From: Bacteroidota bacterium
GTDB taxonomy: Bacteria > Bacteroidota > Bacteroidia > 2-12-FULL-35-15
DNA length: 38,873 nucleotides
Direction: 5' to 3'
NCBI GenBank assembly: GCA_947479085.1
Contig: CANJYB010000034.1
Coordinates: 1-38,873, forward strand
Positions within the stretch are counted from its first letter, which is position 1, and the number at the start of each line of letters is the position of its first letter. Below, one piece after another: positions 1 through 38,873 of this stretch. The position numbers were made by a program, and so were the translations under genes. The notes beneath the pieces are model-generated. The model saw only the letters and a program-made list of their open reading frames with translations, had not been told where the DNA came from and did not search any database.

Positions 1-136
1 AGAAAAGTTGTTTGTGAAAAATGTTATTCCGATAAGACCAAAAAGGAGTTTTGAACGAAATACATCGAAGTATCGAAACCGAAAGAAACCTCCGTTAACA
101 AAGAACTTTAAGCATGCTTTCTAATTCCTTAACTTA
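1..136. other. Sequence upstream of the truncated phosphoesterase gene
   Basis: The same frame as the following gene is open from base 2 to a TAA at 122-124 and would encode a very basic C-terminal peptide (rich in Lys, Arg and Asn). A second frame is open from base 1 to a TGA at 52-54. Neither looks like the missing N-terminal half of a metallophosphoesterase. The basic peptide could be the tail of an unrelated gene cut by the window edge, for example a transposase or DNA-binding protein, but I do not recognise it. Confidence 0.4.
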
Positions 137-1903
137 ATGACATTGCGCCCATGGTATGGCGGTCATTATGGGGGTGATTACGATAATTTCTATGATTTAT
201 TTTCAGCAAGCGGGATGGATTTTGTAATTATTTCTTTAGAGTATGATGTAACTGCCAATCCCACTGTGCTTACCTGGGCTGACTCGGTATTGCAAGCATT
301 TCCAAACCGAAGAGGAATATTGGTGAGTCATTATATTCTCAATGCTGATACTTCGTTTGGAGCACAAGGGCAGGCAATTTATAATGCATTGAAAGCAAAT
401 GCCAATCTCGATTTAATGTTGTGTGGTCATGTTCCGGGCGAATCGCACCGAACAGATGTATTTAATGGTAATACCTGCCATAGTATTCTTGCCGATTATC
501 AAAGTTATACCAATGGAGGCAATGGCTGGTTGAGGATAATGGAGTTTAATCCGGGAACTAACCGGATTAATATTAAATCGTATTCGCCATATCTCAATCA
601 ATACGAAACCGATGCCAGCAGCCAGTATTCCCTCAACTATGATATGACCGGTAATGCAAATCCATATATGCTTATTGGTTCCGATACTATTACATCGGGA
701 GATACAGCCAGTGTTCAGTGGAACACATTGATGGCAGACAGTACATACGAATGGTATGCAGTGGTTTATGACAGTGCAGGGTCAACCACCGGAACAGTGA
801 ATACATTCAGTACGTTTGCTTCAGCATCTTCACTCATTGCTACTGCCTGTAACAGTTATACATTGAATGCTCAAACTTATACATCATCAGGAACATATAG
901 CCAACACTTTACTAATGCTGTAGGTTGTGATAGTACACTTACAATTAATTTAACTATTAATAATGCATCCAGTAATTCCATCTCTCCAACTACCTGCGAT
1001 AGTTATACATTGAATTCTCAAACCTATACATCATCGGGAACCTATACCCAGCATTTTACTAATGCAGTTGGTTGTGACAGTGCACTTACAATTAATCTAA
1101 CTATTACTACTGCAACAAGTACTTCAATCTCTGCATCCGCTTGCGATACGTATACATTGAATGCTCAAACCTATACATCATCGGGAGTATATACTCAAAC
1201 GCTTACTAATGCTAATGGGTGCGATAGTACATTAACAATTAATCTTACCATTACTACTGCAACAAGTAATTCAATGTCTGCATTCGCTTGTGATAGTTAT
1301 ACGTTGAATGCTCAGACATATACCAACACAGGAGCATACACTCAAACGCTTGTTAATACAGAGGGTTGCGATAGTTTGCTTACCATTAATTTAACAATCA
1401 AAACATCGCCAACGGTAACTTATACTCAAAGTCCTTCTACAGTGTGTGAAAACTGGGCACCTTTTGCTTTAGCAGGAGGAAGTCCATCAGGTGGTACCTA
1501 TGTAGGAACAGGAGTAACTGCAAATACGTTCGACCCGGGAGCAGCTGGTGCAGGCACATTTCCTATTCAATATAGTTATACCGATGTCAATGGTTGTTCT
1601 GCTACCCAAGGCTCTTCTATAACTGTAGATGCATGTACAGGAGTAAATCCATCAGTAACTATGAATGAGGAAATAATAATTTATCCGAACCCTACAACTG
1701 GGCAATTTCAGATTTCAAATTTCAGATTTCAGATTGAAAGTATTAAGATAATGAATGTGCTTTGGGAAATAGTTTATCAATCTGATAATTTATTGGGTTT
1801 AACATTAATAAATGTTGATATTTGCAAAGAACCTATTGGAGTTTATTTTATAGAACTTCAAACAGGAAATTCAATTTTGAGAAATAAAATTATTAAACAA
1901 TAA
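137..1903 (+). CDS. 5'-truncated metallophosphoesterase-like protein with tandem repeats and T9SS sorting domain
   Basis: Residues 1-165 resemble the C-terminal half of secreted calcineurin-like phosphoesterases: a WYGGHY segment, a MDFVIISLEYD strand, SHY (His65) and CGH (His98) metal-ligand-like motifs. The N-terminal DxH, GD and GNHD motifs and any signal peptide are absent, and an in-frame stop lies 13 bases before the ATG, so the gene looks 5'-truncated rather than complete. Residues 238-422 hold four 49-residue repeats (CDSYTLNAQTYTSSG...GCDSTLTINLTI) of the kind found in large secreted Bacteroidota proteins. A PKD-like segment with paired Cys follows. Residues about 513-588 form a type IX secretion sorting domain with YPNPTTG and a GVYFIEL strand, which would direct the protein across the outer membrane. 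Without a signal peptide the present product is probably not exported, so it may be a pseudogene fragment. Confidence 0.75.
   Translation: MTLRPWYGGHYGGDYDNFYDLFSASGMDFVIISLEYDVTANPTVLTWADSVLQAFPNRRGILVSHYILNADTSFGAQGQAIYNALKANANLDLMLCGHVPGESHRTDVFNGNTCHSILADYQSYTNGGNGWLRIMEFNPGTNRINIKSYSPYLNQYETDASSQYSLNYDMTGNANPYMLIGSDTITSGDTASVQWNTLMADSTYEWYAVVYDSAGSTTGTVNTFSTFASASSLIATACNSYTLNAQTYTSSGTYSQHFTNAVGCDSTLTINLTINNASSNSISPTTCDSYTLNSQTYTSSGTYTQHFTNAVGCDSALTINLTITTATSTSISASACDTYTLNAQTYTSSGVYTQTLTNANGCDSTLTINLTITTATSNSMSAFACDSYTLNAQTYTNTGAYTQTLVNTEGCDSLLTINLTIKTSPTVTYTQSPSTVCENWAPFALAGGSPSGGTYVGTGVTANTFDPGAAGAGTFPIQYSYTDVNGCSATQGSSITVDACTGVNPSVTMNEEIIIYPNPTTGQFQISNFRFQIESIKIMNVLWEIVYQSDNLLGLTLINVDICKEPIGVYFIELQTGNSILRNKIIKQ
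848..1404 (+). repeat. Four coding tandem repeats with exact 147-base period
   Basis: The repeat Cys codons start at 848, 995, 1142 and 1289, each 147 bases apart (49 codons). Units are highly alike at both DNA and protein level, with mostly silent or conservative differences. Each has one Cys near the start (CDSYTLN) and one in the middle (GCDSTLT), a spacing that suggests one disulfide per unit in the secreted form. Confidence 0.9.
1705..1732 (+). repeat. Coding 7-base array (ATTTCAR x4) in the T9SS domain
   Basis: Four contiguous heptamers of the form ATTTCAG or ATTTCAA lie inside the sorting-domain coding region and specify the residues QISNFRFQI. The same unit recurs outside genes at 6375-6395. 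Confidence 0.75.
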
Positions 1904-1913
1904 TTTTAAATAA

Positions 1914-2339
1914 ATGAAAAAAAAACTTTTAGCCTCTTTGGTAGTTTTAAGTAGTATAGCAACAGGTTTTTCACAGGGCAAAACACCGGTAGCTGCAACC
2001 ACTACATTCAGCAAACTATTTCCGGATGCCACAAATGTAAAGTGGGACAAAGAAAACGACCATAATTACGAAGCAGAGTTTAAGTGGAAAGGAGTTTCTT
2101 ATTCGGCTAACTTTTCTGACACCGGTGAATGGTTGGAAACAGAAAGCTCTTTTACTTTTAATGAGTTGCCCGAAAAAGTACAACAGGCTTATAACACAGC
2201 CCATAAAGGTGCAACTGTAAAAGAAGTTGCTAAAATAGAAACTTCCAAACAAGGAACAATATATGAAGTGGAAATGAAACAAGGTATGAAAACAGTAGAA
2301 TTGTTTTATAAGAGTGACGGCACGGAAACTAAAGAGTAA
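1914..2339 (+). CDS. PepSY-like (BLIP-like fold) secreted protein
   Basis: A 141-residue protein with a clear signal peptide (about residues 1-20, ending near GFSQ). The mature part has the pattern of the PepSY-like family that is very common in Bacteroidota: FPDATNVKWDKE, then alternating strands including YSANFSDTGEWLETE, then ELPEKVQQAY and a second half ending in VELFYKSDG. Such proteins are periplasmic, and their biochemical role is mostly unknown. The gene starts 10 bases after the preceding stop and is closed by a strong hairpin terminator, so it may be co-transcribed with the gene before it. A diverged paralogue is at 12548-13054 and shares the NGEWLETD segment. Confidence 0.8.
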   Translation: MKKKLLASLVVLSSIATGFSQGKTPVAATTTFSKLFPDATNVKWDKENDHNYEAEFKWKGVSYSANFSDTGEWLETESSFTFNELPEKVQQAYNTAHKGATVKEVAKIETSKQGTIYEVEMKQGMKTVELFYKSDGTETKE

Positions 2340-2348
2340 AAAAAGAAA

Positions 2349-2380
2349 AGCTGTCGTTATATACCGACAGCTTTTTTTTT
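2349..2380 (+). terminator. Rho-independent terminator after the PepSY-like gene
   Basis: Perfect 8-base stem (AGCTGTCG at 2349-2356 with CGACAGCT at 2365-2372), 8-base loop, then a run of T to 2380. It begins 10 bases after the stop codon. Confidence 0.9.
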
Positions 2381-2410
2381 GCTTTTTACATTTTTACATA
2401 TTTAATAATA

Positions 2411-2962
2411 ATGGAATTTATACATATAGAAACGGAACGATTACAAATAAGGAATCTCCGCCCATCCCACATTGATGAGTTTTATAGCTACCGTTCCAAC
2501 CCTGATGTTACAAAGTACCAGGGTTTTGATGTAATGACTATGAAACAGGCAAGAGAATTTATAAACGAACAGAAGGACAAACAATTTGGAAAAGCAGGAG
2601 AATGGGTTCAATATGGTATAGAGAATAAAGTAACTCAAAAACTAATAGGAGACTGCGCTATTAAACTGAGCATGGATGACATTAGAATAGCTGAAATAGG
2701 TATTACCATTTCACCTGATGAACAGAAAAAAGGATATGCCAGAGAAGCTTTATTGGGAATACTGGCTTTTCTGTTTAATTCCAAAGGTATTCACAGGGTG
2801 GTTGAAACGGTGGATGCAGAAAATAATGCTTCTGTAAGGTTATTAAAAAGTATTGGTTTTAAACAGGAAGGTCATTTTATTGAAAATATATTTTTCAAGG
2901 GAAAGTGGGGGAGTGAATTTCAATTTGCAATGTTGAAACTGGAATGGGACATAAGAGATTGA
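2411..2962 (+). CDS. GNAT acetyltransferase, RimJ/RimL type
   Basis: A 183-residue protein opening with IETERLQIRNLRPSHIDEFY, the typical start of the RimJ/RimL (Acetyltransf_3) branch of GNAT enzymes, which transfer acetyl from acetyl-CoA to an amino group. The acetyl-CoA pyrophosphate loop is seen as EQKKGYAREALL (about residues 100-111), followed by a NNASVRLLKSIGF helix typical of motif B. Likely cytosolic. The acceptor (a ribosomal protein N-terminus, amino acid, polyamine or antibiotic) cannot be deduced. It is followed after 16 bases by a second GNAT gene of a different subfamily, so the two are probably co-transcribed. Confidence 0.88.
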   Translation: MEFIHIETERLQIRNLRPSHIDEFYSYRSNPDVTKYQGFDVMTMKQAREFINEQKDKQFGKAGEWVQYGIENKVTQKLIGDCAIKLSMDDIRIAEIGITISPDEQKKGYAREALLGILAFLFNSKGIHRVVETVDAENNASVRLLKSIGFKQEGHFIENIFFKGKWGSEFQFAMLKLEWDIRD

Positions 2963-2978
2963 TAAACAAGAAATTTTT

Positions 2979-3437
2979 ATGGAAATAACAAAAACAAAAA
3001 TTCTTACCGGACAACAGGAAGAGCAGATAGATAAACTCTGGAACCAGGAATACCCTATAAAACTGGCAAACAGGTTCAGATTATTATTGGATGGTGCACA
3101 GGATTACAATCATTATATAATAGAAGATGCTAAGAAAAATATTATTGGTTGGGCAGTTGATTTTGTAAAAGAAAATGAAACTAGGTTTTCTATCATTGTA
3201 GCTTCAGAAAGTAAAGGCAAAGGATTGGGTAGTTTGCTGATTGAAAAATTGAAAGAAGAGAACAAAGAATTTTATGGTTGGGTAATAGATCATGATAGAG
3301 ATATTAAACAAAATGGGGAGCCTTATCTTACTCCAATACCATTTTACATTAAAAACGGTTTTAAAATACTATCTGAAATACGCATTGAATCGGAAATGAT
3401 TTCAGCAGTTAAAATAAAGTGGACAACAAAATTTTGA
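2979..3437 (+). CDS. GNAT family N-acetyltransferase
   Basis: A 152-residue protein with the central GNAT strand and acetyl-CoA loop, FSIIVASESKGKGLGSLLIEKLKEE (loop SKGKGLG near residues 84-90). The C-terminal part (PIPFYIKNGFKIL) matches the usual motif B, where a Tyr often acts as general acid. The N-terminus (TKILTGQQEEQIDKLWNQEYP) is less conserved. It follows the RimJ/RimL-like gene by 16 bases on the same strand, but the two share little sequence beyond the fold, so this is not a recent duplication. The substrate is unknown. A promoter for the next gene overlaps its stop codon. Confidence 0.8.
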   Translation: MEITKTKILTGQQEEQIDKLWNQEYPIKLANRFRLLLDGAQDYNHYIIEDAKKNIIGWAVDFVKENETRFSIIVASESKGKGLGSLLIEKLKEENKEFYGWVIDHDRDIKQNGEPYLTPIPFYIKNGFKILSEIRIESEMISAVKIKWTTKF

Positions 3438-3463
3438 ATGTTTCATAAACTATTGTACTTTCG
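3434..3463 (+). promoter_or_regulatory. Bacteroidota-type promoter for the small secreted protein gene
   Basis: TTTTG ends at 3436, then 19 bases, then TACTTTCG at 3456-3463. This fits the Bacteroidota -33 TTTG / -7 TAnnTTTG pattern with one change. It lies 49 bases before the ATG at 3512, and the upstream element overlaps the stop codon of the GNAT gene. Confidence 0.6.
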
Positions 3464-3511
3464 CAACACAAATAATTTATATACAAACTAACAACAAAAA
3501 ACAAAAAAATC

Positions 3512-3790
3512 ATGAAAAAAGTAATTCTATCGTTATCATTAGTTTTTTTCGCATTCAACATGTTTGGATACGTAACCATCCGTTATTATAACAAAGATTC
3601 GAAAGAACAGGTTATGAAAGTTACAATGGACGGAAACCACAGCGAAGTAAAGTTTTCAGCTTCCACCACATCATCTGTTGCCATTCAGGGAGGAGGAACC
3701 AAATGTATCATCGAAACCAGTTGTGGCAAAGTAGAAGTGAAAGATGGAGCTAACATTGAAATTAAAGATGGTTGTATCAAAATCAACTAA
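3512..3790 (+). CDS. Small secreted protein, function unknown
   Basis: A 92-residue protein with a signal peptide (MKKVILSLSLVFFAFNMFG, about residues 1-19). The mature part is short, rich in beta-strand patterns, and has three Cys late in the chain (KCIIETSC near residues 69-76 and DGC near 88). I do not recognise the family. It has its own promoter and terminator, so it is a single-gene unit. The clean reading frame, AAAAA-rich leader and flanking signals argue that it is a real, possibly well-expressed gene. Confidence 0.75.
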   Translation: MKKVILSLSLVFFAFNMFGYVTIRYYNKDSKEQVMKVTMDGNHSEVKFSASTTSSVAIQGGGTKCIIETSCGKVEVKDGANIEIKDGCIKIN

Positions 3791-3821
3791 AAAGTAATTT
3801 TAATTTTTAATGGAACGAATA

Positions 3822-3856
3822 CTCCCCTGATTTATAAAGTCAGGGGAGCTTTTTTT
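3822..3856 (+). terminator. Rho-independent terminator after the small secreted protein
   Basis: Perfect 9-base stem (CTCCCCTGA at 3822-3830 with TCAGGGGAG at 3840-3848), 9-base loop, then seven T (3850-3856). Confidence 0.9.
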
Positions 3857-3990
3857 AAACTTTTTAGATCGTTTTAATTACAAGGAAGGTAAAGGCTGAG
3901 TGTTTTGAATAATTGTGTAAAGTAATTGAATGCGCTTTTTATTATTGAATAACTTTTAAAATTTTAATTTTTTTTAATGAAAAATAAAAA

Positions 3991-4404
3991 GTGGTAACTT
4001 CACAAGATGATATTAAAGCGGAAATATTAGCTACTGTTGATGTGGAAGCATTTACAGTTCAGTTAAGAAGCGATGGCATTGTACATTCCCACACTCATGG
4101 TGACATCGAATTTGACATTGAATCTCTAAAGAAATTTACAATTGAAATGGGAAAGTTAACTCATAACAAAAAAGCCCCATTGTTGCTTACCCTTGATGAT
4201 TTTGCAATTCCCCCTGTTGATACCCGGGAATATTGGGCATTGAAAGATTCCTGCCCTTATGCTTCAGCAGAAGCCTATATTACTTCCAGCATAGGTCATA
4301 AATTGATTGGTAATTTTTATTTAAAACTGAATAAACCAGGCCGACCAACCAGATTATTTACAAACAAAAACGAAGCTATTAAATGGCTTCGAACCTTTTT
4401 GTGA
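3991..4404 (+). CDS. STAS/SpoIIAA-like cytosolic protein, function unknown
   Basis: A protein of about 137 residues with no signal peptide. The pattern (short strand ending in SDGIVHSHTHGDIEFDIESLKKF, then KAPLLLTLDDF, a helix with SAEAYITSSIGHKLIGNFYLKLNKPGRPTRLF, and a final EAIKWLRTFL helix) matches a group of Bacteroidota proteins of about 130 residues with a STAS-like fold and no assigned reaction. The chosen GTG at 3991 is the first possible start after an in-frame TAA at 3985-3987. An ATG at 3977 is in another frame and stops after six codons, so a GTG start, or loss of the original ATG frame, has to be accepted. It is convergent with the next gene and shares a bidirectional hairpin with it. 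Confidence 0.65.
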   Translation: MVTSQDDIKAEILATVDVEAFTVQLRSDGIVHSHTHGDIEFDIESLKKFTIEMGKLTHNKKAPLLLTLDDFAIPPVDTREYWALKDSCPYASAEAYITSSIGHKLIGNFYLKLNKPGRPTRLFTNKNEAIKWLRTFL

Positions 4405-4423
4405 TTATTCCATAAAAATCTGT

Positions 4424-4456
4424 CAATAAAAAAAGCCCTCGATGTTGGAAGGCTTT
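4424..4456. terminator. Bidirectional terminator between convergent genes
   Basis: AAAGCC (4432-4437) pairs with GGCTTT (4451-4456) around a 13-base loop. On the minus strand the hairpin is followed by a run of seven T, so it is best as the terminator of the gene at 4481-4891. On the plus strand the tail is only ATTTATT. Confidence 0.6.
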
Positions 4457-4480
4457 ATTTATTAAAAAATTTACAATTTA

Positions 4481-4891
4481 TTATTCACCACCAGAATCTC
4501 CTTTCCCTTCACCTTTGCTTTCTCCTCTGTCTTCCCCTTTATGGTCACTTCTTCGTTCGGCTTTGTCTACTCTGAATTCACCTTTGTCATTACCTGAACG
4601 CTCGCCATTCTTCCCGTTTTTATTACGTTCAAGTCGTTCCATGTCTTTTCCTCCACCTTGCCCTGACGAACCTTTAGAAGTACTTTTATTGCTTGATGTA
4701 TTCGTTTTTACATTTTGCTTGGTTGTAGTTTTGGCAGGGGTAGCTGTAGCTTTTGGAGCAGGGGGCTTTACAGTGGTTTGTTTATCTGTAGGTTTATTGT
4801 TTACAGGATTTTGTTTTACAGGTGCAGTTTGAGCAGAAAGCTTTACCGCCATTATAACCAAAAAACTAAGTATGAAATTAAATTTTTTCAT
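4481..4891 (-). CDS. Secreted low-complexity charged protein
   Basis: A 136-residue protein with a good signal peptide (MKKFNFILSFLVIMAVKLSAQ, cleavage after about residue 20). The mature chain is of low complexity: first a Pro/Thr/Lys/Asn/Gln-rich stretch, then Gly/Ser-rich, then a tail of Lys, Arg, Glu, Asp and Gly with repeated GE, KGE and RGE steps. It is probably disordered and sits in the periplasm or on the surface. No domain is recognised. A possible promoter element TAGTTTCG (minus strand, 4923-4930) lies 32 bases upstream. Confidence 0.65.
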   Translation of the reverse strand: MKKFNFILSFLVIMAVKLSAQTAPVKQNPVNNKPTDKQTTVKPPAPKATATPAKTTTKQNVKTNTSSNKSTSKGSSGQGGGKDMERLERNKNGKNGERSGNDKGEFRVDKAERRSDHKGEDRGESKGEGKGDSGGE

Positions 4892-4951
4892 TTTAATTAA
4901 GTATAAATAAATGTTTATGATACGAAACTATAAAAAATATCAATTAACCGG

Positions 4952-5974
4952 TTATTCTTTTTCTATTTTAACCACTAATTTTTTAAGCATATCATTTATA
5001 TGCTTAAAATAACGATACCGCTGTTTTTCTGCCACGCCTGAAATGAGATTGGATTTGCGAATAAGGTTTTTGAGCCATAAATCTGTTTCATTGCAAAAGC
5101 TGGCATTGGTGGTAAGCATTGCATTAAAAGTATGGTAAGAAATATAAGCACCTTTCATAGTACCCATTTTTGTCATCACGCAATTGTTTCCAATCATCAC
5201 ATCTGAGTGATATAATTCATAATTTTTTTCAGTACTGGCCGGTTTGTTATTTATATCAAATTTAATATTCAGTTCAGCTTGTTTACTTATTCGGGCAAAC
5301 ATCAGCCTCAGTTCTTCACAAACCAATAAGGCGTCTTCCTTGCTATTAAATGCACCTGAATCCCAGTAAAATTCAATTTGTTTAATAGTGGAGTTGGCTG
5401 TATCATCACTCCATATTTCTATTGAATTTATTTTAGAATAGCAATCATAAATATCTTTAGCCAGTTCAAGTAACTTTTTGTCAATATGCGCAGTTTCAAA
5501 CTTTTTGTCTTCATATCCTTCTGCATTTAAAATGGATTTGTTCCAGTAAAATATTTTAAAGGCGGTGAGGTAGGGGTGAGCAAAGTTTTGAAATACAGGT
5601 ATATCTTCAGCTGCATAAATTACCTGACGTTCATTTTCAGGAAACTTCATCACCTGATCCAGGTCATTTTTTATACTTTCTAAGTATTCGTTAAACGAGC
5701 TGACATGACTGCTTAACTGATGATGAGAAAAACTAACAAAATTATTATTGCTGTTATTGATAAAACTATCGAACGAAAATTTGAAATGCTTGCAAAGGGA
5801 AGTAATCTCCTCAATAGTTAAATCAGTTTGCCCTCGTATTCTTCGGTAAGCACTGTCGTTGCTTATTTTTAAAACATCTCCCAACTCGTCAACAAAAGAA
5901 ATGTTTTTTGGTAAACACTCTTTTATTTTCTGCATTAAAATAATCTGGGCAGTTTCTGTTTGTTTTTTAGCCAT
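4952..5974 (-). CDS. Helix-turn-helix transcriptional regulator
   Basis: A 340-residue protein with an N-terminal helix-turn-helix resembling BetR/XRE domains: VDELGDVLKISNDSAYRRIRG is followed by LTIEEITSLCKHFKFSFDSF (residues about 24-72). The remaining 270 residues are mostly helical with no recognised ligand domain. This architecture recurs in Bacteroidota as stand-alone regulators of unknown signals. It has no membrane segment. It is transcribed away from the operon that begins at 6219, and the gap contains a perfect 19-base palindrome plus two matching half sites, which are good candidates for its own operators. I infer that it controls itself and the divergent envelope operon. Confidence 0.75.
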   Translation of the reverse strand: MAKKQTETAQIILMQKIKECLPKNISFVDELGDVLKISNDSAYRRIRGQTDLTIEEITSLCKHFKFSFDSFINNSNNNFVSFSHHQLSSHVSSFNEYLESIKNDLDQVMKFPENERQVIYAAEDIPVFQNFAHPYLTAFKIFYWNKSILNAEGYEDKKFETAHIDKKLLELAKDIYDCYSKINSIEIWSDDTANSTIKQIEFYWDSGAFNSKEDALLVCEELRLMFARISKQAELNIKFDINNKPASTEKNYELYHSDVMIGNNCVMTKMGTMKGAYISYHTFNAMLTTNASFCNETDLWLKNLIRKSNLISGVAEKQRYRYFKHINDMLKKLVVKIEKE

Positions 5975-6013
5975 AATAAATTAGTGAAAATTACTTATTG
6001 GTTAAACTCAAAG

Positions 6014-6106
6014 TTGCAATATTTCATAAAAGTACAAAATGTATTTGCAATAATTGCAAATTTCCGTCTCTTTTCAAACCTTCGTTCTTCTTTTTTTGCA
6101 ACAATT
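6014..6106. promoter_or_regulatory. Operator candidates: palindrome plus two half sites (TTGCAAYAWTT)
   Basis: ATTTGCAATAATTGCAAAT at 6043-6061 is a perfect palindrome (8-base arms, 3-base spacer). The 11-base half TTGCAATAATT recurs with one change at 6014-6024 and at 6096-6106. Starts are 31 and 51 bases apart, close to three and five helical turns. The cluster lies between the regulator start (5974) and the promoter of the operon (6164). Confidence 0.55.
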
Positions 6107-6163
6107 ACTTTCCTTTCCTTTTACCCATGCAGATATCCGTTTCTTCTCCCCACTAACCTGGGA

Positions 6164-6171
6164 TACTTTTG
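6164..6171 (+). promoter_or_regulatory. Promoter -7 element for the envelope operon
   Basis: TACTTTTG fits TAnnTTTG exactly and lies 48 bases before the ATG at 6219. No clear TTTG is seen 19 bases upstream, so it may depend on an activator. Confidence 0.5.
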
Positions 6172-6218
6172 TCTCGAAAATTATTTACAAAACATCATTT
6201 AAAACAAAAATAAATAAA

Positions 6219-6374
6219 ATGGAAACTCAAACAAACATCAGTATTATTTCAAGAACCAGAACTATTGTGTTATGTACTATCCTTTCGGGCGCTATTGCTT
6301 TATTCATTACTATGATAGGGAAATTAAACTTTCATGAATTTATGATAAACATTTTGGATTGGCAGAGCATGTAA
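6219..6374 (+). CDS. Small single-span membrane peptide
   Basis: A 51-residue peptide beginning METQTNIS with one hydrophobic stretch (about residues 16-33, TIVLCTILSGAIALFITM). The frame is open further upstream, but the ATG at 6219 is preferred because it follows the promoter at 6164 and a purine-rich AAAACAAAAATAAATAAA leader. It is the first gene of the operon 6219-9724. I do not recognise a family. A membrane-anchored small protein ahead of barrel proteins could be structural or regulatory. Confidence 0.5.
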   Translation: METQTNISIISRTRTIVLCTILSGAIALFITMIGKLNFHEFMINILDWQSM

Positions 6375-6395
6375 ATTTCAAATTTCGGATTTCAA
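6375..6395 (+). repeat. 7-base array (ATTTCRR x3) after the small peptide
   Basis: Three contiguous heptamers (ATTTCAA, ATTTCGG, ATTTCAA) begin at the first base after the stop codon of the small peptide gene. The unit matches the array at 1705-1732. Confidence 0.65.
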
Positions 6396-6420
6396 ACTAA
6401 ACTAAAACAAAAAAAACAAA

Positions 6421-7047
6421 ATGAAAAAAGTAAAAACACAACTAAGAAAAACATTTATAATGCTTTGTTTAAATTATATCAGCGTAATTGGTTTATCAAA
6501 GGAAACAAGCGGCACAAATATTTTCACAAGTATTCACGAAAGTTTAAAAAGAAGTTATTTATTTGATAAAACTTCCGAAGCTAGATGGATTTTTGGTTCA
6601 ACAACTTATCCTGATGTATTTCCGATGGGAGCAATAAATATTGGTTATCAAAAAACTTCTTTAAGTAACTGTAGATATTCTCATTCAGATGATCACCCCC
6701 TATTAAATGCCGGTTCTGATTTATTCGCTGATTCATTCTGTTCCTTTGTATCAGCTGGTGCTGAAATATCTTATAATAAAGGATTATCTGTTTCACCAAA
6801 ATTATCTGCGGGAGTTAAAGGAATATTATTAGATGCCGATTTAAGTTTAATTGGATTTAATGATTTTAAATCTTTTACCCCTTCTTTTACCCCTGAAATA
6901 GGAATTTACCCAGGTTCTGTTATTCAAATAAATTACGGCTATAATATTTATTTTACTGAAAATGATCTTAAGGACGGATATCAACATCGTGTTTCCGTTA
7001 GATTTACTATTCCTACAGATAATTTTAAAAGAAGAAATAAAGTATAA
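6421..7047 (+). CDS. Exported protein, probable small outer-membrane beta-barrel
   Basis: A 208-residue protein with a weak N-terminal signal (KTFIMLCLNYISVIGLSKE, about residues 9-27). The C-terminal half alternates polar and hydrophobic residues in strand-length segments (FVSAGAEISYNKG, VSPKLSAGVKGI, VIQINYGYNIYF, HRVSVRFTIP), as in small outer-membrane barrels. The C-terminus is basic rather than ending in an aromatic residue. No family is recognised. It is the second gene of the operon, 46 bases after the small peptide and 55 bases before the next gene. Confidence 0.6.
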   Translation: MKKVKTQLRKTFIMLCLNYISVIGLSKETSGTNIFTSIHESLKRSYLFDKTSEARWIFGSTTYPDVFPMGAINIGYQKTSLSNCRYSHSDDHPLLNAGSDLFADSFCSFVSAGAEISYNKGLSVSPKLSAGVKGILLDADLSLIGFNDFKSFTPSFTPEIGIYPGSVIQINYGYNIYFTENDLKDGYQHRVSVRFTIPTDNFKRRNKV

Positions 7048-7102
7048 TAATATTTCGAAAGACATAACTAGAATCAAATAAAACAAATAAAACATAAGCA
7101 AA

Positions 7103-8407
7103 ATGAAAATCAAAAACAGCATCATTATTCTAATTGCTATAGCATTAGTAATTAATTCAAAATCCAAAGCCCAGGATACCATTACAAGGGTTAACAATGA
7201 AAAAATCATTGCAAAAATTATTGAGATAACACCGGATAGGGTGAAGTATAAAAACACCAACAATTTATCCGGGCCAGTTTACTCTATTAATAAGTCGGAG
7301 ATAATACAGATAAATTATGTGAATGGAATGGTGGATAAATTTAACGAGGCTGCTATTGTCCGTGTTGATTCTCATTCTTCAATTGAATCCAAAGTAATTG
7401 ATACCAGCGCGCATTATGTTATTACGCTGAATGATGGCAGCAGGTTAAAAGGGAAATTATTACGACAGGATAAAACGGAAGTGGTGATAGTAGATAATAA
7501 TATAGGAGAGAAAAAAATACAACGAACCAAAATTAAAGCAATGGAACTGGAAAATGGCAGTCAGATTATGGTGATTACCATGAATGATGGAACTATTATT
7601 TCGGGTAAAATTTTAAATCAAACGGATAAATACACCATTGTGGAAACCAACGACCTAGGGACACTTAATTTATCAGCATCAAAAATAAAGAACATACGGG
7701 AGTTTGAAGAAGCAACAGTATCCAACAAAGGAAGTATTTGGTTTAAAAATCCGAATAGCACACGCTACCTGTTTGCACCTTCGGCTTTCCAGTTAAAAAA
7801 GGGAGAAGGATATTATCAGAATATTTATGGAGCGGGCAATGCTGTAAACTATGGAATTACAAACTATGCAACTATTGGCGGAGGCCTGGTGGGCCCTATG
7901 GGAGCATATATAAATACAAAATTAGGATGTCAGGTGGTTAAAAATGTAAATATAGCAGGCGGTATTATTGTGGGCAATAGTTTTTTTCAGATTAATGACC
8001 ACAATGTAGGGGTAGGACTTGGTTTTGGGGTAGTTACTTTAGGAAATTACGACCACAATATAACCTTTGGAGCAGGTTATGGAATAACAGACGATAAAAA
8101 AGGCACTGGTTGGATGGAAAAATCAGTGTATACATTAAATGCCATGGCCAGGGTGGGCAAAAAGTTTGCATTGGTAACCGAAAACTGGATGGTGAATGTT
8201 AAGGGCAATCCTTTTGACAGGCCAAATTTTTCTGATGGCAGTAGTCATTACGAAGTATTTTATTCTTATGCATTCCGCTATATGGGTCAGAAATCAACCC
8301 TTGATGCTGGATTTGTGAACACACCTGGGCTTACTGAAAAAGGATGGTTGATAGGAATTCCTTACATCGGATTTGTAATTCGATTTGGAAAATACAAGGA
8401 TGAATAA
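7103..8407 (+). CDS. Secreted protein with repeated DTI-type beta modules and a C-terminal barrel-like region
   Basis: A 434-residue protein with a signal peptide ending near SKAQD (residue 24). Residues 25-75 (DTITRVNNEKIIAKIIEITPDRVKYKNTNN...) match a module common in exported Bacteroidota proteins, usually read as DTI...G..I.AKI.EI....V.YK. Two further small beta modules follow (ITLNDGSRLKGKLL near 102-115 and ITMNDGTIISGKIL near 152-165), each with a G-x-hydrophobic repeat. From about residue 210 the chain looks like barrel strands rich in Gly, Tyr and Asn. It is likely anchored in the outer membrane. The role is unknown, and the position suggests it works with its operon neighbours. Confidence 0.65.
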   Translation: MKIKNSIIILIAIALVINSKSKAQDTITRVNNEKIIAKIIEITPDRVKYKNTNNLSGPVYSINKSEIIQINYVNGMVDKFNEAAIVRVDSHSSIESKVIDTSAHYVITLNDGSRLKGKLLRQDKTEVVIVDNNIGEKKIQRTKIKAMELENGSQIMVITMNDGTIISGKILNQTDKYTIVETNDLGTLNLSASKIKNIREFEEATVSNKGSIWFKNPNSTRYLFAPSAFQLKKGEGYYQNIYGAGNAVNYGITNYATIGGGLVGPMGAYINTKLGCQVVKNVNIAGGIIVGNSFFQINDHNVGVGLGFGVVTLGNYDHNITFGAGYGITDDKKGTGWMEKSVYTLNAMARVGKKFALVTENWMVNVKGNPFDRPNFSDGSSHYEVFYSYAFRYMGQKSTLDAGFVNTPGLTEKGWLIGIPYIGFVIRFGKYKDE

Positions 8408-8449
8408 AGATTTTGTATGAATTTATAAATTAACTAAAAACTAAATCAA

Positions 8450-9724
8450 ATGAAAAACAAAAATCAAAACACAAGAATTAATGACAATGGCTTATTAGCC
8501 GCATCTAAGAGCATTTTGAACAAAGTTTATTTCCTTTTACTAAAGCTTTTATTGTTTAAGAATCGCGGTATTGAACTATTTAAGCCGTTCCAAGGTTTGG
8601 CAAGAATGAGTAAACTATTCCTTTTGGCAGTATGTATCTGCTGGAGTGTTACTGTCGATGCGCAAACTTCAGCATTAAGAAAGAGTGGTAACAAACCTTC
8701 GGTAACTATATTAAACATCGACACAAAAGGATTGGGGATGGACCCAGCACAAATGGGGAATATGGTGAGGCTTGAATTGGAAAAGCTCGATACTTTTGAA
8801 GTAATGGACCGATACGATGTGGCTTATGTAGTGGAGAAAAATAAATTAAACATTGGTAATTGTTTCGGTAAAATATGTTTGGTAGAAATAGGAAGCACCA
8901 TTAATTCAGATAAAATGTTTACCGGAAGTGTAGAACTGATAGGCGAAACAGTGGTTGCTACTTTTCGTTTGATTGATGTAAAAACATCTGCAATTGAAAA
9001 AACGCAGGTGAATGAATATCTTAATTTACCAAAAGAAATTCAGTCGATGGTTAAAATTTCCATTAACCAGATGTTTGGCAATCAGGTCGACAAAACATTG
9101 CTATCTTATGTTTCAAAAAAGAATAATTTCGAGAGTTCAACCAACAATCCACTTAAGTCGAGCATTAATCTCTCCGGGCCAAGAAGTGGATTTACCTATT
9201 TTACCGGAGAAGCAGGTAATATTCTGCAGGCACCCAAAAGCGAAGGAGGTTATGGTTCTTATCCCGTTATGTTTCAGTTTGGTTACCAGTTCGAAGTGCA
9301 ATACCTTAATGAAGGTAACTACCAGGCATTGTTTGAGTTTTTACCCACCATCTCCGGGTTCAATCAGAATGTTTTTATTCCAAGCGTTACCGTAATGAAT
9401 GGTTTCAGAAACAATAAATATGGTTGGGAAATTGCTTTTGGCCCTACTTTCGGGCTGATAAACAAAGCAGATGGATATTATGACAATGAACGAAACTGGC
9501 ATTTGCAAAGCGAATGGACCGATAGTAATGAAGTGAATCCATATCCGATTGAAAAAAGACTGGATAGTAGAGGAGATTATGAATTACAGGCCGGCTTTAT
9601 AGTGGCAGCAGGTAAAACCTTTAAATCAGGAAAATTAAATATTCCTGTAAATGTATATGTTGTTCCCAATAAAGATGGAATCAGAATGGGAGCCTCTTTT
9701 GGCTTTAATGCAAAGAGGCGTTAA
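8450..9724 (+). CDS. CsgG/LpoB-like envelope protein with C-terminal barrel-like domain
   Basis: A 424-residue protein. Residues about 80-190 (PSVTILNIDTKGLG, then MVRLELEKLDTFEVMDRYDVAYVVEKN, then IGSTINSDKMFTGSVELIGETVVATFRLIDVKTS) match the alpha/beta domain shared by CsgG, LpoB and related periplasmic proteins. The last 200 residues resemble outer-membrane strands. Two starts are possible: ATG at 8450, which follows a leader like those of its operon neighbours, or ATG at 8606, which gives a clean signal peptide (MSKLFLLAVCICWSVTVDAQ). If the longer form is made, the first 52 residues are a basic, partly hydrophobic extension. It is the last gene of the operon and is closed by a terminator. 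Confidence 0.65.
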   Translation: MKNKNQNTRINDNGLLAASKSILNKVYFLLLKLLLFKNRGIELFKPFQGLARMSKLFLLAVCICWSVTVDAQTSALRKSGNKPSVTILNIDTKGLGMDPAQMGNMVRLELEKLDTFEVMDRYDVAYVVEKNKLNIGNCFGKICLVEIGSTINSDKMFTGSVELIGETVVATFRLIDVKTSAIEKTQVNEYLNLPKEIQSMVKISINQMFGNQVDKTLLSYVSKKNNFESSTNNPLKSSINLSGPRSGFTYFTGEAGNILQAPKSEGGYGSYPVMFQFGYQFEVQYLNEGNYQALFEFLPTISGFNQNVFIPSVTVMNGFRNNKYGWEIAFGPTFGLINKADGYYDNERNWHLQSEWTDSNEVNPYPIEKRLDSRGDYELQAGFIVAAGKTFKSGKLNIPVNVYVVPNKDGIRMGASFGFNAKRR

Positions 9725-9743
9725 AAAGCCATAGCGCTTTTTA

Positions 9744-9776
9744 GGCCCCTTCATTGTTATGATTGGGGCTTTTTTT
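9744..9776 (+). terminator. Terminator of the envelope operon
   Basis: GCCCC (9745-9749) pairs with GGGGC (9765-9769), extended by a partly paired TCAT/ATGA inner stem, followed by seven T. The T-run touches the stop codon of the convergent gene. Confidence 0.8.
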
Positions 9777-11175
9777 ATTCCTCATCTCCGGCTTTTGCTT
9801 TGTCATAATCAGGATGAAAGAGGAGTGGTTCAAGTTGTATTTTATCTTCATCCGATAATTCTGATTTAAGAAAAACTTTTGCATAAGCCTTGGCTGTCAT
9901 GCTGTCCCAGTGAATAATTCCCATTTTCCGTTGGTAACTTTGAAAAAGATTTAATGAAATCAACAAAAAAAGTATAGTTAATAAAGAAGCAGAAAGCAGT
10001 TTTGATTTTGATATTATTAATTCAAAAAAACAAGCCATTGGGATGGCCATTAATGCATAGGAATCTATCATAGGGCGGCTTCCGAAACTACCACCATACC
10101 ACCAGGTCCACCAACTATAACATACATATACGTTAATTGAAACAAAGACGAGTAGGGGTGAAGAGAAGTTTTTGTTTGATTTATTTAAAAGTAGAATTCC
10201 AACTAAAGCGAAAATCATTACAGGAGTATACACTAGCCAGCCATTTCGAAAACTAAACAAACCAAGTAATACATGAGGTTTGTTAAAATAAAAATGTTCT
10301 TCCAGGTAACTGTAGAAAAACCATTGCCCGGTTAAATACTTCCAATAAATTAATTGTGGAGTAAAAACTAAAAATGAAATAACACCTATAATAATTAACT
10401 GTTTTTTATTCTCCCATAAAAAATGATTTTTATCCATAAAAGACTGCTTTGAATAAACTGCAAACAAAAGCGGGAAAACCACAAGTACTATGTTTACAGG
10501 TCGAATCAAAACAATTAAACCAAACAACAAACCTAAATAAATTGACCTTTTGATAGAAGGAAAAGTATGCCATTGAATAGCCTGGTAAATAAATCCTGCA
10601 ACCACAGCAAATGAATAAGCATGTGACATAGCAGGTTCAGAAGTAGTATAATAATAAAGATTGGTGCCCAATAAAACACAAAGAAGTGTAATGCCGGTAG
10701 CCTTTTCGCTATAAAATAATAGCAAGGTTTTCCGAAGATAGAGAAGCCCTATAAAGAGATATACCAAACTTGACAGGGCAATGAAAAATTCATAAGGAGT
10801 AGAAAATCCATCCGGTTCATACTTAAATAAAAGAGCAGAAGCATGCGCCAGGAAAAAGAACGGAGAATACATAACAGCCATTCCCATTGTAAATTTTATA
10901 ACTCTACTGCCATTAGGCGCAGTCTGATACCAGTATTGATGATTTAGCTCATAACTTTTATCCGCTCCTCTTCTTGTAAAGTCGAGCGAAATATCATGAT
11001 GTATAAAAGCCGCTGGTAAATAACAATAATAAGAAGTAACATCCCAGGCAATCAGCTTTTGCTGGGTATTGGCATGGTCCCATCTTTTAAGGCTGATAAA
11101 ACTCAAAAACATAATAATCAAAAGAAACCACAAGGTTAATTTTGAAAAAGTAATATTTCCGCGAATATTTCTCAT
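9775..11175 (-). CDS. Multi-pass membrane protein, GT-C glycosyltransferase-like
   Basis: A 466-residue integral membrane protein with about 11 hydrophobic spans. Just after the first span comes an extracytoplasmic loop with WDVTSYYCYLPAAFIHHDI, where an acidic residue is placed as in GT-C (dolichyl-phosphate-mannose type) glycosyltransferases. The TSEPAMSHAYSFA segment and the WWTWWYGGSFGSRPMIDSYAL loop are typical of bacterial members annotated as glycosyltransferase family 39-like or of unknown function. It would transfer sugar from a polyprenyl-phosphate carrier on the periplasmic side. Substrate unknown. It is 15 bases downstream of the MFS gene on the same strand, so the two are probably one transcript. 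Confidence 0.6.
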   Translation of the reverse strand: MRNIRGNITFSKLTLWFLLIIMFLSFISLKRWDHANTQQKLIAWDVTSYYCYLPAAFIHHDISLDFTRRGADKSYELNHQYWYQTAPNGSRVIKFTMGMAVMYSPFFFLAHASALLFKYEPDGFSTPYEFFIALSSLVYLFIGLLYLRKTLLLFYSEKATGITLLCVLLGTNLYYYTTSEPAMSHAYSFAVVAGFIYQAIQWHTFPSIKRSIYLGLLFGLIVLIRPVNIVLVVFPLLFAVYSKQSFMDKNHFLWENKKQLIIIGVISFLVFTPQLIYWKYLTGQWFFYSYLEEHFYFNKPHVLLGLFSFRNGWLVYTPVMIFALVGILLLNKSNKNFSSPLLVFVSINVYVCYSWWTWWYGGSFGSRPMIDSYALMAIPMACFFELIISKSKLLSASLLTILFLLISLNLFQSYQRKMGIIHWDSMTAKAYAKVFLKSELSDEDKIQLEPLLFHPDYDKAKAGDEE

Positions 11176-11190
11176 GCAGTTTGTAGACAG

Positions 11191-12447
11191 TTATTGAATA
11201 CTGTTCAAATTCAGTTTTCTTAATTTAGGTGCTATTTTGGCAGTTGCCGCCACTATAAGTATTGTCATAATTCCACCAAACACTACAGATGGCTTCAGAC
11301 CCATTGCCCTTGCAGCCACACCTGATTCAAATCCTCCAATTTCATTGGAAGAACCAATAAATATGCTATTCACAGCAGATACCCTTCCTCTCATTTCATT
11401 AGGTGTTGATAACTGAAGAACGGTATGGCGAATAACCACACTGACATTATCAAATGCTCCGGTTAGAAATAAAAAGAAAAGCGAAAGATAATAATTAGTT
11501 GAAATTCCGAACAGAACGGTTGCAACCCCAAATGCACCAATAGCAAGAAAAAGATTTCTCCCTGCATTATAAGTTGGTGGTTTATATGCAATTATAATTG
11601 CCATTATGACAGCACCAAGTGCTGGAGCTGCCCTAAGAAATCCTAATTCAATAGAACCAACATGAAGAATTTTATCTGCGTAGGCAGGTAACATAGAAAC
11701 CGCACCGCCAAATAATACTGCAAATAAATCAAGTGAAAGAGCACCTAAAATGATTTGATTTTTAAAAACAAATTTTATTCCTGCAGATAAACTTTCCTTT
11801 AAACCTTCTTCTTTTTCTTTTGGTGGCAAAGGTTTAGAAGCAATAAACAACAAGGAAATAATGGATATGACAATTAACACCAGGTTGACTTCATAAGCAA
11901 CAGAAAAGCTGATAGCAATTATAAAACCAGCCATCGCAGGGCCTATTATTGATGCGATATGCCAAATAGTACTGTTCCAGGTTGCCGAATTTGCATATAA
12001 TTCCCTTGGAACTATTTGTGACATAAAAGATGAAAAAGATGCAGAAAAAAATCCCCTTATGATACCAATACAACCAATAACTATAAATATAGGTGTCGTT
12101 CCAAAGGTTTGAATTACTGTAAAAGATTTTAATGAAATGTAGAGTAGGGTAGAGGTTGATAAAATTAGAAACAGGGTAGATACCAAAATAATTCTCTTCC
12201 TGCTAATCGTATCTGCTACGTGACCGGAGAAAAGGGAAACAATAATAAATGGAATTGCTTCAGCAAGTCCAATCATTCCTAACGATAATTCATCTTTAGT
12301 GATACTATATATTTGCCATCCTACAATTACACTTTGCATCTGAATGGCAATTGTTAAGAAAAAACGGGTAGACATAAAAAACTTAAACTCTTTTATTCGC
12401 AAAGAAGCGTAAGGATCATGTTTTGTTTTTAAGGATGAATCAGTCAT
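11191..12447 (-). CDS. MFS transporter, EntS/MFS_3 type
   Basis: A 418-residue permease with 10-12 hydrophobic spans. The first loop has the MFS signature region (SGHVADTISRKRIILVS), and the second half has RGRVSAVNSIFIGSSNEIGGFESG, characteristic of the EntS-like exporter group. This group moves small molecules such as siderophores out by proton antiport. The substrate cannot be predicted here, as no siderophore genes are nearby. The ATG at 12447 is preferred to a TTG five codons upstream. It is followed by the GT-C-like gene with a 15-base gap. Confidence 0.85.
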   Translation of the reverse strand: MTDSSLKTKHDPYASLRIKEFKFFMSTRFFLTIAIQMQSVIVGWQIYSITKDELSLGMIGLAEAIPFIIVSLFSGHVADTISRKRIILVSTLFLILSTSTLLYISLKSFTVIQTFGTTPIFIVIGCIGIIRGFFSASFSSFMSQIVPRELYANSATWNSTIWHIASIIGPAMAGFIIAISFSVAYEVNLVLIVISIISLLFIASKPLPPKEKEEGLKESLSAGIKFVFKNQIILGALSLDLFAVLFGGAVSMLPAYADKILHVGSIELGFLRAAPALGAVIMAIIIAYKPPTYNAGRNLFLAIGAFGVATVLFGISTNYYLSLFFLFLTGAFDNVSVVIRHTVLQLSTPNEMRGRVSAVNSIFIGSSNEIGGFESGVAARAMGLKPSVVFGGIMTILIVAATAKIAPKLRKLNLNSIQ

Positions 12448-12547
12448 AATTTGGAACAGCAAATTTATACTTTAATATTTTATAGCAACCTATATAATCC
12501 ATTATAAAAAAAATATATACTTTTACGGGAAATATATTTTAACAATT

Positions 12548-13054
12548 ATGAAAAACGTTTTATTATTATCCGTTGGATTATTTATCAGTAACCTGTTAGG
12601 AGCCCAGAAAATTTCTTCCGAAAATCTTCCTTTGGATGTTGCTTCTTCATTTAAAAACAAATATTCTACTGCTGAAAAAGCTTCATGGGAAATGGACTAT
12701 GACAATTACCAGGTTAATTTCACATTCTTGAAAACAGATATGACGGCATTGTTCAATCCCAATGGAGAATGGTTAGAAACAGACGCACATATTAAAGAAA
12801 CAGAATTACCAAAAGAAGTGAAAGATTCGCTTACTAAACACTTTGGTGCAGTTCTTACCACTTATAATATTGAAGAAGCGCAAAAGATAGAAAGCCCCAA
12901 AAGAGATATGTTTTATTATCTTGTGGTTGTTCAGAATTTAACCACCTATGATATGGTATTGAAAGAAAATGGCCACATTGTTCTAAAAGAAAAAAGAACT
13001 GACGATAGCGAAGGGGTGTTAAAATTTAAAAAGACAAAAAAGAAAGAGAAATAA
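12548..13054 (+). CDS. PepSY-like (BLIP-like fold) secreted protein
   Basis: A 168-residue protein with a signal peptide (MKNVLLLSVGLFISNLLGAQ). The mature chain repeats the PepSY-like pattern: LPLDVASSFKNKYSTAEKASWEMDYDNYQVNFTFLKTDMTALFNPNGEWLETD, then a second half beginning ELPKEVKDSLTKHFGA. It is a distant paralogue of the protein at 1914-2339, with the same two-lobe order and the shared GEWLET motif. It ends in a lysine-rich tail. The probable location is the periplasm, function unknown. A -7-like TACTTTTA lies at 12518-12525. The gene ends at a strong bidirectional terminator shared with clpC. Confidence 0.8.
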   Translation: MKNVLLLSVGLFISNLLGAQKISSENLPLDVASSFKNKYSTAEKASWEMDYDNYQVNFTFLKTDMTALFNPNGEWLETDAHIKETELPKEVKDSLTKHFGAVLTTYNIEEAQKIESPKRDMFYYLVVVQNLTTYDMVLKENGHIVLKEKRTDDSEGVLKFKKTKKKEK

Positions 13055-13075
13055 TTATTCGGAAAGAAGTTCAAT

Positions 13076-13113
13076 AAAAAAGGGAATCCAGCATTTGCTG
13101 GATTCCCTTTTTT
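13076..13113. terminator. Strong bidirectional terminator between the PepSY-like gene and clpC
   Basis: An 11-base GC-containing stem (GGGAATCCAGC at 13082-13092 with GCTGGATTCCC at 13097-13107), ATTT loop, flanked by six A on the left and six T on the right. The fully paired stem is 17 bases and works in both directions. Confidence 0.95.
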
Positions 13114-13132
13114 ATTATTAAACATTTAATCT

Positions 13133-15673
13133 TTATTCTTCCTTTTTACTTTTTTTGGATTTTGTTTCTTTTGAAGGTTTAATTACTTTGATTACAATTT
13201 TCTCATTTTCCTTATCAAAACCTACCTCAATAACATCATCCTCAACTAGTTTCGAGTTAATAATCTCTTCAGACAAAGGGTCTTCAAGATGCTTTTGAAT
13301 TGCTCTTTTTAAAGGGCGGGCTCCAAGATTGGAATCATATCCTTTATCTGAAATGAAATCTTTAGCTTCATCAGAAACTTTGATAGTATATCCCATTCCA
13401 TTAATTCTGTTGTACAAATTATTTAACTCGATGTCAATTATCTTATGAATATCTTCTCTTGAAAGATTATTAAAAACAACAACATCATCAATTCGATTTA
13501 AAAACTCAGGAGCAAACGATTTTTTTAAAGCATTTTCAATAATACCTTTTGAATTCTCATCTTCAACTTCTTTTTTAGCGGTGGTCGTAAATCCAACTCC
13601 TTGTCCAAACTGTTGCAACTGGCGAGAACCAATATTAGAAGTCATAATAATGATACTGTTTTTGAAATCAATCTTTCTTCCTAAACTATCTGTCATTTGT
13701 CCATCATCCAAAGCCTGTAATAACAGATTAAATACATCCGGATGGGCTTTTTCAATTTCATCTAATAAAACCACGGAATATGGTCTTCTTCTTACTTTTT
13801 CTGTTAATTGCCCCCCTTCTTCATAACCAACATATCCCGGAGGTGCACCGATTAACCTAGAAACTGCAAATTTTTCCATATACTCGCTCATATCAATTCT
13901 GATTAAAGCATCATCATTGTCAAAAAGATATTTTGATAAAATTTTTGCCAATTGAGTTTTACCTACTCCTGTAGGACCAAGGAAAATGAAAGAACCAATT
14001 GGTTTATTCGGATCTTTTAATCCGGCACGGTTACGCTGTATGGCTTTTACTACTTTTTTTACAGCATCATCCTGACCAATAACTTTACCTTTTAATACAT
14101 CCGCCATTTTCACCAATTTGTCGCCTTCGTTCTGTGCGATACGCTGAACAGGAACACCTGTCATCATGGCTATAACTTCTGCAACATTGTCTTCGGTTAC
14201 AGTTTCTCTTTGGGTTTTACTGTCTTCTTCCCATTTCTTTTTCGCTACATCCAATTGTTCCAGCAATGTGCGCTCAGTATCTCTTAAACGGGCTGCTTCT
14301 TCATATTTCTGCGAACGTACTACCTTGTTTTTCTCTTCCTTTATATCCTCTAATTTCTTCTCTATATCCTCAATATCTTTTGGAACATTTATATTAGTGA
14401 TATGAACACGCGAACCGGATTCATCAAGCGCATCAATAGCCTTGTCGGGGAGATGTCGGTCGGTTATATAACGTGCTGTTAATGTAACACAAGCCTTGAT
14501 AGCTTCATCTGTATAAGTAACATTATGATGATCTTCGTATTTGGACTTAATATTATTTAAAATCTGAATCGTTTCTTCAGGTGTAGAAGGTTCTACAATA
14601 ACTTTCTGGAACCTTCTTTCCAAAGCTCCGTCTTTTTCAATATACTGACGATATTCATCTAAAGTAGTAGCACCAATACATTGAATTTCTCCTCTTGCTA
14701 AAGCAGGTTTAAACATGTTTGAAGCATCCAGTGAACCTGAAGCTCCTCCTGCACCAATTATGGTATGTATTTCATCAATAAACAAAATTACATCAGGAGA
14801 CTTCTCTAACTCATTCATTACAGCTTTCATTCTTTCTTCAAACTGCCCACGATACTTTGTACCGGCAACCAATGAAGCCAAATCTAAAGTAACTACACGT
14901 TTGCCAAATAATACCCTGGAAACTTTGCGTTGAACAATTCTTAAAGCAAGGCCTTCTGCAATGGCTGATTTACCGACACCTGGCTCTCCAATAAGAATTG
15001 GGTTATTCTTTTTTCTTCTTGATAATATTTGTGAAACCCTCTCTATTTCCTTTTCGCGCCCAACAATAGGGTCCAACTTACCGTCTTCTGCAGCCTTAGT
15101 TAAATCTCTTCCAAAATTGTCCAGCACTGGAGTTTTCGATTTACTGTCAACGGGCTTTTTGGAGCTACTACTTGCAGTAAAGCTATCTTCATCCCCGTCA
15201 TCATCAGATGGAGTACCTGGAAATTCGGCTTTAGGATCTGTTTTAGTATGTTCCAGTTCTTTCTTAACTGTTTCATAATCCACATTTAACTTTTGCAATG
15301 ATTTTGTTGCAACATTGTCAGCATCTTTAATAAGAGACAGCAATAAGTGTTCTGTACCAATAACAGTACTTTTAAATAATTTTGCTTCCAGATAAGTTAT
15401 TTTTAATGCTCTTTCCGCTTGTTTCATTAAAGGAATATTAGCAAGGTTAGTAACCTTATGGGTACCGGTTCCTATTGTTTGCTCAATAATTTTTCGCAAT
15501 TCCTGCAAATCTACATTCAACGCCTTTAGCAATTGAATTGCAGTACCCTCTCCTTCACGGATGATGCCTAATAACAAGTGTTCTGTCCCTATATAATCAT
15601 GACCTAATCGCAAGGCCTCCTCTCGGCTAAAAGTGATTACATCTTTTACTCTCGGTGAAAATTTAGCTTCCAT
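13133..15673 (-). CDS. clpC: ClpC, Hsp100 ATPase of the Clp protease
   Basis: An 846-residue AAA+ unfoldase that feeds substrates to ClpP. It has the double Clp N-domain (about residues 1-145, with the twin GTEHLLL motifs), an acidic Ser-rich linker, a first AAA domain with Walker A GEPGVGKS (229-236), a UVR-type coiled middle region (about 438-468, KYEEAARLRD) and a second AAA domain with Walker A GPTGVGKT (566-573). The UVR motif and N-domain mark it as ClpC rather than ClpA or ClpB. It ends with a Lys-rich tail. In Bacteroidota it is a housekeeping quality-control gene. It is divergent from gyrA, and an exact TAnnTTTG element lies about 90 bases upstream. Confidence 0.97.
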   Translation of the reverse strand: MEAKFSPRVKDVITFSREEALRLGHDYIGTEHLLLGIIREGEGTAIQLLKALNVDLQELRKIIEQTIGTGTHKVTNLANIPLMKQAERALKITYLEAKLFKSTVIGTEHLLLSLIKDADNVATKSLQKLNVDYETVKKELEHTKTDPKAEFPGTPSDDDGDEDSFTASSSSKKPVDSKSKTPVLDNFGRDLTKAAEDGKLDPIVGREKEIERVSQILSRRKKNNPILIGEPGVGKSAIAEGLALRIVQRKVSRVLFGKRVVTLDLASLVAGTKYRGQFEERMKAVMNELEKSPDVILFIDEIHTIIGAGGASGSLDASNMFKPALARGEIQCIGATTLDEYRQYIEKDGALERRFQKVIVEPSTPEETIQILNNIKSKYEDHHNVTYTDEAIKACVTLTARYITDRHLPDKAIDALDESGSRVHITNINVPKDIEDIEKKLEDIKEEKNKVVRSQKYEEAARLRDTERTLLEQLDVAKKKWEEDSKTQRETVTEDNVAEVIAMMTGVPVQRIAQNEGDKLVKMADVLKGKVIGQDDAVKKVVKAIQRNRAGLKDPNKPIGSFIFLGPTGVGKTQLAKILSKYLFDNDDALIRIDMSEYMEKFAVSRLIGAPPGYVGYEEGGQLTEKVRRRPYSVVLLDEIEKAHPDVFNLLLQALDDGQMTDSLGRKIDFKNSIIIMTSNIGSRQLQQFGQGVGFTTTAKKEVEDENSKGIIENALKKSFAPEFLNRIDDVVVFNNLSREDIHKIIDIELNNLYNRINGMGYTIKVSDEAKDFISDKGYDSNLGARPLKRAIQKHLEDPLSEEIINSKLVEDDVIEVGFDKENEKIVIKVIKPSKETKSKKSKKEE

Positions 15674-15996
15674 AATTTTATTGTTTATATCTTATTAGAC
15701 GTATTTAATTACTAAAAGGTTGCAAATTGATAACAAAATTAGCTATTTGCTTACTAATAACAAAGGTAATAGCAGATTTTGTGACAATTTAACGGGTTGT
15801 TTTCTTTTTATCAACAAAAAAGCTGTTAATATGTTAATAATTTATGCTTTAAATGAGTTCCCGTTAACCACAAATAAGTAATTTCACACTCCTGAAATTT
15901 AGGGGCATTTATCAAGAACTGTGCTAAATAAATTTTATGACAAAAATTCATTAAACAATAAAGAAAAAAATAAATTACTAAACAGAAAAAGAAATT
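15674..15996. other. clpC-gyrA divergent intergenic region
   Basis: A 323-base AT-rich gap with promoters for two divergent housekeeping genes. The clpC promoter is visible at 15761-15787. For gyrA no good TAnnTTTG was found, only weaker TAATTTCA-like sequence near 15890. No coding potential or hairpin array is seen. Confidence 0.6.
15761..15787 (-). promoter_or_regulatory. Promoter of clpC
   Basis: On the minus strand TACCTTTG (15761-15768) matches TAnnTTTG exactly, with TTG 16 bases upstream (15785-15787). The spacing is a little shorter than the usual 19. The 5' leader would be about 80 bases. Confidence 0.5.
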
Positions 15997-18582
15997 ATGG
16001 CAGACGGAGAAAAAATTATTCAGATAAATATTGAAGAAGAAATGAAATCAGCCTACATTGATTATTCAATGTCGGTTATTGTTTCAAGGGCATTGCCGGA
16101 TGTGAGAGATGGTCTGAAACCTGTACATAGAAGAGTACTCTATGGAATGCTTGATTTAGGAGTATTGTCCAATCGTCCGTATAAAAAATCCGCTCGTATC
16201 GTTGGAGAGGTCCTTGGTAAGTACCATCCACATGGTGACACTTCAGTTTATGATGCAATGGTTCGTATGGCACAGGAATGGAGTTTGCGTTACCCCTTGG
16301 TTGACGGACAGGGAAATTTTGGTTCTGTAGATGGCGATAGCCCTGCAGCAATGCGATACACCGAAGCTCGTTTGAAAAAAATTGCAGAGGAAATGTTAAA
16401 CGATATTGAAAAAGACACCGTTGATTTTCGTCCTAATTTTGATGACAGTTTAACAGAGCCAACCGTTTTACCTTCAAGAATACCAAATTTACTTATTAAT
16501 GGGGCTTCAGGTATTGCAGTTGGTATGGCTACCAACATGCCTCCGCATAATCTTACCGAAATAGTGAATGCCACAATAGCATATATTGATAACAAAGAAA
16601 TTGATATTGCAGGAATAATGCAATTGGTTAAAGCTCCTGATTTCCCTACTGGTGGTATTATTTATGGTTACGAAGGTGTAAAGGATGCTTTTGAAACCGG
16701 AAGAGGACGTATTATAATGCGTGCCAAAACAACCATGGAGACTACTGATTCCGGGAAAGAACGCATTATTGTTAATGAAATTCCTTACCAGATAAATAAA
16801 GCAGAAATGATTCGTAAAACTGCTGATTTGATTAACGATAAAAAGATTGAGGGTATTTCTGATATCAGGGACGAGTCGGATAGGGACGGTATGCGTATCG
16901 TTTATGAAATAAAACGCGATGCAATTACCAATGTGGTTTTGAACAACCTTTTTAAATATACCGAATTACAAACTTCTTTCAGTGTTAATAATATTGCCCT
17001 GGTTGGTGGAAGACCAATGATGCTGAACATAAAAGACATGATTCATCATTTTGTTGAATTTCGCCATGAGGTGGTTATTCGCAGAACTAAGTATGAATTA
17101 TCTCAAGCAGAAAAGCGGGCTCATATATTAGAAGGATACCTTATCGCATTAGATCATTTGGATGAAGTTATCAAATTAATTCGTGCTGCAGATACTCCGG
17201 CTATTGCCCAGGAAGGTTTGATGGCTAACTTCGGGTTAAGCGAAATCCAGGCAAAGGCTATTCTTGAAATGCGTCTACGTGTTTTAACAGGTCTGGAAAG
17301 AGATAAGATTAAAGCAGAATACGATGAGTTAATGAAGTTGATTGATTATTTAAAATCAGTATTGGCAGATGAAGGTTTGCGTATGAAAATAATCAAGGAT
17401 GAACTTATTGAGATAAAAGATAAATACGGTGACGAACGTAAGACTGAGGTTGTGTATGCTTCCGGTGATTTCAGAATGGAAGACATGATAGCCGATGAAG
17501 ATGTAGTAATTACTATTTCTCATATGGGATATATTAAACGTACCCCATTAACTGAATACCGCACCCAGGCAAGAGGTGGTAAAGGGGCGAAAGGAAGCAC
17601 CACACGTGATGAAGACTTTATTGAGCATTTATTTATTGCTTCTACCCATAATTATTTATTACTATTTACTGAACAAGGCCGTTGTTTCTGGATGCGTGCA
17701 TTCGAAGTACCTGAAGGAACTCGTACATCTAAAGGTCGTGCCATCCAGAATTTGATAAATATTCCAAGTGATGATAAAGTAAAAGCTTATATCAATGTTA
17801 AGGATTTAAAAGATGAGGAATATTTAAACAACAACTATATAATAATGTGTACCAAAAATGGTATCATCAAAAAAACAACTTTAAAAGCTTACTCCAATCC
17901 ACGTGCAAATGGAATAAATGCAATTACAGTTCGCGAAGGTGATACTTTATTGGAAGTATTATTAACCAATGGAACCAACGAAATAATGCTGGCATCTAAA
18001 GCAGGTAAATTGGTTCGTTTCAATGAATCCAATGTTCGCCCTATGGGAAGAAATGCTGCTGGGGTAAGAGGACAAAATGTCAGCGATAAAGGAAATGAAG
18101 TAATCGGAATGATTGCAATGCCTGACCAGTTAAGTAATGTGATGGTGGTTTCAGAAAAAGGCTATGGTAAACGTTCGGACATTGACGAATACCGCGTTAC
18201 CAAACGTGGAGGAAAAGGTGTTAAAACTATCAATGTTACCGAAAAGACAGGTAATTTAATTGCAATCAAAGCGGTTACTGATAAAGATGATTTGATGATT
18301 ATTAATAAATCCGGAATTATTATTCGTTTGGCAGTTGCTGATTTAAGAGTTATTGGTCGTGCCACTCAAGGAGTACGATTAATTAACCTGAAGGAAACAG
18401 ATGAGATTGCTGCTGTTACAAAGGTGGATGTGGAAGAAGAAGTTGTTGGAGAAATTAATGAAGGAGGCGAGCCTGCTGATTCAACTAGTACAGCTTCTCC
18501 GGAAAATGAAGGAAATTCTACTCCTGACTCAGATGACGCAATAGATGGCAAAGAAATTGATACTCCTACTGACGAACAATAA
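15997..18582 (+). CDS. gyrA: DNA gyrase subunit A
   Basis: An 861-residue type IIA topoisomerase subunit that, with GyrB, introduces negative supercoils. The breakage-reunion domain has the catalytic Tyr121 in AMRYTEARL and the quinolone-binding loop [10 protein letters not shown], with Thr82 and Asp86 at the positions of E. coli Ser83 and Asp87. The C-terminal beta-pinwheel carries the GyrA box as QARGGKG (about residues 524-530), which separates it from ParC. From about residue 815 the tail is acidic and rich in Ser, Thr, Glu and Pro. It starts at ATG 15997 after a purine-rich leader and is followed after 12 bases by a TPR gene. Confidence 0.98.
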
Positions 18583-18594
18583 AAATAAGGTTAT

Positions 18595-19848
18595 ATGAAT
18601 AAGATAGTAATTATATTTTTTACCGCATTAATAAGTTTCTCAGGATATTCGCAAAATTCAAAGTATGTGAATGCTTTAAATTACTTTGCAGATTATGGTA
18701 CCAGTAATGAACAGGAATCATTGGATAAAGCAAAGGAAAACATTGACCTTGCTGCAACCAATGAAAACACAATGGACAAAGCAAAAACACAAACACTGAA
18801 AGGGCAGATTTACCTTGCTTTATTTCAGCGTAACCTAAGGACTGAAACAGAAAAACAAACTGCTTTGTCTGACCCAAAAAAAGGAGAGGCAATGGGATAT
18901 GTAAATACTCCTTCTTCTTCTTTAGTGACGGCTTCCGATGCCTTTTTAAAAGCAAAAACATTGGATAAAAAAAATGACTATCCGGCAGAAATTAAAAAGG
19001 GAATGACAGACATCTCTATTTATTTTACCAATAAGGCTGTCTATGATTATTCTTCTAAAAATTACGCTGCGGCACTGCCTTCATTTGAAAAAGCTTTCGA
19101 AATAAATGGTCCGAAAGACACCATCACCTTAGGGAACATAGCCATTTGTGCAGAGCGTGCTGGGAATTATGAAAAGGCAAAGGAGTATTACCTGAAGATG
19201 ATAGAAACAAAGCAGGGGAGGGGTCTTACCTATTCCTCACTTGTAAATGTTTATTTCATGATGAAAGATACCACAGCTGGAATGGATTTATTAAAAAAGG
19301 GGCGTGTAGCTTACCCTTCTAATTCTGATTTGCTAATTACTGAAACCAATTTTTTTCTTGCAAAAAGGCAAAACCCGGAAGCTCTGAAAAATCTGGATCA
19401 GGCGATTATGGCTAATCCAGGGAATTCAAGTTTATACCTTGCAAGAGGAAATACCTACGATAACCTTGCGAATCCTAAAGATGTTTCAGGTAAATTTACG
19501 GAGCAGCCAAAAGACTTTGAAGAAAAAATAAAACAAGCGGAAAACGATTATAAAAAGTCCATTGAATTAAAACCGAATTATTACGATGCGTTATACGCTC
19601 TGGGAGTTCTTTACAATAACTATGGTGTTAGTATAAATAAACTTGCCGATAAGATTACCGACCCGGCTAAATACAAATTGGAAGATGCCCGTTCTAAGGA
19701 ACAATTCAGTAAAGCCATGGTGGTTTTGGAAAAGGCTCTCGAAGTAAATTCATCTGACAGAAATTCTATGATAGCATTAAAACAAATTTATGCCCGTCTT
19801 GAATTGACTGATAAATTGAACCAAATGAACGAACGATTAAAAAAGTAA
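18595..19848 (+). CDS. Secreted TPR-repeat protein downstream of gyrA
   Basis: A 417-residue protein with a signal peptide (MNKIVIIFFTALISFSGYSQ). Helical TPR units are seen around residues 150-185 (YSSKNYAAALPSFEKAFEINGPKDT), 185-215 (AGNYEKAKEYYLKM), 255-290 and 320-345 (KSIELKPNYYDALYALGVLY). The probable place is the periplasm, as a scaffold for protein contacts. It follows gyrA by only 12 bases. A TPR gene directly behind gyrA is, to my knowledge, a recurring arrangement in Bacteroidota, but no functional link to gyrase is evident. A hairpin follows it. Confidence 0.85.
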   Translation: MNKIVIIFFTALISFSGYSQNSKYVNALNYFADYGTSNEQESLDKAKENIDLAATNENTMDKAKTQTLKGQIYLALFQRNLRTETEKQTALSDPKKGEAMGYVNTPSSSLVTASDAFLKAKTLDKKNDYPAEIKKGMTDISIYFTNKAVYDYSSKNYAAALPSFEKAFEINGPKDTITLGNIAICAERAGNYEKAKEYYLKMIETKQGRGLTYSSLVNVYFMMKDTTAGMDLLKKGRVAYPSNSDLLITETNFFLAKRQNPEALKNLDQAIMANPGNSSLYLARGNTYDNLANPKDVSGKFTEQPKDFEEKIKQAENDYKKSIELKPNYYDALYALGVLYNNYGVSINKLADKITDPAKYKLEDARSKEQFSKAMVVLEKALEVNSSDRNSMIALKQIYARLELTDKLNQMNERLKK

Positions 19849-19875
19849 GTTTTTAAAGATTTCAAAACTGGCATT

Positions 19876-19907
19876 AAAGCCTCCGGAATATCTAATCCGG
19901 AGGCTTT
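19876..19907 (+). terminator. Terminator of the gyrA-TPR transcript
   Basis: Perfect 12-base stem (AAAGCCTCCGGA at 19876-19887 with TCCGGAGGCTTT at 19896-19907) and 8-base loop, followed by ATTATT rather than a pure T-run. Confidence 0.8.
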
Positions 19908-19931
19908 ATTATTAAATCAAGAAAATATAAA

Positions 19932-20522
19932 ATGAAAAAAGAAAAAAACGATGTAGACTTTTGGGATAATCAATATAAGAACCAAACTACAGGTTGGGAC
20001 ATGGGAGAGGTATCTCCTGCTTTAAAAAGCTATATTGACCAGTTAACAGATAAAAATATTCGCATACTAATTCCTGGTTGTGGCAATACTTATGAAGCTG
20101 AATACCTTTTAATAAAAGGATTTACAAATATTACTGTTATCGATATAGCTCCAACTTTAGTTAACTCACTAAAGGAAAAATTCAAAAATAACAATCGTAT
20201 TAAAGTTATATTGGCCGATTTTTTTGCACATAAAGGTCAATATGATTTAATACTCGAACAAACTTTCTTTTGCGCTATCAATCCGGATTTAAGGATTTCT
20301 TATCGGGATAAGATGCACTCATTACTCTCGCCTGAGGGCAAATTGGTTGGTGTTCTTTTTAACAAGCAATTTGAAAAAGAGGGACCTCCGTTCGGAGGTA
20401 CAAAGTGTAGTTACGAAAAACTCTTTAAAGACCACTTTGAGTTTATAGTTTTTGACACTTGTTATAATTCCCATCCCAAAAGGCAGGATAACGAATTGTT
20501 TATGATTCTGAAAAGGAAATAG
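19932..20522 (+). CDS. TPMT-family SAM-dependent methyltransferase
   Basis: A 196-residue protein with the thiopurine-methyltransferase-type layout: FWDNQYKNQTTGWDMGEVSPAL at the N-terminus, the SAM-binding motif ILIPGCGNTYEAEYL (residues 45-59), VIDIAPTLV for the ribose-binding acidic residue, then DLILEQTFFCAINP and GPPFGGTKCSYEKLF. This family methylates S, Se or halide acceptors in bacteria. The real substrate here is unknown. The protein is cytosolic. It starts 25 bases after the terminator of the gyrA transcript and appears to be a single-gene unit. Confidence 0.88.
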   Translation: MKKEKNDVDFWDNQYKNQTTGWDMGEVSPALKSYIDQLTDKNIRILIPGCGNTYEAEYLLIKGFTNITVIDIAPTLVNSLKEKFKNNNRIKVILADFFAHKGQYDLILEQTFFCAINPDLRISYRDKMHSLLSPEGKLVGVLFNKQFEKEGPPFGGTKCSYEKLFKDHFEFIVFDTCYNSHPKRQDNELFMILKRK

Positions 20523-20617
20523 AAATTGTTTTAAATTTCACGTTTTAATTGCTTTAACAAGTAAAAATAAAATTAACATATTTGCTTCAAAAACAACCCT
20601 TAATCACCCCCCAAAAA

Positions 20618-20642
20618 ATAAAAGAATATATTATTCTTTTAT
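20618..20642. other. AT-rich hairpin in the methyltransferase-hydrolase gap
   Basis: An 11-base perfect stem (ATAAAAGAATA with TATTCTTTTAT) and a 3-base loop lie 95 bases after the methyltransferase stop, between convergent genes. It may act as a weak terminator. A second small palindrome (TAAGGTAGTACCTTA) is at 20711-20725. Confidence 0.45.
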
Positions 20643-20751
20643 AATTTCTATATAGTCAAAATGGGGAAGTACATCAAAGATTCATAAGCCATTGAAAAAA
20701 ATACAAGCAATAAGGTAGTACCTTAATTTCAACAATACTTATTTTCTTCTT

Positions 20752-21501
20752 TTACTTACAGGTAATGCTTGCGTTTTTATTCAAAGTACATAAAAACTTA
20801 ATCACCTCTAACCAGTATTCATTATAGTTGGGGTTGGATTTCCATAATGCTGAACTTCCGTGCACCCCTTGTTCCTTGGGAATAAACTGACGCACAACCG
20901 AAGTTTTGATCTCACTGATTAATGTAGTAATATCATTTGCTTCATCCAAGGTGGAGGTAACAAACAGTGGTTTTTTATATCCACTGATGGCGGTTTTCAG
21001 GTTCAGTTTTTCTCCGAAATATTCTCCCGGGCTAAATGCAATAACGGCTTTTACTTTTGAGTTTTTAGTTCCTATTTTCATTGCCAGTGAAGCACTATAT
21101 GAACTGCCTACAAGCAAAACTTGTTTGTTGCTTTTTTTATACGCATAAGCAATTGCAGCCACTATATCCTTTTCAGCATCCAGGTAGGAGGTAGGTTTTC
21201 TTTTTTCTTTAGCCGCAGCAGCAGTTTCGTTTTCTATTCCTTTTACTTCATTCCCTGAACGGGCATCCACAGCAATACAGTTGTGCCCCAATTTCATAAA
21301 CTTCCATGCCGTTTCTCTATATTCTCCTCTGCTATAGCCGGCCTGGTGACAAAGTACAATATATGGCAATGTATCCGATACAAAATACAAATCGGCAGTA
21401 ACGGTTACACTGTCTTTGGCAGGAAAAGTAATGGTAGTTTGTGAAAATAGAGTAGGAGGTAGGATAAAAAGAAAAAGGAGTAACAGAAGTATTTTTTCCA
21501 T
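20752..21501 (-). CDS. Secreted alpha/beta hydrolase
   Basis: A 249-residue protein with a signal peptide (MEKILLLLLFLFILPPTLFSQ). It has the alpha/beta hydrolase order: oxyanion-side loop LCHQAGYSRGEY, nucleophile elbow GSSYSAS (Ser134), acid Asp186 in TSTLDEAND, and a His in VHGSSALW (His214). The elbow has Ser instead of the last Gly of GxSxG. Such small periplasmic dienelactone-hydrolase-like enzymes cleave esters, but the substrate is unknown. It is convergent with the methyltransferase gene. No promoter box was recognised. Confidence 0.8.
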   Translation of the reverse strand: MEKILLLLLFLFILPPTLFSQTTITFPAKDSVTVTADLYFVSDTLPYIVLCHQAGYSRGEYRETAWKFMKLGHNCIAVDARSGNEVKGIENETAAAAKEKRKPTSYLDAEKDIVAAIAYAYKKSNKQVLLVGSSYSASLAMKIGTKNSKVKAVIAFSPGEYFGEKLNLKTAISGYKKPLFVTSTLDEANDITTLISEIKTSVVRQFIPKEQGVHGSSALWKSNPNYNEYWLEVIKFLCTLNKNASITCK

Positions 21502-21596
21502 TTAAGTTTATTAATTTCTTAATCACTTATCCTGTTCGCCCTTGTTACCTTTTAAGTGAAGGTGAACAGGAAAGGATAGTAATGCGAAATTAAAAC

Positions 21597-21633
21597 AAAA
21601 AATCCCGTCATACATCTCTGCATAATGGGATTT
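21597..21633 (-). terminator. Terminator of the atpD-atpC transcript
   Basis: On the minus strand AAATCCC (21633-21627) pairs with GGGATTT (21606-21600) around a 20-base loop, followed by a T-run (T6). It lies just downstream of the atpC stop. Confidence 0.75.
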
Positions 21634-21658
21634 AATAACACTGTATTGTTAACTAAGC

Positions 21659-21895
21659 TTATTCAGCCAACACAATCACTTTGTTTTTCAGTACTTCTAC
21701 CACACCACCGTTGATTTCAAAATTCTCAACCTGCTTTTTGGTATCGGTTACTTTCACGGTTCCTTTTTTAAGGCTGGCAATAATAGGTGCGTGGTTATCC
21801 AACACACCAAAGGAACCTTCAACACCCGGAAGTTTGATAGATTCCACATCGCCACTGAATAATTTTTTTTCCGGAGTTATTATTTCTAAGTACAT
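21659..21895 (-). CDS. atpC: ATP synthase F1 epsilon subunit, short form
   Basis: A 78-residue protein covering only the N-terminal beta-sandwich of the epsilon subunit (MYLEIITPEKKLFSGDVESIKLPGVEGSFGVLDNHAPIIA...). The C-terminal two-helix domain, which inhibits ATP hydrolysis in E. coli and Bacillus, is missing. Short epsilon subunits are usual in Bacteroidota, so this is not a truncation. It contacts the gamma subunit and the c-ring. It follows atpD by 79 bases, most of which is an inverted octamer array, and both genes end at the terminator 21597-21633. Confidence 0.95.
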   Translation of the reverse strand: MYLEIITPEKKLFSGDVESIKLPGVEGSFGVLDNHAPIIASLKKGTVKVTDTKKQVENFEINGGVVEVLKNKVIVLAE

Positions 21896-21911
21896 TTTTT
21901 CTGATTAATTG

Positions 21912-21974
21912 AATTTACCGATTTACCAATGTGCGGATGTAATTGGTACATCAACACATCGGTACATCAGCACA

Positions 21975-21976
<2 letters not shown>
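21912..21976. repeat. Inverted 8-base array between atpD and atpC
   Basis: On the plus strand four octamers (such as GATTTACC and GATGTAAT) are followed by one base and then four octamers of the type NNNACATC (21945-21976). The two halves are imperfectly complementary, about 23 of 32 positions. The array begins at the atpD stop codon and ends 16 bases before the atpC start. Confidence 0.7.
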
Positions 21977-23489
<1,513 letters not shown>

Positions 23490-23519
23490 TTATGTTGATG
23501 TTTTTTTTAAAATCGAGCG

Positions 23520-23527
23520 CAAAAGTA
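23520..23527 (-). promoter_or_regulatory. Promoter -7 element of atpD
   Basis: TACTTTTG on the minus strand matches TAnnTTTG exactly, 40 bases before the ATG. No TTG is seen at the usual upstream distance. Confidence 0.5.
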
Positions 23528-23660
23528 ACAATTAATACAATATGGTAAAAAATTGTTTGTAGTATGTTGAAAAAAAACGAAAAAAAGCTGGTTTTTACGG
23601 CAATAAAAGGATAGAAATTCCAAAGCTCAATTCGGGCGAAAGGACTTTATCATAAGGGTT

Positions 23661-25435
23661 TTAAATTATATTCTTAGTTGACGGAACGACCTCTCTTTTT
23701 TTATAAACAACCAAACAGATAATACCTGTTAATAAACAAAGCAAAATACTAAAGATTACCCCAAAATAATTGGTATTACCTATATTGATATTTACAGGAT
23801 AATTAATCTTTATCGCCATATAATCCCCGTTAATTCGTTCATTGTTTTCTCCAATTATTAGGCCTCCGTCCTTGCACGCATCGCAACCAAATACAGAATT
23901 GACAAACCCATTACCTTTATAAGATTCCTGCCAGGCAATTTCAGGTGGCATAGTACTCCCAAACTGCAAACCAGTATTAGTGGTTTTATAAACTACCGCA
24001 TTTATTCCATCCTTTGTTGTTCCATCGGCATCAGCAAAGACCTTGTTTCCGGTTATTATTATCCCATCCGCATTTCCTTAAGTATCCCTGCTTAATACCA
24101 TGGTTGGATTAAAGTCAATACCATCCATTTCTCCAATGGTTTTGCACCATTTTAAAGCACCTTTACCATTATTGGTGATGTCTATTTTTAGCACAGCATC
24201 CGTACCCATAAACTTTCCAGGAGATGACGGGTAACCATAAAAATTATCAGGTGCAGAACAACGATAAGTAAAGCTGCAAAAAGCATTTACTACTGCTTCT
24301 TTTCCCCCGGGAAGTATTTCCATATCAGTGGCTCTGTCGTTATAGATATTGGGGCAACTTGTGTATCGGGAAGTATTAATAAAGCTTTTACCTATATAAT
24401 CAGGACCCTTTGGATTGGAATAATAAGTCTGTTCCCAATTAAGCGTCCCATCCATTTTTACATTTGCTACATATACATAATAACAAGGACTTTCGGAGGT
24501 GTTCGTGTTTTTAGCTTCCGCAAGTAAAAAGCCCTCAAAAGAATCAGATTTAAAATACCTTGCCGTCATCCATCCACTGGTATTACCGGTCAATGTTCCT
24601 CATGCTTTATAACCGGTGCCCGAACCAAAAACAGAAGTATACAAATCCCCGCTTTCGGTTAATCGTATCAGAGCAGCCGGGCAGCATGTTTATTGGTAAA
24701 GTCGGCTGTACCTATTATAAAACCACCTTCTTTGTTTGGTACTTTCCGGATGGAACAATAACCACCGGTAGAGAAAGGTAAAGTGTTGCTATTCTGAATA
24801 AAAGGAGATTTACTTATAGTGTCTTTTGGGCCAAAAACTTTTGGAAAATCTTTTGCTTTTTTTCCGTTTACATCCACTTTGGCAAGAAATAAAGAAAGCT
24901 GGTTATTGTTCACCGATAAGGTTTCATTTTCATTGGCAGCATGCAAACGACTACCGCAGGCAACAAAACCATCATCCACTTCCACCACATCCGACAAATA
25001 ACATTTGCCGTTAGGATAAGGGTCGTTAAATACCTGTTCCCACACCATTTTTCCGTTTTTATCCATTCGTACAATAGCGGGAGTATATACTTTAAGTTGT
25101 TTATAATATGTAACTCCATTCACCATATACGATTCTACCGAGGCAATGTCATTGTTTTCGCATTTTGACATTTCCGAAAACCCGACTCCAATGTATCCTC
25201 CTCCTTTTTCCGCTGATATTTCGATGATATTGTAAAACCAATCTTTGTTATTGGGGCATCTCTGCCCCTTTGATATTCCATAAACCGAAGTTTTGAAACT
25301 GCTGCTCCATTCTATAATCGCTGGCTGTGCTGATAACCGGATAGTAAAAAAGATGAAAAAAGTGCAAAGACCAATGATAAAATATGCTCTGTTTTTAAAA
25401 GAATGGAATTGGTAATGGATTAGTTGTTGCATCAA
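23661..25435 (-). pseudogene. Decayed gene for a secreted, membrane-anchored surface protein
   Basis: Three collinear pieces read as one protein of about 590 residues. The first piece (25435-24668) has a signal peptide (FIIGLCTFFIFFTIRLSAQ) and repeated GGGYIGVGFSE / DDGFVACGSRL / EGGFIIGTADF segments like beta-propeller surface proteins. Around 24675-24690 a one-base loss shifts the frame. The continuation (ALIRLTESGDLYTSVFGSG) then meets an in-frame TGA at 24600-24602, resumes as GTLTGNTSGWMTARYF, and meets an in-frame TAA at 24078-24080. It resumes again as GNADGIIITGNKVFADADG and ends with a membrane span (YFGVIFSILLCLLTGIICLVVYKK) and basic tail. The frameshift sits next to a CCC run and could be a sequencing error, but two more stops argue for real decay. 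Confidence 0.85.
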
Positions 25436-25753
25436 TCCAAGGTTTTATTTTGCATTTTATTTATAAAAGAAACTTAGTGGTGTACTCGTTTGCCTCAACA
25501 AAAATAGGCTTTTTAAGATATTGAAAAATCAAAAAAATGACTTATTCATTTTTCAAAGTAAGAATAAAATAACAGGTTAAAGTAAATGAAACTATTCCTT
25601 TTAGAGAACGAAAGGTGTTTCTGATTTTGTTTAAACCACCTGATCAGAAAAGGGTTGCTAAATTATTACAAACAAAAATTTCCAACTGATTTCAAGGGAT
25701 TTTTTAATACGCATTCAGGTTAAATTTAATGACTTTTACATTTCCTACATTTA

Positions 25754-25858
25754 TCTGATGATTCTCTACTTAAATCCGAGGATTTAAAGCTTAATTCGTC
25801 AGATTATTTACTTAAAACTGATGATTTAAGTCTTGAATCCTCAGATTTAAGTCTTAAA
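25754..25858. repeat. Five 21-base tandem repeats (each three 7-mers)
   Basis: Five contiguous units of exactly 21 bases with consensus near TCTGAGGATTTAAGTCTTAA plus A. Each divides into three heptamers in constant register. One plus-strand frame is open through all five and on to a TGA at 25883, reading as a heptapeptide repeat like SSDLSLK, but it has no start codon after the upstream TGA at 25730. Confidence 0.75.
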
Positions 25859-26098
25859 TGTAACATACACGACATTTCTACTTGATTATCAAATAATTAG
25901 TATGAACATTAAAGAGCTCAACGAATACTTACAGACCCTATTAGCCTTCTTTATTGTTCTTTAATGATACTATTTGCATCAATGTTAAATCATTCTTTTT
26001 GGCTAGATAGTTAGTCTTGCCGACTTCCTTCTATTTGGTCAGCGATTTCAATTTATTTAAAACACGGAATGCCATCCTGATGTTTCAAATTTATTTAC

Positions 26099-26106
26099 TA
26101 CTTTCG
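26099..26106 (+). promoter_or_regulatory. Possible promoter -7 element of the TPR gene
   Basis: TACTTTCG, the same octamer as at 3456-3463, lies 62 bases before the ATG at 26169. The upstream element is not clear. Confidence 0.45.
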
Positions 26107-26168
26107 CGATAATTTTAAGAACAATCTTTTAATCAGGGGTTGTTTTTATTTATTTACTAAAAAGACTG

Positions 26169-27581
26169 ATGATGGGAAACGAAGAACCAGGAGATTATAA
26201 AAATGCAAAGCGGTTGCTGGTATTGGTCAACCGGTTTGAAGAGATGATAGCCAATGGAAACAAATACTATTTTGATACGGAAGAACTAGAGGAAATAATA
26301 GACTATTACTTTGACAAAAACAATTCTAAATACGCCATATTATCTATCGATTTTGCCATTGAACAATATCCATTTAACACCGTATTTCACCTGCGAAAAG
26401 CACAGGCTTTAGCGGCCACCAACCAAAGCCAGAAGGCGTTGGAAATACTATCGTATGTAGAAAGTATTGAGCCTAACAATCCGGAACTGTTTATGACCAA
26501 AGGTGGTATTTACAGCCAGATGGGGCTTACTGATCAGGCAATTGAGAATTACAAAAAAGCAGCCGAGCGTTCTGAATCCATTGACGAAATATACATGGCC
26601 ATGGCTTTTGAATTTCAGAGTGCTGGTAAAATAGATGATGCCATTTATTACATTCAAAAAGTGCTGGAACTTAACCCTGACAGTGAAATGGCAATTTATG
26701 AACTTGCTTTTTGTTACGAAGCAAACGGACAAAACGAGGAAGCTATAAAATACTATACTGAATTTCTTGAAAAACATCCTTACGCACCAACAGCCTGGTT
26801 TAACCTCGGGGTGGCGTATGCCCGCTTGCTGTTATGGGAAAAAGCTATTGATGCTTATGATTATGCTATAGCGATTGATGAAGATTTTTCGTCAGCATAC
26901 TTTAATAAAGCCAATTCGATGGTGGCTCTTAATAAACTGGATGAAGCCATAGAAGTATATAAGGAAACACTTCAACATGAAGAACCGGACCCGGTTACTT
27001 ATTATTATATAGGCGAATGTTATGAGAAAAAAGAAGACCTTGATAAAGCTTTAACCTATTATCATAAAGCCTTAAGCCTGAACCCCGAAATGGGTGAAGC
27101 CTTATTGGGAATAGCCATTTGTCTGGATGCCAAGGAACGTAAAACAGAAGCCCTTCATTATGTTAAAAGAGCGGTGGATGTGGACAAGGAAAACTCTGAC
27201 TATTGGTATATTTGCGGAGAAATACAACAGGATTTGAAATTTTACGAAGAAGCGGAAATATCATTTAAGAAAGTGATTGAACTGGATCCGGGAAATTCGG
27301 AAATATGGCTGGATTATGCCAACCTGCTTTTTGAACAGGAAAACAAGAATGGCTCATTGGAAATACTGGCAGAGGGAATAAAACATCATCCTCAGTGTGC
27401 CGAATTGCATTACCGCATCTCTGCCTGCCTGATGAGCATCGGGCAAAAGGAAGAAGCATTGAGTTTCCTTCAGTCTGCATTAAAACTAAATTACGAAAAG
27501 CACGAGGAGTTGTTTGATTATATACCAACTTTGAGAGACAATACAAGCATAATTGATTTAATTGAAGCTTATAAAAAATAA
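26169..27581 (+). CDS. Cytosolic TPR-repeat protein
   Basis: A 470-residue protein without a signal peptide, made almost wholly of TPR units of about 34 residues, for example AIENYKKAAERSESIDEIYMAMAFEFQSAG, AIKYYTEFLEKHPYAPTAWFNLGVAYARL, ALTYYHKALSLNPEMGEALLGIAICLDAK and AEISFKKVIELDPGNSEIWLDYANLLFEQ. About 11 repeats are visible. It is probably a protein-interaction scaffold; the partner is unknown. The start is ATG 26169, with a second ATG at the next codon. The next gene starts 57 bases downstream, so co-transcription with the phosphosulfolactate-synthase-like gene is likely. Confidence 0.88.
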   Translation: MMGNEEPGDYKNAKRLLVLVNRFEEMIANGNKYYFDTEELEEIIDYYFDKNNSKYAILSIDFAIEQYPFNTVFHLRKAQALAATNQSQKALEILSYVESIEPNNPELFMTKGGIYSQMGLTDQAIENYKKAAERSESIDEIYMAMAFEFQSAGKIDDAIYYIQKVLELNPDSEMAIYELAFCYEANGQNEEAIKYYTEFLEKHPYAPTAWFNLGVAYARLLLWEKAIDAYDYAIAIDEDFSSAYFNKANSMVALNKLDEAIEVYKETLQHEEPDPVTYYYIGECYEKKEDLDKALTYYHKALSLNPEMGEALLGIAICLDAKERKTEALHYVKRAVDVDKENSDYWYICGEIQQDLKFYEEAEISFKKVIELDPGNSEIWLDYANLLFEQENKNGSLEILAEGIKHHPQCAELHYRISACLMSIGQKEEALSFLQSALKLNYEKHEELFDYIPTLRDNTSIIDLIEAYKK

Positions 27582-27638
27582 TCCATTTTTAGCAAAACCA
27601 AATCTATACACTAAGCATACCTAATTTCGACTGCAATT

Positions 27639-28427
27639 ATGAATTATATTTTACCTTATATACCCGAACGCCCTGCCAAACCAAGAAACAGTGGAATTAC
27701 CATGATGATGGACAAAGGTCTTAGCATCCGCCAGGTGGAAGATTTTTTGTCTGCCAATTCGGAACTGACAGATGTGGTGAAACTTGGTTTTGGCACCTCT
27801 TATATGACCAACAATATTGAACAGAAAATAAAGCTATACAAGGAAGCCGGAATGAAGGTATACCTGGGTGGTACATTGTTCGAAGCTTTTATAGTTCGGA
27901 ATATGTTTGAGGATTATATCCGTGTTCTTGATAAACTAAAGCTGGAATGTGCCGAAGTTTCGGATGGTTCCATTGTGATGCCGCACGATAAAAAGTGTGA
28001 ATACATTCATGCTCTTTCTAAAAACCATACTGTTTTTTCAGAAGTAGGTTCCAAGGAAGCAGGTATCATCATTCACCCTGCCAAATGGGTATCGATGATG
28101 AATGCCGAACTTAGTGCCGGTTCGTGGAAAGTGATTGCAGAAGCCAGGGAAAGCGGAAATGTTGGTATTTACCGCGCAAACGGGAATGCGCATACCATCT
28201 TAATTAATAAGATTCTTGCCAAAGTAAAACGTGAAGATATATTATGGGAAGCCCCGCAAAAAGCGCAACAGGTTTGGTTTATCAAATTACTTGGTGCCAA
28301 TGTAAACCTTGGAAACATTTCTTATGATGATGTTATTCCTTTGGAAACGTTAAGACTTGGACTAAGAGGGGATACCTTTTTCAGTTACTTACCTGCCGAA
28401 TTAAAACAAAAAATAAAAGTGGAGTAA
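27639..28427 (+). CDS. Phosphosulfolactate synthase-like (ComA-family) enzyme
   Basis: A 262-residue TIM-barrel-type protein matching the ComA/phosphosulfolactate synthase family: RPAKPRNSGITMMMDKGLSI, VVKLGFGTSYMT, KVYLGGTLFEAF, AEVSDGSIVMP and VFSEVGSKEAG are typical blocks. The family adds sulfite to phosphoenolpyruvate to give (R)-phosphosulfolactate, the first step of coenzyme M synthesis in methanogens and of sulfolactate synthesis in some bacteria. In Bacteroidota a link to sulfonate metabolites such as sulfonolipids is possible but not shown. No other sulfonate genes are in the window. It is followed by an inverted heptamer array and then a rhodanese gene on the same strand. Confidence 0.85.
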   Translation: MNYILPYIPERPAKPRNSGITMMMDKGLSIRQVEDFLSANSELTDVVKLGFGTSYMTNNIEQKIKLYKEAGMKVYLGGTLFEAFIVRNMFEDYIRVLDKLKLECAEVSDGSIVMPHDKKCEYIHALSKNHTVFSEVGSKEAGIIIHPAKWVSMMNAELSAGSWKVIAEARESGNVGIYRANGNAHTILINKILAKVKREDILWEAPQKAQQVWFIKLLGANVNLGNISYDDVIPLETLRLGLRGDTFFSYLPAELKQKIKVE

Positions 28428-28428
28428 A

Positions 28429-28522
28429 AAGTCACAAGTAGTAAGTATTAAGTCTAAAGTATGCTTCCGGCTTAATACCAAATACTCTGTACTTTAGACT
28501 TCGTACATAATACTTTATACTT
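28429..28522. repeat. Inverted 7-base array filling a same-strand gap
   Basis: Five contiguous heptamers of the type AAGTNNN (28429-28463), a 17-base centre, then six contiguous heptamers of the type NNNACTT (28481-28522). The arms contain a perfect 12-base inverted repeat (AAGTCTAAAGTA with TACTTTAGACTT, 28450-28461 and 28490-28501). The array starts one base after a stop codon and ends 7 bases before the next ATG. Confidence 0.85.
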
Positions 28523-28529
28523 AAACAAT

Positions 28530-28844
28530 ATGAAAGAAATAACTGTAGCAGAACTAAAACAATTAAAAGACACGAATGCTGATTTTCAATTGATAGATGT
28601 GCGCGAACCGCATGAATTTGAAATCGCTGAAATAGGAGGGGAGCTAATACCAATGGGAGAGGTAATGGATAATCTTGATAAAATTTCGAAAACAAAGCAG
28701 GTGGTAGTGCATTGCAAAATGGGCGGACGTTCCGGAGCCATTGTAAGCAACTTAGAATCCCAGGGATATACCAATGTGTATAACCTTAAAGGGGGAATCA
28801 ATGCTTGGTCCAATGAAATTGATCCTTCTATACCAAAATACTAA
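28530..28844 (+). CDS. Single-domain rhodanese-like protein
   Basis: A 104-residue rhodanese fold. LIDVREPHEFEIAEI (residues 21-35) is the usual first motif, and the active-site loop is HCKMGGRS with the persulfide-forming Cys62. The loop length fits small sulfurtransferases of the GlpE/PspE type, which pass sulfane sulfur to acceptors. It is cytosolic. Its ATG lies 7 bases after an inverted array that could mask the ribosome-binding region in the mRNA. The neighbouring gene upstream uses sulfite in its family reaction, so a sulfur-related link is possible but is only an inference from position. Confidence 0.9.
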   Translation: MKEITVAELKQLKDTNADFQLIDVREPHEFEIAEIGGELIPMGEVMDNLDKISKTKQVVVHCKMGGRSGAIVSNLESQGYTNVYNLKGGINAWSNEIDPSIPKY

Positions 28845-28876
28845 ACTATTTAACTACAAAACTCCAAACTTAATTT

Positions 28877-29509
28877 ATGATAGATCTTTTTCGCCACATT
28901 CTTCATCTTGATTTTGAATGGCTGTTTCAAAATTATGGAACAACCGTTTATTTTATTTTATTCCTTGTTATATTTATAGAAACCGGATTGGTGATAATGC
29001 CATTTCTTCCTGGCGATTCGCTTTTGTTTACTGCTGGTTTGTTTGCCCGATTGGGTTATCTTAATATCGCTACTTTAATTTGTCTTTTATTGGTAGCCGC
29101 CATAGTGGGAGATAATGTTAATTACTGGATAGGACGGAAAATAGGATTGCGAATAATGCATTTAAAAATAAGAGGTAAAGTTTTGGTAAAACAGGAATAC
29201 CTTGACAAAACACATTCATTTTATGAAAAATACGGGACAAAGACTATAATTATGGCCCGATTTGTACCCATAGTGAGAACGTTTGCACCATTTGCAGCCG
29301 GGATTGCAGAAATGAATTATCGTAAATTCTTTTCGTTTGATATTTTAGGTGGAGCTATGTGGATATTGTCTTTAACCTTTGCAGGTTACTTCTTAGGTCA
29401 TTTCGAATGGATAAGAACCCATATTGAAATGGTTGCATTACTTATCATATTTGTTTCTGTTTTACCTATTATTATAGAGGTATTCAAAGCAAGAAGAGCA
29501 AAAAAATAA
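28877..29509 (+). CDS. DedA-family membrane protein
   Basis: A 210-residue integral membrane protein of the DedA/VTT group. It shows the typical FIETGLVIMPFLPGDSLLF near residues 33-51, the GDNVNYWIGRKIGLRI block, and the ARFVPIVRTFAPFAAGIAEMNYRKF block with conserved Arg and Pro residues. Family members act in undecaprenyl-phosphate recycling and lipid scrambling or export. The target here is not known. It follows the rhodanese gene by 32 bases on the same strand, so the two probably share a transcript. Confidence 0.93.
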   Translation: MIDLFRHILHLDFEWLFQNYGTTVYFILFLVIFIETGLVIMPFLPGDSLLFTAGLFARLGYLNIATLICLLLVAAIVGDNVNYWIGRKIGLRIMHLKIRGKVLVKQEYLDKTHSFYEKYGTKTIIMARFVPIVRTFAPFAAGIAEMNYRKFFSFDILGGAMWILSLTFAGYFLGHFEWIRTHIEMVALLIIFVSVLPIIIEVFKARRAKK

Positions 29510-29523
29510 CCTTCGCTTTTACA

Positions 29524-29579
29524 TCACACGTGTGAGATAGAGTAAAAAAACTATTTTACCCACTAACACACGTGTGTTA
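29524..29579. other. Nested palindromes centred every 21 bases
   Basis: TCACACGTGTGA (29524-29535), GTAAAA...TTTTAC (29542-29559) and TAACACACGTGTGTTA (29564-29579) have centres at 29529.5, 29550.5 and 29571.5. The whole is also an imperfect inverted repeat around the middle centre. It lies between the convergent dedA and VOC genes. Confidence 0.75.
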
Positions 29580-29624
29580 TGAAATAATCTGTTTTCAGGA
29601 AATAATTTTAAATAAGAGGTAAAG

Positions 29625-30023
29625 CTATTTAAAAGAAGTTTCTTCCCAAATCTCAATATGGTTGCCTTCGGGGTCATTAATCCAGGCGAAGTTTCCTTCG
29701 GCCTGGGTTTCTATCCCATGCACTTTTATTTTTCTGTTTTTCAGATGGTCAACCAGTTTCTGCAAATTACTTACACGGTAGTTCACCATATAAGATTCTT
29801 CTTCAGTTTTGGGGCGGTATTTACTTTTAATTATAGTCCAGGCAAAATTGGCTTTCTTTCCATTTACAGGTTCGGTGTAAAAAAAAGAGGCGAACGAAGC
29901 AGTACCAACAGCAGTCATTTTATAATCAATACCCAGGTGTTCCTTATACCATTCGGCCAGTTTTATGGGGTCTTCCGAATAAATAAAAGCACCACCTACA
30001 TGTTCTGAAAAAGATTTTGGCAT
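29625..30023 (-). CDS. VOC-family (glyoxalase/bleomycin-resistance fold) protein
   Basis: A 132-residue protein with the two beta-alpha-beta-beta-beta modules of the VOC superfamily: GGAFIYSEDPIKLAEWYKEHLGIDYK in the first and NYRVSNLQKLVDHLKNRKIKVHG in the second. It ends in AWINDPEGNHIEIWE, whose Glu is a common metal ligand. Members act as metal-dependent lyases, dioxygenases or binding proteins, and no reaction can be assigned from the sequence. The promoter at 30047-30076 is one of the best in the window. Confidence 0.88.
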   Translation of the reverse strand: MPKSFSEHVGGAFIYSEDPIKLAEWYKEHLGIDYKMTAVGTASFASFFYTEPVNGKKANFAWTIIKSKYRPKTEEESYMVNYRVSNLQKLVDHLKNRKIKVHGIETQAEGNFAWINDPEGNHIEIWEETSFK

Positions 30024-30046
30024 TGTTTGTTTTTATAAAATCGTAA

Positions 30047-30076
30047 CAAATATAATAAGAAAATTTTAAACTCCAA
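30047..30076 (-). promoter_or_regulatory. Promoter of the VOC gene
   Basis: On the minus strand TTG (30076-30074), 19 bases, then TATATTTG (30054-30047): an exact fit to the Bacteroidota consensus and spacing. It lies 24 bases before the ATG. Confidence 0.65.
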
Positions 30077-30094
30077 CTTTCAACTTATGCTATC

Positions 30095-31879
30095 TTACAT
30101 CCTTTCGGGAACTTCAATTCCTAATAGTTTGGTAGAAGCTTTTATAACATTGCCTACCATATTTGAAAGTTGCAAACGGAAAATTTTCTTTTCGTTGTTT
30201 TCTTCCTTTAAAATAGAGGTGTCATGGTAATACTGGCTGTATTCCTTTGCCAGGTCGTATGTATAGTTTGCTATCAATGCCGGGCTGAATTCCTTGGCCG
30301 CTTGTTGTATAATGGTCTCAAAACTATGAACCTTAATAATCAATTCTTTCTCTTTCGGTAAAACGGATGTAATTTCCATTGTTTCAGAAGAATCAAAATG
30401 AATTCCGGCATCTGTTGCCTTTCGTAACATAGCTTGTACCCTCACATAATTAAACATAATGAAAGGAGCTGTGTTGCCGTTAAAATCAATAGATTCTGCA
30501 GGGTTGAAAAGCATTTTCTTTTTAGGGTCTACTTTCAGTAGGAAATATTTTAAAGCACCTAAACCAATAGTCTTGTATAAATGTTGAGCTTCTTCTTCTG
30601 TAAGATTATCTACTTTACCAAGCTCCTTTGTAGTTGCTTCAGCAGTTTTAATCATTTCACTCATCAGGTCATCAGCATCCACCACGGTTCCTTCCCTCGA
30701 TTTCATTTTACCTTCTGGCAATTCGACCATACCATACGACAAGTGGTGTAACCCTTTTGCCCAGCTATATCCCAGTTTGTTCAATATAAGTGATAATACC
30801 TTAAAATGATAATCCTGCTCGTTGGCAACGGTGAAAATCAATTTCTCAAAATGTACTTCTTCAAAGCGTTGTAAAGCTGTTCCCAAGTCCTGGGTCATGT
30901 ATAAAGATGTTCCATCACTCCTTAACAATGTTTTTTCATCCAATCCGTCAGCAGTTAAATCAATAAACACAGAATTATCTTCTCTCCGTTTTAAAATACC
31001 CTTTGCCAATCCATCGTCAATAATGTTTTTCCCTAATAAATAGGTATTGCTTTCGTAATAGGTTTTGTCAAAATCAACACCCATCATTTTATAAGAAACA
31101 TCAAAACCTTTGTAAACCCAACCGTTCATCATCTCCCAAAGCGAACGTACTGCCTTATCTCCTTTTTCCCATTTCAAAAGCATCTCCTTTGTTTGAAGCA
31201 CCAGCGGAGCATTTTTCTCCGCTTCCTCTTCGCTCATTCCTTTCGCTTTCAGGTCGGTTGCTTCCAGCTTATAATGCTTATCAAACTCCACATAATATTT
31301 CCCAACCAAATGATCTCCTTTTATTCCACTCGATTCGGGTGTTTCGCCATTACCCCATTTTTGCCAGGCAAGCATGGACTTACAAATATGTATTCCCCGG
31401 TCGTTAACTATATTGGTTTTAACCACTTTGTTTCCTGCCGCCTTTAATATTTCCGCTACCGAAAAACCAAGCAGGTTATTCCTCACATGACCAAGGTGCA
31501 ACGGTTTATTTGTGTTAGGGGAGGAGTACTCCACCATTACAACCGGTGCATTTTCAGGGAGTTTAGTTGAACTGAAATCTTTGTTTTTTACAGAATTAAA
31601 ATAATTCAACCAGTAAGAATCGGAAATAACAAGGTTTAAAAAACCTTTTACCACATTAAAATCAGCTATTTCAGAAACATTTGCTTTCAGGTAGTTTCCT
31701 ATTTCATTAGCAGTATCTTCGGGTTTTTTCTTTGAAATCTTCAGGAAATTAAAAACCACCAGGGTCAAGTCTCCGGTAAAGTCAGGGTTTGTTTTTTCGA
31801 AGGAAACAGTTTCCACTGAAGCTCCATACAGCGAATTCAGGGCTTCTTTTGTTTTCTCAGAAAGTAGTTGTTCAATCAT
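30095..31879 (-). CDS. argS: Arginyl-tRNA synthetase
   Basis: A 594-residue class I aminoacyl-tRNA synthetase that charges tRNA-Arg. It has the N-terminal Add-1 region, the signature EYSSPNTNKPLHLGHVRNN with HLGH at residues 128-131 in place of HIGH, and the second signature GKMKSREGTVV with KMKSR at 391-395 in place of KMSKS. The C-terminal anticodon-binding domain ends with LLGIEVPERM, typical of ArgRS. Length fits the family. It lies downstream of the arginase-like gene on the same strand, with an inverted octamer array between them that ends 7 bases before the argS start. Confidence 0.97.
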   Translation of the reverse strand: MIEQLLSEKTKEALNSLYGASVETVSFEKTNPDFTGDLTLVVFNFLKISKKKPEDTANEIGNYLKANVSEIADFNVVKGFLNLVISDSYWLNYFNSVKNKDFSSTKLPENAPVVMVEYSSPNTNKPLHLGHVRNNLLGFSVAEILKAAGNKVVKTNIVNDRGIHICKSMLAWQKWGNGETPESSGIKGDHLVGKYYVEFDKHYKLEATDLKAKGMSEEEAEKNAPLVLQTKEMLLKWEKGDKAVRSLWEMMNGWVYKGFDVSYKMMGVDFDKTYYESNTYLLGKNIIDDGLAKGILKRREDNSVFIDLTADGLDEKTLLRSDGTSLYMTQDLGTALQRFEEVHFEKLIFTVANEQDYHFKVLSLILNKLGYSWAKGLHHLSYGMVELPEGKMKSREGTVVDADDLMSEMIKTAEATTKELGKVDNLTEEEAQHLYKTIGLGALKYFLLKVDPKKKMLFNPAESIDFNGNTAPFIMFNYVRVQAMLRKATDAGIHFDSSETMEITSVLPKEKELIIKVHSFETIIQQAAKEFSPALIANYTYDLAKEYSQYYHDTSILKEENNEKKIFRLQLSNMVGNVIKASTKLLGIEVPERM

Positions 31880-31885
31880 AAAAAT

Positions 31886-31972
31886 AATTTTAGAATTTTA
31901 GAATTTTAGACTTGTAGAATTAAATGAATCAATGTTCATTCTAAAATTCAATAAATCTAAAATTCTAAAAAT
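31886..31972. repeat. Inverted 8-base array between the arginase-like gene and argS
   Basis: Contiguous octamers AATTTTAG (three exact copies from 31886) and ACTTGTAG face octamers of the type CTAAAATT (31941-31972). TTTTAGAATTTTAGA (31888-31902) and its complement (31956-31970) form a perfect 15-base inverted repeat. The array fills the gap between the upstream stop and 7 bases before the argS ATG. Confidence 0.85.
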
Positions 31973-32917
31973 TTAATAAGTAAGCTGGCTGACCACCTTT
32001 TGTAAAATTTCAAAGGTATTTTCTGCCATTAAGTTTTCTTTATCAAGGGTAGGATTTACTTCACATATTTCGAAACAGCAAACCTTTTCGTTCTGTACCA
32101 AACGCACACATAAACTACCTGCTTCCTTTTCAGTAATCCCGTTTCTTACAGGAGTTCCTGTTCCTTTGGAAATGGAAGAATCCATACTATCCACATCAAA
32201 TGAAACATAAATAAGGTTACAATGATTTAAGTGAGCCAGGGTGTCACGGGCAATTTTCTCCACCCCGTTGCGTTTCACCTCAGCAGTAGTAAACGTTTTT
32301 ACTTTATGTTTTTTAAGCAAATAACTTTCTTCCGGTTCCACATCACGAACACCGATGTAAACAATGTCAGAATAAGTTATTTTAGGAGAAATGCCTCCGA
32401 CTTTTTTCAGTTGATTCCATTGGTCAATGGTTTCCTTATCGGGTTTGTTCATTTTATTGGCAATATTGTCTTCTGCCAATGCCGTGGCTATGGGCATACC
32501 GTGTATGTTACCTGTTGGGGTAGTGTACGGACTATGAATATCTGCATGGGCATCAATCCAGATGACACCCAGTTTTTGTTTCGGGTAAGCCATTTTAATT
32601 CCGGCTATGGTTCCACCTGCTGTGCTATGGTCTCCGGCAAGTATTATCGGGAAACTGTTTTTTTTCAATGTTTGCGAAACCTGTTGTGCCAATCGTTCAT
32701 AGATGGCAAGAATTCCGCTGATACGTTTTGCATAGGGTGGTTTTGCCGGTTCAAAAAGCAATTGGTTTTCCACTTTTATTTCCATAGAATCAATCTGTTT
32801 AAACATATTGCTTCCATAATCCAGTGCGGCTATTTTAATGGCGTCTACACCCATACTCGCTCCGCGTGTACCGGCACCAATCTCCGACTTTACTTCAATA
32901 AATTTTACGTTTTTCAT
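31973..32917 (-). CDS. Arginase-family hydrolase (probable arginase)
   Basis: A 314-residue ureohydrolase with all manganese-binding motifs: GDHS (95-98), DAHADIH (122-128), DVDSMD (241-246) and Glu286 in EVNP. The DAHADIHSPYTTPTGNIHG loop favours arginase (arginine to ornithine and urea) over formimidoylglutamase. Agmatinase activity cannot be ruled out, and the divergent neighbour is a decarboxylase that would make agmatine if it acts on arginine. Cytosolic. Its start codon faces an array of heptamers at 32925-32993. It is probably co-transcribed with argS. Confidence 0.88.
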   Translation of the reverse strand: MKNVKFIEVKSEIGAGTRGASMGVDAIKIAALDYGSNMFKQIDSMEIKVENQLLFEPAKPPYAKRISGILAIYERLAQQVSQTLKKNSFPIILAGDHSTAGGTIAGIKMAYPKQKLGVIWIDAHADIHSPYTTPTGNIHGMPIATALAEDNIANKMNKPDKETIDQWNQLKKVGGISPKITYSDIVYIGVRDVEPEESYLLKKHKVKTFTTAEVKRNGVEKIARDTLAHLNHCNLIYVSFDVDSMDSSISKGTGTPVRNGITEKEAGSLCVRLVQNEKVCCFEICEVNPTLDKENLMAENTFEILQKVVSQLTY

Positions 32918-32924
32918 CTTTAAA

Positions 32925-32993
32925 AGATTTTAGATATTAGACATAAGACGTTAGATTTTACCTCTAACATTTATAATTTATAATTCATAATTT
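32925..32993. repeat. 7-base arrays upstream of the arginase-like gene
   Basis: Five contiguous heptamers of the type AGANNNN (32925-32959), then three ATAATTY heptamers (32973-32993). They lie in the divergent gap, 8 bases upstream of the arginase-like ATG. Confidence 0.75.
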
Positions 32994-33122
32994 CATTTGA
33001 TAAGTTGTTAATTTAAATTACTTACTTGTATGAAAATATATCAATGTAAGTTAGTTACTTTGTACAATATTAATCCTGATTCGTTTTTTTATTCATTCAT
33101 TCTTCAAATCTTTAACTAAAAT

Positions 33123-34520
33123 ATGGACAGCAAGTACCGCGATTTAATTCAACAAACCTTCGATTTTCCTCAGGAAGGATTTGAAGTTGTAGATAATGAA
33201 CTTCACTTTTACGATATTCCATTAATGGATATCATCAAGAAATACGGTACTCCACTAAAAATTTCTTATTTGCCAAAGATAAGTGCCCAGATTCAAAAAG
33301 CAAAAAAACTATTTAATGTGGCAATGGCTAAAGCCGATTACAAGGGCAAATATACATATTGTTATTGTACCAAAAGCTCTCATTTTCAATTTGTGCTGGA
33401 CGAAGCTTTAAAAAATGATATCCATCTTGAAACATCTTCCGCCTTTGATATACCATTAATAAAGGCGTTGCACGCTTCGGGCAAAATTACAAAAAACACC
33501 TATATTATACATAACGGGTACAAACGTCCCACTTATATAAAATACATAAGTGAGTTGATTAATACCGGGTTTGTGAATTCCATTCCTATTCTTGACAATA
33601 AAAATGAACTGGCACAGTTAGAAAAATTTTGTAAAAAGAAATTCAAAATTGGACTGAGGGTAGCCACAGATGAAGAACCTAAATTTGAGTTTTATACTTC
33701 CCGCCTTGGAATTCGCCAGGCAGATATTATTGACTACTATAATACAGCAATAAAAAAGAGTACTAAGTGTAATCTTAAAATGTTGCATTTCTTTATCAAT
33801 ACCGGTATCAGGGATTCAACGTATTACTGGTCCGAACTCACCAAATGCATTAATGTGTATTGCGACCTGAAAAAGGTATGTCCTACACTAGATTCATTGG
33901 ATATTGGTGGTGGATTTCCTATCCGTACCTCATTAGGGTTTAATTATGACTATGCTTACATGGCCGATGAAATTATCCAGAAAATTAAAAATATCTGTGA
34001 GGAAAGAGATGTGCCGGAACCTAATATTTTTACCGAATTTGGAAGTTTTACAGTAGGGGAGAGCGGTGCTGCCCTTTACTCCATAGTGGATATTAAAAAA
34101 CAAAATGACAACGAGTTATGGTACATGATAGACAGTTCGTTCATAACCACATTGCCCGATACCTGGGGTATTAAACAGAAATTCATTTTACTTGCCATTA
34201 ATAACTGGGACAAAGAATATACCCGCGTAAACCTTGGCGGACTAACCTGCGACAGCGATGACTACTACAATGCAGAATCGCACCTGAACCAGGTATATAT
34301 GCCTAAAACCAGCGAAAAACAAAAAGAACCGCTTTATCTTGGTTTCTTTCATACGGGAGCTTACCAGGAATCGTTGGGTGGATATGGAGGTATTCAACAT
34401 TGCCTGATACCTGCACCAAAACATGTTATTATTGACAGGGACGAAGATGGAGAAATCACCACTCATTTGTTTTCGAAAGAGCAGAGTTACAAATCGATGA
34501 TGAAAACGCTTGGATATTAA
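33123..34520 (+). CDS. Fold-III PLP decarboxylase, probable arginine decarboxylase
   Basis: A 465-residue protein of the ornithine/DAP/arginine decarboxylase 2 type. The PLP Lys is probably Lys84 in YCYCTKSSHF. The HFFINTG segment, LDIGGGFPI (about 262-269) for the cofactor phosphate, and CDSDD (376-380), the catalytic Cys of the partner subunit, are all present. Bacteroidota proteins of this length and sequence are generally annotated as arginine decarboxylase, giving agmatine for polyamine synthesis. It is much shorter than E. coli SpeA, so the substrate is an inference. It is divergent from the arginase-like gene, and a spermidine-synthase-like gene lies downstream. Confidence 0.82.
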   Translation: MDSKYRDLIQQTFDFPQEGFEVVDNELHFYDIPLMDIIKKYGTPLKISYLPKISAQIQKAKKLFNVAMAKADYKGKYTYCYCTKSSHFQFVLDEALKNDIHLETSSAFDIPLIKALHASGKITKNTYIIHNGYKRPTYIKYISELINTGFVNSIPILDNKNELAQLEKFCKKKFKIGLRVATDEEPKFEFYTSRLGIRQADIIDYYNTAIKKSTKCNLKMLHFFINTGIRDSTYYWSELTKCINVYCDLKKVCPTLDSLDIGGGFPIRTSLGFNYDYAYMADEIIQKIKNICEERDVPEPNIFTEFGSFTVGESGAALYSIVDIKKQNDNELWYMIDSSFITTLPDTWGIKQKFILLAINNWDKEYTRVNLGGLTCDSDDYYNAESHLNQVYMPKTSEKQKEPLYLGFFHTGAYQESLGGYGGIQHCLIPAPKHVIIDRDEDGEITTHLFSKEQSYKSMMKTLGY

Positions 34521-34638
34521 GCCACTTAAAAAGTACATAATTTTCCCTATTTCAATATTATTGGTATCTTTAGCACCTTAAATAACCAAATATGCCTTGA
34601 GCTTTTGTTTTTTATAAAAACAAAAGTGTTAAAAATTT

Positions 34639-35316
34639 ATGAGGAAACCATTAATCACATGTCTTCTTGGCTTATTCTGCCTGTTGTTCTGGACAGGATG
34701 TAAGCAGGATAACGAAAAATTTATTTCGGAAGGTAGCATAGAATATAGTGCTTCTGTCGTTGACTCCACCAATTCGATGGCAAGTATGGCACCCAGCAAA
34801 ATGGTTATCAAATTTAAAAATAATAAGTCCGCTGTGGAGATGAGTGCCGGTATGGGACTTTTTAACACTTCCTTTATTTCTAATCCCGAAACAAAAACCT
34901 TATTACAACTGGTAAAGCTATTGAACAAAAAGTTTTGGGTAGCAGAAGATGAATCGCAAATAAAAAAGGAGATTGAAGATTATAAAATAGAAATAAAACC
35001 CACCACCGAAACCAAAATGATAGCGGGTTATAAGTGTAAAAAATCAATAGTACATTATATTGATGGCGAATCTCCTGACTTTGTTATATATTATACGAAC
35101 GAACTAAACATTCAAAATCCTAATTTTGCCAATCCTTTTCATACTGTAGATGGGGTGTTGATGGAATACCAGATGAAAAAATTCGGGCTGGAAATGAAAT
35201 TTGTTGCTAAAAAAGTAACGAAAGAAGCAGTAGAGGATGCAACTTTCGAGGTGCCTGACGATTATAAAAAAATTACCCCAAAAGAAATGAATGAACTTTT
35301 TGGAAGCTTAGAATAA
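34639..35316 (+). CDS. Lipoprotein, DUF4412-like
   Basis: A 225-residue lipoprotein: MRKPLITCLLGLFCLLFWTGCKQDN has a lipobox (WTGC) with Cys21. The mature part (GSIEYSASVVDSTNS, MAPSKMVIKFKNNKSAVEMSAGMG, GYKCKKSIVHY) resembles DUF4412/GLPGLI-type exported Bacteroidota proteins. It is likely anchored in the periplasm. A possible -7 element TATCTTTA is at 34565-34572. The next gene begins 26 bases downstream, so the two may share a transcript. Confidence 0.7.
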   Translation: MRKPLITCLLGLFCLLFWTGCKQDNEKFISEGSIEYSASVVDSTNSMASMAPSKMVIKFKNNKSAVEMSAGMGLFNTSFISNPETKTLLQLVKLLNKKFWVAEDESQIKKEIEDYKIEIKPTTETKMIAGYKCKKSIVHYIDGESPDFVIYYTNELNIQNPNFANPFHTVDGVLMEYQMKKFGLEMKFVAKKVTKEAVEDATFEVPDDYKKITPKEMNELFGSLE

Positions 35317-35342
35317 CTCTATCTGCAGCGCATTACCAACCC

Positions 35343-36875
35343 GTGAACTTCCTCAAAAATAAAAAATTCTATTTCCTGCTTTCCTTTATCGAAGGAAGCT
35401 CTGTGATGGCTACCGAATTACTGGGTGCCAAAATGCTGGCTCCTTACTTTGGTTCTTCCTTATATGTATGGGCAACAGTACTCGCCATTACTCTTGGAGG
35501 ATTGGCGGCAGGTTACTTTGTGGGCGGACTTATTTCGTATAAAAGCAAAAATCCTTTTACCCTGTTTTATGTTTTATTAGCAGCCGGTGCGTTTACCGTA
35601 TTGATGCCGTTTACTTCCAAAATTGTTTTGTGGGCCATTGGTATGCATAGCCTTATTCCTTCGGTTATCCTGTCTTCCTGCTGTATTTTATTTCCTCCCG
35701 TATTTATGATGGGAATGGTTTCTCCTTTAATTATTGAAACCATAACTACAGATGTAAAGGAATCGGGGAGGGCAGCAGGGGCCATTTATGCCATATCTAC
35801 TGTTGGTGGTATTATTGCTACCTTTATGTTTGGCTTTTATATTATCCCCACTTTCGGGCTTACCATTCCATCCATCATTACAGGCATAGTGCTGGGTTTT
35901 ATTCCTTTCCTTGTATTGCTGATGAAAAAGCAGGTAATAAAAAGTGCCGGTTTTTTTTTGCTTTGCTGCTGGGCTTTTTCTGTTAATTCTGCCGGTTATT
36001 CCTCCAATGTAAAAGTGGTGTACAACCAGGAAGGCCTTTTGGGTCAGTTACTGGTGCTCGATTATCCGCATTACAGCAAACATTCCACTCAAAAAGGCAA
36101 TAACCGATGGCTGTTTGTCAACCGTATTTCCCAATCCATGTGGGATTCGCTGGCGGATGAAACCTGGGGTGAAGAAAAGTACTTTCCGTATGTATATAAA
36201 ATTGAAGAATATGTGGATTCGTTCCCTAAGTCCACTCATGCTTTATTATTGGGTTTGGGAGGAGGAAGCATAGCCCGCCAGTTGGATAAAAAAGGTTTTT
36301 CGGTGGACGTATGTGAGCTGGATAAACGGATAGCTTATGTGGCCCGTCATTATTTTTATTTACCCGAAAGAGTAACTATTACAGTGGATGATGCAAGGCA
36401 TTATATACGTACCTGCACCAAAAAGTACGACCTGATAGTGCTGGATATGTTTAAAGGGGAGGAGCCACCCAACCATGTTTTTACACAGGAATCGCTGGAG
36501 GAACTGAAACTGATGCTGAACCCTAAAGGCACCATCATGGTGAATGGTTTGGGTTACCTGGACGGACCAATCGGTAAATCTATGCGGTCTATTTATAAAA
36601 CATTCATTGCTTCCGGATTTAATGTAAAAGTACTTTCCACTGACAGCGACCCCGACCAGGCCAATCTTTTGTTTTTTGCTTCAACAGGACCTCTGAAACC
36701 TGACCATAACTATATAGCCGAAAACAAAATAGACCTCAATGATGCTGTGGTGTTGCAGGATGAATACCCGGTTCTGGATATACTTAATGCCGATGCAGCC
36801 AAACGCTGGAGAAGAATGAGTATCAGTGCTTTTTATTCGGATGAAAATCAGAGGAGTTTGCCGGTGTTTAAATAG
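35343..36875 (+). CDS. Membrane-fused spermidine-synthase-like protein
   Basis: A 510-residue protein. The N-terminal part (about 1-215) has six or seven membrane spans in the pattern ATELLGAKMLAPYFGSSLYVWATVLAITLGGLAAGYFVGG, typical of fused spermidine synthase-like membrane proteins. The C-terminal part is a Rossmann methyltransferase-like fold with LLLGLGGGSIARQL, VCELDKRIAYVARHYF, VDDARHYI and YDLIVLDMFKGEEPPNHVFTQE. The polyamine-synthase Asp pair is only partly kept, so real aminopropyl transfer is uncertain. The start is GTG 35343, as no ATG is in frame and the first span needs it. The TAG stop falls inside a heptamer array. Confidence 0.78.
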   Translation: MNFLKNKKFYFLLSFIEGSSVMATELLGAKMLAPYFGSSLYVWATVLAITLGGLAAGYFVGGLISYKSKNPFTLFYVLLAAGAFTVLMPFTSKIVLWAIGMHSLIPSVILSSCCILFPPVFMMGMVSPLIIETITTDVKESGRAAGAIYAISTVGGIIATFMFGFYIIPTFGLTIPSIITGIVLGFIPFLVLLMKKQVIKSAGFFLLCCWAFSVNSAGYSSNVKVVYNQEGLLGQLLVLDYPHYSKHSTQKGNNRWLFVNRISQSMWDSLADETWGEEKYFPYVYKIEEYVDSFPKSTHALLLGLGGGSIARQLDKKGFSVDVCELDKRIAYVARHYFYLPERVTITVDDARHYIRTCTKKYDLIVLDMFKGEEPPNHVFTQESLEELKLMLNPKGTIMVNGLGYLDGPIGKSMRSIYKTFIASGFNVKVLSTDSDPDQANLLFFASTGPLKPDHNYIAENKIDLNDAVVLQDEYPVLDILNADAAKRWRRMSISAFYSDENQRSLPVFK

Positions 36876-36953
36876 GGAATAGGGAATAGCGAATAGGGAA
36901 TAGTGAATAGCGAATAGGGAATAGTGAACAGAGAAAAGTGAACAGAGAATACC
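36870..36953 (+). repeat. 7-base array (GAATAGN, 12 units)
   Basis: Twelve contiguous heptamers in exact register: AAATAGG, then GAATAGN units and degenerate GAACAGA and GAAAAGT units. The first unit contains the TAG stop codon of the preceding gene. The same unit makes the array at 38433-38523. Confidence 0.92.
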
Positions 36954-36970
36954 GCACGAGCTGCGTTAAC

Positions 36971-37005
36971 AACTCATAATTCATAACTCATAACTCATAA
37001 CTCAT
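36971..37005 (+). repeat. 7-base array (AACTCAT x5)
   Basis: Five contiguous heptamers, four AACTCAT and one AATTCAT, end 8 bases before the stop codon of the convergent barrel gene. The unit differs from that of the adjacent array. Confidence 0.92.
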
Positions 37006-37013
37006 AATTATTT

Positions 37014-37565
37014 TTAAAGCCCAATATTAACCCCAATACGGATGATGGGATTCTGGTAAGGGGTGTATTGCGATTCGGTGAAGTTATAAAGGAGCATAAT
37101 CAGTATGCCGGAATTTTGACCAAAACGCTGGATATAACCACCTCCGGCAAGTAAACTTTCCACATCCACACGTCTGGTAGGGTAATAATCAAATGCTTCG
37201 AGATTCAGGTATTCAAATTCGCCATGGCCAAAGAGGTTTTTGGTAAAGTAATACCGGCCAAACACACTTCCGCCAAAAATATTGGTTTCCAGGTCGTAAA
37301 AATCTCTTCGGTAATGAAAGTATTCGTATGTAACGCCAATACCGGCATGTATTTTTTCGGTAATGCGGTAACCCACCACGGGCGAAATATTGATAACTGT
37401 TTGCTCACCAAACTGGGCACCCAATCCGCCACCTATAAACACCTTATCCCAGAATTTGGGCTTTGGCTCGTGTTTGCGAAGCATGGTACTGTCGTCAATC
37501 TGGGCAAAGGAAGTGAGAACGGCAATAAGAAGGGTAAAAACCAATATAAATTTGCGCCTGTTCAT
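37014..37565 (-). CDS. Outer-membrane beta-barrel protein
   Basis: A 183-residue protein with a signal peptide (MNRRKFILVFTLLIAVLTSFAQ). The mature chain has alternating strands with aromatic girdles (KVFIGGGLGAQFG, ISPVVGYRITEKIHAGIGVTYEYFHYR, FGGSVFGRYYFTKNLFGHGEFEYLNL), as in eight-stranded barrels, and ends in IIRIGVNIGL. No specific family is recognised. It stands alone between repeat arrays and the SDR gene. Confidence 0.8.
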   Translation of the reverse strand: MNRRKFILVFTLLIAVLTSFAQIDDSTMLRKHEPKPKFWDKVFIGGGLGAQFGEQTVINISPVVGYRITEKIHAGIGVTYEYFHYRRDFYDLETNIFGGSVFGRYYFTKNLFGHGEFEYLNLEAFDYYPTRRVDVESLLAGGGYIQRFGQNSGILIMLLYNFTESQYTPYQNPIIRIGVNIGL

Positions 37566-37718
37566 AATATACTTTGTAAAATTACTAAAAAATGTAGTCC
37601 TTTGTTAAAAAAAATAGCAGCTACAGCCTTGGAGATTAAACCCGGAATCACTCATAAACCAAAAAATCCCTGAAACTGCAGCATACTATTTTCTATTACT
37701 AACTAAATTTTAATTAAA

Positions 37719-38426
37719 ATGAACATCATAATAACCGGAGCCAGCAGGGGAATAGGTTACGAACTTGTAAAGCTATTTGCCGAAAATGCCGACTACACTA
37801 TAATTGCTCTATCCAGAGACTCGCAAAAATTGAACCAATTACAGAAGGAGTGCCAGGAAAGTTTCCCGTTGAGCAATGTTATTCCGATTCCGTATGATTT
37901 GACCGATAAAAATGCGAAAGGCTTAACAGCCGAAATAACCAAACATTGTAAAACAATTGATCTGTTAATTAACAATGCGGGACAGATTGTAAATAAGCCT
38001 TTTATCAATCTTACTTTAAGCGATTTTGAAACCGTTTATGCCACCAATGTATTTGGGGTAGCCAAGCTGATACAGGATATTTTGCCATTAATGGTTTCTC
38101 CAAAGCGGGGACATATTGTAAACATCAGCAGCATGGGAGGTGTGCAGGGTTCGGCTAAGTTTGCCGGGCTGGCAGCATACAGCAGCAGCAAGGCAGCAGT
38201 GGCTTGCTTAACCGAATGCCTGGCCGAGGAGTTTAAGGACCGGAATATTTCGTTTAACTGCCTGGCGCTGGGTGCCGCACAAACGGAAATGCTGGAGCAG
38301 GCGTTCCCGGGTTATAAAGCTCCTGTTTCGGCACAACAAATGGCGGAGTTTATTGGCAACTTTGCTGTTACGGCTCATCATTTTATGAATGGCAAGATTG
38401 TTCCGGTATCTATTTCGACTCCGTAA
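37719..38426 (+). CDS. Short-chain dehydrogenase/reductase
   Basis: A 235-residue classical SDR. The nucleotide-binding TGASRGIG (6-13), NNAG (85-88), Ser137-Ser138 in NISSMGG, and the catalytic YSSSK (Tyr154, Lys158) are all present. It reduces or oxidises a carbonyl or alcohol with NAD(P)H. Arg10 after the first glycine and LSRDSQK favour NADP(H). The substrate is unknown. It is followed directly by a heptamer array. Confidence 0.92.
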   Translation: MNIIITGASRGIGYELVKLFAENADYTIIALSRDSQKLNQLQKECQESFPLSNVIPIPYDLTDKNAKGLTAEITKHCKTIDLLINNAGQIVNKPFINLTLSDFETVYATNVFGVAKLIQDILPLMVSPKRGHIVNISSMGGVQGSAKFAGLAAYSSSKAAVACLTECLAEEFKDRNISFNCLALGAAQTEMLEQAFPGYKAPVSAQQMAEFIGNFAVTAHHFMNGKIVPVSISTP

Positions 38427-38432
38427 TTTAGT

Positions 38433-38523
38433 GAATAGTGAATAGTTAATAGTGAATAGTGAATAGTGAATAGTGAATAGCGAATAGTTAATAGTTAATA
38501 GTTAATAGCGAATAGTTATTAGC
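38433..38523 (+). repeat. 7-base array (GAATAGT/TAATAGT, 13 units)
   Basis: Thirteen contiguous heptamers in exact register, mostly GAATAGT with TAATAGT, GAATAGC and a last TATTAGC. The array starts 6 bases after the SDR stop codon. Confidence 0.93.
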
Positions 38524-38555
38524 TGTAAGTCTAGCCCACGCGGGATTAGTGGTTT

Positions 38556-38582
38556 CGTCATTGCGAGGTACGAAGCAATCTC
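38556..38582. repeat. CGTCATTGCGAGG-type dispersed repeat
   Basis: CGTCATTGCGAGG and GAAGCAATCTC flank TAC. The inner ATTGC and GCAAT arms are complementary. This motif recurs in intergenic DNA of many unrelated bacteria; its function is not settled. Confidence 0.65.
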
Positions 38583-38590
38583 TTTGAATA

Positions 38591-38632
38591 AAGGGTAGGA
38601 TAACTTGATTTAAGGGTAGTTTAACTTGAATC
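38591..38632 (+). repeat. Two 21-base tandem units
   Basis: Two contiguous 21-base units beginning AAGGGTAG and ending near AACTTGA, with five differences. The 21-base length equals three heptamers. Confidence 0.7.
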
Positions 38633-38659
38633 ATGAAATTTTGGGGATTTAAACAGAAA

Positions 38660-38873
38660 CTCAGTAAAATTTAACCGCAGAGGCGCAGAGACTGGAAGGA
38701 ATATTAAAGGAGAATTTTCAAACCAAATCTCAGCGAACCTCAGCGTAAATCTCCGTGATATCTGCGGTAAAAATCTCAGTAAAATTTAACCGCAGAGGCG
38801 CAGAGACTGGAAGGAATATTAAAGGAGAATTTCCAAACCAAATCTCAGCGAACCTCAGCGTAAATCTCCGTGA
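38660..38873 (+). repeat. 115-base direct repeat, second copy cut by the window end
   Basis: Copies start at 38660 and 38775 and are nearly identical over 99 bases (one C/T difference). Each starts CTCAGTAAAATTTAACCGCA, and complementary ACCGCAGA and TCTGCGGT ends suggest a long imperfect hairpin. I recognise the motif as a widespread intergenic type (CTCTGCG...CTGCGGT). Confidence 0.88.

Follow-up and report, generated by a model that had tools for sequence, protein, structure and literature searches.

The gap between a phosphosulfolactate-synthase gene and a rhodanese gene in this Bacteroidota genome holds an inverted array of 7-base repeats, and this array is one member of a genome-wide intergenic class of degenerate 7- or 8-base repeats that lie against gene ends. 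A gap becomes an inverted array where both of its gene ends carry an outward array. The arrays evolve fast, being gained and lost quickly between relatives. Copying errors, and not a service to these two neighbouring genes, are probably behind their growth, and regulating the rhodanese gene is probably not the reason for this one. The window, the whole stretch of 38,873 bases analysed here, is contig 34 of a 50-contig, 4.28 Mb assembly; gene calls throughout are hexamer-scored ORFs made for this analysis. The array and its neighbours are:

27639 to 28427, + strand: PF02679 gene, (2R)-phospho-3-sulfolactate synthase family, left neighbour of the array
28429 to 28463, + strand: left arm, with five AAGTNNN units that start one base past the stop of the phosphosulfolactate-synthase gene
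28463 to 28522, + strand: right arm, ACTT-like cores in 7-base register, with its last base 7 bases ahead of the rhodanese ATG
28530 to 28844, + strand: PF00581 gene, rhodanese domain, right neighbour of the array

The gap is 102 bases long, with the stop codon at 28425-28427 and the rhodanese ATG at 28530, and the extent given by an earlier sequence-only reading, from one base past the stop to 7 bases ahead of the ATG, agrees with these coordinates. Exact AAGT cores stand at 28429, 28436, 28443, 28450 and 28457, spaced by 7. The right-arm register runs from 28463 to 28519, with exact ACTT only at 28491, 28498, 28512 and 28519. The cores GCTT (28463, 28470), ACTC (28484) and ACAT (28505) have one mismatch and ACCA (28477) has two, leaving eight of the nine right-arm positions within one mismatch. 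The five AAGTNNN units in exact 7-base register that had been described are therefore there, but the six NNNACTT units said to face them overstate the exact count, which is four. The array is confirmed as real and far from chance. Lag-7 identity of the gap is 54/95 against a shuffle mean of 27.6 (sd 4.5), a value reached by none of 2000 shuffles. Shuffling this gap 5000 times never produced a five-unit AAGT array, nor did one appear anywhere when 676 sampled gaps were shuffled 20 times.

We scanned 1,238,873 bases of the same genome (29% of it, window included) for period-7 or period-8 arrays scoring at least 12, with dinucleotide shuffling as the control. Period-7 arrays numbered 54 in 175,605 gap bases, against 2.0 after shuffling and 12 in 1,051,764 coding bases. 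Period-8 arrays in the same sample numbered 12 in gaps, 1.7 after shuffling and 3 in coding sequence. The two outcomes that the sequence-only reading had named as telling against it, no enrichment across the genome and equal occurrence in coding DNA, were both looked for; the arrays proved to be enriched in gaps, with coding DNA poorer in them. Stems scoring at least 13 were found in 120 of 551 gaps of this genome (6 after shuffling) and in 55 of 219 gaps of genome G032 (0 after shuffling). Hairpins in two genomes are accompanied by side diagonals offset by 7, 8, 14, 16 and 21 bases, as is characteristic of inverted arrays, and fixed criteria identified 24 periodic inverted arrays in the 551 gaps and 16 in the 219 gaps of G032. 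Within the genus, 31 of 36 genomes contain four AAGT units spaced by 7 bases, and 14 of 36, this genome not among them, contain four spaced by 8. Six of the 18 loci of the class that have three AAGT and three ACTT units lie inside an open frame of at least 100 codons.

Single arrays lie in same-strand gaps in 56 of 70 cases, an enrichment when judged by gap length (chi-square p 0.0015) and less clear when judged by gap number (p 0.075). Divergent gaps hold 6 of 70 period-7 arrays, where 18.4 would be expected by length and 12.9 by gap number (overall p 0.075). Inverted arrays occur in 12 of 98 convergent, 24 of 530 same-strand and 4 of 142 divergent gaps, and the difference between convergent and divergent gaps is significant (Fisher p 0.007). 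The proposal that same-strand gaps are enriched thus holds for single arrays by gap length but not for inverted arrays, which are commonest in convergent gaps. Other arrays in the window are:

31880 to 31972, - strand: inverted period-8 array, TTTTAGAA / TTCTAAAA, between the arginase-family and arginyl-tRNA synthetase genes
21896 to 21974, - strand: inverted period-8/16 array, a sister gap
36871 to 37007, + strand: convergent gap with an AATAGGG-like array on the left and an AACTCAT-like array on the right, both outward
38429 to 38516, + strand: single outward TAGTGAA-like array, directly past the stop codon at 38424-38426

The sequence-only reading had seen the placement of the 28429 array again at 31886-31972 and 21912-21976. 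Both are real arrays, but their period is 8, not 7. The predicted folds of these sister gaps have z -6.0 (31880-31972) and z -7.1 (21896-21974). The left arm of the latter, read on the + strand, has in part more C than G and is an apparent exception to the polarity described below. The two outward arrays of the convergent gap are different units and not mutual complements. Because they do not pair, pairing is not what sets the direction of an array. Folding gain is nil across this gap (36876-37013, + strand, z +2.4) and for the array at 32918-33122 (z 0.1).

Repeats of other kinds were also noticed. Arrays with a period of 21 or 42 bases, about 250 bases long and each with its own unit, lie in long gaps of this genome (G000, loci L020-L039; for example C1:1534-1789, C1:93872-94140 and C2:87524-87784) and at 25760-25858 of the window. 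Period-21 segments number 85 in gaps and 1.3 in shuffles. An open frame crosses 49 of 61 rows of the 21-base arrays, but a codon-phase signal appeared in only 1 of 38, so a coding sense is not shown. A perfect palindrome, ACCCCTGTCAGGGTT..AACCCTGACAGGGGT, some 40 bases long, is dispersed in gaps of G000 (for example at C5:73347-73410 and C2:267652-267726) and resembles stretches in as many as 18 further sampled gaps of that genome. A GTCATCCCGGGC-type palindrome in G032 (for example C3:40662-41044) is common to up to 34 other sampled gaps and often adjoins heptamer arrays and a recurrent TTTGCTGTG sequence. At the end of the contig, 38660-38873 of the window holds a 115-base repeat (1.9 copies, 98% match), a possible cause of the assembly break, and a 147-base tandem repeat lies at 854-1395 within the first large open frame.

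To follow the arrays between relatives, orthologous gaps were located by tblastn of the neighbouring genes; 34 genomes of the genus gave a match and 30 loci were read. The phosphosulfolactate-synthase/rhodanese pair is kept in all 30, this one included, while the gap between the two genes varies from 10 to 379 bases and is at most 40 in 14 of them. None of the 29 other genus loci with this gene pair passed the criteria for an inverted heptamer array. One (L059) is a near miss with two 8-base units, and two (L047 and L055) carry one outward array past the stop. In the relative nearest by flanking protein (G005) the filler differs, yet ACTTNNN units lie directly ahead of the rhodanese ATG. The arginase-ArgS gap was resolved in 24 of the 30 loci and is at most 40 bases long in 3 of the 24. 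It carries inverted 8-base arrays in 7 of 24 species, this one included, with units that differ and the G-bearing arm first in each. One gap can therefore retain its architecture while the letters change, or be without it. Selection for the architecture could explain why these seven are kept.

The transcript of the 28429 gap is predicted to fold into a stable hairpin (z -3.5 in one run and z -4.2 in another, beating 200 of 200 shuffles), as the sequence-only reading had expected. It had also suggested that this hairpin could hide the ribosome-binding region or end transcription. It seems unlikely that the gap transcript is such a regulatory or terminating hairpin, either ending transcription past the first gene or masking the rhodanese start. 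The strength of the fold speaks for it, as do the excess of inverted arrays in convergent over divergent gaps and their recurrence in the arginase-ArgS gap. However, the start would be about as accessible without the array: the mean unpaired probability at -15 to +10 of the rhodanese start is 0.62 when the array is present and 0.52 once it is removed in silico. Termination fares no better, as there is no terminator-like site (a G+C-containing stem followed by a T-tract) in 28429-28529 and the polarity of the arms is opposite to that of other gap hairpins. In sampled gaps of two genomes the left arm has G>C in 29 and G<C in 9 of 40 periodic inverted arrays, against 51 and 124 of 199 other gap hairpins (Fisher p 1.5e-7). 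The 14 orthologous gaps of at most 40 bases and the two window arrays with no folding gain also tell against a regulatory hairpin. The array appears to lack a function in its own operon.

Two further candidates were tried and rejected. Rfam 15 gave no match in the window at the curated threshold, so a known RNA family was set aside; three microRNA models fell below threshold in the gap region (E 0.11-0.35). Conservation of the AAGT core for reading by a protein was rejected because duplication and mutation, when simulated, left the columns just as unevenly varied. Arrays that follow a gene might also supply extra stop codons, a purpose that was considered as well.

Near gene ends the arrays show an outward polarity. 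Counted without regard to family in two genomes pooled, the period-7 and period-8 arrays that lie no more than 30 bases from a gene end have, in the outward reading, G>C in 87 cases and G<C in 10; the criteria of this count were not chosen from the data, and its entries are non-independent where copies are dispersed or two edges belong to one gap. By type of edge, the ratio of G>C to G<C is 40:4 at same-strand 3' ends, 26:1 at same-strand 5' ends, 17:2 in convergent gaps and 4:3 in divergent gaps. Of 43 period-7 arrays lying up to 12 bases from the end of a gene, 33 are G>C outward and 8 are G<C. Beyond 12 bases the rule does not hold: of 27 such arrays 8 are G>C and 15 are G<C, with 2 and 12 where the nearest gene end is a 3' end (n=15) and 6 and 3 where it is a 5' end (n=12). 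Named families, whose patterns were picked after inspection of the data, give 71 outward and 3 inward within 60 bases of a gene, 29 and 13 farther away, and 13 in coding sequence. The 28429 array fits this outward strand preference.

Three AAGT units facing three ACTT units were found in 18 of 295 genomes of the class, and the reverse order in none. TTATGA inverted arrays behave like AAGT, with one order in 2 of 36 genus genomes and the opposite in 0 of 36. The TTCA/TGAA core, however, occurs in both orders, TTCA-first in 9 and TGAA-first in 7 of 295 class genomes (backward-read controls). In the TTCA-first loci, one from each of the nine genomes, the 18 arms read outward are G>C in 8, equal in 6 and G<C in 4, and AAGT lies within four of the nine left arms. 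The TTCA-first arrays are thus not C-rich-first overall in these nine loci. Whether the short-period intergenic arrays of distant phyla have a directional rule in common, in which the G-bearing arm reads outward whatever the unit, is doubtful, and the lack of a single order in the TTCA/TGAA core weakens the idea. If true, such a rule would suggest that an unrecognised process acts at the 3' ends of genes and builds inverted arrays of fixed order; one example would be template switching with RNA-DNA hybrids as primers. The G-quadruplex reading of such arrays would then become unnecessary.

It is very improbable that the polarity is mere avoidance of G ahead of start codons, with ordinary microsatellite growth responsible for the rest. 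Array-free gaps are indeed G-poor on the coding strand ahead of starts (outward GC skew +0.16 to +0.20 within 20 bases), but their skew is slightly opposite within 30 bases past stop codons, and the polarity is absent in divergent gaps, where both edges are starts (4:3). The convergent gaps contradict this explanation: they have no start codon, and the polarity there is equally strong (17:2).

For the origin of the arrays, we give about an even chance to fast-turnover repeats grown by slippage and inverted template switching and not selected to regulate the rhodanese gene. Replication slippage would add whole units of 7 or 8 bases to a short repeat. An imperfect hairpin would result, where inverted template switching could write or refresh the facing arm, and growth would be tolerated where no promoter is broken, within operons and between convergent genes. 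We infer slippage and template switching as actual events. The enrichment in gaps, the inverted register, the turnover, the column variation, the facing-arm excess and, in divergent gaps, the deficit of arrays and the lack of polarity (4:3) all support this origin. When 83 arrays from two genomes, each with at least four units and some divergence, were compared with simulated duplication and mutation, column heterogeneity reached p<0.05 in 4 and p<0.01 in none; duplication and mutation suffice for the variation within arrays. When the match of the facing arm to the same unit was ranked against what other gaps would give, 13 of 73 edge arrays fell in the top 5%, where 3.65 were expected; the excess is modest, since a direct-repeat control also exceeded expectation (9 of 73). 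Template switching is described as making RNA hairpins, and RNA-DNA hybrids as starting such events in yeast (PMC8794818, PMC3820800). Against this origin stand the polarity, which neither slippage nor template switching predicts, and the inverted 8-base arrays kept in the arginase-ArgS gap of seven species.

The main rival to slippage and template switching is a mobile palindrome, the arms being terminal inverted repeats of a dispersed element (REP, REPIN or MITE-like) moved by a transposase. This is possible, if rather unlikely. A palindrome moved as a unit would have its arm order fixed trivially, and AAGT does occur in one arm order only (18/295 against 0/295). In one genome (G034) two contigs carry the same 54-base inverted element, although this may be assembly duplication; another (G117) has one loop common to two places with different arms; and G032 arrays adjoin the recurrent TTTGCTGTG-type sequence. 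The 28429 genome itself has five Y1_Tnp domain matches, which may or may not belong to RAYT transposases. The apparent mobility of some copies counts against slippage and template switching. However, this genome has no second copy of the 28429 element (the next match is 28 bases, E 0.0013), the polarity is common to different unit families, and a single gap may have arms built of different units, as at 36871-37007. The arrays are natural material on how intergenic hairpins arise, and a caution for annotators: a striking gap-spanning hairpin need not regulate its neighbour gene.

An intrinsic terminator is a hairpin past a stop codon, with a G+C-containing stem followed by a T-tract. The 28429 array resembles one in being a stable predicted hairpin past a stop (z -4.2, 0/200 shuffles), but its stem is long and AT-rich, it has no terminator-like site and it is absent in many relatives. 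Periodic inverted arrays also differ from other gap hairpins in their reversed arm polarity. REP and REPIN sequences are described as dispersed palindromes, short and nearly identical, that carry a GTAG or CGTC tag and go with RAYT transposases (PMC3733652). They are likewise intergenic inverted repeats, and this genome has Y1 transposase domains, but the 28429 array is a degenerate 7-base array in single copy.

The TAACTGA direct repeats reported from Beggiatoaceae, cyanobacteria and five Bacteroidetes (MacGregor 2015, PMC4679880) are also intergenic heptamers that adjoin start codons and are sporadic among relatives. As that account presents them, they have one fixed unit in 169 sets, nearly all direct and one indirect, whereas our arrays have degenerate units and inverted pairs, and TAACTGA is absent from the 28429-28522 sequence. 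A limited literature search, with preprints and most subscription journals outside its scope, turned up no account of outward-reading AT-rich arrays from Bacteroidetes.

The closest precedent is the G-quadruplex-forming heptamers of Xanthomonas and Nostoc, GGGAATC and GGGGA(C/T)T (Rehm et al. 2015, PMC4692102). These have variable positions, are mostly intergenic and within 50 bases of an ORF, and place their G-strand on the non-coding strand ahead of a gene and on the coding strand past it. Inverted pairs number 70 and 75 in two Xanthomonas genomes, few of the repeats lie between divergent genes, and length and sequence vary much between relatives. The authors studied G-quadruplex formation and are reported to have seen no role in regulation. 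Our arrays are similar in their 7-base units with variable positions, mostly intergenic placement near gene ends, outward strand preference, inverted pairs, variation between relatives and rarity between divergent genes (6/70 against 18.4 expected by length). They differ in that this genome has many AT-rich 7- or 8-base families rather than one G-rich family per organism. There is no run of three G in 28429-28522 and thus no G-quadruplex by that criterion, so at least the AT-rich version of the polarity rule needs no quadruplexes. As the best-studied bacterial heptamers are discussed as G-quadruplexes, an AT-rich version with many families separates the rule from the sequence, and AT-rich arrays with a like layout and polarity make the cause of that polarity testable.
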